The notes under the pieces are model-generated. The model ran no database searches, was not told the origin of the DNA, and was given only the letters and a program-made list of their open reading frames with translations. 64,000 nt of DNA, taken from the NCBI RefSeq assembly GCF_003236295.1, contig NZ_POTW01000029.1:1-64000 (forward strand), written 5' to 3'. Within the stretch, counting starts at the first letter, position 1, and the number at the start of each line of letters is the position of its first letter. This document shows, one piece after another, positions 1 to 64,000 of this stretch. Origin of the DNA: Jiangella anatolica. Lineage in GTDB: Bacteria; Actinomycetota; Actinomycetes; Jiangellales; Jiangellaceae. The translations under genes and the position numbers were made by a program.

Positions 1-1191
1 GCTCTCGCCAAGAGCCTCCACGGGGTTCAACCGCGCCGGTCGCCTGGCCGCCACCCACCCCGCCAGCCGGGCCGTGACCAGGCACAGCACGATCGCCGCC
101 AGCCCCGGCACCGGGCCGAGCGCGAGCTGGAAGTCGGCCGGCAGCAGCCCGGACCCGGCGAACGCCCGTCCCATCGCGATCCCCACGAGGTACCCGGGGA
201 TCGCGCCGAGCACCGCGGCCACCGCGCCGAGTTGCATGATCTCGGCGCCGACGAGTCGCCGGACCTGACCGCGCGTCGCGCCGACCGCCCGCAGCAGCGC
301 GAACTCGCGCCGTCGCTGCTGGATCGACAGCGCCAGCGTGCCCGCCACCACGAACATGGCGATCAGCACGGTGGTGCCGGCCAGCGACAGCGACATGAGC
401 GTCAGTTCGCTGCGGGCCTGGCCGATGTCGAAGAACTCCACGTTGCCGCGTGCGTCGCCGGTGTGCGTGCGCGCGCCGGGCAGCGCGTCGGCGATCCGAT
501 CGGCCAGTTCGCCGGCGGACTCGCCCTCGGCCGCGACCACCCCGATGGCGTCCCACCGGCCCGTGTCGCCGGTCCCGGCCAGCTCGCCGGCTCGCTCGTC
601 GGTGAGGAAGACCGCCGACTCCCGCGCGTCCCCGCCGTCGCGCGACACCACGCCGGTCACCTCGTACGACGAGGCGACCCCGCCGACGGCCAGCTCGACC
701 CGGTCGCCGGCGGACAGCCCCAGCGACGACGCCAGGCCGGCCTCGAGCGCCACCTCGTCGTCGCGCTCCGGCCCGGCGCCGTCGCCGTCGAGCGTAAATG
801 GGGTCAGCGCCGCCGCCGACCAGCCGTGCCCGGCCACCGGCCGCGACGTCTCGGCCACGGCGCCGCCGGCCACCACGCTCACCGGAACGGACACGTCGCC
901 GGCGGCCGACTCCACGCCGGGCAGGCCGGCCACCTCGTCCAGCGCCGACTCGGGCAGCCGGACCCGCTCGGACAGCACGAGGTCGGCGTCCTCGACCACG
1001 GGCAGCGCCTGCACGCCGCTCACCACGATGTCGGCGCCGGCGTATCGCTGGGGCGGCAGGCCGCCGCGGATGCCGGACTCCACCAGCACGCCGAGCGCCG
1101 TCACCAGCACCGAGGCGAGCAGCACGGCGAGGAACGCGCCGGCGAACCCGGCCTTGCGACCCTTGATCGTCTTGCGGGCGATGTCGCGCAT
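1..1191 (-). CDS. ABC transporter permease, FtsX/MacB type (partial, C-terminus off the window)
   Basis: Membrane subunit of a MacB/LolCDE-like ABC exporter. The ATG at 1191 gives an N-terminus MRDIARKTIKGRKAGFAG followed at once by a hydrophobic segment (about residues 15–38), then a long extracytoplasmic domain rich in Val, Gly and acidic residues. Further membrane segments follow, separated by the FtsX-family cytoplasmic motif RRREFALLRAVGATRGQV. The frame stays open to base 1, so the C-terminus is missing. The start lies directly after the stop of the ATPase gene at 1194, so the two are one operon. The substrate cannot be read from sequence; families like this move lipids, peptides or antibiotics out of the membrane, and the divergent two-component pair suggests envelope stress. 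Confidence 0.85.
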   Translation of the reverse strand, partial: MRDIARKTIKGRKAGFAGAFLAVLLASVLVTALGVLVESGIRGGLPPQRYAGADIVVSGVQALPVVEDADLVLSERVRLPESALDEVAGLPGVESAAGDVSVPVSVVAGGAVAETSRPVAGHGWSAAALTPFTLDGDGAGPERDDEVALEAGLASSLGLSAGDRVELAVGGVASSYEVTGVVSRDGGDARESAVFLTDERAGELAGTGDTGRWDAIGVVAAEGESAGELADRIADALPGARTHTGDARGNVEFFDIGQARSELTLMSLSLAGTTVLIAMFVVAGTLALSIQQRRREFALLRAVGATRGQVRRLVGAEIMQLGAVAAVLGAIPGYLVGIAMGRAFAGSGLLPADFQLALGPVPGLAAIVLCLVTARLAGWVAARRPARLNPVEALGES

Positions 1192-1193
1192 GG

Positions 1194-1934
1194 TCACCAC
1201 GCCCCGAGCTTCGTCATCCGGTCGGCGACCAGCTCGGCCGTCGGCGCGTCGAGCACGCCGGTGAGCTGCCCGTCGGCGAGGAACAGCACCCGGTCGGCGA
1301 AGGAGGCCGCGACCGGGTCGTGCGTCACCATGATCACCGTCTGGCCGCCCTCGTCGACGATCTGGCGCAGCAGCTCCAGCACCTGCCGCCCGGTGCGGGT
1401 GTCGAGCGCGCCGGTCGGCTCGTCGGCGAAGACCGCGTCGGGCCGGGTGACCAGCGCGCGAGCGATCGCCACCCGCTGCTGCTGGCCGCCGGAGAGCTGG
1501 GCCGGCCGGCGCTGCAGGTGCTCGCCGAGGCCGACCGACGCGGCCACCTGGGCGATCCAGCCGCGGTCGATCCGGCGCCCGGCCAGCCGCAGCGGCAGCG
1601 ACACGTTGTCCTCGACGCTCAGCGACGAGAGCAGGTTGTAGGCCTGGAAGACGAAGCCGATGCGGTCGCGCCGGACCACCGTCAGCTCGTTGTCCGACAG
1701 CTTCGACAGCTCGGTGTCACCGAGCCGGACCGAGCCGGACGTCGGCCGGTCCAGCCCGGCCGCGCAGTGCAGGAAGGTGCTCTTGCCGGACCCGGACGGG
1801 CCCATGATCGCGGTGAAGGTGCCGGTGGCGAGGTCGACGCCGACCTCGCGCAGCGCCGTGACCTTGTTCTCGCCACTGCCGTAGACCTTGGTCACGGCGT
1901 CGAGCCGGACCGCCGGAGCCGTCATCGTGTGCAC
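1194..1934 (-). CDS. ABC transporter ATP-binding protein, MacB/LolD type
   Basis: Energises the adjacent FtsX-type permease. Walker A GPSGSGKST is at about residues 45–53, the signature [15 protein letters not shown] starts at 147, Walker B with catalytic Glu is VFADEP around 168–173, and the H-loop MVTHDP follows, all typical of the 220–250 residue MacB/LolD ATPases. I place the start at the GTG at 1934 because AGGAGG lies six bases upstream (1941–1946). The ATG at 1925 is also possible. The ATG at 1949 overlaps that ribosome-binding site and is unlikely. It is transcribed away from the histidine kinase gene at 2066. Confidence 0.9.
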   Translation of the reverse strand: MHTMTAPAVRLDAVTKVYGSGENKVTALREVGVDLATGTFTAIMGPSGSGKSTFLHCAAGLDRPTSGSVRLGDTELSKLSDNELTVVRRDRIGFVFQAYNLLSSLSVEDNVSLPLRLAGRRIDRGWIAQVAASVGLGEHLQRRPAQLSGGQQQRVAIARALVTRPDAVFADEPTGALDTRTGRQVLELLRQIVDEGGQTVIMVTHDPVAASFADRVLFLADGQLTGVLDAPTAELVADRMTKLGAW

Positions 1935-2065
1935 GTCGTTCCTCCTCATAGGACCTGATCACGACGCTACGAAGCGGCGGGCGCGGTCACGATCCCGCTG
2001 GCGCCCGTATCGATGGTGGTGCTGGGTATACCGACGCGGGACGATCGCTCGGGCATGCTGAACAC

Positions 2066-3325
2066 ATGGACAGAGTGCGGGCGGCGGCCGGGGCGACCAG
2101 GCGCGCGTTGCCGTTCCTGCTGCGCGGCCTCGTCAGCTCGGTGGTCGCGCTGGTCCTGCTGATCCGCGTGCTGCTGGTGGCCGTGTTCACGCTGATCGGC
2201 GTGGGCTGGCTGGCCATCCCGTCCACGGTGCGCGCGGTGCGCCGCTGGGCTCGCGGCGAGCGCCGCCGCGTCGCGAACTTCACCGGCCGCCCGGTCCCCT
2301 CGCCGTACGATCCTTCGGACGACGCGCCCGCCGTGCCGGCCCGCGTCCTGCTGGCCGAGCCGGCCACCCGCCGCGATCTCGGCTGGATGCTGTTCCACGC
2401 CCTCACCGGCCTGGTCATCGGCGTCGTGGCGCTGCTGCTGCCGCTGAGCGTCGTCAACGCCGCAGTGGTGCCGATCTACTGGTCGGCCATGCCCGAGGAC
2501 GATCCGGTCCAATCGCCGTACCCGGTGACGTCCTGGCTCGACGCGCTGGGCATGCTGCCGCTCGGCCTGGGCTGGCTCGTGCTCACTCTGGTGCTGGTCC
2601 CGCTGCTGGCCAGGTGGCAGGCGGGGCTGGCCGGCCTGCTGCTGCGGCCGACGAAGGACGCCCGGCTGACCGAGCGGGTCACCGAGCTGACGGCGACCCG
2701 GGCGGCGGCGCTGGAGGCACACGGCGCCGAGCTGCGGCGCATCGAGCGCGACCTGCACGACGGCACCCAGAACCGGCTGGTCGGCGTGATCATGCACCTG
2801 GGCATCGCCGAGCGGGCGCTGCGCCGCGAGCCGGAGTCGGCGCTGCCGCTGCTGCTCAAGGCGCAGAACCAGGCCGCCGACGCGCTGAGCGAGCTGCGCG
2901 ACGTCGTCCGCAGCATCTACCCGCCGATCCTGGCCGAGCGGGGGCTCGACGGCGCGCTGGCCGCGCTCGCCGCGCGCTGCCCGGTACCGTGCACGCTGCG
3001 CGCCGCCGGGCTGCGCCGGCTGCCGGCCGCGCTGGAGGCGGCCGCGTACTTCGTCGTCGCCGAGGCGCTCACCAACACCGCCAAGCACAGCGGCGCCGAG
3101 CACGCCGAGGTGACGGTCGCGCTGCGCCCGCCGACCGGGCCGGACGAAGAGGAGGCACTGGTGATCCAGGTCCGCGACGACGGCCACGGCGGCGCCGCCG
3201 AGTCCGGCGGCAGCGGCCTGGCCGGCATCCGCCGCCGGGTCGCGGCCTTCGATGGCCGCACCGAGGTCACCAGTCCCGTCGGCGGCCCGACGGTGGTCGA
3301 GGCGGTGATCCCGTGCGGGTCGTGA
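2066..3325 (+). CDS. Sensor histidine kinase, NarL/DesK (HisKA_3) family
   Basis: Membrane sensor of a two-component system, 419 residues. The N-terminal half has hydrophobic segments at about 19–54, 107–135 and 160–182 in the pattern of actinobacterial putative-sensor kinases. The HisKA_3 box RIERDLHDGTQNRLV follows, with the phosphorylated His at 231. The ATPase domain has EALTNTAKHS (N box, about 333–342), DDGHGG (371–376) and GSGLAGI (382–388). The stop overlaps the start of the response regulator by 13 bases. The divergent ABC exporter is the likely regulated target; that link is inferred from position only. Confidence 0.92.
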   Translation: MDRVRAAAGATRRALPFLLRGLVSSVVALVLLIRVLLVAVFTLIGVGWLAIPSTVRAVRRWARGERRRVANFTGRPVPSPYDPSDDAPAVPARVLLAEPATRRDLGWMLFHALTGLVIGVVALLLPLSVVNAAVVPIYWSAMPEDDPVQSPYPVTSWLDALGMLPLGLGWLVLTLVLVPLLARWQAGLAGLLLRPTKDARLTERVTELTATRAAALEAHGAELRRIERDLHDGTQNRLVGVIMHLGIAERALRREPESALPLLLKAQNQAADALSELRDVVRSIYPPILAERGLDGALAALAARCPVPCTLRAAGLRRLPAALEAAAYFVVAEALTNTAKHSGAEHAEVTVALRPPTGPDEEEALVIQVRDDGHGGAAESGGSGLAGIRRRVAAFDGRTEVTSPVGGPTVVEAVIPCGS

Positions 3326-3957
3326 TCGCCGAGGACGACACCCTGCTCCGCGAGGGCCTGGTCCTGCTGCTGGCCAGCGAGGACATCGAGGTGGCCGCCG
3401 CGGTCGACAACGCCGACGCCTTCCTCGCCGCGGTGGCGGAGCACCGCCCGGACGCCGCCGTCGTCGACGTCCGCCTGCCGCCCGGCTTCACCGACGAGGG
3501 CATCGCCGCGGCCGCCGCCGCGCGCCGGGAGCGGCCGGGCCTCCCCGTCCTGGTGCTGTCCGCGTACGTCGAGGACAGCTACGCCACCGAGCTGCTGGCC
3601 GACGGCGCCGACGGCGTCGGGTACCTGCTCAAGGAGCGGGTCGGCAAGGTCGAGCAGTTTCTCGACGCGCTGCGCCGGGTGGTCGCCGGCGGCACCGTCA
3701 TGGACCCGGAGGTCGTCTCGCAGCTGATGGTCCGGCGCCGTTCCGACGACCCGATCCGCACGCTCACGCCGCGCGAGCGCGAGGTGCTGGCGCTGATGGC
3801 CGAGGGCCTGGCCAACCCCGACATCGCGGCGCGGCTGGTCGTCACCGAGACCGCGGTCAGCAAGCACATCCGCAGCATCTTCGCCAAGCTCGGCCTGGCG
3901 CACGGCGACACCGGGCACCGCCGCGTGCTGGCCGTCCTCGCCTACCTGAAGTCCTGA
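3313..3957 (+). CDS. Response regulator, NarL/LuxR family
   Basis: DNA-binding partner of the kinase just upstream, 214 residues. The start is a GTG inside the kinase's last codons (VRVVIAEDDTLLREG). The receiver domain has the acidic pair AEDD near the N-terminus, the phosphoacceptor Asp at about 52 (VVDVRLPPG), a Ser in VLSAY and the conserved Lys in YLLKERVG. The C-terminal LuxR helix-turn-helix is LTPREREVLALMAEGLANPD followed by TETAVSKHIRSIFAKLGL. It probably controls the divergent ABC operon at 1–1934, as in LiaSR- or DesKR-like modules, but no operator is obvious in the 131-base gap. Confidence 0.92.
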   Translation: MRVVIAEDDTLLREGLVLLLASEDIEVAAAVDNADAFLAAVAEHRPDAAVVDVRLPPGFTDEGIAAAAAARRERPGLPVLVLSAYVEDSYATELLADGADGVGYLLKERVGKVEQFLDALRRVVAGGTVMDPEVVSQLMVRRRSDDPIRTLTPREREVLALMAEGLANPDIAARLVVTETAVSKHIRSIFAKLGLAHGDTGHRRVLAVLAYLKS

Positions 3958-3965
3958 GCAACCGC

Positions 3966-3987
3966 CGCTACCCAGTGTTCACCCACG
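3966..3987 (+). promoter_or_regulatory. Weak PHO-box-like pair of 11-bp repeats upstream of ppk
   Basis: The unit GTTCACCCACG (3977–3987) is preceded in 11-bp register by CGCTACCCAGT (3966–3976). GTTCACC at 11-bp spacing is the PhoP recognition unit in streptomycetes, and ppk is a known PhoP target there. Only one unit matches well. The same bases form an inverted repeat TCACCCA…TGGGTGA across the start codon, so other regulation is possible. Confidence 0.35.
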
Positions 3988-3996
3988 CATGGAAGC

Positions 3997-6081
3997 ATGG
4001 GTGACATGGCGGAGCCGACGAAGCCGGAAGAGCGCTACCTCGACCGTGAGTTGTCCTGGCTCGCCTTCAACACGCGAGTGCTGGAGCTGGCCGAGGACCC
4101 CGACGTGCCGCTGCTGGAACGGGCCCGGTTCCTGGCCATCTTCTCCAGCAACCTCGACGAGTTCTACATGATCCGGGTGGCCGGTCTGAAGCGGCGCATC
4201 GCGGCCGGCGTCGCGTTCCCGTCGGTGAGCGGGATGATGCCGCGCGAGGTGCTGGAGCGCACCCTCGACCGCACCCGCGAGCTGATGGCCCGCCAGACCC
4301 AGTGCTTCCGCAGCGACGTGCTGCCGGGCCTGGTCAAGGAGGGCATCGACATCGCCCGCTGGGACGACCTGGACGACGCCGAGCACGTCCGGCTGCGGCG
4401 GCTGTTCAGCGAGCGGATCTTCCCGGTGCTGACGCCGCTGGCGGTCGACCCGGCGCACCCGTTCCCGTACATCTCCGGGCTGTCGCTGAACCTCGCCGTC
4501 GTCGTGCGCAACCCGCGCAACGGCACCGAGCACTTCGCCCGGGTCAAGGTGCCGCCGAACTTCCCGCGCTTCCTGCCGGTCGCCGAGCAGCGGTTCGTCC
4601 CGCTCGAGGACGTCATCGCCGCCCACCTGTCGCAGCTGTTCCCCGGTATGGAGGTGCTGCAGCACCACACGTTCCGGGTCACCCGCAACGAGGACGTCGA
4701 GGTCGAGGAGGACGACGCCGAGAACCTGCTGACCGCGATGGAGCGCGAGCTGATGCGGCGGCGGTTCGGCCCGGCGGTCCGGCTGGAGGTCGACGAGATC
4801 GTCGATCCGCACGTGCTCGACCTGCTCCAGCGCGAGCTGGGTGTCAGCGACGGCGAGACGTTCATCCTGCCCGGGCCGCTCGACCTCACCGGTCTCAACG
4901 CGATCGCCGACCTCGACCGCGCCGAGCTGCGGTACCGGCCGTTCCTGCCGGCGACGCACCGCGACCTGCGCGACGTCGAGTCCGCCTCGCCCGCGGACAT
5001 GTTCGCCGCCATCTCCAAGGCCGACGTGCTGGTGCACCACCCGTACGACTCCTTCTCGACCAGCGTGCAGCGCTTCGTCGAGCAGGCCGCGGCCGACCCG
5101 CGGGTGCTGGCCATCAAGCAGACGCTGTACCGCACCAGCGGCGACTCACCCATCGTCGACGCGCTGATCGACGCGGCCGAGGCGGGCAAGCAGGTGCTCG
5201 CCGTCGTCGAGATCAAGGCCCGGTTCGACGAGCAGGCCAACATCAGCTGGGCCCGCAAGCTGGAGCAGGCCGGCGTGCACGTCGTGTACGGCCTGGTCGG
5301 GCTGAAGACGCACTGCAAGCTCTGCCTGGTGGTGCGCGACGAGTCCGGCGGCATCCGCCGCTACAGCCACATCGGCACCGGCAACTACCACCCGCGCACC
5401 GCGCGCATCTACGAGGACATGGGCCTGCTCACCGCCGACCCCGAGGTGGCCGAGGACCTCAACCACCTGTTCAACACGCTGTCCGGCTACTCGCTCGACT
5501 CCGACTACCAGCGGCTGCTGGTGGCGCCGCACGCGCTGCGCAGCGGCATCGTCGAGCGGATCGAGCGCGAGATCGAGCACCACCGCGCCGGCCGCCCGGC
5601 CCGCGTCCGGTTCAAGGCGAACAGCTTCGTCGACGAGGCGATCATCGACGCCCTGTACGAGGCGTCGGCGGCGGGTGTGCCGGTCGACATCTGGGTGCGT
5701 GGCATCTGCAGCATCCGCGCCGGAGTGCCGGGGTTGTCGGAGAACATCCGCGCCCGCAGCGTCCTCGGCCGGTTCCTGGAGCACTCGCGGATCTACTCGT
5801 TCGAGAACGGCGGCGACGCCGAGCACTGGATCGGCTCGGGCGATCTCATGCACCGCAACCTCGACCGCCGGGTCGAGGCGCTGGTGAAGCTGCGCCGGCC
5901 CGAACACGCCCGGGAGGTCGAGGGCCTGTTCGACCTCGCCTTCGACCCCGGCACCGCCTCCTGGCACCTGCGCCCGGACGGCACCTGGGAGCGGGTGCAC
6001 ACCGGACCCGACGGCGAGCCGCTGGCCGACATGCAACAGGTGCTCATCGAACGCAAACAGCGCCGGAGGTCCGCCACGTGA
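3997..6081 (+). CDS. ppk: Polyphosphate kinase 1
   Basis: Makes long-chain polyphosphate reversibly from the terminal phosphate of ATP. The 694 residues match the family's usual size (E. coli 688). The N-terminus [14 protein letters not shown] and the [15 protein letters not shown] block are typical of PPK1. The HxK motif LKTHCKL places His439 at the position of the autophosphorylated E. coli His435. [19 protein letters not shown] follows, and a second catalytic-site His lies in [10 protein letters not shown] (about 619). The start is ATG 3997 or 4006. The GTG of the next gene overlaps the stop, so ppk, the CYTH–CHAD gene and the Nudix gene are translationally coupled, a polyphosphate and phosphate-homeostasis cluster just upstream of pstSCAB. 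Confidence 0.97.
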
Positions 6082-7616
6082 GCCGTGCGGAGCAGGCCGC
6101 CCGACCACACGTCGCTCGTGAGGTCGAGCAGAAGTTCCGCGTGCACGGCCTGTTCCGCATCCCCGACCTGTCCACGCTGCCCGGGGTCACCGCGGTCGAC
6201 GTGCTCGGCGTGGTCGAGCTGGAGTCGGCCTACTACGACACCGACGACCTGCGGCTGGCCCGCGAGGGCATCACGCTGCGCCGCCGCTCCGGCGACGATG
6301 AGGGCTGGCACCTCAAGCTCCCCGCCGGCGGCGTCGGCTCGCGCGACGAGCTGCGGCTGCCGCTGGACGCCGGCGACGCGCCACCGCCCGCGCTGACCGC
6401 GCTGGTCCGGGTGATCATCCGGACGGCGCCGCTGCGGCTGGTCTCGACGCTGCGCACCACCCGGGCCCGGCAGCTCATCCGGTCCGCCGACGGCGACGTC
6501 GGCGAGCTGGTCGACGACACCGTGCACGTGGTCGGCGCCGACGGCGCCGTCGCGGCCCGGTTCCGCGAGCTGGAGCTGGAGGAGCTCGGCGGCGGCCCGC
6601 TGATCGCGACGGTGGCGGCGGCCTTGATCGAGGCCGGCGCGGTCGGCGGCGAGTTCGTCGCCAAGGTCGTCCGCGCGCTCGGCCCGAACGCCGCGGCGCC
6701 GCCGGAGGTGCCGGAGCTGCCGGCGGCCAGGCCGAAGGACGCGGCGCACGACGCGCTGGTCGCCTACCTGGCGCTGCACGTGCGGGCGCTGCGGGCGGCC
6801 GACGTCGCGTTCCGCCGCGAGCCGGCCGACCCGGAGGCCGTCCACCAGCTGCGGGTGGCGGCGCGCCGGCTGCGCAGCGGGCTGCGCACGTTCCGGCCGT
6901 TGCTGGACCGGCCCTGGGCCGAGGAGCTGCGCGCGGAGCTGTCCTGGTTCGCCCGCAGCCTCGGCGAGCTGCGCGAGGGCGACGTGCTGCGGGAACGACT
7001 GGAGCGGCACTGCGCCGATCTGCCGCCGGACCTGCCGGCCACCGAGGTGAAGCTGCTGCTGGCCGACGTGCTGGGCGGCACGGTCGCCGACGCCCGCGTC
7101 CGTGTCGGCGAGTTGCTCGACGACGACCGCTACCTCGCGCTGCACGACGCCCTGGTGCGCGCCGTCGCCCGGCCGCGGACCGGGCCCGACGCGGAACGGC
7201 CGGCCCGCGACGTGCTGCCGGAGCTGGTCGAGAAGGCCTGGAAGAAGCTCGACGGTGCCACCGACGACCTCACCGACGACGCGCCCGACGACGAGTGGCA
7301 CGCCGCCCGGCTGGCCGCCAAGCGGACCCGCTACGCCGCCGAGGCCGTCGCGCCCGTGCTCGGCGGCGACGCGAAGGCGTTCGCCAAGCAGGTGGAGAAG
7401 ATCACCGAGATCCTGGGCGAGCACCAGGACGCCGCCACGGCCGCCGCGAAGGCCCGCGAGCTGGCCAACTCCGAGCACGCCTCAGCCGACGTCGCCTTCG
7501 CCCTCGGAGTGCTGGCCTCGAACGAGCGCGGTCATGTGCACGCCGCCCGGGCCGCGTTCGCGGACACCTGGCCGCAGGTGCGGCGGGCGAAGTGGCGGCG
7601 CTGGATGGAGCCGTGA
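6078..7616 (+). CDS. CYTH and CHAD domain-containing protein
   Basis: Two-domain protein of 512 residues. The N-terminal CYTH (triphosphate tunnel) domain begins with the ExExK metal/triphosphate-binding motif (E15, E17, K19 in REVEQKFRV). The C-terminal CHAD domain (about 215–512) is alpha-helical with conserved His and Arg, for example [24 protein letters not shown] domains bind polyphosphate granules and CYTH domains cleave or bind triphosphate, so its place directly behind ppk fits a role in polyphosphate binding or turnover. The GTG start overlaps the ppk stop as GTGA and has GGAGGT seven bases upstream. Its own stop overlaps the next GTG in the same way. Confidence 0.93.
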
Positions 7617-8518
7617 GCACCCGGCGCGACCCGGTGCTGGCCGCCGGCGCGGTCGTATGGCGCGAGCAGCCGGACGCGCCGGACGGCCGGGTGGAGATCT
7701 GCCTGGTGCACCGGCCCCGCTACGACGACTGGTCGCTGCCCAAGGGCAAGCTGGAGCGCGACGAGCCGCTGCTGGTCTGCGCGGTCCGCGAGGTGTTCGA
7801 GGAGACCGGGCACCGGGTCACGCTGGGCCGGCGGCTGCCGCCGCAGCGCTACGACGTCGCCGGCCGGCCCAAGGTCGTCCACTACTGGCTGGCCGAGGCT
7901 GACCCGAACGCCACCGCCCGGCTGCCCGACCACGAGGTCGACGAGGTCGTCTTCCTGCCGGCCGGGGAGGCGGTCCGGCGGCTCACCCATCCGCGCGACG
8001 CCGAACTGGTCCGCATGGCGCTGCGCGGCCCGCTGCGGACCGCGCCGCTGGTGCTGCTGCGGCACGCCAAGGCGCTGCCGCGCTCGTCGTGGACGGGCCC
8101 GGACATCGAGCGCCCGCTCGGCCCGGAGGGCACCGCCGACCTGGAGCCGCTCGGCGAGGCCCTCGCCGCACTGGGGCCGCGGCGGGTGCTGTCCAGCGAC
8201 TCGGTCCGGTGTGCCGAGACGGTGCGCGCGTTCGCCCGCAAGCAGGGTCTGGTCGTCGAGCTGGAGCCGCAGCTGTCCGAGGAGAGCCTGCGGGTGCCCG
8301 AGGACGGCAGCCACCCGGCGGAAGCGCTCATCCGGACGTTGTTGCGCGACGGCCCGGCCGTGGTCTGCTCGCACCGGCCGCTGCTGCCGGTGCTGTTCCG
8401 GGCCGCCGGTGTCGACCCGGGCGACGGGCTGGAGCCCGGCGAGTTCGCCGTGCTGCACCACGAGGACGGCCACGTCGTCGCGACCGAGCGGCACGCCCCG
8501 CCCCGTCCGGGTGGCTGA
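7613..8518 (+). CDS. mutT1: Nudix hydrolase fused to histidine phosphatase (MutT1-like)
   Basis: 301-residue bifunctional sanitising enzyme. The N-terminal Nudix domain carries the full box [20 protein letters not shown] ending TG, and the C-terminal half is a phosphoglycerate-mutase-like histidine phosphatase starting LVLLRHAKALPRS, with a second His in VVCSHRPLLPVL. This order and size match mycobacterial MutT1 (Rv2985), which removes phosphate from 8-oxo-(d)GTP and diadenosine polyphosphates and also lies next to ppk1. The GTG start overlaps the CHAD gene stop, so it belongs to the ppk operon. The gene name rests on architecture and neighbourhood. Confidence 0.88.
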   Translation: MSTRRDPVLAAGAVVWREQPDAPDGRVEICLVHRPRYDDWSLPKGKLERDEPLLVCAVREVFEETGHRVTLGRRLPPQRYDVAGRPKVVHYWLAEADPNATARLPDHEVDEVVFLPAGEAVRRLTHPRDAELVRMALRGPLRTAPLVLLRHAKALPRSSWTGPDIERPLGPEGTADLEPLGEALAALGPRRVLSSDSVRCAETVRAFARKQGLVVELEPQLSEESLRVPEDGSHPAEALIRTLLRDGPAVVCSHRPLLPVLFRAAGVDPGDGLEPGEFAVLHHEDGHVVATERHAPPRPGG

Positions 8519-8627
8519 CGCACCCCGCGGCTTGGGGGCGGCGCGGGAACCGCTCCGCCGCTGGTTACCGACCTGTGACCGCCCCAACCGGCGGGTCGTG
8601 ATCGTCCCGCAACCGACCACGCGGCCC

Positions 8628-8704
8628 GTTCACGTGACGGCCATCACACGGTCAGCGATCCGTTGCCTTTTCTGTGTCAGGCGTTCATTCCCCGTTCACT
8701 CTCA
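8628..8704 (+). promoter_or_regulatory. PHO box array upstream of pstS
   Basis: Two strong units in direct repeat, GTTCATTCCCC (8683–8693) and GTTCACTCTCA (8694–8704), follow each other at 11 bp. A further GTTCACGTGAC sits at 8628, exactly five 11-bp turns upstream, with weaker units between. Streptomyces PhoP binds such 11-nt GTTCACC-type repeats upstream of pstS. A −10-like TACGTT lies at 8732–8737, 28 bases past the last unit. I infer phosphate-starvation induction of pstSCAB. Confidence 0.75.
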
Positions 8705-8782
8705 GCGGGGAACGGCGTCACTTCAGAAACCTACGTTCTAGGCGATACGCAAGGACGAATAGGTCCAGGAAGGACACCAGAC

Positions 8783-9919
8783 GTGAACCTCAGCATCGTG
8801 CGCCGCACGCTGGCACCCGTCGCGGTCGCCAGCGCGGCCGCCCTCGTGCTGGCGGCCTGCGGGTCGGACCCCGAAACGGACAACTCCTCGGAGGAGTCGC
8901 CTGACGGCGGCAGCAGCGAGGGCTCCGACGGCGGCAGTGACCTGTCCGGCACCCTGAACGGCGCCGGCGCCAGCTCTCAGGAGTCGGCGGTCCAGGCCTG
9001 GATCGCCGGGTTCCAGCAGCAGAACCCCGACGTGACCATCAACTACTCGCCGGACGGTTCCGGCGCGGGCCGCGAGCAGTTCTCCTCCGGCGCGGTCGCG
9101 TTCGCCGGCTCCGACGCCGCGCTCGACGAGGAGGAGCTGGCCGCCGCCGAGACCGCGTGTGGCGCTCCGGCCGTCGACCTGCCGCTGTTCATCGACCCGA
9201 TCGCGGTCGCCTACAACCTGCCCGGTGTCGACGGCCTGCAGCTGGGCCCGGTGACGCTGGCGAACATCTTCAACGGCACCATCACCACGTGGAACGACCC
9301 GGCCATCGCGGCGGACAACCCGGACGCGACGCTGCCGGACACCGCGATCACGCCGGTGCACCGCTCGGACGACTCCGGCACCACGGAGAACTTCACCGAG
9401 TACCTCGCGGCCGTCGCCCCGGCGGAGTGGCCGCACGAGCCCGACGGCGTCTTCCCGGAGTCGCTCGGTGGCGAGGCCGGCGCCCAGACCGCCGGTGTCA
9501 TCGCTGCCGTCCAGGCGGCCGAGGGCACCATCGGCTACGCCAGCGCCGCCGCGGTCGGCGACCTGCAGACCGCCGCCATCGGCGTCGGCTCGGAGTTCGT
9601 CGAGTACTCGGCCGAGGCCGCCGCGGCCGTCGTCGACGCGTCGCCGCGGGCCGAGGGCCGGGCCGAGAACGACATCGCGCTGGAGCTGGCCCGCGACACC
9701 ACCGAGTCCGGCGCCTACCCGATCGTGCTGGTCTCGTACACGATCGTCTGCACCGCGTACTCCGACCCGGCGGTCGGCGACCTGGTGAAGGCCTACGTCG
9801 GCTACGTCGCCAGCGACGAGGGCCAGCAGGCCGCCGCCGACGCTGCCGGCTCGGCGCCGATCTCGCCGGAGCTGCAGGCCGAGATCCAGGCGGTCGTGGA
9901 GTCGATCGAGGTCGGCTGA
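8783..9919 (+). CDS. pstS: Phosphate ABC transporter substrate-binding lipoprotein PstS
   Basis: High-affinity phosphate-binding protein anchored outside the membrane, 378 residues. The signal peptide ends in a lipobox LAAC with the lipidated Cys at 26, followed by a Ser/Gly/Asp/Glu-rich linker to about 55. The mature protein has the family segments LNGAGASSQESAVQAW, PDGSGAGREQF, FAGSDAAL, NIFNGTITTWNDPAI and HRSDDSGTTENFTEYL that form the phosphate site. The start is the GTG at 8783 because AGGAAGG lies eight to nine bases upstream; an open frame continues further 5' without a ribosome site. PHO boxes lie upstream, and a strong hairpin separates it from pstC. Confidence 0.96.
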   Translation: MNLSIVRRTLAPVAVASAAALVLAACGSDPETDNSSEESPDGGSSEGSDGGSDLSGTLNGAGASSQESAVQAWIAGFQQQNPDVTINYSPDGSGAGREQFSSGAVAFAGSDAALDEEELAAAETACGAPAVDLPLFIDPIAVAYNLPGVDGLQLGPVTLANIFNGTITTWNDPAIAADNPDATLPDTAITPVHRSDDSGTTENFTEYLAAVAPAEWPHEPDGVFPESLGGEAGAQTAGVIAAVQAAEGTIGYASAAAVGDLQTAAIGVGSEFVEYSAEAAAAVVDASPRAEGRAENDIALELARDTTESGAYPIVLVSYTIVCTAYSDPAVGDLVKAYVGYVASDEGQQAAADAAGSAPISPELQAEIQAVVESIEVG

Positions 9920-9943
9920 GTCCTATCCTGTGCACGAAGTTCG

Positions 9944-9990
9944 ACGTCGCCGGGCGGCTCGTCCCACTGTGGGACGGACCGCCCGGCGTC
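9944..9990 (+). terminator. Strong hairpin between pstS and pstC (probable attenuator)
   Basis: Nested inverted repeats: the outer arm CGCCGGGCGG pairs with CCGCCCGGCG, and the inner arm CGTCCCAC pairs with GTGGGACG around a one-base centre. There is no T-run. Because pstCAB continue in the same direction, it probably ends some transcripts or protects the 3' end of pstS mRNA, giving more binding protein than membrane subunits. Confidence 0.7.
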
Positions 9991-10041
9991 CGCACGACAT
10001 CCGGTTGACCCGCGAGACCTCCACGACCCGGAGCTGACGCC

Positions 10042-10995
10042 GTGACCACCACCAAACCTCCGCCGACCGAACCGCCCGCCGTCGCGCCGCGGGCCAAGGC
10101 GCGACCAGGCGACCGCATCTTCTCCCGGTCCGCACAGCTCGCGGGCATCCTGATCCTGGTCATCCTGGCCGGCGTGGCCGCGTTCCTCGTCCGCGAGGCG
10201 CTGCCCACGTTCACGGCCGACCCGTCGGAGATCGACGGCGGCGAGGGCTTCTTCTCCTACGTCTGGCCCCTGGTGTTCGGCACGCTGGCCGCCGCGATCA
10301 TCGCGCTCGTCGTGGCGACGCCGCTGGCGCTGGGCATCGCGCTGTTCATCTCGCACTACGCGCCGCGCCGGCTCGCGCAGGGCCTGGGCTACGTCGTCGA
10401 CCTGCTGGCCGCGATCCCCAGCGTCGTGTTCGGCCTGTGGGGCATCCAGTGGCTGGCGCCGCAGGTGCAGCCGGCCTGGACCTGGCTGGCCGACAACCTC
10501 GGCTTCATCCCGATCTTCACCGGCCCGGCCTCGGCCACCGGCCGGACGATGATGACGGCCGGCGTGGTGCTCGCCGTCATGATCCTGCCGATCATCACCG
10601 CGATCGCCCGCGAGGTCTTCCTGCAGACGCCCACGCTGCACGAGGAGGCCGCGCTGGCGCTGGGCGCGACCCGCTGGGAGATGATCCGGATGGCGGTCAT
10701 CCCGTTCGGCCGGCCCGGCATCATCTCCGGCATCATGCTCGGCCTGGGCCGCGCGCTGGGCGAGACGATGGCGGTGGCCATGGTGCTCTCCACCGGCGGG
10801 TTCACCTGGTCGATGGTGACCGCCGGCAACAGCACGATCGCCGCGGAGATCGCCCTGGACTTCCCCGACTCGTCGGGGCTGAAGACCAACACGCTGATCG
10901 CCGCCGGCCTGGTGCTGTTCGCCATCACGCTGGCCGTGAACATGTTCGCCCGCTGGATCGTGTCGCGCCGCAGTGAGTTCTCGGGGGCCAACTGA
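10042..10995 (+). CDS. pstC: Phosphate ABC transporter permease PstC
   Basis: One of the two membrane channels of the Pst phosphate importer, 317 residues starting at a GTG. A cytoplasmic N-terminal tail precedes six hydrophobic segments beginning at about residue 33 (LAGILILVILAGVAAFLV). The EAA loop that contacts PstB is EEAALALGATRWEMIRMAVIP, followed by GIMLGLGRALGETMAVAMV. The stop overlaps the pstA start as TGATG, so the two are translated together. Confidence 0.95.
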   Translation: MTTTKPPPTEPPAVAPRAKARPGDRIFSRSAQLAGILILVILAGVAAFLVREALPTFTADPSEIDGGEGFFSYVWPLVFGTLAAAIIALVVATPLALGIALFISHYAPRRLAQGLGYVVDLLAAIPSVVFGLWGIQWLAPQVQPAWTWLADNLGFIPIFTGPASATGRTMMTAGVVLAVMILPIITAIAREVFLQTPTLHEEAALALGATRWEMIRMAVIPFGRPGIISGIMLGLGRALGETMAVAMVLSTGGFTWSMVTAGNSTIAAEIALDFPDSSGLKTNTLIAAGLVLFAITLAVNMFARWIVSRRSEFSGAN

Positions 10996-12098
10996 TGTCC
11001 GTAGCCACCAAGCCGCCTGCCCAGAACTCGCTGGCGCACAACCAGCTGCCGCGGTACACGACGCAGCTCGTGCTCGTCGCCTCGGCCGCGGCCGGCGCCG
11101 GCGTGTCCGCCCTGTGGGGCGGGTTCTCCATCGTCTCCTTCGCGGTCCTCTCGGTGCTGATCTTCGTGATCGTCAACACCGTGCTGTCCGCCGTCGTCGA
11201 GGGCCGCCGCAAGGCCGTCGACAAGCTGGTCACCAGCCTCGTCTACACCGCGTTCGGCCTCGCGCTGGTGCCGCTGATCTCGGTCATCTGGTCGGTGCTC
11301 GACAACGGCACCGCCCGGTTCAGCATGGACTTCCTGACGACGTCGATGCGCAACGTCACCGGCCTGAACGACCAGGAGGCGCTGGAGGGCGCCGCGCCGT
11401 TCATCGGCGGCGCGTACCACGCGATCCTCGGCACGTTCCTCATCACCGCCCTGGCGACGCTCATCTCGGTGCCGATCGGCCTGCTCACCTCGATCTACCT
11501 GGTGGAGTACGGCCGCGGCCGGCTGGCCCGGTCGATCACGTTCTTCGTCGACGTGATGACCGGCATCCCGTCGATCGTCGCCGGCCTGTTCGCCGCCGCG
11601 CTGTTCGCAGTGCTGTTCGGCGTCGGCACCCGCAACGGGTTCGCCGGCGCCGTCGCGCTGTCGGTGCTGATGATCCCGGTGGTCGTGCGCTCCAGCGAGG
11701 AGATGCTGCGGATCGTGCCGAACGAGCTGCGGGAGGCGGCCTACGCGCTGGGCGTGCCGAAGTGGCGCACGATCGTCAAGGTCGTCGTGCCGACGGCGAT
11801 CAGCGGCATCGCCAGCGGCGTCACGCTGGCCATCGCCCGCGTCGTCGGCGAGACCGCGCCGCTGATCGTCACCGCCGGCTTCACGTCGTCGATCAACACC
11901 AACCCGTTCTCCGACTGGATGATGTCGCTGCCCGCGTACGTTTACAGTCAGGCGTTGCGCCCGTTGTCCGGTTCGTCACCGCAGCCGAGCTTCGACCGGG
12001 CCTGGGCCGCGGCGCTGACGCTGATCCTCATCGTCATGCTGCTCAACCTGGTCGCCCGCCTCATCGCCCGCCTGTTCGCCCCGAAGACCGGCCGCTAG
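10995..12098 (+). CDS. pstA: Phosphate ABC transporter permease PstA
   Basis: Second membrane channel subunit of the Pst importer, 367 residues. It has an N-terminal pair of hydrophobic segments (about 25–65), a periplasmic-side stretch, and a core with STLIT-type helices. The EAA loop is LREAAYALGVPKWRTIVKVVVP, followed by IARVVGETAPLIVTAGF. It is longer than E. coli PstA (296) because of the extra N-terminal membrane region usual in actinobacteria. It overlaps pstC by one base and pstB follows after 18 bases. Confidence 0.95.
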   Translation: MSVATKPPAQNSLAHNQLPRYTTQLVLVASAAAGAGVSALWGGFSIVSFAVLSVLIFVIVNTVLSAVVEGRRKAVDKLVTSLVYTAFGLALVPLISVIWSVLDNGTARFSMDFLTTSMRNVTGLNDQEALEGAAPFIGGAYHAILGTFLITALATLISVPIGLLTSIYLVEYGRGRLARSITFFVDVMTGIPSIVAGLFAAALFAVLFGVGTRNGFAGAVALSVLMIPVVVRSSEEMLRIVPNELREAAYALGVPKWRTIVKVVVPTAISGIASGVTLAIARVVGETAPLIVTAGFTSSINTNPFSDWMMSLPAYVYSQALRPLSGSSPQPSFDRAWAAALTLILIVMLLNLVARLIARLFAPKTGR

Positions 12099-12116
12099 AG
12101 CAAGGAAACCGCCCTT

Positions 12117-12896
12117 ATGTCCAAGCGCATCGACGTCGGCGATCTCAACGTCTACTACGGCAACTTCCTCGCGGTCGAGGGTGTGTCGATGGCCATCGAG
12201 CCCCGCTCGGTCACGGCCTTCATCGGCCCGTCCGGCTGCGGGAAGTCCACCTTCATCCGCACGCTCAACCGCATGCACGAGGTCATCCCCGGTGCGCGGG
12301 TGCAGGGCAAGGTGCTGCTCGACGGCGAGGACCTCTACGGTCCCAGCGTCGACCCCGTCACCGTCCGGCGCCAGGTCGGCATGGTGTTCCAGCGCCCGAA
12401 CCCGTTCCCGACGATGTCCATCCGCGACAACGTGCTGGCCGGCATGAAGCTCAACAGCAACCGCATGAGCAAGAGCGCGGCCAACGAGGTCGTCGAGCGG
12501 TCGCTGCAGGGCGCGAACCTGTGGAACGAGGTCAAGGACCGCCTCGACAAGCCCGGCTCGGGCCTCTCCGGCGGCCAGCAGCAGCGCCTGTGCATCGCCC
12601 GGGCCATCGCCGTCCAGCCGGACGTGCTGCTGATGGACGAGCCGTGCTCGGCGCTGGACCCGATCTCGACGCTGGCCATCGAGGACCTGATCGGCGAGCT
12701 GAAGCAGAACTACACGATCGTCATCGTGACGCACAACATGCAGCAGGCCGCCCGGGTCAGCGACCGCACGGCGTTCTTCAACATCGCCGGCACCGGCAAG
12801 CCCGGCAAGCTGATCGAGATGGACGACACCACGAAGATGTTCACCAACCCGAGCGTGAAGGCGACCGAGGACTACGTCTCCGGCCGCTTCGGCTGA
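12117..12896 (+). CDS. pstB: Phosphate ABC transporter ATP-binding protein PstB
   Basis: ATPase of the Pst importer, 259 residues. Walker [10 protein letters not shown] is at 37–45, the Q-loop is in [16 protein letters not shown] (diagnostic of PstB), the signature [16 protein letters not shown] starts at 150, Walker B is [13 protein letters not shown] with catalytic Glu at about 175, and the switch His is in [21 protein letters not shown]-type sequence precedes the ATG. It is the last gene of the operon; the Pit gene ends four bases downstream on the other strand. No phoU follows. Confidence 0.97.
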
Positions 12897-12899
12897 CGC

Positions 12900-13907
12900 T
12901 CAGAGTGAGTTGAGTCCCGGGACCAGGTGCAGCAGGCCGTAGCTGAGCGCGGCCGCCAGCCCGGCCATCGGGATGGTGAGCACCCAGGCGGTGACGATGT
13001 TGCCGGCGACGCCCCAGCGCACCGCCGACAGCCGCTTCGTCGCGCCGACGCCGATGACGGCTGACGTGATCGTCTGGGTGGTCGAGATCGGCGCGTGATA
13101 GGCGAACGCCGTCGTGTAGAGGACGCCGGCCGCGACGGACTCGGCGGCGAAGCCCATCGGCGGGTCCAGGTGCACGATGCGGCGGCCGAGCGTGCGCATG
13201 ATCCGCCAGCCGCCGGCGTACGTGCCCGCCGCGAGCGCCGTCGCCGCCAGCACGATCACCCACCACTGGACGTCGAAGCCGGACTGGTAGCCGCCCACCA
13301 CCAGCGCCAGCGTGATCACGCCCATCGTCTTCTGCGCGTCCTGCAGCCCGTGGCCGAGCGCCATCGCGGCCGCGCTGAACGTCTGCGCCAGCCGGAAGCC
13401 GCGGTTCACCCGGCCCGGATGGGACCGCCGGAAGATCCACTGGATCGCCGTCATCACCAGGAACGCGAGGGCGAAGCCGACGACGGGCGAGACCACCATC
13501 GGGATGACGACCTTCTCCAGGATGCCGGTCCACTTCACGGTGTTCGCCGACGCGATGGCCGCGCCGACCAGCCCGCCGATCAGCGCGTGCGACGAGGACG
13601 ACGGCAGCCCGAGCCACCAGGTGATGAGGTTCCAGGCGATCGCACCCACCAGCGCGGCCAGCACGACCAGCAGCCCGCTGTCGCCCTCGGGCGCCTCGAT
13701 GATGCCGGCGCCGACCGTCTGCGCGACGCCGGTGCCGAGGAACGCGCCGACGAGGTTCATCGCCGCCGCCATCAACAGCGCCGCTCGCGGCGTGAGCGCC
13801 CGGGTGGACACCGACGTGGCGATCGCGTTCGCGGCGTCGTGGAAGCCGTTCGTGTAGTCGAACGACAGCGCGACGACGATCACCGTCAGGATGAGCGCGA
13901 GCTCCAC
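12900..13907 (-). CDS. pit: Inorganic phosphate transporter, PiT family
   Basis: Low-affinity phosphate (metal–phosphate) symporter, 335 residues with about ten membrane segments. The N-terminal PiT signature FDYTNGFHDAANAIATSVSTRALTPRAAL is followed later by the inverted repeat of the family (GLQDAQKTMGVITLAL and the C-terminal TTQTITSAVIGVGATKR). It lies four bases after the DUF47 gene, so both are one transcript. It converges on pstSCAB, so high- and low-affinity phosphate uptake sit back to back. Confidence 0.94.
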   Translation of the reverse strand: MELALILTVIVVALSFDYTNGFHDAANAIATSVSTRALTPRAALLMAAAMNLVGAFLGTGVAQTVGAGIIEAPEGDSGLLVVLAALVGAIAWNLITWWLGLPSSSSHALIGGLVGAAIASANTVKWTGILEKVVIPMVVSPVVGFALAFLVMTAIQWIFRRSHPGRVNRGFRLAQTFSAAAMALGHGLQDAQKTMGVITLALVVGGYQSGFDVQWWVIVLAATALAAGTYAGGWRIMRTLGRRIVHLDPPMGFAAESVAAGVLYTTAFAYHAPISTTQTITSAVIGVGATKRLSAVRWGVAGNIVTAWVLTIPMAGLAAALSYGLLHLVPGLNSL

Positions 13908-13911
13908 CCGC

Positions 13912-14523
13912 TCACGACTCCTTGATGGCGATCTGCTCGACGATGTTCGCGACCGTCTCGAAGCCGTCGACCGCCGACTCCAGCGTGTCGACGACGTCCT
14001 TGAGCTTGTGCACCGTCAGCGCGTCGTACTCACCGGAGAAGATCCGCGCCAGCAGCCGCCGGTAGTCCTGGTCGGCCTGGTTCTCCAGCCGGTTGACCTC
14101 GATCCAGTAGTCGGTCAGGTCGGACGGGGTCTGCAGCCGCGGCATCGCGCCGGCGGTCAGCTCGGCGGCCCGGTCCAGGACGTCGACCAGGTCGCCGACG
14201 CCGGAGGGCAGGTCGCCGACGCGGTACAGCACCATCAGGTCCAGCGCCGCCTCGACGTCGTCGAGCACGTCGTCCAGCGCGCCGGAGAGCCGGTAGATGT
14301 CCTCCCGGTCGAACGGCGTCACGAACGTCGAGTTGACCCGCCGGACGATCTCGTGGGTGTGTTCGTCGCCCTGGTGCTCGACCTCCTTCAGCCGGACCGC
14401 GATCTCGGCGCGGTCGGCGTCGGACGCGAGCGCCTCGGACAGCAGACGCACGCCCTCGCGCAGGTTGCTCGCGGAGGCGGCGAACAGGTCGAAGAAGGCG
14501 TTGTCTCGCGGAGAAAAGCGCAC
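13912..14523 (-). CDS. DUF47 family (PhoU-like) Pit accessory protein
   Basis: 203-residue helical protein of the PhoU-like DUF47 family, commonly encoded with Pit transporters and thought to modulate them. Typical segments are RFSPRDNAFFDLFAASASNL at the start, VKEVEHQGDEHTHEIVRRVN-like sequence (LKEVEHQGDEHTHEIVRR), TPFDREDIYRLSGALDDVLDDVE and LENQADQDYRRLLARIFSGE. The start is the GTG at 14523 with AGGAG five bases upstream. It is probably translated with the Pit gene that follows, and PHO-box-like repeats lie just upstream. Confidence 0.93.
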   Translation of the reverse strand: MRFSPRDNAFFDLFAASASNLREGVRLLSEALASDADRAEIAVRLKEVEHQGDEHTHEIVRRVNSTFVTPFDREDIYRLSGALDDVLDDVEAALDLMVLYRVGDLPSGVGDLVDVLDRAAELTAGAMPRLQTPSDLTDYWIEVNRLENQADQDYRRLLARIFSGEYDALTVHKLKDVVDTLESAVDGFETVANIVEQIAIKES

Positions 14524-14567
14524 GAAACTCCTCTGTCGGACGTTGGCGAACGGTGGAATGCTAGACC

Positions 14568-14584
14568 GTGAACAGTCTGTGACG
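14568..14584 (-). promoter_or_regulatory. PHO-box-like repeats upstream of the DUF47–pit operon
   Basis: Read on the minus strand, CGTCAC and GTTCAC follow at 11-bp spacing (plus-strand GTGAAC at 14568 and GTGACG at 14579). A third, degenerate unit is at 14590. TAGCAT (minus strand, about 14558–14563) could be the −10. Pit in streptomycetes can be under PhoP control, here either activation or repression. Confidence 0.45.
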
Positions 14585-14617
14585 TGTCACACGTTCGCCT
14601 TTCTCACCAGTGGATCT

Positions 14618-16318
14618 TCAGCCGGGCCACCACGTGAGGTCGTTCATGGACAGATCGGCGGGCCACCAGCCGCCGCCGAACGAGTCGAAGACCAGCACCG
14701 CGCCGCAGGCCGCGACGAAGAGCACGCCGAGCACCGCCCAGCCCAGGTTCCGGGACCGGTCCAGCGGCGCGAGCAGCGACCGGATCCCGTGCCGGCTGCG
14801 CACCGTGCCGGGCCCGCGCCAGACCAACCAGGTCCCCACGATCGCCGCCGCGACCGACGGAGTGCGCGCACCGCCGACGTCCAGCAGGTCCAGCGCGCCG
14901 CCGACCAGGAACGCGCCGCTTGCCGCCAGCAGCAGCTGGGCCAGGCACGGCAGCGCCGCCGCGACGACGTCCCAGGGCGCGGCCAGCGCCGCCAGTACGG
15001 AGTCGTTGCGCTGCGCGCCGCGCGCCTCGCGCCGTTCGTACAGCCGCCGCTGGATCCGCCAGACGATCCGGCCGGTCAGCAGGACGGCGAACGCGACGAC
15101 GGCGCCGGCGTACGGCGCGGCCGCGGTCAGGAACACCAGCAGGAGCCCGCCCAAGCCGATGGCCAGCCGGGACCGCCAGCTGCCCGGCGCGATCGACTCG
15201 CCGCCCGGCCGGGGCGGCGGCACCGCCAGCGGCGACGGCCGCGGCTGCTGGCGGGCCGGCCGCTCGCGGTTGCGCTGCTCGTGGCCCGGCAGCGGCGGCG
15301 GATGGACCTGCGTCGGCGGGACGTACGGCGGCGGCTGCACCTGGGTGGGCGGGACGTACGGCGGCGCGGCGGCCGTCGGCGCGGCCGGCATCGGCGCCGC
15401 GGCCAGCGGAGGAGGAGGCACCGGCGCGATCACCGCGGTGTCGTCGAGGAGCGGTGGCGGCGCGGTGACCGTCGGCGGCTCGGCGCCGAGGGCGGGCGGT
15501 GCCGCGGCGATCGTCGGCGGCTCGGACGTACCGAGCGCCCGGGCCAGCGCCTGGACGACCGGGCGGCGGGCCGGGTCGGGCGCCAGCGCGGCGTCGAGCA
15601 CCGTCGCCAGCCACGCCTCGACGCCGGTGAGGTCGTGCTCGCCGCGCCGGATGCGGTCGAGGACGGCCAGATCCGGTCCGCCGCCGTACGGCGGCCGGCC
15701 GGTGGCGGCGTAGGCGAGCGTGGCGCCCCAGGCGTGTACGTCGGTGGCCGGGGTCGGGTCGTGGCCCAGCACGGTCTCGGGGGCGAAGTAGCCGGGCGTG
15801 CCCGAGATGAGGCCGGTCGCGGTCAGCCGGGTGTCGTCGGTGGCGTGCGCGATGCCGAAGTCGATCAGCACCGGCCCGCCCGGCGCCAGCATGACGTTGC
15901 CGGGCTTGATGTCGCGGTGCACGACGCCGGCCTCGTGCACCGACGTCAGCGCCTCGAGCAGGCCGTGCGCCAGGATCCGCAGGTCGGCGGCGGCCAGCGG
16001 GCCGTGCTCGGCCACCCACGTGCTGAGCGGGACGCCGTCGACGAAGCGAGTGACGATGTAGGGCGGGTCGGCCGACACGTCGGCGTCGAGGACCTCCGCG
16101 ACGCGGTCGCCGCGGACCCGGACCAGCGTCGCGACCTCGCGCTCGAACCGGCGCCGGCCGTCGGTGCCGCCGACCAGCCACGGCCGCAGCGTCTTCACCG
16201 CGACCGAGCGGCCGTCCGGAGCGGTCGCCAAGTACACGACCCCCATGCCACCCTCGCCGAGCTGCCGGAGCACCCGGTAGGGGCCGATGTGGGTGAGTTC
16301 GGCCGGCCTCGCATCCAC
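14618..16318 (-). CDS. Membrane-anchored Ser/Thr protein kinase (PknB-like)
   Basis: Eukaryotic-like kinase, about 566 residues. Glycine loop GEGGMGVVYLA (21–31), catalytic Lys in VAVKTL (42), HRDIKPGNV with catalytic Asp 136, DFG at 153–155, and SGTPGYFAPE activation-segment end. After about 270 comes a Pro-rich linker with two YVPPTQV repeats, then a C-terminal membrane region with about five hydrophobic segments (for example LAIGLGGLLLVFLTAAAPYAGAVVAFAV) and no PASTA domains. The start is uncertain: GTG 16318 begins VDARPAELTHIGPYRVL just before the kinase fold, and ATG 16354 is an alternative. It is divergent from the WYL regulator. Confidence 0.88.
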   Translation of the reverse strand: MDARPAELTHIGPYRVLRQLGEGGMGVVYLATAPDGRSVAVKTLRPWLVGGTDGRRRFEREVATLVRVRGDRVAEVLDADVSADPPYIVTRFVDGVPLSTWVAEHGPLAAADLRILAHGLLEALTSVHEAGVVHRDIKPGNVMLAPGGPVLIDFGIAHATDDTRLTATGLISGTPGYFAPETVLGHDPTPATDVHAWGATLAYAATGRPPYGGGPDLAVLDRIRRGEHDLTGVEAWLATVLDAALAPDPARRPVVQALARALGTSEPPTIAAAPPALGAEPPTVTAPPPLLDDTAVIAPVPPPPLAAAPMPAAPTAAAPPYVPPTQVQPPPYVPPTQVHPPPLPGHEQRNRERPARQQPRPSPLAVPPPRPGGESIAPGSWRSRLAIGLGGLLLVFLTAAAPYAGAVVAFAVLLTGRIVWRIQRRLYERREARGAQRNDSVLAALAAPWDVVAAALPCLAQLLLAASGAFLVGGALDLLDVGGARTPSVAAAIVGTWLVWRGPGTVRSRHGIRSLLAPLDRSRNLGWAVLGVLFVAACGAVLVFDSFGGGWWPADLSMNDLTWWPG

Positions 16319-16473
16319 ACGTAGACGGTAACCGACGGGGGCGCGGCGAGGCATTCGCGAGCCACGCCGGGCGAGCGCCACGTCTGCGGGCCTGCGGCGT
16401 GGTTTGCTATGACGAACACGATTGATCATGGGGGTGCGCCGGGCCGAGGTGCCCGGCTCGAGGAGGACCGGCG

Positions 16474-17304
16474 ATGGGCAGCCAGGGCCAGGCGACGGCT
16501 CAGCACGACACGACGGAGGCACCGTCGCGGCTGCCGCGCATGCGCCGGCCGGCCGGGCCGGCGGGCCCGCCGGCCCGCACCCCGTCCGCCCGGCGTGGGC
16601 CCGTTCCGGCCGACACGGGCCGGGCCAGCCGGAGCATCCGGCTGGACAGCCTCGCCCGCGAGCTGCACGCCGCCGGCCGCCAGGGCCGCACGTCGTCGTG
16701 GCTGGCCGAGCGGCTCGGCGTGTCCGCGCGGACGGTGAAGCGCGACGTGATCGCGCTGCAGCAGTCCGGCGTCCCGATCCGGGCGTCGAGCGGGCCGCAG
16801 GGCGGCTACGTCATCGACCAGGCCGGACAGCGCAACCTCACGCTCACCCCGGACGAGGCGCTGGCCATCGTCGTCGGGCTGCAGGCGGTGCCTGACCAGC
16901 CGTTCGCCGCCGCCGGCGCGGCCGCCGCGGCGAAGGTGCTGCGCGCCGTCCCGCCGGACCGCCGGGCCGAGGTCACCGACGTCGCCGAGCGGATCTGGAT
17001 CCGCCCCGGCGAGCCCGCCCCCGAGGCCGACGACGGCGTCCGCTCCGTGCTGGCCACCGCGATTCGCGAGCACCGCGTCGTCCTGCTCGACCACGCACCC
17101 GCCGACGACGGCGAGGTCGCGCTAACCGAGCAGGTGGAGCCGCTCGGTTTCGCCCACTCCCGCGGCGCCTGGTTCGTGCTCGCGTGGAGCCGCGAGGCCG
17201 ACGCCGGCCGCTGGTTCCAGCTCGACCACGTGTCCGCGGCGCAGCCCACCCACGAGACGTTCCAGCCCCGCGACGTGCGCGAGATCTTCCGCCCCGTTCC
17301 ATGA
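16474..17304 (+). CDS. HTH–WYL domain transcriptional regulator
   Basis: YafY/PafBC-type regulator of 276 residues. A Pro/Arg-rich N-terminal tail (about 1–45) precedes a winged helix-turn-helix (RSIRLDSLARELHAAGRQGR then SSWLAERLGVSARTVKRDV) and the usual SGPQGGYVID hairpin. The C-terminal half is a WYL-type domain (QVEPLGFAHSRGAWFVLAWS), which in this family senses ligands or single-stranded DNA; the canonical W-Y-L here reads W-F-V. GGAGGA lies six to seven bases before the ATG. TTGATCATGG upstream (16422–16431) recurs as part of a large palindrome after the gene. Confidence 0.88.
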   Translation: MGSQGQATAQHDTTEAPSRLPRMRRPAGPAGPPARTPSARRGPVPADTGRASRSIRLDSLARELHAAGRQGRTSSWLAERLGVSARTVKRDVIALQQSGVPIRASSGPQGGYVIDQAGQRNLTLTPDEALAIVVGLQAVPDQPFAAAGAAAAAKVLRAVPPDRRAEVTDVAERIWIRPGEPAPEADDGVRSVLATAIREHRVVLLDHAPADDGEVALTEQVEPLGFAHSRGAWFVLAWSREADAGRWFQLDHVSAAQPTHETFQPRDVREIFRPVP

Positions 17305-17352
17305 TCATCAACCTTTTCGGGCGTCATGACGACGCAGAAGGTTGATGATCAT
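17301..17352. repeat. Long palindrome overlapping the WYL gene stop
   Basis: The left arm ATGATCATCAACCTT (17301–17315) pairs perfectly over 15 bases with AAGGTTGATGATCAT (17338–17352). The loop holds a second stem GCGTC/GACGC. It starts on the stop codon region of the WYL gene. It may be a terminator, an operator or both. Confidence 0.75.
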
Positions 17353-17604
17353 GGGAATCCACAGGGGCGACGGCGACGGTGACCGGGCGTGCGACACGGC
17401 CACGTCGCCACACTCCCCCCGTCCCCCTGATAGCTGCCCGTTCTTGGCCGGGACGACGCGGGTCAAGGACGCGCCCCCACCCACAGACCACCGCAAACAG
17501 CCAGAGGCCGCGGACTTGAGGCGCGCCGGCCCGGCCAAGAAAATGGGCAGCAGGGGGACGGCCAACGGCAGCACAACGGCCCACCGCAGCACAACGGCCA
17601 CCGA
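17305..17604. other. Gene-poor gap with an imperfect long inverted repeat (17422–17558)
   Basis: I see no convincing gene. Besides the palindrome at its left edge, TCCCCCTG…GCTGCCC…TTCTTGGCCGGG (17422–17452) returns inverted at 17530–17558 with a few mismatches, and pairing continues inward (GGTCAAGG against a matching inverse). A 13-base direct repeat GCAGCACAACGGC lies next to the isochorismatase gene end (about 17568–17600). It could be a structured RNA end or a palindromic element. Confidence 0.55.
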
Positions 17605-18186
17605 CTAGCCGACGACGTCGTCCACGCGGACAACCGCGGCGAACCGGCCCGCCAGCGCGTACTCCGTCCGGGCCAGGACGTCGGCCACCTGCAGCGTCGC
17701 CGGGTCGGCGAGGATCTCGGCGTTGCTCCGTCCCGCCGGCGCGCCCGGCGCCTCGATCGGGTTCGTCGCCGTCGCGTCGATGACGAACGTCACCCGGTAG
17801 CCCAGGTCCGACGCGAGCCGCGCAGTCGTCTCGCAGCACTGCTCGGTGCGGATGCCGCTGACCACCACCTCACGGACACCGCGCTCGGTGAGCAGCTGCT
17901 GCAGGTTCGTCGTCGTGAAGGCGTTGTGGGAGGTCTTCGTCAGCACCGGCTCGCCGGGCAGCGGGTCCAGGCCGGGCAGCAGGCGCACATGACCGAGCGA
18001 CGGGTCGAAGACGGTGCCGGTGCCCGGCTCGGTGTGCAGCACCCACACGACGAGGTCGCCCTGCTCCCGGGCGTGCTCGACCAGCCGCGCGGCCTGCTTG
18101 GCCACGTCCGGGTCGGAGATCAGCTCCCAGCTCGGCCGCTGCCGGAACGACTCCTGGATGTCGATGACGAGAAGCGCTCTGCTCAT
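17605..18186 (-). CDS. Isochorismatase-like cysteine hydrolase
   Basis: 193-residue hydrolase of the isochorismatase/nicotinamidase fold. The catalytic triad is visible: Asp9 in LLVIDIQESF, Lys84 in VLTKTSHNAF, and Cys117 or 118 in SGIRTEQCCETTARLASDLGY, preceded by the cis-peptide-type region. The tail RVTFVIDATAT is typical. The substrate is unknown; relatives act on amides or isochorismate. The start is ATG 18186 because GGAGG precedes it by about nine bases; an upstream ATG at 18249 lacks this. It is divergent from prfC. Confidence 0.88.
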   Translation of the reverse strand: MSRALLVIDIQESFRQRPSWELISDPDVAKQAARLVEHAREQGDLVVWVLHTEPGTGTVFDPSLGHVRLLPGLDPLPGEPVLTKTSHNAFTTTNLQQLLTERGVREVVVSGIRTEQCCETTARLASDLGYRVTFVIDATATNPIEAPGAPAGRSNAEILADPATLQVADVLARTEYALAGRFAAVVRVDDVVG

Positions 18187-18274
18187 GCCGCCGATCCTCC
18201 GCCCGCCGCGGCAACAAGCACAGGCGGAATCGCGCCGACCATGCGACACATCCGGTCACCGTAGAATCGAAGGC

Positions 18275-19873
18275 ATGCCCCCCACCTCTTCCGCGACGAC
18301 GGCTGCCTCCGGCGTCGCCGCCGAGGCCGCCCGCCGCCGGACGTTCGCGGTCATCAGTCACCCCGACGCCGGCAAGTCGACGCTGACCGAGGCGCTGGCG
18401 CTGCACGCCCGGGTGATCGGCGAGGCCGGCGCGGTGCACGGGAAGGCCGGGCGGCGCGGCACCATCTCCGACTGGATGACGATGGAGCAGGAGCGCGGCA
18501 TCTCCGTCACGTCCGCAGCGCTGCAGTTCGAGTACCAGGGGCACGTGATCAACCTGCTCGACACCCCCGGCCACGCCGACTTCTCCGAGGACACCTACCG
18601 GGTGCTGGCCGCCGTCGACTGCGCGGTCATGCTGCTCGACGCGGCGAAGGGGCTGGAGCCGCAGACGCTCAAGCTGTTCGACGTCTGCCGGCACCGCGGC
18701 GTCCCGGTGGTCACGTTCGTCAACAAGTGGGACCGGCCGGGCATCCACGTGCTCGACCTCGTCGACGAGCTGGACCAGCGCATCGGACTGCAGGCGACGC
18801 CGTTGAACTGGCCGGTCGGCGAGGCCGGCGCGTTCCACGGCCTGCTCAACCGCGACGACGAGACGATGACGACGTTCGAGCGGGCGCCGGGCGGCGCGCG
18901 CATCGCCGCCGAGCACACGCTGACCGCGGCGCAGGCCAAGGAGCTGCACCCCGACGCGTGGGGGACGGCGCTGGACGAGGTGTCGCTGCTCGACACCGTC
19001 GACACCGAGTCGTTCCTGGCCGGAAGGTCGACACCGATGCTGTTCGGCGCCGCGGTGGTGAACGTCGGGGTGCGCCAGCTCCTCGACGCGCTGACGGTGC
19101 TGGCCCCGCCGCCCGGCCCGCGCGAGGATGCCGAGGGCACGCCGCGCCCCGTCGACGCGCCGTTCTCCGGGCTGGTGTTCAAGGTGCAGGCCGGCATGGA
19201 CAAGGCGCACCGCGACCGGCTGGCCTTCGTCCGCGTCTGTTCCGGACGGTTCGAGCGCGGCGCCGTCGTCACCCACGCCGCCACCGGCCGGCCGTTCGCC
19301 ACCAAGTACGCCCGCACCATGCTCGGGCGCGAGCGCGAGACCATCGACATCGCCTACCCCGGCGACATCGTCGGCCTGGTCAACGCGAACGCGCTGACCG
19401 TCGGCGACACCTTGTACGCCGAGGGCGCGCCGGTCGCGTTCCCGCCGATGCCGTCGTTCGCGCCGGAGCACTTCGTCACCGCGCGCAGCACCGACACCAG
19501 CAAGGCCAAGCAGTTCCGCCGCGGCATCGAGCAGCTGGCCGAGGAGGGCGTCGTCCAGATCCTCACGTCGAACCGCCGCGGCGACGGCGCGCCGATCCTG
19601 GCCGCCGTCGGCCCACTGCAGTTCGAGGTCGCGACCGCCCGGCTCGGCCAGGAGTTCGGCGTGCCGATCGTGCTCGACTCGCTCCCCTACGGCCTGGCCC
19701 GGCGCACTGACGCCGACGGGGTCGCGACGCTGAACGCCGAGGCCGGCGTCGAGGTGGCCGAGCGTCGCGACGGCGCCCTGCTGGCGCTGTTCCCGGACAA
19801 GTGGCGGCTGGCGTCGGTGCAGCGCCGGCATCCCGACGTCACGCTCGACCCGCTCGTCGCCGGTGCGGACTGA
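18275..19873 (+). CDS. prfC: Peptide chain release factor 3
   Basis: Translational GTPase that recycles RF1/RF2 from the ribosome, 532 residues against 529 in E. coli. G1 is SHPDAGKST (28–36), followed by [20 protein letters not shown] and [17 protein letters not shown] (switch region), [14 protein letters not shown] (G3) and FVNKWDR (G4, reading NKWD instead of the usual NKLD). EF-Tu-like domain 2 and an RF3 C-terminal domain ([16 protein letters not shown]-like) follow. The start is ATG 18275 with a GAAGG just upstream; the open frame extends further 5' over the divergent gene and is not used. Confidence 0.95.
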
Positions 19874-19890
19874 CGCGGCCGCACACCTTC

Positions 19891-19896
19891 TATAGG
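19891..19896 (+). promoter_or_regulatory. Possible −10 element for leaderless ung transcript
   Basis: TATAGG sits ten bases before the ung ATG at 19906, the position expected if the transcript starts at the start codon, as is common in actinobacteria. No clear ribosome-binding site is present. CTGACG at 19870 is a weak −35. Confidence 0.4.
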
Positions 19897-19905
19897 GTGG
19901 CCGCC

Positions 19906-20583
19906 ATGACCGCTCGGCCGCTCTCCGAACTCGTCGATCCCGGCTGGGCGCGCGCCCTCGAGCCGGTCGCCCCGCGGATCGCCGCGATGGGCGAGTTCCT
20001 GCGCGCCGAGCTGGCCGCCGGCCGCACCTATCTGCCGGCCGGGCAGCACGTCCTGCGCGCGTTCACCCAGCCGTTCGACGACGTCCGGGTGCTCATCGTC
20101 GGCCAGGACCCGTACCCGACGCCCGGGCACGCGGTCGGGCTGAGCTTCTCCGTCGCGCCGGAGGTGCGCCCGCTGCCGCCCAGCCTCGTCAACATCTTCC
20201 AGGAGTACTGCGCCGATCTCGGCTACCCGCCGCCGGCCAACGGCGACCTGACCCCGTGGGCCGAGAACGGCGTCCTGCTGTTGAACCGGGCTCTGACGGT
20301 GGCGCCGAGAAATCCCGGCGCGCACCGGGGAAAGGGCTGGGAAGAAGTCACCGAGCAAGCCATCCGGGCGCTCGTCGGGCGCGGAACACCATTCGTGGCC
20401 ATCTTGTGGGGTCGCGATGCGAGAAATCTACGGCCACTACTTGGTAACGTTCCGTGCATTGAGTCCGCCCACCCGAGCCCCATGTCGGCCCGCAACGGTT
20501 TCTTCGGCTCACGGCCGTTCAGTAGGGCGAACGACCTCCTGGCAGGGCTCGGGGCGCCGCCTGTCGACTGGAAGTTGCCATGA
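19906..20583 (+). CDS. ung: Uracil-DNA glycosylase, family 1
   Basis: Removes uracil from DNA in base-excision repair, 225 residues (family about 225–230). The water-activating loop [11 protein letters not shown] gives the catalytic Asp at about 68, and the Leu-loop motif SAHPSPMSA gives the catalytic His at about 189. The ending [15 protein letters not shown] is standard. The last third of the gene uses codons such as AGA, AAT, GGA and TTG that are rare in the neighbours. A second, unrelated uracil glycosylase (UdgX) is encoded at 35760. Confidence 0.96.
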
Positions 20584-20613
20584 GACGCCGCGTTCACAAA
20601 GTGGGACACACAC

Positions 20614-20741
20614 TTGTGCAACTAGCGTTCGATCATCGTATGCTTCCCGGCGCGGGCCCAAGGTGGTACTGTTTCCGCGGTTGCAGTAACAGTTCCTCGC
20701 ACGTCCTTGAACGCCCGTGGGATGTTATCGCGGGCGTTTTT
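20614..20741 (+). ncRNA. Putative leader RNA or small RNA with intrinsic terminator, upstream of csp
   Basis: TTGTGC (20614) and TATGCT (20639) look like a sigma-A promoter with a 19-base spacer. About 70 bases downstream is a real intrinsic terminator: CGCCCG (20712–20717) pairs with CGGGCG (20731–20736), followed by TTTTT. An inverted repeat ACTGTT…AACAGT lies between. The cold-shock gene starts 104 bases later, so this could be an attenuated leader for it or a separate small RNA of about 90 nt. Confidence 0.4.
20712..20741 (+). terminator. Intrinsic terminator with T-run
   Basis: The six-base stem CGCCCG/CGGGCG has a 13-base loop and is followed by five T. T-tailed terminators are unusual in this GC-rich window. 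Confidence 0.65.
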
Positions 20742-20844
20742 CGCTTCTCTGTGCCTCCAGCACTGTGGCAGCGGGAGACGGCGGCAGCAACCCGGAGGTC
20801 GCACGGTGCGGCCTTCGTCACCGTCCCGTAGGAGGACACGGCAC

Positions 20845-21048
20845 ATGGCACAGGGAACCGTCAAGTGGTTCAACGCCGAGAAGGGCTTCGGCTTCATCGC
20901 ACAGGACAACGGCGAGCCGGATGTCTTCGTGCACTACTCGGCGATTCAGTCCGACGGCTACCGCACGCTGGACGAGAACCAGCGGGTGGAGTTCGAGATC
21001 ACCCAGGGCCCGAAGGGCCCGCAGGCTGACGCGGTCCGTCCGGTCTGA
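20845..21048 (+). CDS. Cold-shock protein (CspA family)
   Basis: 67-residue single-stranded nucleic-acid-binding protein acting as an RNA chaperone. RNP1 is KGFGFIA and RNP2 is VFVHYSAI, in the context [17 protein letters not shown] found in nearly all bacterial Csp proteins; the end [10 protein letters not shown] is typical of actinobacteria. GGAGG lies about ten bases before the ATG. The 5' region is long and holds a terminator-like hairpin, and a 17-bp perfect hairpin follows the stop. Confidence 0.96.
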
Positions 21049-21060
21049 TCAACCTGTCAT

Positions 21061-21099
21061 CCGCTGCCCCCGTGCCTCCCGCAGGCACGGGGGCAGCGG
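21061..21099 (+). terminator. Terminator hairpin of the cold-shock gene
   Basis: A perfect 17-bp stem: CCGCTGCCCCCGTGCCT pairs with its exact inverse around a five-base loop, 13 bases after the csp stop. There is no T-run. The rest of the gap to 21314 shows no gene; the promoter of the following sigma gene must lie there. Confidence 0.8.
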
Positions 21100-21314
21100 T
21101 GCGTCCGGGGTCGATTACCGCCTGGTACGGACCATCCACCGACCTCGTCCGGACCGCGTCCGCGCTGGTCGGAGCGCTATTGCCGACGTACCGCCCGGGG
21201 GTAGACGGACCGTTCTGTTCATTTGGGGGTTGATAACGAGCCGGTCACTGTGATTCGGTGGTCGCACGTGGTCAAGCAATCGCCACATCCACTCATTCTG
21301 GAGAGGTGTAGGCC

Positions 21315-22064
21315 GTGCAGACCCACGTTCTCGCGACGACGGACGACCATCAGCACCAGGACCAGAACATCGACCGTCAGCGCCACATCGACGACGTCGT
21401 GCAACGTCATCTACGTCTTGCCGAGGCGATCGCCCGCCGCTACGACGGCCGTGGCATCGAGCGCGATGACCTGATGCAGGTCGCCAGCCTTGGCCTTGTG
21501 AACGCCGCCCGCCGGTTCGACCCGGAACGCGGCAAGGACTTCGTCTCTTTCGCCGTCCCCACCATCACCGGTGAGGTCAAGCGCTACTTCCGCGACCACG
21601 GCTGGACGGTGCGCCCGCCACGCCGGGTCCAGGAGCTGCACGCGCGGGTCACCGCCGCGACGGCCGAGCTGTCGCAGGCCAACGGCGCCGCGCCCACCCC
21701 GGCCGAGCTGGCCGAGTACCTCGGCACCGAGGTCGCCGACGTGCTGGAGGCCAGCGCGTCGCACGAGTGCTTCACCGTGGCCTCCATCGACTATCGCGGC
21801 TCCGGCGGCGACGAGACGCCGCTCGCCGAGGCGCTCGGCGAGGACGACGGCGGCTTCGACCGGGCCGAGGCCGTGGTCGCGCTGGCTCCGGCCTGCCGCG
21901 AGCTCGGCGAACGTGACCGGCGGATCCTGTACCTGCGCTTCTTCAAGGGCTGGACCCAGCAGGAGATCGCCAAGGAGCTGGGCGTCACCCAGATGCAGGT
22001 GTCGCGGCTGCTGACCCGCATCCTCGGCCAGCTGCGCCGCCGCGTGGGCGCGGCCGCCGCCTAG
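21315..22064 (+). CDS. SigB/SigF-type RNA polymerase sigma factor
   Basis: Group 3 sigma factor of 249 residues. Region 2 has AEAIARRYDGRGIERDDLMQVASLGLVNAARRFDP and FVSFAVPTITGEVKRYFRDHGW, the usual signature of SigB/SigF/SigG relatives. Region 3 has PTPAELAEYLGTEVADVLEA and region 4 has LGERDRRILYLRFFKGWTQQEIAKELGVTQMQVSRLLTRIL. Such factors run general-stress or developmental regulons and are normally held by an anti-sigma factor, but none is encoded next to it. The start is a GTG with GGAGAGG upstream. Its stop overlaps the stop of the convergent LysR gene. Confidence 0.93.
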   Translation: MQTHVLATTDDHQHQDQNIDRQRHIDDVVQRHLRLAEAIARRYDGRGIERDDLMQVASLGLVNAARRFDPERGKDFVSFAVPTITGEVKRYFRDHGWTVRPPRRVQELHARVTAATAELSQANGAAPTPAELAEYLGTEVADVLEASASHECFTVASIDYRGSGGDETPLAEALGEDDGGFDRAEAVVALAPACRELGERDRRILYLRFFKGWTQQEIAKELGVTQMQVSRLLTRILGQLRRRVGAAAA

Positions 22065-22936
22065 CTCTCCAGCAGGTCGAGCAGCCGGTCGACGGCGATG
22101 CCGCGGCGGTGCGCGGCCGGCAGCGCGACGCAGACCGCCCAGCGTGGCAGGGCGTCCTCGATGGCGAGGACCTCCAGCCCCTGGGCGGCCCGTTTGCGGC
22201 TGACATGCTCGGGCACCAGCGCGACGCCGAGGCCGTGGCCGACCAGGTCGAGCAGGGTGTGGACGTCGTTGACCTCCATCGTCACCCGACGGTCCAGGCC
22301 GGCCGCGGCGAACGCGGCGTCGGCGAGCTGCCGGGCGCCCCACTCCTCCTGGAAGTCGACGAACGCCGTCCCGTTGAGCCGACTCAGCGCGACGCCGGCG
22401 CGGCCGGCCAGCCGGTGATCCGGCCGGCACAGCAGCACCATGGCCTCGGCGCCCAGCGGGACCAGCTCGACGCCGTCCGGCGGCGGCGCGACGACCGGGA
22501 CGAACGCCAGGTCGAGGACGCCGGCTCGGACGTCGTCGAGCAGCCGGGCCGAGCCGGCCTGGTCCAGCCGGACCTCGACGCCGGCGTGCGCGGACCGGAA
22601 CCTGGCCAGCAGGCCGGGCACGTCGACGGCGCCCAGGCACTGCTCGGCGCCGATCCGCACCGTGCCGCGCAGCAGCCCGTTGACCGCGGCCACCGCCTCG
22701 CGCGCCGCCTCGACCGACGCCAGCGCCCGGCGCGACTCGGCCAGCAGCGCCCGGCCCGCCTCGGTGAGGCTGACCTGCCGGGTGTTGCGGTGGAACAGCG
22801 CGGCGCCCAGCTCACGCTCCAGCGTCCGGATCGAGGCCGACAAGCCCGACTGGCTGATGATCAGCCGCTGCGCCGCCCGGGTGAAGTGGCCCTCCTCGGC
22901 GACGGCGACGAAATGCTCCAAATGCCGCAGCTCCAC
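22061..22936 (-). CDS. LysR family transcriptional regulator
   Basis: 291-residue regulator. The N-terminal HTH is RHLEHFVAVAEEGHFTRAAQRLIISQSGLSASIRTLERELG, with the linker helix after LFHRNTRQVSLTEAGRALL, then a periplasmic-binding-protein-like sensor domain. The GTG at 22936 starts VELRHLEHF in the family's usual place. It is divergent from the aldo-keto reductase at 23045, which is the likely target. A second LysR gene at 45383 is clearly related in sequence. Confidence 0.92.
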   Translation of the reverse strand: MELRHLEHFVAVAEEGHFTRAAQRLIISQSGLSASIRTLERELGAALFHRNTRQVSLTEAGRALLAESRRALASVEAAREAVAAVNGLLRGTVRIGAEQCLGAVDVPGLLARFRSAHAGVEVRLDQAGSARLLDDVRAGVLDLAFVPVVAPPPDGVELVPLGAEAMVLLCRPDHRLAGRAGVALSRLNGTAFVDFQEEWGARQLADAAFAAAGLDRRVTMEVNDVHTLLDLVGHGLGVALVPEHVSRKRAAQGLEVLAIEDALPRWAVCVALPAAHRRGIAVDRLLDLLES

Positions 22937-23044
22937 GATTGAGAATCGTAGCTTCTGAATTCGTTCGAGTTCTCCTGTTGGACACTCCGTGGGACGCGGC
23001 CGAAGACTGGACGCCATCACACCGATCCCCGGAGGTCACTTCCC

Positions 23045-23899
23045 ATGCAGTTCCGCCGCATCGGCGACGTCCAGGTCAGCGCGATCGGGCTGGGCGGCAT
23101 GCCCATGTCCATCGAGGGCCGGCCGGACGAGGCCCGCTCGATCGCCACGATCCACGCGGCACTCGACGCGGGCGTCACCCTCATCGACACCGCCGACGCC
23201 TACCATCTCCACGCCGACGAGGTCGGCCACAACGAGACGCTGATCGCCACCGCGCTGGCCCGCTACGGCGGCGACACGTCCGGCGTGCTGGTCGCCACGA
23301 AGGGCGGGCACCTGCGCCCCGGTGACGGCTCGTGGACGCTCAACGGCTCGCCCGACTATCTCAAGCGGGCCTGTGAGGCATCGCTCAAGCGGCTCGGCGT
23401 CGACGCGATCGGCCTCTACCAGTTCCACCGGCCCGATCCCACCGTCGCGTACGAGGACTCCGTCGGCGCCATCCGCGACCTGCTCGACGAGGGCAAGATC
23501 CGGCTGGCCGGCATCTCCAACGCCAACCCGGAGCAGATCGAGCTGGCCAATCGCATCCTGGACGGCCGGCTCGCGTCGGTGCAGAACCAGTTCTCGCCGC
23601 GGTTCCGCAGCAGCGAGCCGGAGCTGAAGCTGTGCGACCGGCTCGGCATCGCGTTCCTGCCGTGGGCCCCGCTCGGCGGCAGCTCGCAGGCCGGCGAGCT
23701 GGGCTCGGTGCACGGGGCGTTCGGCCGGATCGCCGCCGCGCACGGCGTCAGCCCGCAGCAGGTGTGCCTGGCCTGGATGCTGGCCAAGAGCGAGCACGTC
23801 GTCCCGATCCCCGGGTCGAGCCGGCCGGAGACGATCCGCGACTCGGTCGCCGCCGTGGACCTGGTGCTGACCCCGGAGGAGCTGGCGACGCTGGACTGA
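23045..23899 (+). CDS. Aldo/keto reductase
   Basis: NADPH-dependent carbonyl reductase of 284 residues with the (beta/alpha)8 fold. The catalytic tetrad is complete: Asp48 in LIDTADAY, Tyr53 in DAYHLH, Lys86 in VATKGGH and His128 in LYQFHRPDP. The C-terminal cofactor-binding segment VVPIPGSSRPETIRDSVAAV is conserved. The substrate is unknown. The 108-base gap to the divergent LysR gene probably contains the shared control region. Confidence 0.92.
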   Translation: MQFRRIGDVQVSAIGLGGMPMSIEGRPDEARSIATIHAALDAGVTLIDTADAYHLHADEVGHNETLIATALARYGGDTSGVLVATKGGHLRPGDGSWTLNGSPDYLKRACEASLKRLGVDAIGLYQFHRPDPTVAYEDSVGAIRDLLDEGKIRLAGISNANPEQIELANRILDGRLASVQNQFSPRFRSSEPELKLCDRLGIAFLPWAPLGGSSQAGELGSVHGAFGRIAAAHGVSPQQVCLAWMLAKSEHVVPIPGSSRPETIRDSVAAVDLVLTPEELATLD

Positions 23900-23918
23900 G
23901 CGGCGCCGGAGCCCGGGC

Positions 23919-23946
23919 GGCGGACGGCGTGCTGGCGCCGTCCGCC
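23919..23946. terminator. Bidirectional terminator hairpin
   Basis: A perfect 11-bp stem GGCGGACGGCG/CGCCGTCCGCC with a six-base loop between the convergent aldo-keto reductase and STAS genes. Confidence 0.75.
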
Positions 23947-23970
23947 ACCCGCGCTCAGGCCGTCCCGCGC

Positions 23971-24342
23971 TCAGGCCAGCCTGGCGAAGCCGCTCTGGCG
24001 TTCGGTCATCGACGCCTCGAGGGCGTCGCCGATCTCAGTGAAGCACGGCGGCGCGGCCACCGTGGCCGCCCGTTCCAGCTGGGCGCGCACGTCCTGGTCG
24101 GTGGTGACGACGCAGACGCCGCCGCCGCGGGCGCGCACCCGCTCGTGCAGGCCGACCAGCACCACGGCCGCCGTCGGGTCGACCGCGGCGGCGCGGCCCA
24201 GGTCGACCACCACATGACGGCTGCCGGCCGCGTTGACGGCCCAGCCGATCTCGTCGGCCAGCGCGACGTCGAGGTCGCCGGGGACGGTCAGGATCGTGCA
24301 GCCGCCGAAGTCGCGGGCCTGCACGGCCACGTCGTTGCTCAC
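23971..24342 (-). CDS. STAS domain protein (anti-sigma-factor-antagonist-like)
   Basis: About 123 residues with one STAS fold: VQARDFGGCTILTVPGDLDVALADEI, then RHVVVDLGRAAAVDPTAAVVLVGLHERVRARGGGVCVV. At the place where phosphorylatable SpoIIAA-type proteins have Asp-Ser-(S/T)-Gly, this one reads VDPTAAV, so a Thr could be the phosphosite or the regulation differs. The start is uncertain: GTG 24342 overlaps a short upstream frame as GTGA, and ATG 24444 in the same frame is possible. It could act on the SigB/F-type factor at 21315; this is inference. Confidence 0.75.
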   Translation of the reverse strand: MSNDVAVQARDFGGCTILTVPGDLDVALADEIGWAVNAAGSRHVVVDLGRAAAVDPTAAVVLVGLHERVRARGGGVCVVTTDQDVRAQLERAATVAAPPCFTEIGDALEASMTERQSGFARLA

Positions 24343-24461
24343 GGACGCTTCACCACCATCGGTTCGGGAAGCCTGGTCTCCACCCCGAAGTCCTGGCCGG
24401 CTTCCAGTGGTCGATACCCACACGAGCGGAACGTTCTCCTCCATCTGGGCACCGAGTTCAT
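24339..24461 (-). CDS. Possible short leader ORF ahead of the STAS gene
   Basis: A 40-residue frame, MNSVPRWRRTFRSCGYRPLE and onward, starts at ATG 24461 only a few bases after the predicted transcription start and ends by overlapping the STAS GTG. I do not recognise it. It may be real and translationally coupled, or chance. Confidence 0.25.
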   Translation of the reverse strand: MNSVPRWRRTFRSCGYRPLEAGQDFGVETRLPEPMVVKRP

Positions 24462-24471
24462 CCGACGCCTA

Positions 24472-24500
24472 CCTTTACTGAGCGTCGCATGTACTGTCAA
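24472..24500 (-). promoter_or_regulatory. Sigma-A-type promoter of the STAS gene
   Basis: On the minus strand, TTGACA (24500–24495) is followed after exactly 17 bases by TAAAGG (24477–24472). This is the best −35/−10 pair I see in the window. Confidence 0.6.
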
Positions 24501-24684
24501 GGTACCCGTGGATCGAGATGCGGAGGTCACTCTCGCACGGCGGCGCGCCAGAATCAAGATCCATTGCGCCGGCGATCCGCCCGGATTTCCGATGCAACCG
24601 CCGCACCGGCTCGGGGGTCATCAGGTACGGCGGGCCGCTGCGCTCGTCACGGGGGTGCCCGCGCCTACGGGCGCAGTCGGGTGG

Positions 24685-24713
24685 CCGGGCCCGCGTTCAC
24701 CACGCGGGCCCGG
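24685..24713 (-). terminator. Terminator hairpin of cutA
   Basis: A perfect 11-bp stem CCGGGCCCGCG/CGCGGGCCCGG with a seven-base loop, four bases after the cutA stop. The rest of 24462–24717 shows no convincing gene besides the STAS promoter. Confidence 0.75.
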
Positions 24714-24717
24714 ACCC

Positions 24718-25035
24718 TCAGCCGGACTCGGCATCCACCCAGGTCAGGTAGTCCGCGCTGCCGCCGACGATCGGTGTCACGACGATCTCGGGCAGGTCGT
24801 ACGGATGGACGGCGCTCAGGTGCGCCGTCAGCGCCTCGACCCGGTCGGCGGCGGTCTTGATCTCGACCCGCCACTCCGCGTCCGTCCGCACCTCGCCCTC
24901 CCACCGGTAGACGCTGGTGATCGGGACGAGCTGCGCGCACGCACCCAGCCGGGCCGCGACGACGCCGGCCGCGAGCTCGCGCGCCACCGCCTCGCTGCCC
25001 GCCGTCGTCGTGACGATGACCTGGCCGCCGGACAT
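24718..25035 (-). CDS. cutA: Divalent-cation tolerance protein CutA
   Basis: Small trimeric cytosolic protein of 105 residues, the usual size. Recognisable segments are VIVTTTAGSEAVARELAAGVVAARLGACAQLVPITSVYRWEGEVR and HPYDLPEIVVTPIVGGSADYLTWV. CutA1 is linked to copper tolerance in E. coli, but its biochemical role elsewhere is unsettled. It is divergent from the MFS–PadR gene with only 23 bases between starts. Confidence 0.93.
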   Translation of the reverse strand: MSGGQVIVTTTAGSEAVARELAAGVVAARLGACAQLVPITSVYRWEGEVRTDAEWRVEIKTAADRVEALTAHLSAVHPYDLPEIVVTPIVGGSADYLTWVDAESG

Positions 25036-25058
25036 GCCCCGAGCCTACGTGCGGCAGA

Positions 25059-27053
25059 GTGGGGCCCGTGAGCGCCGAGCCGCCGTTCCCGCCGCCGGGG
25101 TTCCGGCGGTTCTGGGCCGGCGAGGCGGTCTCGGGGCTCGGCAGCTACGTCACCCTGCTCGCGCTGCAGACGCTGGTGGTGCTGGATCTCGAGGGCGGCG
25201 CCACCGAGGTGGGCTGGGTGAGCTCGGCCCGGTGGCTGCCCTACCTCCTGTTCGGGCTGGCGGTGGGCGCGCTCGTCGACCGGGTCCGGCGGCGGCCGGT
25301 CATGATCGCCAGCGACCTGACCCGCGCCGCCCTGCTGCTGGCGATCCCGGCCGCCTGGGCCGCCGATCTGCTGACCTTCCCACTGCTCGTGGCCATCGTG
25401 GCGTGCTTCGGCGCCGCCTCGCTGGTGAACGACGCCGCCTCGATGGCGTTCCTGCCCCGGCTGGTGCCGCGCGCGCACCTGCAGCGGGCGCACGCCCGCA
25501 TCGACGGCGCCGACGCGGTGGCCCAGACGGCCGGACCCGCGCTCGGCGGCCTGCTGGTCCGGTGGGTGGGCGCCCCGCTGGCGATCCTCGCCGACGCGGT
25601 CAGCTATGTGTTCGCCGCGGTCATGGTCGCGACGACCCGGATGGACGAGCCCCGCGTACGCACCGGCGGACCGGCGCCGAGTCTGCGCCGGGAGATCGCC
25701 GAGGGGGTGCGCTGGGTGTACGGCGCGTCCGGGCTGGCGCGGCTGGCCGTCGCGACCCACGTGTGGTTCGCCGGGAACGCCGTCGTGTCCGTCGCGATCC
25801 CGGTCTGGGCGCTGCGCGAGCTCGGGCTGTCCCCCGCGGTCCTCGGCCTCACCACCGCCGCGGCCGGCGTCGGCGCCCTGCTCGGTGCGGTGGTGACCAC
25901 GGCCGTCAGCCGCCGGATCGGCACCGGCGGGGCGATCATCGCCGCACACGCCGTCAGCATGGTCGCCGTCATCGTGGCGGCGTCGGCGGGGGCAGGCCCG
26001 GCGGCGGTGCTGCTCGGCGCCGGCCAGGCGCTGCACGGCTTCGCGATGGGGCTCAGCAACTCGCACGAGATGGCCTACCGCCAGGCGCTCAGCCCGGACA
26101 CCCTGCAGGCGCGCACGAACACGACCATGCGGTCCTTCAACCGGGCCGTGATCGTGGTGGTCTCGCCCCTCGCTGGGATGCTCGCCGACCGGCTCGGGCC
26201 CGCGCCCGCGCTGGTGCTGGCGGCGGCGATCTTCGCCGCCGTCGTGCTGATGCTGCTCGTGTCGCCGTTCCGCCACGTCCGGCTCACCGGTTGGCAACGC
26301 TTGCTCGGAGACGAATACTCGAAGTCGAGTATTCGTTGTCGAGCAGCTGTCGAAGGAGGCGTCGTGGCCGCGACCCGTCCGTCCAACCCACTGGCACTGG
26401 CCGTGCTCGTGCTGCTGTGGGAGCGGCCGATGCACCCCTACGAGATGTCGAGCACCCTGCGCGAGCGGCGCAAGGAGGACAGCATCAAGCTCAACTACGG
26501 CTCGCTGTACTCCGTCGTCGACTCGCTGCAGAAGCGCGGCCTGGTCGAGGCGACCGAGACCGTCCGCGAGGGCCGCCGGCCGGAGCGGACCGTCTACGCC
26601 ATCACCGACGCCGGCGGGCGGGTCATGGTCGACTGGCTGGTCGAGCTGCTCAGCACGCCGAAGAAGGAGTTCACCCAGTTCGAGGCGGCTCTGACGCTGG
26701 CCGCTGCGCTGCCGCCGGAGCAGGTGACCGAGCTGCTCTCGCAGCGGCTGCGCAACCTGCACTTCCGGCAGAAGGCGGTCGAAGCGATGTTCGCCGAGGC
26801 GGCCACGGTCAAGCTGCCGCGGCTGTTCATGATCGAGGCCGAGTTCTCCGCCGCGCTGCTGAGCGCCGAGACCACGTTCGTGGAGCAACTGCTGGCCGAT
26901 CTGCGCGACGGGTCGATCGGCGGGTTCGCCATGTGGCAGCGCGTGCACGAGCTGCGCCGCTCCGGGCTCCCGCCGGAGGAGATCGAGGCGAAGATCAACG
27001 CGGAGTTCGCCGACGAGCTGACCTTCGTGACCCACTACGAGAAACACGACTGA
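25059..27053 (+). CDS. MFS transporter reading in frame into a PadR regulator (possible fusion)
   Basis: One open frame of 664 codons with no stop between two domains. Residues 1–415 form a 12-segment major facilitator of the drug-exporter type (FRRFWAGEAVSGLGSYVTLLAL; DRVRRRPVMIASDLTRAALL). Residues from about 436 form a complete PadR regulator with a C-terminal helical domain. The joint (about 416–435) is not a typical linker: its DNA is a perfect palindrome, a promoter-like stretch and a ribosome site for PadR. Either a transporter–regulator fusion is made, or the transporter has lost its stop and PadR starts separately at 26364. The start is GTG 25059 or 25068. Confidence 0.8.
   Translation: MGPVSAEPPFPPPGFRRFWAGEAVSGLGSYVTLLALQTLVVLDLEGGATEVGWVSSARWLPYLLFGLAVGALVDRVRRRPVMIASDLTRAALLLAIPAAWAADLLTFPLLVAIVACFGAASLVNDAASMAFLPRLVPRAHLQRAHARIDGADAVAQTAGPALGGLLVRWVGAPLAILADAVSYVFAAVMVATTRMDEPRVRTGGPAPSLRREIAEGVRWVYGASGLARLAVATHVWFAGNAVVSVAIPVWALRELGLSPAVLGLTTAAAGVGALLGAVVTTAVSRRIGTGGAIIAAHAVSMVAVIVAASAGAGPAAVLLGAGQALHGFAMGLSNSHEMAYRQALSPDTLQARTNTTMRSFNRAVIVVVSPLAGMLADRLGPAPALVLAAAIFAAVVLMLLVSPFRHVRLTGWQRLLGDEYSKSSIRCRAAVEGGVVAATRPSNPLALAVLVLLWERPMHPYEMSSTLRERRKEDSIKLNYGSLYSVVDSLQKRGLVEATETVREGRRPERTVYAITDAGGRVMVDWLVELLSTPKKEFTQFEAALTLAAALPPEQVTELLSQRLRNLHFRQKAVEAMFAEAATVKLPRLFMIEAEFSAALLSAETTFVEQLLADLRDGSIGGFAMWQRVHELRRSGLPPEEIEAKINAEFADELTFVTHYEKHD
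26311..26336. promoter_or_regulatory. Palindromic operator at the MFS–PadR junction
   Basis: The left arm ACGAATACTCGA (26311–26322) is repeated perfectly inverted at 26325–26336 with two bases between. TTGGCA (26291–26296) and AATACT (26314–26319) are 17 bases apart and would put the −10 inside the left arm, so a PadR dimer bound here would block PadR and drrAB transcription. Confidence 0.75.
26364..27053 (+). CDS. PadR family transcriptional regulator (internal start)
   Basis: 229 residues if begun at GTG 26364, which has AAGGAGG at 26353–26359. The wHTH is NPLALAVLVLLWERPMHPYEMSSTLRERRKEDSIKLNYGSLYSVVDSLQKRGLVEA, with the beta-wing EGRRPERTVYAITDAGG and a helical dimerisation domain after it. 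PadR proteins of this type repress neighbouring multidrug exporters and release DNA on drug binding. DrrAB-type genes follow 160 bases downstream. The region encodes the C-terminal part of the longer frame above. Confidence 0.8.
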   Translation: MAATRPSNPLALAVLVLLWERPMHPYEMSSTLRERRKEDSIKLNYGSLYSVVDSLQKRGLVEATETVREGRRPERTVYAITDAGGRVMVDWLVELLSTPKKEFTQFEAALTLAAALPPEQVTELLSQRLRNLHFRQKAVEAMFAEAATVKLPRLFMIEAEFSAALLSAETTFVEQLLADLRDGSIGGFAMWQRVHELRRSGLPPEEIEAKINAEFADELTFVTHYEKHD

Positions 27054-27059
27054 CGACAC

Positions 27060-27099
27060 GGCTCCCGGCCACGGTGCTGCAACACCACGACCGGGAGCC
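27060..27099 (+). terminator. Hairpin between padR and drrA-like gene
   Basis: GGCTCCCGG (27060–27068) pairs with CCGGGAGCC (27091–27099), with an inner GGTG/CACC stem. No T-run. A second pair GGAGCCG/CGGCTCC (27112 and 27181) brackets the region before the drrA-like ribosome site. Confidence 0.5.
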
Positions 27100-27212
27100 C
27101 ATCGCAAACCAGGAGCCGGAGACTCACCACAAGGATCGCCCCGATCCCAGGTCCTGCATCACCAAGGATACGGGCGGCGCCGGCTCCTTCCCATCGGAAG
27201 GAGATCCACACC

Positions 27213-28208
27213 ATGCAGCACGCCATCGAGGCCGAGGGTCTGGTCAAGACCTACGGCAAGGGGACGAAGGCGGTCCGGGCGCTGTCCGGCGTCGGCTTCG
27301 CCGTCCCACGCGGCACCGTGTTCGGCCTGCTCGGGCCGAACGGGGCCGGCAAGTCGACCACCACCAAGATCCTCACCACGCTCTCCACGCCGGACAGCGG
27401 CACCGCCGTCGTCGCCGGGCTGGACGTGAGCCGGGAGCCGGGCCGGGTGCGGCACGCGATCGGCTACGTGCCGCAGAAGCCGTGCTTCGACCCGACCGCG
27501 ACCGGGCGGGAGAACCTGACCCTGCAGGGCCACGTCTATGGGCTGTCCCGCTCCGACATCCGCGCCCGCGGCGACCAGCTGCTGGAGCGGTTCGGGCTGG
27601 CCGACGCCGCGGACCGCGTCACGAAGACGTGGTCCGGCGGCATGCAGCGCAAGCTCGACGTCGCGCTGGCGCTCATGCACCGGCCGCGCGTCCTGTTCCT
27701 CGACGAGCCGACCACCGGCCTGGACCCGGAGGCCCGCGCGGACATGTGGGCGGAGATCTCCGGCGTCACCGAGGCCGACGGCGTCACCGTGCTGCTCACC
27801 ACCCACTACCTGGAGGAGGCCGATCAGCTGGCCGACCGCCTGGTCATCATCGACCGCGGCCAGGTCGTCGCCGAGGGCACGCCGGAGGAGCTCAAGGGCG
27901 GCCTGGACGGCGACACCGTCCAGGTAGAGCTGGCCGACGCGGGGCAGCAGGAGGCGGCCCGGCGAGCCGTCGCCTCGGTACGCGGCACCGGTGAGATCAG
28001 CGCCGACGGCGCCCGGCTGCACGCCCGCGTCGGCAACGGCGCGGCGACGCTGCCCGGCCTGCTGGCCGCGCTGGAGGACGCCGCGATCCCGCTGGCGTCG
28101 GTGACGGTCGCCCGGCCGTCGCTGGACGACGTGTACCTGCGCCATGCCGGCCGGTCCTTCCACAGCGCCGACCGCGCCGGTCGCGCCGGGACGGAGGTGG
28201 CGGCATGA
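27213..28208 (+). CDS. Daunorubicin-resistance-type ABC transporter ATP-binding protein (DrrA-like)
   Basis: 331-residue ATPase of a DrrAB-type drug exporter. Walker A GPNGAGKST (41–49), the DrrA-typical VPQKPCFDPTATGRENLTLQG after it, signature WSGGMQRKLDVAL (about 140–152), Walker B RVLFLDEPTTGLDPEAR and switch His in LLTTHYLEEADQLADR. A C-terminal extension with GTPEELKGGLDGD and SLDDVYLRHAGR is the usual DrrA tail needed for coupling to DrrB. GGAAGGAG precedes the ATG. It overlaps the permease start as ATGA. PadR upstream is the likely regulator. Confidence 0.93.
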   Translation: MQHAIEAEGLVKTYGKGTKAVRALSGVGFAVPRGTVFGLLGPNGAGKSTTTKILTTLSTPDSGTAVVAGLDVSREPGRVRHAIGYVPQKPCFDPTATGRENLTLQGHVYGLSRSDIRARGDQLLERFGLADAADRVTKTWSGGMQRKLDVALALMHRPRVLFLDEPTTGLDPEARADMWAEISGVTEADGVTVLLTTHYLEEADQLADRLVIIDRGQVVAEGTPEELKGGLDGDTVQVELADAGQQEAARRAVASVRGTGEISADGARLHARVGNGAATLPGLLAALEDAAIPLASVTVARPSLDDVYLRHAGRSFHSADRAGRAGTEVAA

Positions 28209-29029
28209 GCGCGACGACCCTCGCACCGGTGGCGCCGGCGGCCGAGTCGCGCCGGTTCACGTCGCTGCGGCACGCCGGCTACCTCACCGGACGCTCGCTG
28301 CGGATCCTGCGCCGCGAGCCGGTGTACCTGGCGTTCACACTGATCCAGCCGATGGTGTGGCTGCTGCTGTTCGGCGCGCTGTTCGAGCGCGTCGCCGAGC
28401 TGCCCGGCTTCGGCTCGACGTCCTACCTGGAGTACCTCACCCCCGGCGTCGTCGTGATGACGGCGATGATGTCGGCCGGCTGGGCCGGCACCGGCTTCAT
28501 CGACGACATGAACCGCGGCGTGATGGACCGCAACCTCACCTCGCCGGTGAGCCGCGGCGCGCTGATCACCGGCGCGCTCACGTACCAGGCGGTGGTGACG
28601 GTCGTGCAGTCGCTGATCGTGTTCGGTGTCGGCGTGGCGGCCGGCGCGCGCTACGACGGCGGCGTGACCGGCGTGCTCGTGGTGCTGCTGTGCGCCGTGC
28701 TGCTCGCGGTGATCTTCGCGGCGCTGTCCTGCGCGGTGGCGCTGATGCTGCGCTCGCAGGAGTCGCTGATCGGGGTGTCACAGTTCCTGACGCTGCCGCT
28801 GGCGTTCACGTCGACGGTGATGATGGCGCCGGCGCTGCTGCCGGACTGGGTCGGCACGATCGCCCGCTACAACCCGGTCGACTGGGCAGCACGGGCCAGC
28901 CGCGAGGCGCTGCTGGGCCACCCGGACTGGTCGGCCGTCCTCGGCCGGGCCGGGCTGCTGTTCGCGCTGATGCTGGTCATGGCCTGGCTGGCCACCCGGG
29001 CGTTCCGCGCCTACCAGCGGTCGGTGTGA
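28205..29029 (+). CDS. ABC-2 type drug exporter permease (DrrB-like)
   Basis: Membrane partner of the DrrA-like ATPase, 274 residues with six hydrophobic segments. Family marks are SLRILRREPVYLAFTLIQPMVWLLLFGALFERV, YLEYLTPGVVVMTAMMSAGWAGTGFIDDMNRGVMDRNLTSPVSRGALI, and the end PVDWAARASREALLG followed by a last membrane helix. The pair would export hydrophobic drugs or an endogenous compound; no biosynthetic cluster lies beside it. Confidence 0.93.
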   Translation: MSATTLAPVAPAAESRRFTSLRHAGYLTGRSLRILRREPVYLAFTLIQPMVWLLLFGALFERVAELPGFGSTSYLEYLTPGVVVMTAMMSAGWAGTGFIDDMNRGVMDRNLTSPVSRGALITGALTYQAVVTVVQSLIVFGVGVAAGARYDGGVTGVLVVLLCAVLLAVIFAALSCAVALMLRSQESLIGVSQFLTLPLAFTSTVMMAPALLPDWVGTIARYNPVDWAARASREALLGHPDWSAVLGRAGLLFALMLVMAWLATRAFRAYQRSV

Positions 29030-29042
29030 CGGGAGAAGTTGA

Positions 29043-29111
29043 AGGTTGCGACCCCGGCCTCCGCAGCGAACCGGGGCCGCAACCTGCACCCGACGTCATC
29101 GATACGTCGGG
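29043..29111. terminator. Double bidirectional terminator
   Basis: Two hairpins in tandem between convergent genes: AGGTTGCG-A-CCCCGG pairs with CCGGGG-C-CGCAACCT (29043–29085), and CCCGACGT pairs with ACGTCGGG (29089–29111). Confidence 0.8.
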
Positions 29112-29123
29112 CGTTCTGGGGCC

Positions 29124-29900
29124 CTAACGGTCTGGACCGTTGGGGCGATCTGCGGAGTTGCCGTTACCGTTGCCGTTCCCGGCGCCGCCGTTGCCGTCGC
29201 CGAGCCCGTTCCCGGAATTGCCGTTGCCGTTGTTCCCCTGGCCGGAGTTGTCCGGCGCCGGCGCCTCGGGCCTCGGTGTCTCCGGCCGGTCCGGATTGCC
29301 CGGCGTCTCCGGCCGGCCCGGCGGCGGGGTCTCCGGCTTGTCCGGGTTGCCCGGAGTCTCGGGCTTACCGGGAGGGGTCTCCGGCTTACCGGGTGGCGTC
29401 GTCACCGGCGGGCCGGGGTCTGCGGGGGTGTGCGACTCGCCGGGCCCCGTGGAGGCGGTGCGGCCGCGGTCGGGCTCGGTGTCGCGGATGTCGACGACGT
29501 CGGGCTCGGGCTCGTCCTGGAAGCTGATCGGCGTCACCGTCTCGATCAGCGTCTCCATGCGCGCCTGCGCCGGGCCGGGCAGCGCGCCCGTGGCGGTGGC
29601 GGCGGTGAGGCCGGTGAAGAGGACGACCGCGCCGGTGACGACGCGGACCCGGGGGCTGACCCCGGAGAGCCAGGAGCGCAACCGGCGCCCGGCCGGCGCC
29701 GGGATCGGTGCGGGCGAGATGCCGGTGAAGTCACCGCTGGCCATGCGCTGGGCCAGCTCGGCCGACGGCCGCACCGGCTGCCGCGAGGCAGCCTTGATCG
29801 CCCCGACGGCGCCGGCCAGCGGCGCGAGTCCGGGCGTGACCGGGCGGCCGGTCAGCAGGGCCTCGACGGTGTCCTCGTCGAGCAGGTGAAGTGGAAGCAT
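29124..29900 (-). CDS. Putative membrane anti-sigma/partner protein with Pro- and Gly-Asn-rich tail
   Basis: 258 residues, not matched to a named family with certainty. The N-terminal 65 residues (with RPSAELAQRMASGDFTG) resemble the cytoplasmic part of proteins encoded behind ECF sigma factors. One membrane segment lies at about 85–106 (VVTGAVVLFTGLTAATATGA). The rest is low complexity: repeats of PGKPETP/GNPDKPETP/GRPETP, then a Gly-Asn-rich end. It starts 42 bases after the sigma gene stop, so an anti-sigma role is likely but inferred. The repeats make the tail prone to length variation. Confidence 0.7.
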   Translation of the reverse strand: MLPLHLLDEDTVEALLTGRPVTPGLAPLAGAVGAIKAASRQPVRPSAELAQRMASGDFTGISPAPIPAPAGRRLRSWLSGVSPRVRVVTGAVVLFTGLTAATATGALPGPAQARMETLIETVTPISFQDEPEPDVVDIRDTEPDRGRTASTGPGESHTPADPGPPVTTPPGKPETPPGKPETPGNPDKPETPPPGRPETPGNPDRPETPRPEAPAPDNSGQGNNGNGNSGNGLGDGNGGAGNGNGNGNSADRPNGPDR

Positions 29901-29942
29901 CTCGTCCCTGTCATCGCCGGCGCGACGTCCAGGGGTACGGGT

Positions 29943-30473
29943 TCACTCGACTTTTTTCCGCAACGCCGTCAGACCGCGCCGTTGCAGGGCCTTCACGGCG
30001 CCGACGGAGCGGCCCACGGTCTGGGCGACCTGCTCGACCGTCAGGTCGCCGACGATGCGCAGCAGCACCACCTCGCGCTGCTCCGCCGAGAGCGTCGCGC
30101 ACAGTTCGTACACCCGGCGCAGCCCCAGCGCGTCGAGCGCCTCGGCCTCGGCGTCGCCGCCCGGGCCGTCCAGCGTCGCCGGGTCGTCGGTGGGCTCGCT
30201 GGGCCGGCGCACGGCCCGCCGCCGCTCGTCGATCAGCCGGCGGTGCGCGATGGTGAACACCCAGGACCGGAACTGCGACTCCGTCCCCTCGAACGAGGGC
30301 AGCCCGGCGAACACGCCGAGGAAGACCTCGCTGGTCAGGTCGTCCGGCTCGGCCGAGCCCTGCAGACGCAGGTAGCCGGTGACGATCGGCGCGAGGTCGC
30401 CGTACAGGCGCTCGAAGGCCCACGGCGCGCCCGCGCGCGCCGCGTCGAGCACGACGTCGAACTCTTCCCCGAT
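29943..30473 (-). CDS. ECF-type RNA polymerase sigma factor
   Basis: About 170–176 residues. Region 2 reads ARAGAPWAFERLYGDLAPIVTGYLRLQGSAEPDDLTSEVFLGVFAGL and SQFRSWVFTIAHRRLIDERRR; region 4 reads LSAEQREVVLLRIVGDLTVEQVAQTVGRSVGAVKALQRRGLTALRK. The first ATG/GTG/TTG-type start is GTG 30452, but the frame continues seven codons upstream as IGEEFDV, the N-terminus expected for the family, to an ATC at 30473 with GGAGG nine bases before it. I mark the longer form and flag the start. The downstream membrane protein is the likely anti-sigma factor. Confidence 0.85.
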   Translation of the reverse strand: MGEEFDVVLDAARAGAPWAFERLYGDLAPIVTGYLRLQGSAEPDDLTSEVFLGVFAGLPSFEGTESQFRSWVFTIAHRRLIDERRRAVRRPSEPTDDPATLDGPGGDAEAEALDALGLRRVYELCATLSAEQREVVLLRIVGDLTVEQVAQTVGRSVGAVKALQRRGLTALRKKVE

Positions 30474-30592
30474 GACCGCTCGCCTCCCCCTGGCGCCTGC
30501 CTCACAGTGTGATCACCTCGCTGGCCAGAAGGTTACGGGCTGACGTCCGGCTTCCGGAACGTGTGTGGACAGCAGCCGCCAGAATGGTCCGG

Positions 30593-30994
30593 ATGGACAC
30601 CCACATCGTCGACCTGCGTACCGGCGCCGACCTGGTGACCGACGTGACCCGCGCCGTGCTCGAGTTCTGCCGCGGCCGCGGCGACGGCCTGTGCCACCTC
30701 TTCGTGCCGCACGCCACGGCCGGGCTGGCGCTGATCGAGACCGGCTCCGGCACCGAGCCCGACCTCGCCGACGCCGTCGACCGGCTGCTGCCGCGCGAGG
30801 ACGTCTACCGCCACCGTCACGGCAGCCTCGGCCACGGCCGCGACCACGTCCTGCCCGCCTTCATCGCGCCGTCGCTGACCCTGCCGGTGCTGGACGGCGC
30901 GCCGGCGCTGGGCACCTGGCAGAGCGTGTGCGTCGTCGACTCGAACGTCGACAACCGCGACCGGAAGCTGCGGTTGTCGTTCCTGCCGGGCTGA
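30593..30994 (+). CDS. YjbQ family (UPF0047) protein
   Basis: 133-residue protein, full length for the family. It has CHLFVPHATAGLALIETGSG (the conserved His–x–Thr–Ala–Gly and Glu), RDHVLPAFIAPSLTLPVLDG, GTWQSVCVVD and the ending DNRDRKLRLSFL. Relatives have weak thiamine-phosphate synthase activity and their true role is unclear. The start ATG 30593 or 30584 has no ribosome site; a leaderless transcript is plausible. It is divergent from the ECF sigma gene. Confidence 0.88.
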   Translation: MDTHIVDLRTGADLVTDVTRAVLEFCRGRGDGLCHLFVPHATAGLALIETGSGTEPDLADAVDRLLPREDVYRHRHGSLGHGRDHVLPAFIAPSLTLPVLDGAPALGTWQSVCVVDSNVDNRDRKLRLSFLPG

Positions 30995-30995
30995 C

Positions 30996-31190
30996 TCAGC
31001 CCTCGTCGTCCGGCTCGACCGGCTCGACCGGCTCGTCCGGCACCCGCAGGTCGCCGTCGGCGCCCATGACCTGCTCGGTCTCGTCGGCGTCGCCGTGCAC
31101 GCGCGTCTCGTCGTCGACGGAGTGGACGGCCATCGCGCGGTCGCGTTCTTCCTGGGTGGTGTGATGCACACCGTCGGGGTGCTCGCTCAT
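30996..31190 (-). CDS. Small acidic hypothetical protein
   Basis: 64 residues, very rich in Asp, Glu and His with Pro-Val-Glu repeats near the end (DEPVEPVEPDDEG). No recognised domain. GGAGG lies five bases before the ATG, which supports translation. It is convergent with the YjbQ gene, whose stop lies one base away. Confidence 0.6.
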   Translation of the reverse strand: MSEHPDGVHHTTQEERDRAMAVHSVDDETRVHGDADETEQVMGADGDLRVPDEPVEPVEPDDEG

Positions 31191-31207
31191 GACAGCCTCC
31201 AGACATG

Positions 31208-31240
31208 CCGAAGGACCCAGGCTACGCCCGGGTCCTTCGG
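31208..31240 (-). terminator. Terminator hairpin of the group 2 sigma gene
   Basis: A perfect 11-bp stem CCGAAGGACCC/GGGTCCTTCGG with an 11-base loop, 12 bases after the sigma gene stop. Confidence 0.75.
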
Positions 31241-31251
31241 TGTCGATCGGC

Positions 31252-32205
31252 TCAGCCGGCCCACTCCAGCAGCGGCTGGTGCCGCTTGGGGTCGCGCAGC
31301 TCGGCCAGCGCCAGCTTCTCCAGCTGACGCACCCGCTCCTTCGTCAGGCCGACCCGCTCGGCGACCTCCTGCAGCGTGTGCTGCTCGCCGTCCTCGAGCC
31401 CGAATCGCATGGAGACGATCAGGGCCTCGCGCGGGGCCAGCGTGCCGACCAGCTCACGGACCTGCTCGCCCAGCGCCTGGAACTCCACGACGTCGGTGGC
31501 GTGCGGCGTCTCGGTGTCCTCGATAAGGTCGCCGAGGCTCGCGCTGCCCTCGTCGCCGATCGGGGTGTCCAGGCTGACCGTGTCGCGCCGGATGCGGCGC
31601 AGCTCGATCACCCGGGCGGTCGTGAGGTCGATCTCCTCGGCCAGCTCGTCCGGCGTCGGGTCGCGGCCCAGGTCGACGGTGAGCTTGCGCTCGGCCCGGC
31701 CCAGCTTGGACAGCGTCTCCAGCACGTGCACCGGGAGCCGGATCGTGCGGGCCCGCTCGGCCTTGCCGCGCTCGATGGCCTGCCGGATCCACCACATCGC
31801 GTACGTCGAGAACTTGAACCCCTTCGCGTAGTCGAACTTCTCGACCGCGCGGATCAGGCCCAGGTTCCCCTCCTGCACGACGTCCAGGAACGGCAGCCCG
31901 CTGTTGCGGTAGTACTTGCGCGCCGCCGACACGACCAGCCGCAGGTTGGCCCGGATCATGTGATCCTTCGCCCGCTCGCCGTCGCGCACCAGCGCCTCCA
32001 GCTCGGCCCGCCGGTCGCCGTCGACCTCGGACTCCAGCAGCGACGCCGCGTAGACGCCCGCCTCGATCCGGCGGGCCAGCTCGACCTCCTCGGCCGCCGA
32101 GAGCAGCGGCGTCGAGCCGATCTGCTTCAGGTACTGGCCGACCAGGTCGTAGTCCTCGTCACGCACCCGGTTCGGGGCGCGGACCTGCTCCTCCACCATC
32201 GTCAT
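31252..32205 (-). CDS. Primary-like group 2 sigma factor (SigB/HrdB type)
   Basis: 317 residues, the size of mycobacterial SigB, lacking the long N-terminus of the essential SigA. Region 1.2 is [31 protein letters not shown]; region 2 includes [75 protein letters not shown]; region 4 ends [24 protein letters not shown]. It would recognise SigA-like promoters in stationary phase or stress. AGGAG lies eight to nine bases before the ATG at 32205. Confidence 0.94.
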
Positions 32206-32459
32206 TCCCCGTTCTCCTTACTCATCGCGATGTCTTGGTGGCACCCCATGGCTCGCCCATGCCGGTCCGCGCGCGCTCGGGCGCGAACCGTCGATGGTGT
32301 GTGGTGGGTTGCCCTGCGGGAGTCCGCGGATCTCTCGATCCGGCTCCCGAAGCCCCGGGCCGTCAGGCGGTCTACCGGAGACTTCCGCTAAGTGGAACGT
32401 CCTGGTACGACCCGCTATTCCGGCGGCGTGCTTGTCGGCCGGGCACTACCCCGGCGACG
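32206..32459. other. Divergent intergenic region
   Basis: Separates the group 2 sigma gene from the LigD-like gene. I see no gene and no confident promoter in it; the sigma ribosome site is at its left edge. Confidence 0.5.
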
Positions 32460-32468
32460 ATGGAACGG

Positions 32469-33464
32469 ATGAGCGACGACGAGAGTTCCGGCGGGCGCTT
32501 CGTCGTCCACGAGCACCATGCCCGCCGGCTGCACTGGGACCTGCGCGTCGAGCACGACGGGGTGCTGGCGTCGTGGGCGCTGCCCCGCGGGTTCCCGCGC
32601 ACGCCCGAGGAGAACCGGCTGGCCGTCCGCACCGACGACCACCCGATGGAGTTCCTCACCTTCGACGGCGAGATCCCGGCCGGCGAGTACGGCGGCGGCG
32701 CGATGACGATCTGGGACCACGGCACCTACACGGCGGAGAAGTTCCGCGACGACAAGGTCGTGGCCCGGTTCGACGGCGAACGGGTCCAGGGGCGGTTCGC
32801 GCTGTTCCGCACCCGCGGCGACGACTGGATGATCCACCGGATGGACGGACCGGCCGACGACGGCGAGCCGCTGCCGGAGTCGCTGGCGCCGATGACGGCC
32901 ACCCCCGGCGCGCTGCCGCGGGACCAGGACGCCTGGGCGTTCGAGGTCGACTGGGACGGCGCCCGCACGCTCGCGTACGCCGACCCCGGCCGGCTCCGGC
33001 TGGCCGACGGCGACGGCCGCGACGTCACCCGGCGCTACCCCGAGCTGCGGCCGCTGACCTACGCCGTCGGCGCTCGCCGGCTGCTGCTCGACGGTGAGCT
33101 GGTCGCGTTCGGCGCCGACGGCCGGCCCAGCGCCACGCGGCTGAGGCGACGGGTGGCGGCGTCCGACGAGACCGACATCCGCCGCCGGGCCGAGACCGCG
33201 CCGGTCGTGTACGTCGTGTACGACCTGCTGCACCTGGACGGCCGGTCGCTGCTGGACGCGCCGTACGAGGAGCGACGGCGCGAGCTCACGGCGCTGCGGC
33301 TGGCCGGATCCGCCTGGCAGGTCCCGGACCACCAGCGCGGCGACGGCGACGTGCTGCTCGAGGCGGCCCGCCAGCAGGGCCTCGCCGGCGTCGTCGCGAA
33401 ACGGCTGGACAGTCCCTACCGGCCGGGCCGGCGCAGCCGCGACTGGCGGCGCATCACCGCGTGA
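32469..33464 (+). CDS. LigD-type 3'-phosphoesterase with degenerate ATP-dependent ligase domain
   Basis: 331 residues in two parts. The N-terminal phosphoesterase domain keeps the LigD-PE active-site pattern: H16, H22, D24, R26 in HEHHARRLHWDLR and H58 in DDHPMEFL, ending IPAGEYGGGAMTIWDHGTY; such domains trim 3'-phosphates and ribonucleotides at DNA ends. From about 155 comes a ligase nucleotidyltransferase fold, but the catalytic motif reads FEVDWDGAR where KxDG would be required, so the AMP-accepting Lys is Asp161. ELVAFG and GVVAKRL remain and no OB domain follows. It is therefore unlikely to ligate. No Ku or polymerase gene lies nearby. The start is ATG 32469 or 32460. Confidence 0.88.
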   Translation: MSDDESSGGRFVVHEHHARRLHWDLRVEHDGVLASWALPRGFPRTPEENRLAVRTDDHPMEFLTFDGEIPAGEYGGGAMTIWDHGTYTAEKFRDDKVVARFDGERVQGRFALFRTRGDDWMIHRMDGPADDGEPLPESLAPMTATPGALPRDQDAWAFEVDWDGARTLAYADPGRLRLADGDGRDVTRRYPELRPLTYAVGARRLLLDGELVAFGADGRPSATRLRRRVAASDETDIRRRAETAPVVYVVYDLLHLDGRSLLDAPYEERRRELTALRLAGSAWQVPDHQRGDGDVLLEAARQQGLAGVVAKRLDSPYRPGRRSRDWRRITA

Positions 33465-33480
33465 GCGGCGAAACATCGCG

Positions 33481-33548
33481 CTTGGCACGCCGCGGGCGAC
33501 CTCTCGCGCCCGAAATGCGGCGTTCGTGGAACGCTCCGGCGTGCCAAG
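33481..33548. repeat. Three-stem palindromic structure between convergent genes
   Basis: The outer arms CTTGGCACGCCG (33481–33492) and CGGCGTGCCAAG (33537–33548) match perfectly. Inside are two further hairpins: CGGGCG/CGCCCG and GCGTTC/GAACGC. It folds as a three-way junction on either strand. It probably ends both transcripts; it could also be a repetitive palindromic element. Confidence 0.7.
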
Positions 33549-33607
33549 GGCCGCTCGACGAGGTCGGCGCCGTCCCGTCCGCCTCCGGCCCGCGTAGCGG
33601 CGGACGG

Positions 33608-33964
33608 TCAGCTGGAGCGGCGCATCCCCCGTCGCCGCCGCTCCAGCCGCCGCCGTTCCTCGGTATCCAGCCCACCCCACACGCCGGCCTGCTCGTCCCT
33701 GGCCATCGCCTCGGCGAGGCAGCGCTCCCGGACCGGGCAGGTCCGGCAGATCCGCTTCGCCCTGGTCTCCTGCGCGCGCTTGCGGCTGGGTGACATGCCG
33801 TCGGGCGCGCAGAACAGGTCCGCGTCCCAGCCCCGGCACAGCCCGTACTCCCACCACGACGCCGAGTCCACCCGCGCCCCCGCCTCCTCCGCGCTGGGCA
33901 CGACCACATCGCTGCGCCGGCCGGTCTCGGTCCGCAGCACGATCCGCATCACGCCGATGGTCAT
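33608..33964 (-). CDS. WhiB-family iron–sulfur transcription factor
   Basis: 118 residues. The four cluster cysteines are C43 (YGLCRGWD), C73, C76 and C82 (RICRTCPVRERCLAEA), the classic C…CxxCxxxxxC spacing; an extra Cys at 52 is present. The GVWGGLDTEERR turn and basic tail RRLERRRRGMRR are as in WhiB proteins, which bind sigma region 4 and DNA. An N-terminal extension of about 25 residues precedes the fold. ATG 33964 has GGGGG just upstream. Which WhiB class it is cannot be told by eye. Confidence 0.93.
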   Translation of the reverse strand: MTIGVMRIVLRTETGRRSDVVVPSAEEAGARVDSASWWEYGLCRGWDADLFCAPDGMSPSRKRAQETRAKRICRTCPVRERCLAEAMARDEQAGVWGGLDTEERRRLERRRRGMRRSS

Positions 33965-34006
33965 CACCCCCGGTTACCCAGGGGTTCGGCCGATAAACCG
34001 CGCCGA

Positions 34007-34705
34007 TCAGGGTTCGTCGGGCAGCCGTCCGGTGGCGATGACGCGCTCGGCGACGGCACGCAGCTTGACGTTGGTGTTGCGGGAGTAGCGCCGCAGCACG
34101 GCGAAGGCGCGGTCGGCGTCGAGACCGTACCGTTCCATCAGCATCCCCTGCGCCAGCCCGATGAGGTGCCGGGCGCCGATCGCCTCCCGCAGCCCGTCCT
34201 CCTCGCGCGCCGATGCGAGCGCGATGGACGCGTGCCGGGCGAAGATCTGCGCGACGTCGATGTCGTCGTCGTCGAACATGCCGGCCCGGCGGCCGTAGAG
34301 GTTCAGCGTGCCGAGGGTGGTGTGCGCCGTGTGCAGCCGCACCGACAGCACGCTGCGCAGGCCGAACTCGGCGGCGCGCGGGCCCCACGTGGGCCAGCGA
34401 GGGTCGGCGGCGGTGTCGTCGACCAGCACCGACGTGCGGCTCTCGACCACCAGCCGGCCCGGCCCCTCGCCGATGTCGTTCTGCAGCTCGTCGGCCTTGT
34501 GCACCCAGGGGTCGGTGGCGGCGGCGGTCTCGATGCGGCCGCCGCCGTGTACCAGCATGAGCCCGGCCTCGTCGCAGACGGTGGCCGCCCGGGCGTACTC
34601 GACCACTCGGTCCAGCGTCTGCTCGACGTCCGGCTCGTCGTGCAACGCAAGCGCCATCTCCGCGAAGTCTCCCGCGTCTGGTTCGGCCACTCCGTCCTCC
34701 GCCAT
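34007..34705 (-). CDS. GAF and ANTAR domain protein
   Basis: 232 residues. The GAF domain spans about 20–165 (LALHDEPDVEQTLDRVVEYA; GPGRLVVESRTSVLVDDTAADPRWPTWGPRAAEFGLRSVLSVRL) and the C-terminal ANTAR RNA-binding domain is LREAIGARHLIGLAQGMLMERYGLDADRAFAVLRRYSRNTNVKLRAVAERVI. ANTAR proteins bind paired hairpins in nascent RNA to prevent termination, so this is probably a signal-dependent antiterminator. The start is ATG 34705, before MAEDGVAEPDAG; the frame is open far upstream over the divergent epimerase and is not used there. Confidence 0.9.
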   Translation of the reverse strand: MAEDGVAEPDAGDFAEMALALHDEPDVEQTLDRVVEYARAATVCDEAGLMLVHGGGRIETAAATDPWVHKADELQNDIGEGPGRLVVESRTSVLVDDTAADPRWPTWGPRAAEFGLRSVLSVRLHTAHTTLGTLNLYGRRAGMFDDDDIDVAQIFARHASIALASAREEDGLREAIGARHLIGLAQGMLMERYGLDADRAFAVLRRYSRNTNVKLRAVAERVIATGRLPDEP

Positions 34706-34798
34706 GTCGCGCCGTCCGCCCCTCCATCTTCCCCCACGTATCGCCGCCTGACGCGCCCGGCGCCGTGTCGATCCGAGATGAGCGGGTATGCACCAGGC

Positions 34799-35767
34799 AT
34801 GTATGGCGATGACGTCGCGACGCAGCACGCGGTGGTCACCGGTGGCGCCGGATTTCTCGGCTCGCACCTGTGCGACGCGCTCATCGCGGCAGGCCATCGC
34901 GTCACGTGCGTCGACAACCTCTCGACCGGCAGCGCCGCCAACCTGCGCCAGCTGGCCGACGAGCCGAGGTTCACGCTGGTGCGCCAGGACCTCACGGAGT
35001 ACGAGGACGCCCTCGTCGGGCCGGTCGACGTCGTCTACCACCTGGCCGCTCCGGCCGCGCCCAGCGACTATCTGCTCGACCCGGTCGCCACCATGCGGAT
35101 CGCCAGCGTCGGCACACTCAACGCGCTCGACCTGGCCCGGGATCGGCAGGCCCAGTTCGTGCTGGCGTCGACGTCGGAGGTGTACGGCCCGGCCGGTGAC
35201 GCGCCCAGCCGCGAGGACCAGGCCGGCTCGGTCGACCCGGCCGGCGGGTACGGCGGCTACTACGAGTCGCGGATGTTCGCCGAGGCGCTGACGACGGCGT
35301 ACCGCAGCGCGTACGACCTGCGGACCGGGATCGCGCGGATCTTCGGCACCTACGGGCCGCGGATGCGGCTGGACGACGGCCGGGTGCTGTCGCGGTTCAT
35401 CCGGCAGGTGCTGTCCGGGACGCCGCTGACGGTGCCCGGCCCCGGAACCCAGACCCGCTCGCTGTGCTACGTCGACGACGCGGTCGCCGGGCTACTGGCC
35501 GTGGCCGGCGGCCAGTATCCGGGGCCGGTCAACATCGGCAGCCCGGAGGCGGTGTCGGTGTTCGCGCTGGCCCGCGAGGTCGCGGAGATCGCCGGCCCGG
35601 ACGCCGAGATCGTCTTCGTCGACCCGCCGGTCACCGACACACACGCCCGGCGGCCCGACGTCACGCTCGCCGCGCAGCTGCTCGGCTGGCGGCCGCGCAC
35701 CGGAGTCCGCGACGGGCTGGCCGCCACCCTCGCCTGGTTCCGCCGCGCCCGGGTCCGCCATGCCTGA
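34799..35767 (+). CDS. NAD-dependent epimerase/dehydratase (extended SDR) with YxxxR active site
   Basis: 322 residues with the Rossmann motif GGAGFLGSH (15–23) and VDNLSTGS typical of UDP-glucuronate decarboxylase/GDP-sugar relatives. Family segments are HLAAPAAPSDYLLDP, STSEVYGPAGDAP, GPRMRLDDGRVLSRFIRQVLSG and TRSLCYVDDAV. The catalytic pair is Tyr154 but with Arg158 (YYESR) where Lys is normal, so activity may be altered. The product could be a sugar-nucleotide; no glycosyltransferase lies nearby. Its last eight bases overlap the udgX start. Confidence 0.88.
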   Translation: MYGDDVATQHAVVTGGAGFLGSHLCDALIAAGHRVTCVDNLSTGSAANLRQLADEPRFTLVRQDLTEYEDALVGPVDVVYHLAAPAAPSDYLLDPVATMRIASVGTLNALDLARDRQAQFVLASTSEVYGPAGDAPSREDQAGSVDPAGGYGGYYESRMFAEALTTAYRSAYDLRTGIARIFGTYGPRMRLDDGRVLSRFIRQVLSGTPLTVPGPGTQTRSLCYVDDAVAGLLAVAGGQYPGPVNIGSPEAVSVFALAREVAEIAGPDAEIVFVDPPVTDTHARRPDVTLAAQLLGWRPRTGVRDGLAATLAWFRRARVRHA

Positions 35768-36422
35768 CGTCATCGCTCCGGCGCCGGTGCCGCGGACCCG
35801 CTCGCTGTCGCGGCTGCGCACCGCCGCGGCACACTGCCAGGCCTGCGACCTGTACCGCGACGCCACCCAGACGGTGTTCGGCGCCGGCCCGCGGGACGCG
35901 CCCCTGATGCTCGTCGGCGAGACACCCGGCGACATCGAGGATCGGGAGGGCCGGCCGTTCGCCGGACCGGCCGGCCGGCTGCTGGACCGCGCGCTGGCCG
36001 AGGCCGGTCTGGACCGCGACGCCGCCTACGTCTCCAACGCCGTCAAGCACTTCAAGTTCCACCGCGAGGGCAAGCGCCGGATCCACGAGAAGCCCGACGC
36101 CGGCCAGATCGCCGCCTGCCGGCCGTGGCTGCGGGCCGAGCTGGCCGCCGTCCGGCCGCGGGTCCTCGTCGTGCTCGGCGCGACCGCCGCCGCGACGATC
36201 CTGGGCCGTTCGTTCCGGGTGACCAAGCAGCACGGCCAGGCGCTGGAGTGGGCCGACTTCGCGCCGGCGTCGCCGCTGACGACCGAGGACGGGCCGCCGC
36301 TCGACGACGCGGTGGTGGTCGCGACCGTGCATCCGTCGGCGGTGCTGCGCTCCCGCGACCGGTCCGCCGCGTACGCCGGCTTCGTCGACGACCTGCGGGC
36401 CGCCGCGGCCGTGCTGTCCTGA
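35760..36422 (+). CDS. udgX: UdgX-type uracil-DNA glycosylase
   Basis: 220 residues. Motif A reads VGETPGDIEDREGRPFAGPAGRLLD (GEQPG-like with Glu-Thr), the Fe–S cysteines include C26 and C29 (HCQACDLY) and C120, and the diagnostic R-loop KRRIHEKP puts His109 at exactly the residue number that forms a covalent bond with abasic DNA in Mycobacterium smegmatis UdgX. Motif B is TVHPSAVLR. UdgX binds uracil in single-stranded DNA and stays attached to the product. The four-base-type overlap with the epimerase means they share a transcript; a family 1 Ung is at 19906. Confidence 0.93.
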   Translation: MPDVIAPAPVPRTRSLSRLRTAAAHCQACDLYRDATQTVFGAGPRDAPLMLVGETPGDIEDREGRPFAGPAGRLLDRALAEAGLDRDAAYVSNAVKHFKFHREGKRRIHEKPDAGQIAACRPWLRAELAAVRPRVLVVLGATAAATILGRSFRVTKQHGQALEWADFAPASPLTTEDGPPLDDAVVVATVHPSAVLRSRDRSAAYAGFVDDLRAAAAVLS

Positions 36423-36476
36423 CCCGCGTCGACTCGGCGCGTCCTGGGTACGTCCAGGGTGACGAACGGAGGAGCC

Positions 36477-37481
36477 ATGGTGCCCAGCGACGTCGCGTTG
36501 TTCGCACCGTCGCCCGTGCTGACGGTGACCGTCGAGGAGCAGGGCGGCAGCCCGGACATCCACGTCCACGCCGGCGGCCAGGGCGTCTGGCAGGCGCGGA
36601 TGCTCGTCACGCTCGGCGCGTCGGTGACGATGTGCTGCGTGCTGGCCGGTGAGACCGGGACCGTGCTGCGGCACCTGATCGAGGACGAGGGCGTCGCCGT
36701 CAAGGCGGTCGAGGGCGCCGGCCGCAACGGCGCCTACATCCACGACCGCCGCGGCGGCGAGCGGGTCGAGGTGGCCGAGGCGCCGTCGGACCCGCTGACT
36801 CGGCACGACCTGGACGAGCTGTACGGGCTGACGCTGAGCACCGGGCTGGACGCCGGCGCGGTGCTGCTCAGCGGCCCGTCGGACCACCCGGCGGCGGCCG
36901 ACGCGGTGCCGGCCGACACCTACCGCCGGCTGGCGGCGGACCTGCGCGCCGTCGGCAAGCCGGTCATCGCCGACCTCGCCGGGGAGCGCCTCGCCGCGGT
37001 CCTGGAGAGCGGGCTGACGGTGGTGAAGGTCAGCCATGAGGAGCTGCTCGACGACGGCCGCGCCGACGGCGACGACCAGGACGCGCTGATCGCGGCGATG
37101 CACGACCTGCACGACCACGGCGCCGAGTACGTCATCGTCACGCGGGCGCACGAGCCGCTGCTGGTCCTGGCCGACGGCATCGTCAGAGTCGTGCGGATGC
37201 CGCAGCTGCAGTCCGCCGACACGCACGGCGCCGGCGACTCGCTCACCGCGGGCGTGACGGCGACGCTGGCCCGCGGCGGCGACATAGAGGACGCGGTCCG
37301 GCTCGGCGCCGCGGCCGGCATGCTCAACGTCACCCGGCACGGCCTGGGCACCGGCGACGTCGAGGCGGTGCTGAAGCTGCGCGAGCTGGTCGAGGTGGAC
37401 CGGCTGGAGCCCGGCGCCGGCACCGCGCCGCAGGCCCAGGTCACCCCGCGCGACCTGGCCGAACGGGCCCACGGATCGTGA
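36477..37481 (+). CDS. PfkB family carbohydrate kinase (1-phosphofructokinase-like)
   Basis: 334-residue ribokinase-fold kinase. The substrate-side glycine pair appears in HAGGQGVWQARMLVTLGASV, and the second PfkB signature with catalytic base is DTHGAGDSLTAGVTA. The closest pattern is the 1-phosphofructokinase/tagatose-6-phosphate kinase branch, but the N-terminus (FAPSPVLTVTVEE) lacks the full TxNPAxD pattern. The substrate is not certain. GGAGGAG precedes both ATG 36477 and GTG 36480. Its stop overlaps the surE start. Confidence 0.85.
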   Translation: MVPSDVALFAPSPVLTVTVEEQGGSPDIHVHAGGQGVWQARMLVTLGASVTMCCVLAGETGTVLRHLIEDEGVAVKAVEGAGRNGAYIHDRRGGERVEVAEAPSDPLTRHDLDELYGLTLSTGLDAGAVLLSGPSDHPAAADAVPADTYRRLAADLRAVGKPVIADLAGERLAAVLESGLTVVKVSHEELLDDGRADGDDQDALIAAMHDLHDHGAEYVIVTRAHEPLLVLADGIVRVVRMPQLQSADTHGAGDSLTAGVTATLARGGDIEDAVRLGAAAGMLNVTRHGLGTGDVEAVLKLRELVEVDRLEPGAGTAPQAQVTPRDLAERAHGS

Positions 37482-38296
37482 CCGCCCGGCCGCGCGCCCT
37501 CGTCACCAACGACGACGGCATCGACGCGCCCGGCCTGCGCGCGCTGGCCGGAGCGGCGCAGGAGCTCGGCCTCGACGTCGTCGTGGCGGCGCCGGCGGTG
37601 CAGTCCAGCGGCAGCAGCGCGTCGATCATCGCCGGGCTGGAGGAGCGCGACCGGATCGCGCTGCGGCGGCACCCGCTCGACGGCCTCGACGACGTGCCCG
37701 CGTACGCCGTCGGCGCCGCGCCCGGGCTGATCGCGCTGATCGCGGCGTACGGCGCGTTCGGCGACCCGCCCGACGTCGTGCTGTCCGGCGTCAACCACGG
37801 CGCCAACGTCGGACGGGCGATCCTGCACTCGGGCACCGTCGGCGCGGCCCTGACCGCCGGCATCAACAAGTCGCGCGGCCTGGCCGTCTCCCTCGACGTC
37901 GGTCTCGCCGTCGAGTACCACCTCGAGGCCCCGGCGGCGGAGCCGCACTGGGCGACGGCGGCCGAGCTGGCCGCGCGGGTGGTGCCGGCGCTGCTGGACC
38001 AGCCGCCGGGCACGGTGCTCAACCTCAACGTCCCCGACCGCGAGCCGGGCGAGCTGGGCGAGCTGCGGCCGGCGCCGCTGGCCGCGTTCGGCATCGTGCA
38101 GACCACGATGACCGAGCAGACCGACGAGCACATCCGGCTCTCCGTCGCCGGCCTGGCCGACCCACCGGCGCCCGGCACCGACGCCGACCTGCTGGCCGGC
38201 GGGCATGCCGTCGTCACGGCGCTGCGGTCGGTGTGCGAGATCGACTCGCCCGTTCTAGACGCGGTGGCCGGCGCCGCCGCTACCGCCCGCGAGTGA
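37478..38296 (+). CDS. surE: 5'/3'-nucleotidase SurE
   Basis: Metal-dependent phosphatase acting on nucleoside monophosphates and polyphosphate, 272 residues. The metal motif TNDDG is at 10–14, followed by VVAAPAVQSSGSSASI (Ser/Asn ligand loop) and SGVNHGANVGRAILHSGTVGAALTA. GTG 37478 overlaps the PfkB kinase stop as GTGA, giving translational coupling. The last 17 bases run into the 3' end of the convergent methyltransferase gene. Confidence 0.93.
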   Translation: MTARPRALVTNDDGIDAPGLRALAGAAQELGLDVVVAAPAVQSSGSSASIIAGLEERDRIALRRHPLDGLDDVPAYAVGAAPGLIALIAAYGAFGDPPDVVLSGVNHGANVGRAILHSGTVGAALTAGINKSRGLAVSLDVGLAVEYHLEAPAAEPHWATAAELAARVVPALLDQPPGTVLNLNVPDREPGELGELRPAPLAAFGIVQTTMTEQTDEHIRLSVAGLADPPAPGTDADLLAGGHAVVTALRSVCEIDSPVLDAVAGAAATARE

Positions 38297-39008
38297 GCTC
38301 GACGGCGTATCCGTGGCCGTCGCGCTCCCACCGCCCGATCGTCCACGGCGACGGTTCGACGAGTGCTCGCAGCTCCGGCTCGGACACGAACAGGTAGTCG
38401 AACCACTCGGTGGCCAGCGCGCCGTCGCGCACGCGTAGCCGGCACTGCCCCGGCAGCCGGCCGCGCTCGCGGTTCCACCGGTGGTAGGCCAGGTGCTCGG
38501 CGTCGTCGGTGTCGAACGGGTCCAGGCCCGACAGCAGCAGCCGCCCGCCGGGCGCCGTCACCCGGGCCAGCTCGGCCAGCACCACCGGCGCCGTCGTGGC
38601 CGAGCCGAGCAGGCCCACGTTGTTGCCGAGCAGCAGCACCGCGTCGAACGTGCCGATGCCGTCCGGCAGCGCCTCCGCCGACCCGAGCCGCGCGTCGACG
38701 CCGCGCTCGCGTGCCACGGCGACCGCCCCGGGCGACGGGTCCACCCCGACCACGTCGACGCCGCCGGCGGCCAGCACCGCGGCGTGCCGACCGGCGCCGC
38801 AGCCCACGTCGAGGACCCGGCCGGCCAGACCGGCGCAGATCCGCCGTTCCGCCTCGGGCCAGTCGTCCAGGCCGGTGAAGTAGCCGGCCGCGTCGTGCAC
38901 CCCGATGTGCCCGTCGTCGCGCTCCATCACGGTGAACGCCACACCCGGCCGCCCGCCGGCGGCGTGGCATCGCTCGAGCACCCGGCCGAACGCGTCACCG
39001 ATCTCCAT
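38280..39008 (-). CDS. Class I SAM-dependent methyltransferase
   Basis: 242 residues. Motif I is VLDVGCGAGRHAAVLAAGGVDVVGVDPSPGAV, motif IV region FDAVLLLGNNVGLLG, post-motif LARVTAPGGRLLLSGLDPF. The C-terminal part (FDYLFVSEPELRALVEPSPW) is typical of small-molecule methyltransferases. The substrate is unknown. It lies four bases behind the LLM oxidoreductase gene and may share its transcript. Confidence 0.88.
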   Translation of the reverse strand: MEIGDAFGRVLERCHAAGGRPGVAFTVMERDDGHIGVHDAAGYFTGLDDWPEAERRICAGLAGRVLDVGCGAGRHAAVLAAGGVDVVGVDPSPGAVAVARERGVDARLGSAEALPDGIGTFDAVLLLGNNVGLLGSATTAPVVLAELARVTAPGGRLLLSGLDPFDTDDAEHLAYHRWNRERGRLPGQCRLRVRDGALATEWFDYLFVSEPELRALVEPSPWTIGRWERDGHGYAVELTRGR

Positions 39009-39012
39009 GGGT

Positions 39013-39909
39013 TCAGGAGACCACGCGCCCGATGATCTCGTCGGCCAGCCAGTGCGCGACGCCGTCGCGCAGCGGCGGCCGCACGCTGAGCACGATGTGG
39101 CCGAACCCGGCCTCGATCAGCTCCTCGACCGTCGCACGGGCGGCGGCCGGCTGGTCGTACTCGACGATCAGCTGGACGGAGCGGGCGATGGAGGCCGGGT
39201 CGCGCCCGATCTCCGCGCAGTACCGGTCCAGCAGCGCCGTCCGCTCCCGCAGCAGCGCGAGGTCGAAGTGCGGCGGGCCGGGGACGTTCCACACGTCGGC
39301 GTGCTCGGCGACCACCCGCAGCGACCGCGGGCCCCAGGCGCCGAGCAGCAGCGGCGGGCCGGGGCGCTGCACCGGCTTGGGCTCGCACACGGCGCCGCGC
39401 AGCCGGTAGTGCTCGCCGTCGAAGTCGAACGGCGGCTCGCTCCACAGCCGGCGGACGATCGTGCACGCCTCCGCCAGCGCGGCCCGGCCCTCGGCCGGCG
39501 GCACCAGCGGCAGCCCGTACGCGGCGTGCTCGCGGGCGGCGAACTCCTGACCCTCGCCGTGCGCGTCGGTCGCGCCGACGCCGAGCCCGAGGACCAGCCG
39601 GCCACCGGAGACGATGTCGACCGTCGCCGCCATCTTCGCCAGCAGCGCCGGCGACCGGAACCGGTTGCTCGTGACCAGGTGCCCGAGCCGGATCCGCGAC
39701 GTCTGAGCGGCGAGCGCCGCCAGCAGCGTCCAGCCCTCGTGACCCGGTGTCGTCGGCGGGCCGATGATCGGCACCAGGTGGTCCCAGAGCCAGGCGTCGG
39801 CCAGCACGGGCACCTCGTCGGCCTCGCGCCACACCCGCACGAGGTCCGCGTAGTCGACGTTCACCTGGGTGGTCTTGAGCCCGAAGCTGACACCGTTCAC
39901 GATGGCCAT
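39013..39909 (-). CDS. LLM class flavin-dependent oxidoreductase
   Basis: 298-residue luciferase-like enzyme, of the branch that often uses F420. It shows the family's FGLKTTQVNVDYADLVRVWREAD, ADAWLWDHLVPI, LAAQTSRIRLGHLVTSNRFRSPALLAKMAATVDIVSGGRLVLGLGVG and the PVQRPGPPLLLGAWGPRSLRVVAEHADVWN region. The substrate is unknown. It is divergent from a MarR regulator with a palindromic operator between, so it is probably induced by a small molecule. Confidence 0.92.
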   Translation of the reverse strand: MAIVNGVSFGLKTTQVNVDYADLVRVWREADEVPVLADAWLWDHLVPIIGPPTTPGHEGWTLLAALAAQTSRIRLGHLVTSNRFRSPALLAKMAATVDIVSGGRLVLGLGVGATDAHGEGQEFAAREHAAYGLPLVPPAEGRAALAEACTIVRRLWSEPPFDFDGEHYRLRGAVCEPKPVQRPGPPLLLGAWGPRSLRVVAEHADVWNVPGPPHFDLALLRERTALLDRYCAEIGRDPASIARSVQLIVEYDQPAAARATVEELIEAGFGHIVLSVRPPLRDGVAHWLADEIIGRVVS

Positions 39910-39925
39910 CCTTTCATCAGTACGA

Positions 39926-39952
39926 CTGATCGTCAGTCTAACTGACGATCAG
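39926..39952. promoter_or_regulatory. MarR-type palindromic operator
   Basis: CTGATCGTCAGT (39926–39937) and ACTGACGATCAG (39941–39952) are perfect 12-base inverted arms with a three-base centre, placed between the LLM oxidoreductase and the divergent MarR gene and just before both starts. Confidence 0.8.
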
Positions 39953-39972
39953 GGCGATGGCAGAATCGACAC

Positions 39973-40422
39973 ATGTCCACCGACGACGGCGCCGGCTCGC
40001 CGCCGCGGGCCTACCGCCTGCAGTACCTGCTCAAGCGCGCGCACCTGCGGCTCGCCGAGCTGACCGGGCAGGCGCTGGCCCCCTACGGCCTCGACCCGCG
40101 CGAGCTGGCCGTGCTCGTGACGCTGACCCAGGACGGCCCGCAGTCGCAGCAGGAGCTGGCCCGGCCGCTGCAGGTGGACCGGACGACGATGGTCGCGATC
40201 GTCGACCGGCTGGAGGGCCTGGAGCTGGTCCGCCGGCGGCCGGATCCGTCCGACCGCCGGAAGAACCTCATCGAGCCGACCGAGCACGGACGGCAGACCG
40301 GCGCCGACGCGACCCGTGCGGTCGACGCCGCGGAGCGGACGTTCCTCGACGCCGCCGCGGACGTCGATGCGGCGGAGCTGCGCGACCTGCTCTGGGCACT
40401 GGGTCGCGACTTTCGCCACTGA
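39973..40422 (+). CDS. MarR family transcriptional regulator
   Basis: 149-residue winged-helix repressor. The recognition region is LTQDGPQSQQELARPLQVDRTTMVAIVDRLEGLELVRRRPDPSDRRKNLIEPTEHG, with the DxRRK wing typical of the family. It likely binds the palindrome 21 bases upstream of its ATG, repressing itself and the divergent LLM oxidoreductase–methyltransferase genes. Confidence 0.93.
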   Translation: MSTDDGAGSPPRAYRLQYLLKRAHLRLAELTGQALAPYGLDPRELAVLVTLTQDGPQSQQELARPLQVDRTTMVAIVDRLEGLELVRRRPDPSDRRKNLIEPTEHGRQTGADATRAVDAAERTFLDAAADVDAAELRDLLWALGRDFRH

Positions 40423-40533
40423 CCGGACGAGTTTCACAATTCACCGCGCGAAAGACCTTCCGCTCGCGCGGGAATGATCAGTACGATCCGGGCCAAGCGC
40501 TTTCCAGCCGCCGCCGTCCGGAAGGTGATGCGC

Positions 40534-43119
40534 ATGCCCGCACCCGAACCCACCCGCCGGACCGTGTTGGGCGCCGCCGGAGCCGGAGCGCTCTGGCTGG
40601 CCGCGGGCGCGCCGTCCGCTGCGGGCGCGCCGTCCGCTGCGGGCGCGCCGTCCGCTGCGGGCGCGCCGTCCGCCGCGACCACGCCGGTGGCCGAGGCCGC
40701 CATCGGGCCCGACCAGAACCCGGGGCTGCGGTACTGGTACCCGGTTCCGCGCGCCCCGGGGATCGTCCGCACCGACGTGTGCGTGTATGGCGGCACGTCG
40801 GCAGGGGTGACGGCGGCGGTGCGGGCCGCGCAGGCCGGCCGCAGCGTCGCGCTGGTGGTCTTCGGCCGGCACCTCGGCGGGCTCAGCTCGGCCGGGCTCG
40901 GCGCGACGGACACCGGGCGGATCGAGTCGATCGGCGGGCTGAGCCGCGGGTTCTACCGCCGCCTCGGCGCGCACTACGGCCGGCCGGAGTCGTTCACGTT
41001 CGAGCCGCACGTCGCCGAGCAGACCTTCGACGCCTGGGTCGAAGAGGCCGGCGTCCAGGTCTTCCGCGAGCACCGGCTCGAGGACGTCCGCATGGTCGGC
41101 GACCGGATCCACTCGCTGCGCGCCGAGAACGGCAAGGTCTTCGTCGCCGGCGCGTTCATCGACGCCAGCTACGAGGGCGACCTGATGGCCGCCGCCGGCG
41201 TCGGCTACACCGTCGGCCGCGAGGCGAACAGCACCTACGGCGAGACGCTCAACGGCGTCCAGTTCCGCTCCGGCCACCAGTTCCAGCGCCAGCTCGACCC
41301 GTACGTCGTCCCCGGCGACCCGGCCAGCGGCCTGCTGCCGGGCATCTCCGCCGACGCGCCCGGCGCCACCGGCCAGGGCGACCACCGCATCCAGGCGTTC
41401 AACTTCCGCGTCTGCCTGACCCGGGCCGCGGACCGCAGGCCGTTCCCCCAGCCGCCGGGCTACGACCCGGACCGGTACGAGCTGCTGCTGCGCTACATCC
41501 GGGCCGGCGTGTGGGACGCGATGCGGCTGAACACGCCGATGCCGAACGGCAAGACCGACATGAACAACAACGGCGCCGTGAGCACCGACAACATCGGCCG
41601 CAACTACGACTGGCCGGACGGCGACCACGCGACCCGCGAGGCGATCTTCCAGGACCACGTCACCTACCAGCAGGGGCTGCTCTGGTTCCTGGCCAACGAC
41701 CCGCGGGTGCCGGAGGCGATCCGGGCCGAGGTGAACGGCTGGGGCCTGACGAACGACGAGTTCCCGGCGACGGCCGGCTGGTCGCACGAGCTGTACATAC
41801 GCGAGGCGCGCCGGATGCTCGGCGACTACGTCGTCACCGAGCACGACTGCCGATGGACGGTGGCCGCGCCGGACCCGATCGCGCTGGCGTCGTACACGAT
41901 GGACTCGCACAACTGCGCCCGCGTGCTCGTCGGCGGGTTCCCGCGCAACGAGGGCGACGTGCAGGTGCCGCCGGCCGGGCCGTACGGCCTGTCCTACCGC
42001 GCCATCGTCCCCAGGCGCGGCGAGTGCTCGAACCTGCTGGTGACCTGCGCGATCTCGGCGTCGCACATCGCGTTCGGGTCCGCGCGGATGGAGCCGGTGT
42101 TCATGGCGACGGGGCACGCGGCGGCGGTCGCGGCGGACCTCGCGCTGAGCGGCGGCATCGCCGTGCAGGACGTGCCCTACCCGGCGCTGCGGCAGCGGCT
42201 GCGGGCGGACCGGATGGTGCTCACGTGGCCGCCGAACGCCGGCGTGCTGACGTTCGAGGCGGCGGACGAGCTGCGCCCGGCCGTCGCCGCCGACGTCACC
42301 GTCACGTTCGTCAACGAGGAGGCGGCGACGGTGTCAGCGGTCCGGCTCGCGCTGGCTGCCCCAGCGGGCTGGACGGTGACGCCGTCGACGCCGACGGAGG
42401 CCGCCGCGGTGGAGCCGGGCGCGGAGTTCGCCGTGACCTGGCGGGTGACGGCGGCCGCTCCGGCCGAGCCGGTCGCCCAGGCCACGCTTGACGCGACCGT
42501 CGCGTACGACGGCGGCGGCCACAGCGCTCAGCACGTCGTCGCCGTCGCCGAGCCGGTGCAGGCGCCGCTGACGACGGCGGCATCGACGCGCGCGCACTTC
42601 GGCCAGCGCGGCGGCCGACTGGCGATCCTTGGCAACGGCGCCGACCTGTGGACCGGCGTCGACCAGTACGGCGCGATCTTCCTCGACGGCGCGGCCGGCC
42701 CCGCGACGACGGCGACCGTCACCGTCGTCTCGCAGGAGGCCACCGACCCGAACGCCCGGGCCGGGCTGGTGTTCCGCAACGACCTGCGCGGCGCCGGCAC
42801 GTCGACCGGCTACATCGCGCTGGTGGTGAAGCCGGCGAACGGGCTGCTGCTGATCTGGGACGGCGACGGCAGCGGCACGGTCGAGTCGGTGCTGCGGGCC
42901 GAGCTGAACCCGTCGCCGTCGCCGGTGCACCTGCGGCTGGCGCGGAACGGGCAGCGGTTCACCGGCTCCTACAGCGTCGACGGCACGACCTGGCTGACGA
43001 TCGGCGCCGCCGACCTGCCCACCGCCGCCGCGACCCAGGACGTCGGCGTGCTGTCCTGCGCGCACGTCCAGGACCGGCTCGGCCTGGCGGTGTTCGAGGA
43101 CCTGACCGTCAGTCCGTGA
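40534..43119 (+). CDS. Tat-exported FAD-dependent oxidoreductase with C-terminal beta-sandwich domains
   Basis: About 861 residues. The twin-arginine signal is EPTRRTVLGAAGAGALWLAAG, and its C-region contains four exact copies of AGAPSA. The FAD_oxidored domain begins TDVCVYGGTSAGVTAAVRAAQAGRSVALV (dinucleotide-binding) with GRHLGGLSSAGLGATD, and continues to about 590 with VTCAISASHIAFGSARMEPVFMATGHAA. After it come an NPCBM-associated/NEW3-type domain (about 600–680) and a DUF1349/LamG-like sandwich. Such enzymes are secreted and associated with carbohydrate use; the substrate is unknown. GGAAGG lies eight bases before ATG 40534. Confidence 0.88.
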   Translation: MPAPEPTRRTVLGAAGAGALWLAAGAPSAAGAPSAAGAPSAAGAPSAATTPVAEAAIGPDQNPGLRYWYPVPRAPGIVRTDVCVYGGTSAGVTAAVRAAQAGRSVALVVFGRHLGGLSSAGLGATDTGRIESIGGLSRGFYRRLGAHYGRPESFTFEPHVAEQTFDAWVEEAGVQVFREHRLEDVRMVGDRIHSLRAENGKVFVAGAFIDASYEGDLMAAAGVGYTVGREANSTYGETLNGVQFRSGHQFQRQLDPYVVPGDPASGLLPGISADAPGATGQGDHRIQAFNFRVCLTRAADRRPFPQPPGYDPDRYELLLRYIRAGVWDAMRLNTPMPNGKTDMNNNGAVSTDNIGRNYDWPDGDHATREAIFQDHVTYQQGLLWFLANDPRVPEAIRAEVNGWGLTNDEFPATAGWSHELYIREARRMLGDYVVTEHDCRWTVAAPDPIALASYTMDSHNCARVLVGGFPRNEGDVQVPPAGPYGLSYRAIVPRRGECSNLLVTCAISASHIAFGSARMEPVFMATGHAAAVAADLALSGGIAVQDVPYPALRQRLRADRMVLTWPPNAGVLTFEAADELRPAVAADVTVTFVNEEAATVSAVRLALAAPAGWTVTPSTPTEAAAVEPGAEFAVTWRVTAAAPAEPVAQATLDATVAYDGGGHSAQHVVAVAEPVQAPLTTAASTRAHFGQRGGRLAILGNGADLWTGVDQYGAIFLDGAAGPATTATVTVVSQEATDPNARAGLVFRNDLRGAGTSTGYIALVVKPANGLLLIWDGDGSGTVESVLRAELNPSPSPVHLRLARNGQRFTGSYSVDGTTWLTIGAADLPTAAATQDVGVLSCAHVQDRLGLAVFEDLTVSP
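40603..40674 (+). repeat. Four tandem 18-bp repeats in the Tat signal peptide region
   Basis: The unit GCGGGCGCGCCGTCCGCT occurs four times head to tail, the last with a C for T at the end. It encodes AGAPSA each time and keeps frame, so copy-number change would only lengthen or shorten the signal-peptide C-region. Confidence 0.9.
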
Positions 43120-44059
43120 ACGTCGCCACGACGGGCGCGTGGTCGGAGTCGTGGGCCGTCGCGCGGGGTCGCGGGTCGTCGGTGACCGACGGCAGCCCGC
43201 GGTCGACCAGGCTGTCCACCGTCGCGACCCGCTGCAGCAGCCGGTGCGAGACCAGCACGTGGTCGATCAGCTCGCCCCGGCCGCGGTAGACGCGGCTGTA
43301 CCGGCGCGCCTCCGGGATCAGCGGCGCGGTGTTCCACAGCCGCCACGCGTCGCCCTTGTCCGGCTGGTTCAGGCCGGGTGTGCCGATCTCCGAGCCGCCG
43401 GGCCCGAGCAGGATCTGCGTCGTCGCCGCGCCGGGCTCGTCGTTGAGGTCGCCGCAGACCAGCAGCGAGCGATCCTGGCCCTCGCCGTCGAGCAGCGCGT
43501 TGGCCCACTCGCGGACGGTGGCCGCCTCGGCCGCGCGGCGGTACAGCGCGAACGCCCCGTAGCGGGCCCGCTCGCCCTCGTCGCGCGGCGCGAACCGGCC
43601 GCCGGGATAGCTGAGCAGCTTGGACTTGAGGTGACAGGTGACGACGTCGACGGTGTCGCCGCCGGTCGTGCGGACGCGGGCGCGGAACGCGCCGCGGCCC
43701 ATCTCCTCCGACAGCGCGCCGCCGTCGGACGCGCGCACCGGCCCGACGCCGTCGGCGTAGGCGACCAGGTCCTCAGTCTCCTCGACCGGCAGCCGCGAGA
43801 TCACCGCGACCCGGATGCCGCGGCTGTCCGGATGCGCGGACACGTGCGAGGTCCAGTCGCCGTCGAGCCGCTCGACCAGGTCGGCCAGTGCGGCGGACTC
43901 GCCGATCTCCTGCAGCGCCAGGACGTCGGGCGCCATCCGGCCGATGGTGCCGGCCAGCGCGTCGAGCTTGGCCTCGTAGGTGGCCTGGTCCGGCGGACGG
44001 CCGTCCTCGTCGCCGGGCAGGAACAGGTTCTCCAGGTTCCACGTGCCGATCACGGTCAC
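43109..44059 (-). CDS. Endonuclease/exonuclease/phosphatase family protein
   Basis: 316-residue hydrolase of the DNase I-like fold. Motifs are WNLENLF, ALQEIGE (metal Glu), TCHLKSKLL, CGDLNDEPG (Asp-x-Asn) and AHDSDHAPVVATF (catalytic His pair). No signal peptide, so it acts inside the cell or leaks by another route. The substrate may be DNA, a phospholipid or a sugar phosphate. Its stop overlaps the end of the convergent oxidoreductase by 11 bases. Confidence 0.9.
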   Translation of the reverse strand: MTVIGTWNLENLFLPGDEDGRPPDQATYEAKLDALAGTIGRMAPDVLALQEIGESAALADLVERLDGDWTSHVSAHPDSRGIRVAVISRLPVEETEDLVAYADGVGPVRASDGGALSEEMGRGAFRARVRTTGGDTVDVVTCHLKSKLLSYPGGRFAPRDEGERARYGAFALYRRAAEAATVREWANALLDGEGQDRSLLVCGDLNDEPGAATTQILLGPGGSEIGTPGLNQPDKGDAWRLWNTAPLIPEARRYSRVYRGRGELIDHVLVSHRLLQRVATVDSLVDRGLPSVTDDPRPRATAHDSDHAPVVATFTD

Positions 44060-44068
44060 GGCTTGACG

Positions 44069-45286
44069 CTAGCGGAGCCGGCGGACGGCGGCCAGAGCCG
44101 ATCCCACGCCGAGCGCGCCGACGACGACGGCGAACGCGAGCAGCGCACCGGACAGCCCCGTCACCCGGGTCGCCAGGCCCAGCCCGAGCACCGGGACCGC
44201 GAGCCCGACGTAGCCGGCGAGGAACAGTCCCGCCAGCGCCTCCGCCCGTCCGGTCGCGCCGGCCAGCCCGGACACGATCGCGACGGCGGCAGCGAACAGC
44301 AGCCCGGCCCCGGCGCCGGCCACCACGCCGCCGAGCAGGAACCCGGCCGGCGACGAGGCGTCGACCGAGACGACCAGCAGGGCCAGCCCCGCCGCCACGG
44401 CGACGGCGCCGGCCGGCAGCGTCCGCCGGGGCGGCCGGCGCGACAGCAGCACCTGGCCGGTCGCGCCCGCGGCGAACGTCACGAACGCGGCCGCGCCGGT
44501 CAGCGCGTGCGACGGCGCGCCCAGCATCTCGGTGAGCAGCGTCGGCGCGATCGACGTGAACAGCCCGAACACGGCGAGCGCCGCGAACGCCGTCAGCGCC
44601 GCCGCCGCGTACAGCCCGCGCTCCGCCGCCGGGACCCGGACCCGCTGCGGCCGGTACGGGCCGGGATCGGCCGGCGCCGGCGCGGTCTCCGGCACCAGCG
44701 CCAGCCCGATCGCGGCGACCGCCAGCAGCGCGGTGACCACGAGGTACGGCAGCCGCAGCGGGTCGGCGGCGACGTCGGCCAGCAGCCCGGAGACCAGCGG
44801 CCCGAGCCCGATCCCGCCGAGGTTCGCGGCGACGGCGACGACCTCGGCCCGGCGCGGGCCCGCGTCCGGCCGCGCAGCCCGGTGCAGCTCGGCGAGGTGG
44901 ACGGTCGCGGTCGCCGTGATCGCGCCGACGGCGAAGCCCTGCAGCACCCGCGCCAGCAGCAGGCCGGGCAGCGCCGGCCAGAGCAGGAAGACCACGCCGG
45001 CCGCGACCGACAGCAGCACGGCCGGCACCAGCACGCGTCGCCGCCCGAGCCGGTCCGAGACGTGGCCGACGAGCAGCAGGCTGACCGCGACGCCGAGCGC
45101 GTAGACCGCGAACACGACCGTGACGGTCGCCGCGGAGAAGTGGTCGCGCTGCTGGTAGTCGACGTACAGCGGGGTCGGCACGGCGGAGAACGCCATCGTG
45201 ACGGCGAACGCGTAGGCGGTGAGCCAGAACCCGGTCGCGTGCGGGACGGTCGTGCGTCCGGGCCGGGAGAGGAGCTCGGTGGTCAT
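44069..45286 (-). CDS. MFS transporter (drug/sugar efflux type)
   Basis: 405 residues, 12 membrane segments. The loop 2–3 motif GHVSDRLGRRRVLVPAVLLS is the MFS signature A. The N-terminal FWLTAYAFAVTMAFSAVPTPLYVDYQQR resembles small-molecule efflux proteins. GAAGGG lies five bases before ATG 45286. It is divergent from a LysR gene, probably its regulator. Function beyond export is not visible. Confidence 0.9.
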   Translation of the reverse strand: MTTELLSRPGRTTVPHATGFWLTAYAFAVTMAFSAVPTPLYVDYQQRDHFSAATVTVVFAVYALGVAVSLLLVGHVSDRLGRRRVLVPAVLLSVAAGVVFLLWPALPGLLLARVLQGFAVGAITATATVHLAELHRAARPDAGPRRAEVVAVAANLGGIGLGPLVSGLLADVAADPLRLPYLVVTALLAVAAIGLALVPETAPAPADPGPYRPQRVRVPAAERGLYAAAALTAFAALAVFGLFTSIAPTLLTEMLGAPSHALTGAAAFVTFAAGATGQVLLSRRPPRRTLPAGAVAVAAGLALLVVSVDASSPAGFLLGGVVAGAGAGLLFAAAVAIVSGLAGATGRAEALAGLFLAGYVGLAVPVLGLGLATRVTGLSGALLAFAVVVGALGVGSALAAVRRLR

Positions 45287-45357
45287 CGGAACCCTTCTCG
45301 TGTGGGTTGACGTCCCCAGCGTGCGCGCGCGAAGATCCATCGTGCCAACAGATCTTT

Positions 45358-45374
45358 TCGATTCCACTGATCGA
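45358..45374. promoter_or_regulatory. Palindrome in the MFS/LysR divergent region
   Basis: TCGAT and ATCGA around a seven-base centre, nine bases before the LysR ATG, in a visibly AT-richer stretch. A LysR site is plausible but only one short palindrome is seen. Confidence 0.4.
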
Positions 45375-45382
45375 GATCACCG

Positions 45383-46246
45383 ATGGAACTGCGCCAGCTC
45401 GAGCACTTCGTCGTCCTCGCCGACGAGCTGCACTTCACCCGTGCGGCCGGCCGGCTGCACCTCGTGCAGTCGGCGCTGTCGGCGTCGATCCGCGCGCTCG
45501 AGTCCGGCCTCGGCGCCCAGCTGTTCCACCGCAGCACGAAGCAGGTGCGGCTGACCGAGGCCGGCCGGGTGCTGCTGCCGGAGGCGCGCCGGACGCTGCG
45601 GGCCGCGGCGCTGGCCCGCGAGGCGGTCGCCGCCGTGCGCGGCGTCACCACCGGGCGCCTCGTGGTCGGGTTCATGCAGGCCTCGCACAGCTACGACCTG
45701 CCGGACCTGCTGCGCCGCTTCCACACCGCGCATCCCGGTGTGCAGCTGCGACTGCGCCAGGCGCCCAGCAGCGAGCTGGTCGAGGGCGTCCGGACCGCCC
45801 AGCTCGACCTCGCGTTCGTCGCGCTCGGCGACCGCCCGCCGGCCGGCGTCGACGTCCGCCCGCTCGGCCGGGCGCCGATGCCGCTGGCCTGCCCGCCCGG
45901 ACACCGGTTCGCCGCCGCCGCGCCGGTGCCGCTGGCCGAGGTGGCCGGCGAGCCGTTCGTCGACTTCGGCCCCGGCTGGGGCGCCCGCGCCGCGACCGAC
46001 GAGCTGTTCCGCGCCGCCGGACTGGACCGCGTCACGGCGTTCGAGGTCAACGACATCCCGCTCTTCACCGACCTGGTCCGGCAGGGCCTCGGCGTCGGCT
46101 TCGTGCCGCCCGGCGTCGTCGCCAGCACCACCGGGGTCGAGTACGTCGCCGTCGACCCCGCACCGACCTGGCGGGTCGCCGTCGCGCACCCGCCGCGCGA
46201 GCAGCTCTCGGCGGCGGCTCGGGCGATGCTCGACCTCATCGGCTGA
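45383..46246 (+). CDS. LysR family transcriptional regulator
   Basis: 287 residues. HTH ELRQLEHFVVLADELHFTRAAGRLHLVQSALSASIRALESGLG, then LFHRSTKQVRLTEAGRVLLPEARRTL and an effector-binding domain with VGFMQASHSYDLPDLLRRFHTAHPGVQLRLRQ. It closely resembles the LysR encoded at 22061–22936 in both halves. It likely controls the divergent MFS exporter. Confidence 0.93.
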   Translation: MELRQLEHFVVLADELHFTRAAGRLHLVQSALSASIRALESGLGAQLFHRSTKQVRLTEAGRVLLPEARRTLRAAALAREAVAAVRGVTTGRLVVGFMQASHSYDLPDLLRRFHTAHPGVQLRLRQAPSSELVEGVRTAQLDLAFVALGDRPPAGVDVRPLGRAPMPLACPPGHRFAAAAPVPLAEVAGEPFVDFGPGWGARAATDELFRAAGLDRVTAFEVNDIPLFTDLVRQGLGVGFVPPGVVASTTGVEYVAVDPAPTWRVAVAHPPREQLSAAARAMLDLIG

Positions 46247-46297
46247 GCGACGCCTATGCTCGGCAGGGTCACCGCTCGGACCGACGTGGGAGCAGCG

Positions 46298-46543
46298 ATG
46301 CAGGAAGACGACATCAGGGCCCGGATCAACGCGCTGGTCGAGGACGAGCACGACCTGCGGCAGCGGCTGCAGGCGGGCGAGATCTCGACCGAGGAGGAGC
46401 ACGCTCGGCTGCGTCAGGTCGAGGAGCAGCTGGACCAGTGCTGGGACCTGCTCCGCCAGCGCCGGGCCCGGGTCGAGGCCGGCCAGAACCCCGACGAGGC
46501 CGCCGCCCGGCCCGTCGACGAGGTGGAGAAGTACCTGCAGTAG
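46298..46543 (+). CDS. DUF2630 family protein
   Basis: 81 residues: MQEDDIRARINALVEDEHDLRQR, then ISTEEEHARLRQVEEQLDQCWDLLRQRRARVEAG and DEAAARPVDEVEKYLQ. This helical protein is widespread in actinobacteria and of unknown function. GGGAG lies before the ATG. Confidence 0.9.
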   Translation: MQEDDIRARINALVEDEHDLRQRLQAGEISTEEEHARLRQVEEQLDQCWDLLRQRRARVEAGQNPDEAAARPVDEVEKYLQ

Positions 46544-46555
46544 GACACTGGTCGC

Positions 46556-47488
46556 ATGAACCTCGACGAGGCGGCGGACGAGCTCTACGCGCTCCCGCCC
46601 GACGAGTTCGTCGAAGCCCGCAACGCGCTGGCCAAGCGGCTCAAGAGCGAGGGCGACGGCGAGGTCGCCGCGCGGGTCAAGGCGCTGCGCAAGCCGACCG
46701 TGGCCGCCTGGCTGACCAACCGGCTGGCCCGGCAGCGCGCCGCCGAGGTCGCCGAGCTGGCCGCGCTCGGCGAGCGGATGCGCCGGGCGACGTCGGCGAT
46801 GGACGGCGCCGCGCTGCGCGAGCTGGCCGCCGAGCGGAAGAAGCAGGTCGACACCCTGCTCAAGGCGGCCCGCGCACTGGCCAAGGAGGCCGGGCAGAAG
46901 ATCGGCCCGGACCTGCTGGAGGCGGTGAACGTCTCCCTGGACGCCGCCATCGCCGACCCGCGGGCGGCCGAGCAGCTGCAGGCCGCCCGGCTCTCGCACG
47001 GGCTGGAGCACGTCGGGTTCGGCGCGATCGACGACGACGGCGAGCCGGCCGAGGTGATCTCGCTGTCCGAGGCACGGGTCGCCCGCGGCCAGCGGCTGGA
47101 GACCACGCGGCGGCCCCGGGCCGCGGAGCCCGCGGCGGCCGAGGATGAGACCGAGGCGGAGCAGGCGCCGGCCGAGGAGGAGGGCGACGGCGACGAGCGG
47201 GAGCACGCCGAGCGGGAGCTGGAGCGGGCCGAGGCCGACGTCGACGCTGCCGAGGACCGGGTCGACGACGCCGAGGCGGCCCTGGACGACCAGCGGCAGC
47301 GGCTGGAGCGCGCCCAGGACGCCGTCGAGCGACTGACCGAGGAGCTGAACGCCGCCCGCCGCGAGCTGGAGCAGGCCCGCGACGACGTCGGCAGCGCCGA
47401 GGACGACGTCGAGGCCGCCCGCAAGGCCTCCGAGGCGGCTCGCCGCCGGCGTCGCGAGGCCAAGCAGCAGCTGAGCCGGCTGTCCTGA
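46556..47488 (+). CDS. Coiled-coil hypothetical protein
   Basis: 310 residues, a family found in many actinobacteria but without known function. The N-terminal 150 residues are helical (LDEAADELYALPPDEFVEARNALAKRLKSEG; RKPTVAAWLTNRLAR). After an acidic linker (about 190–215) a long coiled coil of charged heptads runs to the end (EREHAERELERAEADVDAAEDRVDDAEAALDDQ onward). No membrane segment. Its stop overlaps the nhaA start by one base (TGATG). Confidence 0.8.
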   Translation: MNLDEAADELYALPPDEFVEARNALAKRLKSEGDGEVAARVKALRKPTVAAWLTNRLARQRAAEVAELAALGERMRRATSAMDGAALRELAAERKKQVDTLLKAARALAKEAGQKIGPDLLEAVNVSLDAAIADPRAAEQLQAARLSHGLEHVGFGAIDDDGEPAEVISLSEARVARGQRLETTRRPRAAEPAAAEDETEAEQAPAEEEGDGDEREHAERELERAEADVDAAEDRVDDAEAALDDQRQRLERAQDAVERLTEELNAARRELEQARDDVGSAEDDVEAARKASEAARRRRREAKQQLSRLS

Positions 47489-49362
47489 TGGCGGGCGGGC
47501 AGACCCCGCGGTCGCGGCGGCTGGCCTCGCCGATCCGTGAGTTCATCGCGACGCAGAGCTCCGGCGCGATCGTGCTGCTCGCCGCCACCGTCGCGGCGCT
47601 GATCTGGGCGAACTCGCCGTGGCCGGACAGCTACGAGGAGTTCTGGCACACCGAGCTGGCCATCCGGCTGGGCGACGCGGAGCTGTCGCTGGACATCCGG
47701 CACTGGGTGAACGACGGCCTGATGGCGTTCTTCTTCTTCGTCGTCGGGCTGGAGATCCGCCGCGAGTTCGACATGGGCGAGCTGCGCGAGCGCCGCCGGG
47801 TCGCGACGCCGGTGCTGGCCGCGCTCGGCGGAATGGCCGTCCCCGCGCTGCTCTACCTGGCCGTCAACGCCGGCGACTCCGCCGTGCACGGCTGGGCGAT
47901 CGCGATGGGCACCGACACCGCGTTCGCGCTGGGCGTGCTGGCGCTGGTCGGCGAGCGGGCGTCGCCGCGGACCCGGACGTTCGTGCTGACGCTGGTGATC
48001 GTCGACGACGTGGTGGCCCTGACGATCATCGCGGTCGCGTACTCCGGCGACGTGTCGATCAGCGCGCTCGGTGTCGCGGTCGCGCTGTTCGGCGTCGTGA
48101 TCGTGCTCAAGCACAGCGGCGTCCGGCACGGCGTCCCGTACTTCATCGTCGGCGCCGGGGTGTGGCTCGCGACGCTGATCTCGGGCGTGCACGCGACGCT
48201 GGCCGGCATCGCGTTCGGCCTGCTGGCGTCGGCGTTCCCGCCGTCGCGGGAGGACCTGGAGCGCGTCGGCGCGGTGTGGCGGCTGTTCCGCGAGCAGCCG
48301 GTGCCGGAGTACGCCCGGACCGCCAGCCGGTCGCTCGCGACCGCCGTGTCGCCGAACGAGCGGCTGCAGCACCTGTTCCACCCGTGGGCGAACTACCTCA
48401 TCGTGCCGGTGTTCGCGCTGGCCAACGCCGGCATGGCGATCAATGGCGAGGTGCTGCGGGAGGCGGCGACGTCGCCGATCACGCTCGGCATCGTGCTGGG
48501 CCTGGTCGTCGGCAAGCCGGTCGGCATCATCGGCGTGACGTGGCTGGCCAGCCGGTTCGGCTTCCCGCTGACGGTGCCCTGGCCGCAGCTGATCGGCGCC
48601 GGGACGATCGGCGGCGTCGGCTTCACCGTCTCACTGCTGATCGCCGGCATCGCGTTCGACGGCGCCGAGCTGGACGACGCCCGGCTCGGCATCCTGGCCG
48701 CGTCGCTGCTCGCCACGCTGCTCTCGCTGCTGGTGTTCCGCACGATCGGCCGGCTGCCGCAGCGCGCCCGGTCGGCCGGGCAGGACCGGCTGGCCGCGCC
48801 GATCGTCGACCTCGCCGATCCCGTCGACCCGGAGGTCGACCACATCCGCGGCCCGGTGGACGGCGCCGTCACGCTGATCGAGTACGGCGACTTCGAGTGC
48901 CCGTACTGCGGCCGGGCCGAGCCCGCTCTGCGCGAGCTGACCGAGGCCTTCGGCGACGAGCTGACGTTCGTCTTCCGGCACCTGCCGCTCACCGACGTGC
49001 ACGAGCACGCCCAGCTGGCCGCCGAGGCGGCGGAGGCGGCCGGCAAGCAAGGCCGGTTCTGGGAGCTGCACGACCTGCTGCTGACCCACCAGGACGCGCT
49101 GACCTACCCGGACCTGCTCGGCTACGCCGAGGAGCTGGGCCTGGACGTCGACCGGTTCGCCCGCGACGTGTCGTCCCGGCACTTCGCGCTGCGGGTCACC
49201 CGCGACGTCGAGAGCGCCGACCAGAGCGGTGTGGCCGGCACCCCGACGTTCTTCGTCAACGGCCAGCGCCACCACGGCCCCTACGACCTGGAGTCGCTGC
49301 GCGCGGTCATCGCACGTGAGCTGGGCGTGACCCGTTCCCAACGGGTCGATCCTGGTCCATGA
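47488..49362 (+). CDS. nhaA: Na+/H+ antiporter NhaA fused to a DsbA-like thioredoxin domain
   Basis: 624 residues against 388 for E. coli NhaA. Residues 1–430 form the antiporter: [46 protein letters not shown], the essential Asp pair 173/174 in TLVIVDDVVALTIIAVAYSG and GKPVGIIGVTWLASRFGF. From about 445 comes a DsbA/oxidoreductase domain with ECPYC (Cys471, Cys474), ELHDLLLTHQDAL and the cis-Pro loop GVAGTPTFFVNG. This fusion is known in actinobacteria but its purpose is not. The redox domain might sense thiol state and gate ion flow. It overlaps the previous gene. Confidence 0.93.
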   Translation: MAGGQTPRSRRLASPIREFIATQSSGAIVLLAATVAALIWANSPWPDSYEEFWHTELAIRLGDAELSLDIRHWVNDGLMAFFFFVVGLEIRREFDMGELRERRRVATPVLAALGGMAVPALLYLAVNAGDSAVHGWAIAMGTDTAFALGVLALVGERASPRTRTFVLTLVIVDDVVALTIIAVAYSGDVSISALGVAVALFGVVIVLKHSGVRHGVPYFIVGAGVWLATLISGVHATLAGIAFGLLASAFPPSREDLERVGAVWRLFREQPVPEYARTASRSLATAVSPNERLQHLFHPWANYLIVPVFALANAGMAINGEVLREAATSPITLGIVLGLVVGKPVGIIGVTWLASRFGFPLTVPWPQLIGAGTIGGVGFTVSLLIAGIAFDGAELDDARLGILAASLLATLLSLLVFRTIGRLPQRARSAGQDRLAAPIVDLADPVDPEVDHIRGPVDGAVTLIEYGDFECPYCGRAEPALRELTEAFGDELTFVFRHLPLTDVHEHAQLAAEAAEAAGKQGRFWELHDLLLTHQDALTYPDLLGYAEELGLDVDRFARDVSSRHFALRVTRDVESADQSGVAGTPTFFVNGQRHHGPYDLESLRAVIARELGVTRSQRVDPGP

Positions 49363-49393
49363 TCGGTGCACGCGCCGTCGAGGGGGGATCGTC

Positions 49394-50194
49394 GTGTCCA
49401 GTGATCGTCGTCCGGTCGTCTTCGTCCATGGCCTCTGGCTGCACGCCGACTCGTGGACGCCCTGGCTGGAACTGTTCCGTGAGGCCGGCTACGACCCGCA
49501 GGCGCCGGGCTGGCCGGGCGACTCGCCGTCGGTCGAGGAGAACCGCCAGCACCCGGAGCGGGTCGCCGGCATCGGCATCGACGCCGTCGTCGACCACTAC
49601 GCCCAGGTCATCGGCGCGCTGGACACGCAACCCATCGTCGTCGGGCACTCGTTCGGCGGGCTGATCGCGCAGCGGCTGCTCGGCCAGAACCTCGCCGCGG
49701 CGGCCGTCGCGATCGACCCGGCGCCGATCAAGGGCGTGATCTTCCTGCCGCCGTCGTCGCTGCGGGTCGCGTCGGTCGCCCTGCGCAACCCGGCGAACCG
49801 CCGCGGCACCGTCACGCTGACCCGCAAGCAGTTCCGCTACGGGTTCGGCAACGCGCTGCCGCAGGCGGAGTCCGACGAGCTGTACGACCGCTGGACGATC
49901 GGATCGCCCGGCCGGCCGCTGTTCGAGGCCGCGGTCGCCAACCTCAAGCCGTCGTCGCCGGCCAAGGTCGACACCGGCAAGGCGACCCGCGGGCCGCTGC
50001 TGCTCACGCTGGGCGGCAAGGACCACACCGTCGCGCCGGCGATCGTGCGCACCACCGCCCGGCTGTACCGGAAGTCGCCGGCCGTGACGGAGCTGCGGCA
50101 GTACCCCGACCGCGGCCACAGCCTGACGATCGACGCCGGCTGGCGGGTCGTCGCCGACGACGTTCTCGCCTGGCTGAAAGCGCGTGGCCTCTGA
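49394..50194 (+). CDS. Alpha/beta hydrolase
   Basis: 266 residues. Oxyanion motif FVHGLWLHADSW near the N-terminus, nucleophile elbow VVGHSFGGL with Ser86, catalytic Asp in LGGKDHTVAP and His in DRGHSLTIDAG. The substrate is unknown. A run of G (AGGGGGG) precedes GTG 49394. Confidence 0.9.
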   Translation: MSSDRRPVVFVHGLWLHADSWTPWLELFREAGYDPQAPGWPGDSPSVEENRQHPERVAGIGIDAVVDHYAQVIGALDTQPIVVGHSFGGLIAQRLLGQNLAAAAVAIDPAPIKGVIFLPPSSLRVASVALRNPANRRGTVTLTRKQFRYGFGNALPQAESDELYDRWTIGSPGRPLFEAAVANLKPSSPAKVDTGKATRGPLLLTLGGKDHTVAPAIVRTTARLYRKSPAVTELRQYPDRGHSLTIDAGWRVVADDVLAWLKARGL

Positions 50195-50241
50195 CGCCGT
50201 ACCCTTGGGGCACCGACCGCTCGGCACTTCATGGAGGGCAC

Positions 50242-51903
50242 GTGCCACGACAGGGACCTGTGCTGCTGACCGTCGAGGACGATCCGGCGGTGAGCCGGGC
50301 GATCGCTCGCGATCTGCGCCGCCGCTACGGATCGGACCACCGCGTCGTCCGGTCCGAGACCGGTGCCGGCGCGCTGGAGGTCCTGCGCGAGCTCACGCTG
50401 CGGGGCGAGCCGACGGCGCTGATCCTGGCCGACTACCGCATGCCGGGCATGAACGGCATCGACTTCCTCGAGCAGGCCATGGACGTCGTGCCGCAGGCCA
50501 AGCGGGTGCTGCTGACGGCGTATGCGGACACGCAGGCCGCCATCCGCGCCGTCAACGACATCGACCTCGACCACTACCTCGTCAAGCCGTGGGACCCGCC
50601 CGAGGAGCACCTGTACCCCGTGCTCGACGAGCTGCTGGAGCACTGGGCGCGCGACAGCAGGCCGGGCTTCGAGGGCGTCACGCTGCTGGGGCACCAGTGG
50701 GCGGCCGAGACCCAGGACCTCAAGGAGTTCCTGACCAGCAACCAGGTCCCGTACCGGCATCTGCGAGGGTCGGAGGGCGCGGCGCTGCAGGACACCGCGG
50801 CCATCCCCGACGAGGCGCTGCCGGCGGTCATCATGCCCGACGGCGTGGTGCTCACCTGCCCGCCGCTGCGCGACGTCGCCGAGCGGCTGGGCCTGGCCAC
50901 GACGGCGGGCAGCCCGCTCTACGACCTCGTCGTCATCGGCAGCGGGCCGGCCGGGCTCGGCGCGGCGGTCTACGGCGCCAGTGAGGGCCTGCGCACGCTG
51001 CTGGTCGACCGCGCCGGCGTGGGCGGCCAGGCCGCGCGCAGCAGCCTGATCGAGAACTACCTGGGCTTCCCGCAGGGCGTCTCCGGCGCCGAGCTCGCTC
51101 AGCGGGCCCGCGACCAGGCCGTCCGCTTCGACGTCGAGATGCTCACCGCGGCCGCCGCCGTCGACGTCGTCGCGCAGGGCGAGGGCCGCGTCGTCCGCTT
51201 CGACGACGGTCACGAGGTCACGGCGCACGCCGTCGTCATCGCCACCGGGGTCTGGTGGTCGCAGCTGCCGGCCGAGCACGCCGACGACTTCGCCGGCCGG
51301 GGCATCTACTACGGCGCATCGGCGCACGAGGCGCCCGGCTGCAAGGGTGAGGACGTCTACATCGTCGGCGCCGCCAACTCCGCCGGTCAGGCGGCACTGC
51401 ACTTCGCCAAGTACGCCAACCGGGTCGTCATGCTGGTGCGCGGCCCCGACCTGCGGCTGCGCATGTCGGAGTACCTCGTCGAGCGCATCGAGTCCGACCC
51501 GCGCGTCGAGGTGCGCACCTGCACCCAGGTCACCGCCGCCGAGGGCGACGGCCGGCTGGAACGCATCGTCGTCACCGACACCCGCGACGGCGGCACGCAG
51601 ACGCTGCCCGCGACGCGGCTGTTCGTCTTCATCGGCGCCGAGCCGCCGACGTCGTGGCTGGGTGAGGAATTCGCCCGCGACGAACGGGGTTTCCTCCTGA
51701 CGGGGCCGGCACTTCTCGACGCCGACGGGCGACCGCCACGCGACTGGCCGCTGGCCCGCACCCCGTACCACCTGGAGTCCAGCGTCCCGGGCGTGTTCGT
51801 CGCCGGCGACGTGCGCGCGGAGTCCGTCAAGCGCGTCGCGTCGGCCGTCGGCGAGGGCGCCATGGCGATCACGCTGGTCCACCGCTACCTGGAGGCGACG
51901 TGA
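50242..51903 (+). CDS. Response-regulator receiver fused to thioredoxin-reductase-like flavoprotein without CxxC
   Basis: 553 residues in three parts. Receiver 1–130: acidic pair D13/D14, phosphoacceptor Asp64 (LILADYRMPGMNG), Thr in LLTAYAD and Lys115 (LVKPWD). A glutaredoxin-like segment (about 145–220) has HQWA where CPYC would be. The rest is a TrxR fold: FAD motif GSGPAG (233–238), NADPH motif GAANSAG (376–382), and GEDP-like end VFVAGDVRAESVKRVASAVGEGAMA. The redox pair of TrxR is replaced by GASA (about 358–361), so it cannot reduce thioredoxin in the usual way. GGAGG lies four bases before the GTG. It overlaps the kinase gene at 51900. Confidence 0.92.
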   Translation: MPRQGPVLLTVEDDPAVSRAIARDLRRRYGSDHRVVRSETGAGALEVLRELTLRGEPTALILADYRMPGMNGIDFLEQAMDVVPQAKRVLLTAYADTQAAIRAVNDIDLDHYLVKPWDPPEEHLYPVLDELLEHWARDSRPGFEGVTLLGHQWAAETQDLKEFLTSNQVPYRHLRGSEGAALQDTAAIPDEALPAVIMPDGVVLTCPPLRDVAERLGLATTAGSPLYDLVVIGSGPAGLGAAVYGASEGLRTLLVDRAGVGGQAARSSLIENYLGFPQGVSGAELAQRARDQAVRFDVEMLTAAAAVDVVAQGEGRVVRFDDGHEVTAHAVVIATGVWWSQLPAEHADDFAGRGIYYGASAHEAPGCKGEDVYIVGAANSAGQAALHFAKYANRVVMLVRGPDLRLRMSEYLVERIESDPRVEVRTCTQVTAAEGDGRLERIVVTDTRDGGTQTLPATRLFVFIGAEPPTSWLGEEFARDERGFLLTGPALLDADGRPPRDWPLARTPYHLESSVPGVFVAGDVRAESVKRVASAVGEGAMAITLVHRYLEAT

Positions 51904-53318
51904 CCATGGGTACGCCCATCGACGTCGAGGAGCTGCGCACGCTGTTCCTCTTCGAAGGCATGACCCCCGAGCAGCTGGCCGAGGTCGCCGCGAGCTGCGA
52001 GGTCCGCGCCTACCCGGCCGGCAGCACGGTCTACCGCGCCGGCGAGCCGTCCATCGCGCTGTGGGTCCTGGTCGACGGCACCCTACGGCTGGTCCGGCAC
52101 GCCGACGGCGAAGAGGTCGTCGTCAACGAGACCGACCACCGCGGCTCGTACGCCGGCGCCGTCCGCGCCTTCGCGACGTCGGCGGGGGCCGCCGCCTACC
52201 CCACGTCGCTGCACGCGGTGACCGACTGCCGGTTCCTGCGGTGGCCCGCCAACGACTTCGCGGCCTTCGTGCACAAGTGGTTCCCGATGGCAGTGCACCT
52301 CTTCGATGGGCTCTACCTCGGCATCCGCACCACCGAGGCGACGGTGCGGCAGCGCGAGCACCTGGCCCAGCTGGGCACGTTGTCGGCGAACCTCGCGCAC
52401 GAGCTGAACAACCCCGCCGCGGCCACCGTCCGGGCCGCCGGTCAGCTGCGCGACCGCGTGGCGCACATGCGGCAGAAGCTCGGCGTGATCGCCTCCGGCA
52501 CGCTCGACCCCGCGATGATCGCCCGGCTGATCACCATCCAGGAGCGCGCCGTCGAGATAGCCTCCAAGAAACGCGACCCGCTCTCTCCACTGCAGGAGAG
52601 CGACCTCGAGGACGAGATGGTCGACCACCTCGAGGACCTCGGCTTCGACCACGCCGTCGACGTGGCGCCGGTCTACGTCTCGGCCGGCCTCGACACCACC
52701 TTCTTCGACGACGTCGCCGCCGAGGTGGGCGACGCGCTCCCGTCGGCGCTGGCCTGGCTCTCCTACACGCTCGAGACCGAGGCGCTCATGGACGAGATCG
52801 AGGACGCGTCCAACCGCATCTCCACGCTGGTGGCCTCGATCAAGCAGTACACGCACCTCGACCAGGCCGCCCACCAGGAGGTCGACCTCCACCCCGGCAT
52901 CGACAGCACACTCGTCATGCTGGGGCACAAACTCGGCGACGTCGAGGTCCACCGCGACTACGACACCACGCTGCCGCCGGTGCCCGCCTTCGCCGCGGAG
53001 CTGAACCAGGTGTGGACCAACCTCATCGACAACGCCGTCGACGCGATGGACGGCCACGGCGTGCTCGAGCTGCGCACCTACCGCGACGGCGACCACGCCG
53101 CCGTCGACGTCACCGACCACGGGCGCGGTGTGCCCGAGGAGGTCCAGGGCCGGCTGTTCGAGCCGTTCGTGACGACCAAGCCGGTCGGCCAGGGCAGCGG
53201 GCTGGGCCTCGACAACGCCAAGCGGATCGTCGAGAAGCGGCACCGCGGGACGATCGGCTTCACCACTGGCCCCGAGGGGACGACCTTCACCGTCCGGCTC
53301 CCCCTGTCGCCCAGCTGA
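51900..53318 (+). CDS. Cyclic-nucleotide-binding-domain histidine kinase
   Basis: 472 residues, no membrane segment. Residues 1–135 form a CRP-like cNMP-binding fold (FLFEGMTPEQLAEVAASCEVRAYPAGSTVYRAGEPSIALWVLVDGTLRLV). The phospho-acceptor His167 is in LSANLAHELNNPAAATVRAA. A linker of about 130 residues follows, then HATPase_c with NQVWTNLIDNAVDAM, DHGRGVPEE and GQGSGLGLDNAKRIV. The GTG overlaps the receiver–flavoprotein stop, so this kinase almost certainly phosphorylates that protein. The ligand of the cNMP-like fold is unknown. Confidence 0.92.
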   Translation: MTMGTPIDVEELRTLFLFEGMTPEQLAEVAASCEVRAYPAGSTVYRAGEPSIALWVLVDGTLRLVRHADGEEVVVNETDHRGSYAGAVRAFATSAGAAAYPTSLHAVTDCRFLRWPANDFAAFVHKWFPMAVHLFDGLYLGIRTTEATVRQREHLAQLGTLSANLAHELNNPAAATVRAAGQLRDRVAHMRQKLGVIASGTLDPAMIARLITIQERAVEIASKKRDPLSPLQESDLEDEMVDHLEDLGFDHAVDVAPVYVSAGLDTTFFDDVAAEVGDALPSALAWLSYTLETEALMDEIEDASNRISTLVASIKQYTHLDQAAHQEVDLHPGIDSTLVMLGHKLGDVEVHRDYDTTLPPVPAFAAELNQVWTNLIDNAVDAMDGHGVLELRTYRDGDHAAVDVTDHGRGVPEEVQGRLFEPFVTTKPVGQGSGLGLDNAKRIVEKRHRGTIGFTTGPEGTTFTVRLPLSPS

Positions 53319-53337
53319 GGCCGTGCCACATGAAAAG

Positions 53338-53360
53338 ACCCGACGCCAGAGGCGCCGGGT
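53338..53360. terminator. Terminator hairpin after the kinase gene
   Basis: A ten-base stem with one mismatch, ACCCGACGCC against GGCGCCGGGT, with a three-base loop, 20 bases after the kinase stop. Confidence 0.65.
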
Positions 53361-53374
53361 GGTGTGCGGTCAGT

Positions 53375-54110
53375 CTACCAGGGCGCCGGCTTGACGATCC
53401 GGGCGGCGACCTTCACAGGAAGCTGATGCGCGTGCAGATCAGCAGGTTCGAGCCGGTACCACCAGTGGTTGCCGACGCCGTCCTTCGGCGTGCCCGCCAG
53501 CTTCCCGGCGCGGATTCCCTTGGTCGGATTGACCAACCCCACCGGCACTCGGTCGCGAGCAACCTGGATCGGATAGGCGAGATCGCTGTCGTTGCTGACA
53601 ACGATGGCCGCGTCCACGACGGCCGGTCAGCACATCGATCACCAGATGTGACGCGACGTTGACGTCCGAGCCCTTCTCCTCGCGCCGGGCGACGGACGCC
53701 ATGAAAGTCGCTCCGGGCACGTCGCCTCCGGCGGCGTCCTGAACCATGATCGGCCAGCTCGGTTCGACGAGCACCGGCCGACCATTGCGCCCCTTCACGG
53801 CCAGTGGTGCCGTCGCGACCCGCGACACGTAGGTGCCATAGCTGATCCTGGTCGCGGAACCCGTGTGCGCCAACGCTCGCAGGTACACATCCTGCTCACG
53901 CTGCCCGACGGGATTCGATGCGCCATTGATGCGCGCCGTGCAGTAGGTGACGTTGTCGACCACCGCACCCACCCACTGAGAGCGCGAAACGATCAGATGT
54001 TCTGCGAGAGCGCGCAGGTCCAGCCACCGCCAGCCCGGTGTCGACCGGCCGCAGAGACCACGCGCACCGTAGTAGAGGTTGTAGCCGTCGACGTAGACAC
54101 CAACACGCAC
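53375..54110 (-). pseudogene. NYN-domain (PIN-like) RNase gene with one-base frameshift
   Basis: Starts VRVGVYVDGYNLYYGARGL (GTG 54110) and keeps the NYN core through KGSDVNVASHLVIDVLTG, then runs into nonsense. The continuation VDAAIVVSNDSDLAYPIQVA, the second metal-binding Asp motif of the family, is in another frame from about 53625 down to the stop at 53375. Removing one C in GGCC at about 53625–53628 joins both halves to one protein of about 244 residues. It is a recent frameshift, a sequencing error, or a site of frameshifting. Codon use is less GC-rich than in the neighbours, suggesting transfer. Confidence 0.82.
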
Positions 54111-54180
54111 GCGGCTGAGGCTAGTGCGGATCGCCGCGTGACGCAGTTCGGGCAAACCGACATGGACCACTGGTCCACCC

Positions 54181-54208
54181 GTCACCTGTAGGACCACCTT
54201 CGGTCACC
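54181..54208 (+). promoter_or_regulatory. PHO-box-like repeats upstream of phoD
   Basis: GTCACC at 54181 and again at 54203, exactly two 11-bp turns apart, with a CACC in between that is one base out of phase. It lies 23 bases before the phoD ATG, consistent with PhoP control. Confidence 0.4.
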
Positions 54209-54230
54209 TCGGTTCGGTTGGGTCGGACGC

Positions 54231-55769
54231 ATGACCGGCCCTCGACTGAACAGACGGACATTTCTGCAGCTCAGCGGCGTGAGCTCGGCCGCGCTGGCGC
54301 TAGGTGTGACGGCGCCGGCGCAGGCGCTGGCGGCCGCCGAGGCCGACGCCGGGGCGGTGCCGGACGGGGTGTTCGGGCTGGGTGTCGCGTCCGGCGATCC
54401 GGGCACCGGCAGTGTCGTGCTGTGGACCCGGCTGGCGCCGGACCCGCTGGCGGCCGACGGGCACGGCGGGATGCCACCGCGGCCGGTGCCGGTCCGGTAC
54501 GAGGTCGCCACCGACGAGGGCTTCGGCACAGTCGTCCGGCGAGGCGCCGCAGTGGCCTCGCCGGAACTCGCCCACTCCGTCCACCCGCAGATCGACGGGC
54601 TGGAGCCGGGACGCGAGTACTTCTACCGGTTCCACGTCGGCCGCCAGGTCAGCCCGACCGGGCGCACCAAGACGCTTCCGGCGGACGGCGACGCGCGGTT
54701 CCGGTTCGCGACCGCGTCCTGCCAGGCCTGGTACCACGGCCACTTCACCGCCTACCGGCATCTGGTCGACGAGGACCTGGACGCGGTCGTGTTCCTCGGC
54801 GACTACATCTACGAGTACGCCATCACGTCGTCCAACCTGTGGCGCGCGGGCGCGAGCGTGACACCCGAGCACGCCGTCGAGATCCAGACGCTGGAGCAGT
54901 TCCGGCTGCGCTACTCGCTGTTCAAGTCCGACCCGCACCTGCAGGCCGCGCACGCCAAGGCGCCGTGGATCGTCACGTGGGACGACCACGAGGTGCAGAA
55001 CAACTACGGCGCGGACGGGTCGCAGTACGGCGTGCTGCCCGAGCACTTCGTCCACCTGCGCGCCGTCGGGTACCGGGCGTTCTACGAGAACCTGCCGGTG
55101 TCGCTGTCGGCGCTGCCGGAAGGACCGGACAGCAGGGTCTACCGAAGCTTCGGCGACGGCGGGCTGGTCCGCTTCCACGTCCTGGACACCAGGCAGTACC
55201 GCGACCCGTTGCCCGTCGACGCGGCGGACCAGAACCGCGAGGACCGCAGCATCCTCGGCGCGGCCCAGGAGGCCTGGCTGTACGACGGCCTCGCCGCGTC
55301 GCCGGCCCGCTGGAACGTCATCGCCAACGGGGTGACGGTCGCGCCGATCACGACGAACCGCACCGACCAGTGGGACGGCTACCCGGCCAACCGGCGCCGG
55401 CTGCTGGCCGCGATGGAACGGACGAGCAACCCGGTCGTGCTCACCGGCGACATCCACAAGCACGTCGCCGCGGAGCTCCGGCCGGACCCGGCCGCGCCGG
55501 CCGTCGGGGTCGAGCTGATCTGCACGTCGATCGCCTCCGACGGCGACGGCGCGCCCACCGACGCCTACACGCCGGACTGGGTGCAGCACCCCTACGTCAA
55601 GCTCTACGACGGCCGCCGCGGCTACGTCCTCGTGACGCTCACGAAGGACAGCATGACGTCGGAGTTCAAGATCGTGCCCTGGGTCGAGGCGGACGCGTCG
55701 GCGCCGCTGCAGACCGTCGCCCGGTTCACCACGCCGGCCGGCGCGCCGGGTCTGGAGCGTCTCGCATGA
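54231..55769 (+). CDS. phoD: PhoD-type alkaline phosphatase, Tat-exported
   Basis: 512-residue secreted phosphodiesterase/phosphatase used in phosphate starvation. Twin-arginine signal LNRRTFLQLSGVSSAALALGV, cleavage near AQA (about 32). The PhoD N-domain has FGLGVASGDPGTGSVVLWTRL. Catalytic-domain motifs are TASCQAWY (Cys region), VFLGDYIYEY (Asp-Tyr metal ligands), WDDHEVQNNYG and LTGDIHKHVAAEL (His ligands). The ATG start of the next gene overlaps its stop. It fits the phosphate-scavenging genes at 3997–14523. Confidence 0.95.
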   Translation: MTGPRLNRRTFLQLSGVSSAALALGVTAPAQALAAAEADAGAVPDGVFGLGVASGDPGTGSVVLWTRLAPDPLAADGHGGMPPRPVPVRYEVATDEGFGTVVRRGAAVASPELAHSVHPQIDGLEPGREYFYRFHVGRQVSPTGRTKTLPADGDARFRFATASCQAWYHGHFTAYRHLVDEDLDAVVFLGDYIYEYAITSSNLWRAGASVTPEHAVEIQTLEQFRLRYSLFKSDPHLQAAHAKAPWIVTWDDHEVQNNYGADGSQYGVLPEHFVHLRAVGYRAFYENLPVSLSALPEGPDSRVYRSFGDGGLVRFHVLDTRQYRDPLPVDAADQNREDRSILGAAQEAWLYDGLAASPARWNVIANGVTVAPITTNRTDQWDGYPANRRRLLAAMERTSNPVVLTGDIHKHVAAELRPDPAAPAVGVELICTSIASDGDGAPTDAYTPDWVQHPYVKLYDGRRGYVLVTLTKDSMTSEFKIVPWVEADASAPLQTVARFTTPAGAPGLERLA

Positions 55770-56593
55770 GCGGCCGCCACGTCCGTACCGTCACCGGCCT
55801 GCGCGCGGAGGGCCGGCTCGGGCGCATCGTGCTGGACTGGATGCCGCTGCCCTGGGACACCGTCGTCGACCACTACGCGGTGTACGCCGCGCCTGACGGC
55901 GGCCCGTCGACGCTGCTGGCCAAGACGGTCTACCCGCACTACGTGCACAGCGGCCTGGGCGGCAACGCCCGCCGGTTCACGTATCGCGTCGTCACGGTCG
56001 ACGCGGCCGGCGCGCGCTCGGAGCCGTCCGCGCCGTTGACCGCCAGCAGCCAGGTCTCGGTGACGGCGACCGGCTCGCCGCTCGCGGTGGTCGGGCAGTT
56101 CGACGGCAAGGGCCTGGAGTTCGCGCTGTCGCCGGCCGGCTACGCCCGCTACCCCGCGACGTTCCCCGGCGGCGTCGACTTCCGGGCCGGCGCCGCCGCG
56201 CCGGGGACCGGCTGGAGCTACCTGCACCCGGGCCCGTCGGACGCGTGGGCCGGCCGCCGGACGCACACATTCCGGCTCCGCTTCTCGCTGGACACCGCGC
56301 CCGCCGGCGAGGTCTGGCTGGCGATCTGGCTGATCGACAGCCACGCGACGATCCCCGGCTCGTCGACGCTGGACGTCAACGGGACGGCGGTGGACCGGCT
56401 GCGGTTCGAGGGCGGCGGGACGCGCGGCTCGCTGGAGGGCGACAGCACCGTCCCCGGCACCCGGCTGCGCCCGTCCTACCTGGAGCGGCCGCTCCCGCCG
56501 CGCCTGCTGACGGCCGGAGAGAACGTGCTGACGCTGGTGAAGGACGAGGGGTCCTGGATCGCCTGGGACGCGATCGGGCTGTTCGCCGTCTAG
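55766..56593 (+). CDS. Fibronectin III plus lyase-type carbohydrate-binding domain protein
   Basis: 275 residues. The first 95 form an FnIII-like sandwich (VTGLRAEGRLGRIVLDWMPLPWDTVVDHYAVYAAP). The second part resembles the C-terminal sandwich of rhamnogalacturonan lyases (family 4): FRLRFSLDTAPAGEVWLAIWLIDSHATIPGSSTLDVNGT and LTAGENVLTLVKDEGSWIAWDAIGLF. No catalytic domain and no signal peptide are seen, although it is translationally coupled to Tat-exported PhoD. It may stay in the cell, travel with PhoD, or its true start lies elsewhere. Confidence 0.75.
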   Translation: MSGRHVRTVTGLRAEGRLGRIVLDWMPLPWDTVVDHYAVYAAPDGGPSTLLAKTVYPHYVHSGLGGNARRFTYRVVTVDAAGARSEPSAPLTASSQVSVTATGSPLAVVGQFDGKGLEFALSPAGYARYPATFPGGVDFRAGAAAPGTGWSYLHPGPSDAWAGRRTHTFRLRFSLDTAPAGEVWLAIWLIDSHATIPGSSTLDVNGTAVDRLRFEGGGTRGSLEGDSTVPGTRLRPSYLERPLPPRLLTAGENVLTLVKDEGSWIAWDAIGLFAV

Positions 56594-57852
56594 ATCGCGA
56601 CCGGGGCGACGACGGAGCCGTCGGCCAGGCGCAGCTTCAGGGCGCCGACGGCGGTGGCGGCCAGCTCGCCGGCCCGGTCGCCGTCGGGGTCGACGGCGAG
56701 GACGTGGCCGACGCGGTCGTTGTTGTCACGGGGGCGGCGGACGGGACCGGGGACGTCGAGCTGCCAGCGGACGACCGCCGGGTCCGCGGCCAGCTCGTCC
56801 CGGCCCTCGACGGCGGTGACGACGCCGTCGACCGGCGACAGCACGAACGCGACGGCAGCCGTACCGTTCGCCCGCGCTTCGAGCGACGGGGTGCGGCCCA
56901 GCGCGAGGTCGACCAGCAGCGCCAGCGGGTTCACCCCGGTCACGGTGCGGACCAGGTCGAACACGTAGCCGCCGCCCTGCCGCGGGTTGATCTCGACGAT
57001 CCGCGGCCCGGACGGCGTCAGCCGCAGCTCGGTGTGGCTCAGCCCGTGCGAGTAGCCGATCGCGGCCAGCGCGGCGCGGACGTGCTCGGTGACGTCCGCG
57101 GTGACGGCGGGCGGCAGCGGCGCCGGGAACACGTGCCCGGCCTCGACGAACGTCGGCGTGACACTCTTGCCGGTGATGCCGAGCACCGTCGTCCGGCCGG
57201 CGACGGTGATCGCCTCGACGCTGACCTCGGGACCGGGCAGGACGTCCTCCAACAACAGCCGGCGGGCCAGCGGCTGGTCCCGGCTGTTCCGCTCGACGGA
57301 GCGCACCTCGTGGAACGCGTCCTTCAGCGCCGCCTCGCCGTCGACCAGGTGCACCGACGTGCCGGAGTTGAGGTCCACCGGCTTCGCGACCAGCGGGAAG
57401 CCCAGCTCCGTCGCACTGGCCAGCGCGTCCTCCCACGTCGCCGCCGTGGCGAAGCGCGGCTGCGGCAGCCCGGCCCGCTTCAGCACCGTCCGCACCGCGT
57501 CCTTGCGCACCGCCCGCCGCATGATGTCCGGCGACGCGCCGGCCAGGCCCAGCATCCGGCCCAGCTCGGCGACGGCGTCGAGGTAGTAGTCGCAGGTCGT
57601 CAGCACGCCGTCGATGCGCCGCCGACAGACGATGCCGATGACCGCGCCGGTCATCGCGGCCTTGTCGTTCGTGTCGACGACGATGACCTCGTCGGCGTCG
57701 CGGACCACCGGGTGCGCGGCGCCGTCGACGTCCGGGTAGAGCGCCGGGTCGCGGGTGAACAGGATGTAGTCGTGACCCAGCTCGCGCAGCAGCGGCGGCA
57801 GCGCCAGCCCGGTCGACTGCACCCAGCTCTCCACCATCAGCAACGTGGCCAC
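56590..57852 (-). CDS. ATP-grasp ligase
   Basis: 420-residue carboxylate–amine ligase of the amino-acid-ligase/BacD-like type. An N-terminal preATP fold (LLMVESWVQSTGLALPPLLRELGHDYILFTRDP) is followed by GFPLVAKPVDLNSGTSVHLV (ATP-binding Lys157), LLLEDVLPGPEVSVEAI, and the metal motif RIVEINPRQGGGYVFDL (287–300), then a C-terminal lobe. GGAGGG precedes GTG 57852, two bases after the NAS-like gene stop. It probably joins an amino acid to the NAS-like product. Its stop overlaps the convergent FnIII gene. Confidence 0.9.
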   Translation of the reverse strand: MATLLMVESWVQSTGLALPPLLRELGHDYILFTRDPALYPDVDGAAHPVVRDADEVIVVDTNDKAAMTGAVIGIVCRRRIDGVLTTCDYYLDAVAELGRMLGLAGASPDIMRRAVRKDAVRTVLKRAGLPQPRFATAATWEDALASATELGFPLVAKPVDLNSGTSVHLVDGEAALKDAFHEVRSVERNSRDQPLARRLLLEDVLPGPEVSVEAITVAGRTTVLGITGKSVTPTFVEAGHVFPAPLPPAVTADVTEHVRAALAAIGYSHGLSHTELRLTPSGPRIVEINPRQGGGYVFDLVRTVTGVNPLALLVDLALGRTPSLEARANGTAAVAFVLSPVDGVVTAVEGRDELAADPAVVRWQLDVPGPVRRPRDNNDRVGHVLAVDPDGDRAGELAATAVGALKLRLADGSVVAPVAI

Positions 57853-57854
57853 TC

Positions 57855-58718
57855 TCAGCCCTCCGCCCGGGCCAGGATCGCCGAGTTGATGACGTCGTTC
57901 ACCGGGTGCACCTCCGTCAGAGGCTCGAAGCCGTCGAGCGCGGTCCGGTCGATCGGCGGGTAGAGCAACGTGCGCAGCCCACGCGCGCTGCGGGCGAGCA
58001 GAACGGCACCCGGTCGCATCGTCTCGGCCAGCCGGCGCAGGATCCGCACCTTCGCCTCCGGCGTCTCGCCGACGAGCGCGGCCAGCACGACCACGTCGTA
58101 GCCGGACAGGTCCGCCGTCAGCACGTCCGCCTCGTGGAAGCCGAGCTCGCCGTAGCCGAGCGCGGCGCACACCGCGGCGCCGGCGTGCAGCGCCACCGGG
58201 TCGCGGTCGAAGTTGTCGACCGACGCGTCCAGCTCGCCGGCCAGGTAGAGCGAGCTCAGTGGCAGCGGCCCGGACCCGACGAACGCGACCGAGCGCACGC
58301 GGCGCGGCAGCGCGGAGGCGAGGATGCCGATCTCCATCCGGCTGAGCTGCCGGTAGTTGCCGAAGTAGGGGAACCGGGCGAGCTCCTCGCGCGGATCCCG
58401 GCCGGCGACGATCCGGTTCGCCCAGGCCTGCTCCAGCTCGCCCTCGCCGCGCGCGCAGAGGGCGCGCAGGCGAGGGGCGACGTGCTGGATCTCGACATCG
58501 TTGAGGACGGCCGGGACGGTCTCGGCCGGCGCGGTGAGCACCAGCCGGACCAGCCGGTCGAACAACCCGTCCACCTCCGGCCCCGGCCGCAGGTCGTCGC
58601 GTGCGGCCAGATCCCGGTACAACTCGCACACCGAGGCAGTAATGTCCTCGGCCGTGGGCCGGCGGCGGCCGGTCCGGTCGGTTTGACCGAATATGCTGCT
58701 AGTGAGACTCATGTTCAT
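57855..58718 (-). CDS. Nicotianamine synthase-like protein
   Basis: 287 residues, the size of bacterial and archaeal NAS-like enzymes (CntL group) that transfer aminobutyrate units from SAM to make metal-chelating nicotianamine or opine metallophores. Family marks are RFPYFGNYRQLSRMEIGIL (115–133), SVAFVGSGPLPLSSLYLA (143–160; the GSGPLPL SAM loop), VDNFDRDPVAL (168–177) and the following YDVVVLAALVG. The start is ATG 58718 or 58712. It is followed after two bases by an ATP-grasp ligase and preceded by an SDR, with no opine dehydrogenase beside it. The product is unknown. Confidence 0.85.
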   Translation of the reverse strand: MNMSLTSSIFGQTDRTGRRRPTAEDITASVCELYRDLAARDDLRPGPEVDGLFDRLVRLVLTAPAETVPAVLNDVEIQHVAPRLRALCARGEGELEQAWANRIVAGRDPREELARFPYFGNYRQLSRMEIGILASALPRRVRSVAFVGSGPLPLSSLYLAGELDASVDNFDRDPVALHAGAAVCAALGYGELGFHEADVLTADLSGYDVVVLAALVGETPEAKVRILRRLAETMRPGAVLLARSARGLRTLLYPPIDRTALDGFEPLTEVHPVNDVINSAILARAEG

Positions 58719-58719
58719 C

Positions 58720-58740
58720 GCGGCTGATCATGACACAGCC
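58720..58740 (-). terminator. Small hairpin between the SDR and NAS-like genes
   Basis: CGGCTG pairs with CAGCCG around nine bases directly before the NAS-like start. It may end the SDR transcript or modulate translation of the next gene. Confidence 0.4.
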
Positions 58741-58770
58741 GGTGGCGGCGGCGCCGCCGAATGCGCGAAC

Positions 58771-59526
58771 CTAGCCCTGTTCGGTCGGGACGAGGATCAG
58801 CTCGGCCACGTTGAGCCGCGGCGGGACGGCGACGGCGTAGGTGATCGCGTCGGCGATGTCGGCCGGCGTCGGCGTGTTCATCGACACCCGCCACTCCGCC
58901 ACGAACTCCCTGGTCGCCGTGTCGAGCATGCCGTCGCCCAGCTCGGTCGGCACGACACCGGGCTCGACGTTCTTGACGCGGACGCCGCGCGGACCGAGCT
59001 CGGCCCGCAGGTTGCGGGTGAGGTGCGCGACGGCGGCCTTGGTCGCGTCGTAGACGGCGAACTTCGGGAACACCTGGTGCCCGCCGATCGACCCGACGTG
59101 CACGAGGTCGGCCCGGTTCCCAGCGGACGCGGCCGCGAGCAGGTCCGCGGCGAACGCCCGGCCGGTGTAGAGCAGGCCGCTGACGTTGGTGGCGATCATC
59201 TGATCCCACTCGGCGACGTCGGCGGACTCGAACGGCGCGGCGAGCATGACGCCGGCGTTCGCGACCACGAGGTCGGCCGGCCCGTACGCGGCGCGGACGG
59301 CGTCGGCGGCGGCCTCGACCGCGGCCCGGTCGGTGACGTCGACGGGCACGGACAGCCCGCCGATCTCGGTGGCGACCGCGTCGAGGCGGTCCTTGCGCCG
59401 ACCGAGGACGGCGACGCTGGCGCCGGCCGCGGCGAACGCGCGGGCCGTGGCCTCGCCGAGACCGCTGGTGGCGCCGGTGACGACCGCGACGCGGCCGGTC
59501 AGGGTGGTGCTGGTGGAAGTGGTCAT
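58771..59526 (-). CDS. Short-chain dehydrogenase/reductase
   Basis: 251 residues, classical SDR. Cofactor motif TGATSGLG (17–24), VANAG, catalytic Ser in HVGSIGG and YxxxK in FAVYDATKAAVAHL; PGVVPTEL after it. The substrate is unknown. It lies 52 bases upstream of the NAS-like gene on the same strand and is divergent from an XRE regulator, so it could belong either to the metallophore-like cassette or to a separate regulator–reductase pair. Confidence 0.92.
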   Translation of the reverse strand: MTTSTSTTLTGRVAVVTGATSGLGEATARAFAAAGASVAVLGRRKDRLDAVATEIGGLSVPVDVTDRAAVEAAADAVRAAYGPADLVVANAGVMLAAPFESADVAEWDQMIATNVSGLLYTGRAFAADLLAAASAGNRADLVHVGSIGGHQVFPKFAVYDATKAAVAHLTRNLRAELGPRGVRVKNVEPGVVPTELGDGMLDTATREFVAEWRVSMNTPTPADIADAITYAVAVPPRLNVAELILVPTEQG

Positions 59527-59642
59527 GCCTCAACCGTCGGCCCGGCGCCGCGCCGCGACCAGGCCGCCCGTCCACCAGGAGACCGGACCCTGGGAGTCCC
59601 AGGGCCACCCACGCCCGCGGCGGCGCCGCCTACCCTCGAAGG

Positions 59643-60494
59643 GTGACCGACAACCAGCTCGGCGAGTACCTGCGCGCGCGGCGGGAGCTGGCCCGCCCCG
59701 CCGACGTCGGCCTGCCCGACGGGTTCGGCCGGCGGCGGGTGCCGGGGCTGCGCCGCGAAGAGGTCGCGATGCTGGCCGGCGTCAGTGCCGACTACTACGT
59801 GCGGCTCGAGCAGGGCCGCGACAAGCACCCGTCCGAGCAGGTCATCGAGGCCCTGGCCGGCGTGCTCGGCCTCGACGACGACGCGGTCGCGCACGTGCGC
59901 GAGCTGGCCCGCCCGGCCCGCCGCAAGCGCAGGGCGCCGCGGCGGCCGGAACGCGTCAGCGACGGCGTTCAGGTGCTGCTGAACAGCTGGACGCACACGC
60001 CCGCGCTGGTCTACGGCCGGTACCTCGACGTGCTGGCGGCGAACGCGCTGGGCCTCAGCATCGCCGCCTGCTCGACCCCCGGCGTCAACCAGGTCCGCGA
60101 GGTGTTCCTGAACCCCGACGCGCGCGAGCTGTACCCCGACTGGGACTCGGTGGCGGCGGACACGCTGGCCAGCCTGCGGGCGACCGCCGGCACCGACCTC
60201 GACGACCCCGTGCTCACCGACCTCGTCGGCGAGCTGTCGCTGAAGAGCGACGAGTTCCGCCGGCTGTGGGCCCGGCACGACGTCCGGACGAAGACGTCGG
60301 GCAGCAAGCGGTTCCGGCATCCGCTGGTCGGCGAGCTGACGCTGCGGTACGAGTCGCTGGCGGTCAACGGCGCGCCCGGCCAGGTGATCGTCGCCTACCA
60401 CCCCGAGCCGGGCAGCCCGTCCGAGCAGGCGATCGCGCTGCTCAGCAGCACGGTCGCCGGAAATTCCGGTGCGGACCAGCGCGCCCGCATGTGA
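59643..60494 (+). CDS. XRE/MmyB-like helix-turn-helix regulator
   Basis: 283 residues. N-terminal HTH LGEYLRARRELARPADVGLP, RRRVPGLRREEVAMLAGVSADYYVRLEQGRDKHPSEQVIEALAGVLGL, then the MmyB-like ligand domain (VQVLLNSWTHTPALVYGRYLDVLAANALG; LYPDWDSVAADTLASLRA; GELSLKSDEFRRLWARHDV). Such genes usually regulate a divergent SDR, as here. TACCCT seven bases before the GTG suggests a leaderless transcript. Confidence 0.93.
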   Translation: MTDNQLGEYLRARRELARPADVGLPDGFGRRRVPGLRREEVAMLAGVSADYYVRLEQGRDKHPSEQVIEALAGVLGLDDDAVAHVRELARPARRKRRAPRRPERVSDGVQVLLNSWTHTPALVYGRYLDVLAANALGLSIAACSTPGVNQVREVFLNPDARELYPDWDSVAADTLASLRATAGTDLDDPVLTDLVGELSLKSDEFRRLWARHDVRTKTSGSKRFRHPLVGELTLRYESLAVNGAPGQVIVAYHPEPGSPSEQAIALLSSTVAGNSGADQRARM

Positions 60495-60505
60495 CGATCG
60501 AGCTC

Positions 60506-61195
60506 ATGACCTGGAGGCTCGACGAGACCGCCCACGCCGGACCGGAACACCTCGACCCGGAGTTCGTCGCCGGGTTCGACCGCAAGCAGGGCTATCCGGA
60601 TCCGGCCGGGGACATCGCCGAGCTGGCGGCGCACGGGGTCCGCTCCGTCGTCGACCTGGGCGCCGGCACCGGCCAGTTCGCCGTCCCGGCCGCGGCGACG
60701 TTCGACCGCGTCGTGGCCGTCGACGTGTCGCCGGCCATGCTCGCGTACCTGCGCGAGCGCGCGGCCGCGGCCGGGGTGACGGTCGCGACCGTCCAGGCCG
60801 GGTTCCTCGGCTACGAGCACACGGACCCCGCGCCGGACGCCGTGTACACGCGGCATGCGTTGCACCAGCTCCCCGACTTCTGGAAGGTCGTCGCGCTGCA
60901 CCGGATCGCCCGGCTGCTGCCGCCCGGCGGCGTGCTGCGGCTGCGCGACCTCGTCTACGACTTCCCGTCCGAGACGACCGAGCAGGTCATGGACGGCTGG
61001 GTCGCCGGCGGCGCCGACGACCCGGCGCTGGGCTACACCGGCGCGGACTATGCGGAACACGTCCGCACCGAGCACAGCACGTTCCGCTGGCTGCTGGAGC
61101 CCATGCTCGACCACGCCGGCTTCGACGTCGTCACCGCCGAGTACGACGACGCCGGGCTGTTCGGCGCCTACACCTGCGTGCGTCGTAGCGGCTAG
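60506..61195 (+). CDS. Class I SAM-dependent methyltransferase
   Basis: 229 residues from ATG 60506 (MTWRLDETAHAGPEHLDPEF); GTG 60491 in the same frame overlaps the XRE gene stop and is possible. Motif I SVVDLGAGTGQFAVPAAATFDRVVAVDVS, then DAVYTRHALHQLPDFWKVVALHRIARLLPPGGVLRLRDLVYDF. The substrate is unknown. It ends in a CTAG overlap with the convergent gene. Confidence 0.88.
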   Translation: MTWRLDETAHAGPEHLDPEFVAGFDRKQGYPDPAGDIAELAAHGVRSVVDLGAGTGQFAVPAAATFDRVVAVDVSPAMLAYLRERAAAAGVTVATVQAGFLGYEHTDPAPDAVYTRHALHQLPDFWKVVALHRIARLLPPGGVLRLRDLVYDFPSETTEQVMDGWVAGGADDPALGYTGADYAEHVRTEHSTFRWLLEPMLDHAGFDVVTAEYDDAGLFGAYTCVRRSG

Positions 61196-62070
61196 CCGCG
61201 GCCGTGGGCGCGCAGCGTCCGCACCGCCCACACCGTCTGATAGCCGCGCCACTCCAGCGCGCCCGCCGCCGACGACGAGTCGAAGTCGACGACCCAGCCG
61301 CCGTCGTCCTGCTGCAACGACTCCAGCCGGTCCAGGTCCCGCTCGACGGCGGCCGGATCGAGCAGCTCGCGCAGCGGCCGGTCCGGCTCCGGCGAGAGGT
61401 CCAGCAGGTGCATCGCCTCGCCCTCGATGCCGCCCTCGACCTGGATGCCGCCGCCCGACGGCACCAGCGCGCCGAGCCGCTCCAGCTGGGCCGCCGCCTC
61501 GGGCCGGGTCTCGTGAACGGCATCGAGGAGGCCGAGGGAGAACAACAGCTCGTGGGCGCGCGGCCGCTCGGTCGCGGCGATCGTGCGCAGGCAGAAGTCG
61601 GTGATCCGCTCCAGCCACGGGTGATCGGCGATGACGGGGTCCAGCCGGGCCGCGCGCTGCGCCTGCCCGGCGACGGCGGTGCTGATCTGCAGCGACGACG
61701 TCGTGGAGTCGGCGCCGATCCACCAGTGCGACGTGCCGTCCGGCACGGTGACCGGCAGCGCGAACGGCAGCCCGCCGTCGGGCAGCGTCACCGACGCCAG
61801 CCAGTCGCACAGCGGGCCGGCCAGGCCGGCGTCGCCGGGACCGGTCTCGGACAGCGTCTCGAACGCGTGCAGCGCGGCGGGCGGCTGGCTCTCCGGCGAG
61901 CGCAGGTCCGGCTCCAGGCCCCAGCCGAAGCCGCCGTCGGGGTTGCGGTAGCCGGCCAGCGCGGCCAGCGTCGCCGCCGGCCCGGGGTCGCCGGTCAGCA
62001 GCTCGTACCGGCGCCGGTCCAGCTGGCGGGCATGGCCGGCGAGGAACGCGGGAACAGTCGAGAGGTCCAT
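61192..62070 (-). CDS. Prenyltransferase/squalene-cyclase alpha/alpha-barrel-like protein
   Basis: 292 residues. Repeats of the terpenoid-cyclase type are seen: YRNPDGGFGWGLEPDL, SVTLPDGGLPFALPV and LQQDDGGWVVDFDSSSAAGALEWRGYQTVWAVRTL. It lacks an evident catalytic DxDD, so it may be a non-enzymatic member. Function unknown. The start is ATG 62070. Confidence 0.78.
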   Translation of the reverse strand: MDLSTVPAFLAGHARQLDRRRYELLTGDPGPAATLAALAGYRNPDGGFGWGLEPDLRSPESQPPAALHAFETLSETGPGDAGLAGPLCDWLASVTLPDGGLPFALPVTVPDGTSHWWIGADSTTSSLQISTAVAGQAQRAARLDPVIADHPWLERITDFCLRTIAATERPRAHELLFSLGLLDAVHETRPEAAAQLERLGALVPSGGGIQVEGGIEGEAMHLLDLSPEPDRPLRELLDPAAVERDLDRLESLQQDDGGWVVDFDSSSAAGALEWRGYQTVWAVRTLRAHGRG

Positions 62071-62119
62071 GCCCCCATGCTCGCCGGTCCGGCGGCGCAC
62101 CGCTTGAAGCTTTCAGACG

Positions 62120-63373
62120 TCAGCGGGCGCCGACGAGGTCCGGCTCGGGCACGCACTCCTCAGCCACCAGCGCGCTCAGCGCCGGCCGCCCGGCCCGCGT
62201 CGGGCGACGGGCCAGCCCGGCCAGCAGAACGCCGGTGAGCACCGCCATCGCCAGCACCAGCCAGCCGGCCGGCCGCGTGCCGCCGCCGTCGATGATCGCG
62301 CCGGTGACCAGCGCGATCGGCAGGAACGCCAGCCACGACAGCGCGCTCACGCCGGACGCGACGCCGGAGCGGACGGTGGACGGCACCGCGTCGTGCAGCA
62401 GCTTCGACAGGTGGATGCCGGCGAGGATCGTCAGCACCGCCATCAGCACCTGTGCCGGCACGATCAGCGCGGCCGTCGCACCGGTGGTCAGTACCAGCCC
62501 GGTCGCGGCCAGCAGCACCGTCACGGCCATCGTCACCCGCGGGGAGTCCAGCCGGACCCGTCCGGCCAGCGCGCCGGCGAACCCGAACGCCGCGGTCAGC
62601 GCCGCCCAGTACGGCCCGAACGCGACCGCGGGCACGGCCAGCGCGACCAGCCACAGCGGCCCGAACTCGAACAGGAACTGCGTCGTGCCGGCGGCCAGCA
62701 CGATCGCGGCCACGATCGGCAGCAGGCGGCCTCGGTCGGCGAGGATCCGCGCCGTCTGCGCCAGGTGGCAGCGCAGGGACCCGGGCCGGCCGACCTCGTG
62801 CAGCCGCGGCTCGCGGAACCACAGCAGCGCCAGGCACGCCGCCAGCATGAACGGCACGGTGAGGAAGTAGGTGGCGCGCAGCGACAGCAGGCCGGCCAGC
62901 CAGCCGCCGAGCAGGGAGCTGGACACCAGCGAGACGCTCTCGACCAGCCGGATCCGGCCGAGCGTGCGCTCGTACAGGTCACTGCTCCCGGTCTCCTCGA
63001 GCACGGTGTCGTAGACGACGGCGTCGAGGGTGCCGGTGGACATCGCGAAGTAGAAGCCCAGCGAGAAGGCGCTGAGCAGGTACAGCGGGACGCCGGTGCT
63101 CAGGCCGCCGAGCAGCGCCGCGCCGGTCAGCCCGGCGAAGCCCACGAGCAGCACCGACCGCCGGCTCCACCGGTCGGCCAGCACGCCGGACGGCAGCTCG
63201 ACCAGTGGCACCGTCGCCGCGTACACGGCGGTCATGATGCCGATGGTCATCGGGTCGAAGCCGATCTCGTCGAGGAACAGCTTCTCGATCGGGACCCACA
63301 GCAGGATCCCCTGCAGGACGACGGCCAGCTGAAGCGGACGCAGCCGGCGGCGCAACGCGGTCTGGTTCGGCAT
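62120..63373 (-). CDS. MFS transporter
   Basis: 417 residues, 12 membrane segments, with the loop motif LADRWSRRSVLLVGFAGL and the start LRPLQLAVVLQGILLWVPIEKLFLDEIGFDPMTIGIMTAVYA. DAVVYDTVLEETG is a trait of a subfamily annotated as macrolide/multidrug-like exporters. The substrate is not known. It is a separate unit from the sigma/anti-sigma genes upstream. Confidence 0.9.
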   Translation of the reverse strand: MPNQTALRRRLRPLQLAVVLQGILLWVPIEKLFLDEIGFDPMTIGIMTAVYAATVPLVELPSGVLADRWSRRSVLLVGFAGLTGAALLGGLSTGVPLYLLSAFSLGFYFAMSTGTLDAVVYDTVLEETGSSDLYERTLGRIRLVESVSLVSSSLLGGWLAGLLSLRATYFLTVPFMLAACLALLWFREPRLHEVGRPGSLRCHLAQTARILADRGRLLPIVAAIVLAAGTTQFLFEFGPLWLVALAVPAVAFGPYWAALTAAFGFAGALAGRVRLDSPRVTMAVTVLLAATGLVLTTGATAALIVPAQVLMAVLTILAGIHLSKLLHDAVPSTVRSGVASGVSALSWLAFLPIALVTGAIIDGGGTRPAGWLVLAMAVLTGVLLAGLARRPTRAGRPALSALVAEECVPEPDLVGAR

Positions 63374-63412
63374 ACCCGTTCAGTGTCGGCGGCACCGCCG
63401 GGCGTTACGCGG

Positions 63413-63676
63413 TCAGCCGATGGAATCGCGGAACGCGGCCAGCAGCCGCTCGCGGGCTTCGTCGGACAGCGGCGCGCCGCCGGACAGCCCGGCCAGCACA
63501 TCGGTGGTCTGCCGCACCTGGTCGACGTAGCGGTCGCAGCCGTCGCAGAGCGAGATGTGGTCGACCACGCGCCGCTCGGCGACGGGGTCGAGGTCGCCGT
63601 CGAGGAACGCGGTGACCAGCTCGACCAGCTCGACGCAGGCGAGGTGGTCGACGGGGTCGTTCAGCGACTCGGTCAC
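63413..63676 (-). CDS. Zinc-type anti-sigma factor (zf-HC2)
   Basis: 87 residues. The zinc-binding HxxxCxxC motif is HISLCDGCDRY (His40, Cys44, Cys47), preceded by CVELVELVTAFLDGDLDP. No membrane segment, so it is a soluble RsrA-like or ZAS-type anti-sigma factor, possibly redox sensitive. GTG 63676 has GGAGGAG upstream and overlaps the sigma gene stop as GTGA. Confidence 0.9.
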   Translation of the reverse strand: MTESLNDPVDHLACVELVELVTAFLDGDLDPVAERRVVDHISLCDGCDRYVDQVRQTTDVLAGLSGGAPLSDEARERLLAAFRDSIG

Positions 63677-64000
63677 GGCTCCTCCTCTCCGCCGGCGAGG
63701 TAGCGCTCCAGGCAGAGCCGGACCGCGGCCCGGGCCCGGTGCAGCAGCACCCGCTGGTTCGCCGCCGAGATCTCCAGTATCGAGCACACCTCCGCCGCGT
63801 CGTAACCGTGCACGTCGCGCAGGGTGATGACGACACGTTGCCGGGCCGGCAGCCCGGCGACGGCGGCGGCCACCTCGGCGCGGACCTCGCCCGCGAGCAG
63901 CGCCTGCTCGGGCCACGGCGCCGGCGGCCGCTGCCAGTGCCCGGCGTCGGGCTCACCGGCCGGTGCGAACCGGGCCGGGTCGACGGTGGGACCGGCGCCG
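63673..64000 (-). CDS. ECF sigma factor (partial, N-terminus off the window)
   Basis: The last 108 residues are in the window: FAPAGEPDAGHWQRPPAPWP, then region 4 AVAGLPARQRVVITLRDVHGYDAAEVCSILEISAANQRVLLHRARAAVRLCLERYLAG. It is coupled to the zf-HC2 anti-sigma gene, a standard SigE/SigR-like arrangement. The frame is open to base 64000. Confidence 0.9.
   Translation of the reverse strand, partial: GAGPTVDPARFAPAGEPDAGHWQRPPAPWPEQALLAGEVRAEVAAAVAGLPARQRVVITLRDVHGYDAAEVCSILEISAANQRVLLHRARAAVRLCLERYLAGGEEEP

Follow-up and report, generated by a model that had tools for sequence, protein, structure and literature searches.

Organization of the locus

The window, a 64,000-nucleotide stretch of contig NZ_POTW01000029.1 of Jiangella anatolica, carries on its minus strand a nicotianamine synthase (NAS) gene followed closely by an ATP-grasp ligase gene. 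The features under discussion are:

58726-58737, minus strand: promoter-like sequence TGTGTCATGATC, ending 7 bases ahead of the NAS start codon
58700-58718, minus strand: conserved 19-base element ATGAACATGAGTCTCACTA, spanning the NAS start codon
58703-58717, minus strand: inner 15-mer of this element, a candidate imperfect Zur box
57855-58718, minus strand: NAS gene, 287 amino acids, ATG start
56590-57852, minus strand: ATP-grasp ligase gene, 420 amino acids, GTG start
62120-63373: MFS gene, labeled by profile match, outside the conserved unit

The TGA stop codon of the NAS gene is separated by 2 bases from the GTG start codon of the ligase gene at the Jiangella locus, and 19 of the 20 loci from the Jiangella family have a gap of one or two bases. 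Genes were predicted with a home-made caller and start positions are approximate. The next gene upstream of NAS specifies a short-chain dehydrogenase (PF00106) that lies outside the conserved unit, and no opine dehydrogenase adjoins the pair, as an earlier note on this DNA had remarked.

The nicotianamine synthase

A Pfam profile search placed the 57855-58718 protein within the NAS family PF03059 (3.4e-63; 214 bits, cut-off 27.1), which bears out the membership proposed in the earlier note; the FPYFGNY, GSGPLPL and NFDRDP motifs cited there all are in the translation. The genome possesses one copy of the gene. The protein is 37.5% identical over 275 amino acids to the plant enzyme AtNAS1, whose reference sequence was checked against published landmarks, and 25.7% identical over 222 amino acids to MtNAS, the archaeal thermonicotianamine synthase. 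Activity of AtNAS1 required residues E77, Y106 and E73 and the VGMD stretch, according to one report (PMC10248798). The equivalents of AtNAS1 C69, E73, E77 and Y106 in the window protein are C88, E92, E96 and Y118, of which E96 and Y118 correspond to the catalytic Glu and Tyr that are present in 49 of 49 aligned NAS sequences. Positions equivalent to E73, E77, Y106 and G207 are invariant in these 49 bacterial proteins. All four positions of the AtNAS1 206-VGMD-209 stretch are present in the window NAS, where they read VGET; across the alignment only the glycine is invariant, with the valine retained in 46 of the 49 sequences. MtNAS shares the catalytic Glu/Tyr pair but lacks both an E73 equivalent and the VGMD stretch in the alignment. 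The window protein differs from plant and fungal NAS in being bacterial, in ending at the core domain without the C-terminal extension, and in having a constant ligase partner.

The alignment comprised 49 of 54 available rows, with L027, L029, L030, L031 and L032 left out as close Jiangella copies, and L022 entered as a shortened 252-amino-acid reading. No gene was called at L068, which is in the same genome as L045, or at L093, and the weak partial matches L047 and L048 were unused. A tree of 51 rows, including 15 of the 20 family members, put the window protein on the same side as AtNAS1 and opposite MtNAS under midpoint rooting, although the places of AtNAS1 and MtNAS are unsure because of long branches.

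The predicted structure of NAS has a pLDDT of 92.2, with values <50 for residues 1-15. Its best fold match is MtNAS (Z 28.6, rmsd 2.4 over 254 residues), and it also resembles the CntL fold (Z 24.8). The protein scored 23.8 bits with the CntL equivalog model NF033601, far under the cut-off of 350; membership of the CntL type, the frame in which the earlier note had set the enzyme, was dropped on this score. Judged by its sequence, the Jiangella NAS is of the plant type, with the residues tied to nicotianamine formation largely present. Thus, as a plant-type rather than CntL-type enzyme, its product probably is nicotianamine itself.

The ATP-grasp ligase

The gene that begins two bases past NAS had been described earlier as an amino-acid-ligase-type ATP-grasp gene, and its product indeed exceeded the Pfam cut-offs for both PF13535 ATP-grasp_4 (61.8 bits, cut-off 27) and PF18603 LAL_C2 (56.1 bits, cut-off 29.4). 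The L-amino acid ligase 3vot (BL00235) is its best PDB match both in sequence and in fold (Z 38.6), and the nearest structures are 3vot, BacD/YwfE and RizA. The likeness to these enzymes extends over the whole-chain fold, but identities in the structural alignments are 18-23% and the window ligase is distinguished from them by its pairing with NAS. On the basis of its domains and predicted fold, the 56590-57852 protein is assigned to the L-amino-acid-ligase type. L-amino acid ligases join free amino acids to form dipeptides.

Conservation of the gene pair

Both genes are adjacent in 20 of 22 genomes of the Jiangella family, and the two remaining genomes, both small and incomplete, are without either gene. 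NAS was found in none of the 38 non-family genomes of the same draw, among which the best relative of the ligase scored 204 bits compared to at least 679.7 bits within the family. Genes flanking the pair turn over across the family while the pair is constant. The adjacency of NAS and ligase is not due to chance, because it holds in 20 of 20 NAS-bearing family genomes while the neighbors vary. The short-chain dehydrogenase, a regulator, a phosphatase-like gene and the MFS gene were not counted in the system, as none of them keeps a place next to the pair from genome to genome; the regulator and phosphatase were labeled by eye, and the dehydrogenase and MFS gene by profile search. No transport gene, whether for import or for export, accompanies the pair throughout the family; the earlier note had seen no obvious dedicated transporter beside it. 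The opine dehydrogenase profile PF10100 gave no match in the J. anatolica genome or in 10 other NAS-bearing genomes, with control genomes also silent, and yielded one match under the cut-off in 396 genomes of the phylum in a search that was without a positive control.

A ligase of this type was near NAS at none of 34 loci from other bacteria. Thus, the conservation of the pair that was in question after the earlier note stood within the Jiangella family, but so far is confined to it. The plant-type NAS proteins of other actinobacteria and of Sorangium are 38-50% identical to the window protein and belong to the same NAS group. The sister group in the tree is formed by the Promicromonosporaceae, which have no such ligase beside NAS. 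A transport-type gene set is common to five other actinobacterial NAS loci, and the Nocardiopsis NAS gene adjoins SBP_bac_5, permease-type and MFS genes. Zur-type matches with no more than one mismatch precede NAS at seven of the 34 loci, with zero mismatches in both Nocardiopsis. In Promicromonospora and Myceligenerans, one Zur motif scan found four mismatches in 11 of 11 NAS genes, and a second found four mismatches in nine, three in L088 and two in L084. At L072, L077, L079 and L086, a Zur box was identified by one motif, but failed with the other.

A conserved element over the NAS start codon

The family form of the element that spans the NAS start codon, ATGAACATGARTCTCAYWA, stands without any change at all 20 NAS loci of the family. 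When up to one mismatch was permitted, the element was detected in one of 396 genomes of the phylum, namely that of J. anatolica. Third bases in codons 1-6 are invariant at 6 of 6 positions in nine Jiangella NAS genes of the same length, compared to 97 of 265 in codons 23-287. The inner 15-mer occurs once in the genome, with three further sites at two mismatches.

The element matches the S. coelicolor Zur ChIP motif at 10 of 11 set positions, with one mismatch, but 144 sites in the genome match that motif equally or better (≤1 mismatch). Against TGANAANNNTTNTCA, the core of the motif quoted in PMC5472717, it shows two mismatches at 10 set positions, and against the family's own znuA/zur-type box likewise. 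Random windows matched the Zur motif as well as the family loci did in 0 to 10% of cases. As the fit to the znuA/zur-type box is imperfect and the genome contains 144 motif sites, the interpretation as a Zur site rests on position and conservation. In the same genome a znuA-like gene and a Fur-family gene are transcribed divergently, and TGACAACCATTGTCA lies in the space that separates the two; the Fur-family and znu-like genes score under their NCBIfam cut-offs. The search for a zinc- or iron-regulator site near 58718 that the earlier note had advised produced a candidate Zur box over the start codon, but one whose match is imperfect and whose motif is common genome-wide.

The initial scan for regulator boxes, with consensus strings for IdeR, for Fur and, in a first version, for Zur, extended from the NAS start to 200 bases upstream, which left the Jiangella start-codon element outside it. 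IdeR-type boxes in these 200 bases did no better than shuffled sequences, 47 to 100% of which matched equally well. In Jiangella and Haloactinopolyspora the Fur-type matches were weak, being equaled by 9 to 79% of shuffles. In six of six Phytoactinopolyspora, a Fur-type match with 6-7 mismatches coincides with the same element and 0 to 3% of shuffles were as good; a Fur-family regulator other than Zur may act at the element, since these matches surpass most shuffles.

Upstream of the element, TGTGNCATGAT is exact in eight of the 20 family loci and TGTG is located within 30 bases of the NAS start in 18 of 20. The TGTGTCATGATC sequence is a putative promoter from which transcription would start at or near the ATG, giving a leaderless mRNA. 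In Phytoactinopolyspora a short leader ORF (MNMNLI) begins at the element, and its stop codon overlaps the NAS start in six of six cases. No Rfam family reached the gathering threshold in the window; near the NAS start there was one sub-threshold match to a CRISPR repeat (E 0.12) on the opposite strand.

Proposed pathway and alternatives

The favored, albeit tentative, interpretation is that the pair is a two-gene, zinc-responsive operon that makes an amide-linked derivative of nicotianamine. The NAS would condense aminobutyrate groups of S-adenosylmethionine and close an azetidine ring to give nicotianamine, as the plant enzymes do. The ATP-grasp enzyme would turn a carboxylate into an acyl phosphate and then into an amide, the simplest such ligation being that of an amino acid onto the single primary amine of nicotianamine. 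The product would be a chelator of zinc or related metals. The operon would be expressed from its own promoter, probably as a leaderless mRNA, and would be repressed by the zinc sensor Zur sitting over the start codon.

A fairly unlikely alternative, near to the idea of the earlier note, is that NAS, in the manner of CntL, transfers a single aminobutyrate onto an amino acid as starter and that the ligase extends the product by an amide bond. The match of the NAS model to the CntL fold is consistent with this route, but the low score with the CntL model, the retention of E73 and of the VG insertion that are absent from MtNAS, and the grouping in the tree of the window NAS with AtNAS1 apart from MtNAS, long branches and midpoint rooting notwithstanding, argue against it. 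Nicotianamine is the more likely first product because of the low CntL score and the largely present plant residues. Nor is it probable that the order of the two steps is reversed, with the ligase making a dipeptide whose free amine then is alkylated by NAS: dipeptide synthesis is the typical activity of the ligase family, but NAS is the first gene of the pair, and NAS occurs elsewhere with no ligase nearby, and its substrate therefore need not come from that enzyme.

The metabolite might instead be an internal metal buffer or another non-secreted compound, such as free azetidine-2-carboxylate (AZE) that is handed to the ligase. The lack of a transporter conserved with the pair fits this reading, as does the action of nicotianamine inside plants. 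Moreover, AZE synthases (AzeJ/VioH) represent another fate of S-adenosylmethionine and some have ATP-grasp neighbors, but they are described as resembling class I methyltransferases (PMC11794875), whereas the window enzyme is a PF03059 protein. The transport-type gene set at the five other actinobacterial loci also speaks against a non-secreted product, which is quite unlikely. Mere co-transcription of two enzymes that serve separate pathways is very improbable: the Promicromonosporaceae sister group keeps no ligase of this type next to NAS, but the unbroken adjacency within the Jiangella family, the joint absence in two genomes and the turnover of other neighbors speak against it.

The amide-linked nicotianamine derivative may be a metal-binding compound of a new type, which the cells perhaps produce under zinc scarcity. 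The staphylopine, pseudopaline and yersinopine systems similarly combine an aminobutyrate transferase of NAS fold, CntL, with an adjoining tailoring enzyme; the window pair differs from these CntL-CntM systems in its low CntL score, in having an ATP-grasp ligase instead of an opine dehydrogenase as partner, and in the lack of conserved linked transporters. It is a more doubtful proposition that aminoacyl-nicotianamine, or a nicotianamine amide, of the Jiangellaceae defines a metallophore class with tailoring by an ATP-grasp ligase in place of the opine dehydrogenase of pathogens or the aminotransferase of grasses, with control by a Zur site that covers the start codon of its leaderless mRNA and, in one lineage, with translational coupling to a leader ORF. 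If true, the system would add another tailoring route for aminobutyrate chelators and would tie the chemistry of a plant metal carrier to bacterial zinc control.

In the literature searched, which lay mostly outside subscription journals, no report was found that pairs NAS with a ligase of the ATP-grasp or L-amino acid type or that links nicotianamine to Jiangella, nor was an account found of the role of plant-type NAS in actinobacteria. Actinobacteria are already known to carry NAS genes, and in one moss the NAS was inferred to derive from a bacterial donor (PMC12454661). The always-attached ligase offers a direct handle, as it is one operon with two enzymes, whose product mass and zinc response can both be tested. 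As regards the metal, siderophore-type genes are near the pair in four of six Phytoactinopolyspora, and these therefore would point to iron.

A conserved NAS-ligase pair in Jiangellaceae

Two genes of the Jiangella anatolica window were analyzed, with two bases between the NAS stop codon and the ligase GTG start:

57855-58718, minus strand: NAS, 287 aa
56590-57852, minus strand: ATP-grasp ligase, L-amino acid ligase type, 420 aa, GTG start

The first product scored 214 bits with the Pfam NAS model (cut-off 27.1), which bears out the family assignment made in the earlier note, and the second exceeded the cut-offs for ATP-grasp_4 and for LAL_C2, which L-amino acid ligases carry at the C terminus. 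AlphaFold models (mean pLDDT 92.2 for NAS and 92.5 for the ligase) were compared with known folds in VIA-align. The NAS model matched archaeal MtNAS best (Z 28.6, rmsd 2.4, 254 residues) followed by the staphylopine-type enzyme CntL (Z 24.8), and the ligase model matched L-amino acid ligase 3vot best (Z 38.6, rmsd 3.0, 391 residues) followed by YwfE/BacD and then RizA.

NAS was present in 20 of 22 Jiangellaceae genomes, that of J. anatolica included, and in none of 38 genomes from other families of the same class. The two family genomes without NAS are assemblies of 1.7 and 2.3 Mb that are 75 and 81% complete. A draw across the phylum placed NAS in 5 of 396 genomes, counting J. anatolica and two weak partial matches. 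The ligase was found in the same 20 family genomes at 679.7 bits or more in each, and its top relative outside the family in that draw of 22 family and 38 other genomes scored 204 bits. The genes are adjacent in 20/20 cases: 19 have one or two intervening bases, and in one Phytoactinopolyspora locus (L028) the genes overlap as called; the pairing noted earlier is therefore real and conserved. The upstream short-chain dehydrogenase was matched at >70% in only nine of 19 other family loci, in two of which it is ~6 kb distant. Because adjacency is constant while the neighbors differ, NAS and the ligase look like a functional unit.

A scan of genome contigs yielded 47 NAS loci, 13 from Jiangellaceae and 34 from elsewhere. 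The ligase accompanied all 13 family loci, and was near NAS in none of the other 34 as judged by tblastn (E 0.001) of the flanking stretches, some of which are short. The tree includes 15 family NAS rows; they form one clade (99/90) that adjoins the NAS of Promicromonosporaceae (joint branch 100/99). As NAS in this sister group has no adjoining ligase, the latter seems to have joined NAS within the Jiangellaceae line.

A plant-type NAS and the potential product of the pair

The window NAS shared 37.5% identity over 275 aa (E 6e-55) with Arabidopsis AtNAS1, and 25.7% over 222 aa with MtNAS. The AtNAS1 sequence used agrees with the numbering in PMC10248798 (length 320, C69, E73, E77, Y106, 206-VGMD-209, 287-TRGCMFMPCNCS-298 and other landmarks). 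According to that paper, AtNAS1 needs E77, Y106, E73 and VGMD, and E73 and VGMD distinguish it from microbial NAS-like proteins. Equivalents of E73, E77, Y106 and the glycine of VGMD are kept in 49/49 aligned bacterial NAS, and the alignment places neither an E73 equivalent nor a VGMD stretch in MtNAS. The VGMD position reads VGET in the window NAS, an incomplete match to the plant stretch. The score with the CntL model was 23.8 bits (cut-off 350), and the likening to CntL in the earlier note was not upheld: judged by sequence, the window NAS is plant-type. It is reasonably probable that it makes nicotianamine.

L-amino acid ligases use ATP to activate a carboxylate for amide bond formation, and nicotianamine offers one primary amine and three carboxylates. 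Coupling of an amino acid to nicotianamine by the ligase would give aminoacyl-nicotianamine as the simplest product. The ligase very likely works in the same pathway as NAS, and the product is likely to be metal-related. The proposal of a ligase in place of opine dehydrogenase stays plausible as chemistry, although the NAS is plant-type.

A conserved element at the NAS start

The element ATGAACATGARTCTCAYWA (58700-58718, minus strand) spans the NAS start codon in J. anatolica and appears as exactly one copy in 20/20 family NAS loci in the upstream-region alignment. The J. anatolica genome holds a single copy of the 15-mer core, and of 396 phylum genomes it alone has the 19-mer at up to one mismatch. 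In Jiangella and Haloactinopolyspora the element is the beginning of the NAS gene. Across codons 1-6 of nine Jiangella NAS genes of equal length, no third base varies (6/6 invariant, versus only 97/265 in codons 23-287), and NAS residues 1-15 have pLDDT under 50; together these suggest that selection acts at the nucleic-acid level. The six Phytoactinopolyspora loci (L022, L026, L028, L033, L036, L040) differ: in each, the element begins a distinct leader ORF (MNMNLI..., 25-52 codons), and the stop of this ORF and the start of NAS overlap, which suggests that the two may be translationally coupled. Directly ahead of the ATG stands TGTGNCATGAT in 8/20 family loci, and TGTG lies ≤30 bases upstream of the start in 18/20; if these are taken as a promoter, the NAS mRNA would be leaderless.

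The search for a zinc-regulator site before 58718 that the earlier note proposed yielded an imperfect candidate, the start-codon element. The element fits 10 of 11 set positions of the Streptomyces coelicolor Zur motif, tGaNNatSatNNtCa in PMC5472717, but differs from the TGANAANNNTTNTCA box at two positions, and the looser S. coelicolor motif is common, with 144 sites at ≤1 mismatch in the J. anatolica genome versus 8 for the reversed control. More classical Zur sites than the element occur at NAS loci outside the family: TGAAAATGATTATCA precedes NAS in both Nocardiopsis loci, and one-mismatch sites precede it in Antribacter, Allosalinactinospora, Tamaricihabitans, Saccharopolyspora and YIM 96095. 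Seven of 34 non-family loci have ≤1 mismatch to the S. coelicolor motif. Scanning with TGANAANNNTTNTCA gave 13/34 with a site equalled by ≤2.1% of random windows, four of which (L072, L077, L079, L086) do not hold up with the S. coelicolor ChIP motif, and four mismatches at all eleven Promicromonospora and Myceligenerans loci. Antribacter TGAAAATGAATCTCA, at the called NAS start, is between the family element and the classical box in form. In J. anatolica, a znuA-like gene and a Fur-family gene, the latter taken as zur, flank TGACAACCATTGTCA; the two genes resemble zinc-transport and Fur/Zur models below NCBIfam cut-offs. TGACAACCATTGTCA is present in 18/22 family genomes, the flanking genes having been examined in J. 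anatolica only. The chance that Zur exerts zinc control at the candidate element is slightly better than even. Elsewhere in this genome a CobW_C gene immediately preceded by TGAGAATGCTTCTCA (L113, G000:C33:8275-8289) is another candidate target of Zur.

Gene context of NAS in relatives

By clustering, the genes next to NAS include a common set in five loci (L076 and L081 of Nocardiopsis; L085, L094 and L095). In L081 the set comprises an SBP_bac_5 binding protein, a BPD_transp_1 permease-type protein and an MFS protein by Pfam, and two putative ABC ATPases labelled from clustering and by eye only. All five loci combine a plant-type NAS and the transport-type set with a Zur-type box in front; they look like nicotianamine-only metallophore loci. 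Siderophore-type genes lie near the NAS-ligase pair in four of six Phytoactinopolyspora loci (L022, L026, L028, L036). Pfam identified IucA/IucC, lysine/ornithine monooxygenase, PLP decarboxylase and aminotransferase in L026; labels in the other three derive from clustering, with the L028 aminotransferase also assigned by Pfam. Aminotransferase and decarboxylase genes occur in all four and IucA/IucC in three, L036 having the former two only, ~6 kb from the pair. As NAS sits near transport-type or siderophore-type genes, both contexts speak for metal acquisition, the siderophore-type one for iron.

Two ABC-exporter-type genes (ABC_membrane + ABC_tran; L022:9820-13412) directly precede the pair, in the same orientation, in L022, alone among the six Phytoactinopolyspora loci. 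The gene order LysR, GNAT, NAS recurs in Kineosporia (L080:6302-8831, L082, L087), with Zur-like TGATAATGACTCTCA ahead of the GNAT gene on the opposite strand in L080 and L087. In four genomes of Sorangium (Myxococcota; L073, L074, L075, L078) a plant-type NAS is followed by an aminotransferase-type gene, and the tree groups AtNAS1 with Sorangium NAS (88/79), possibly through a long-branch effect.
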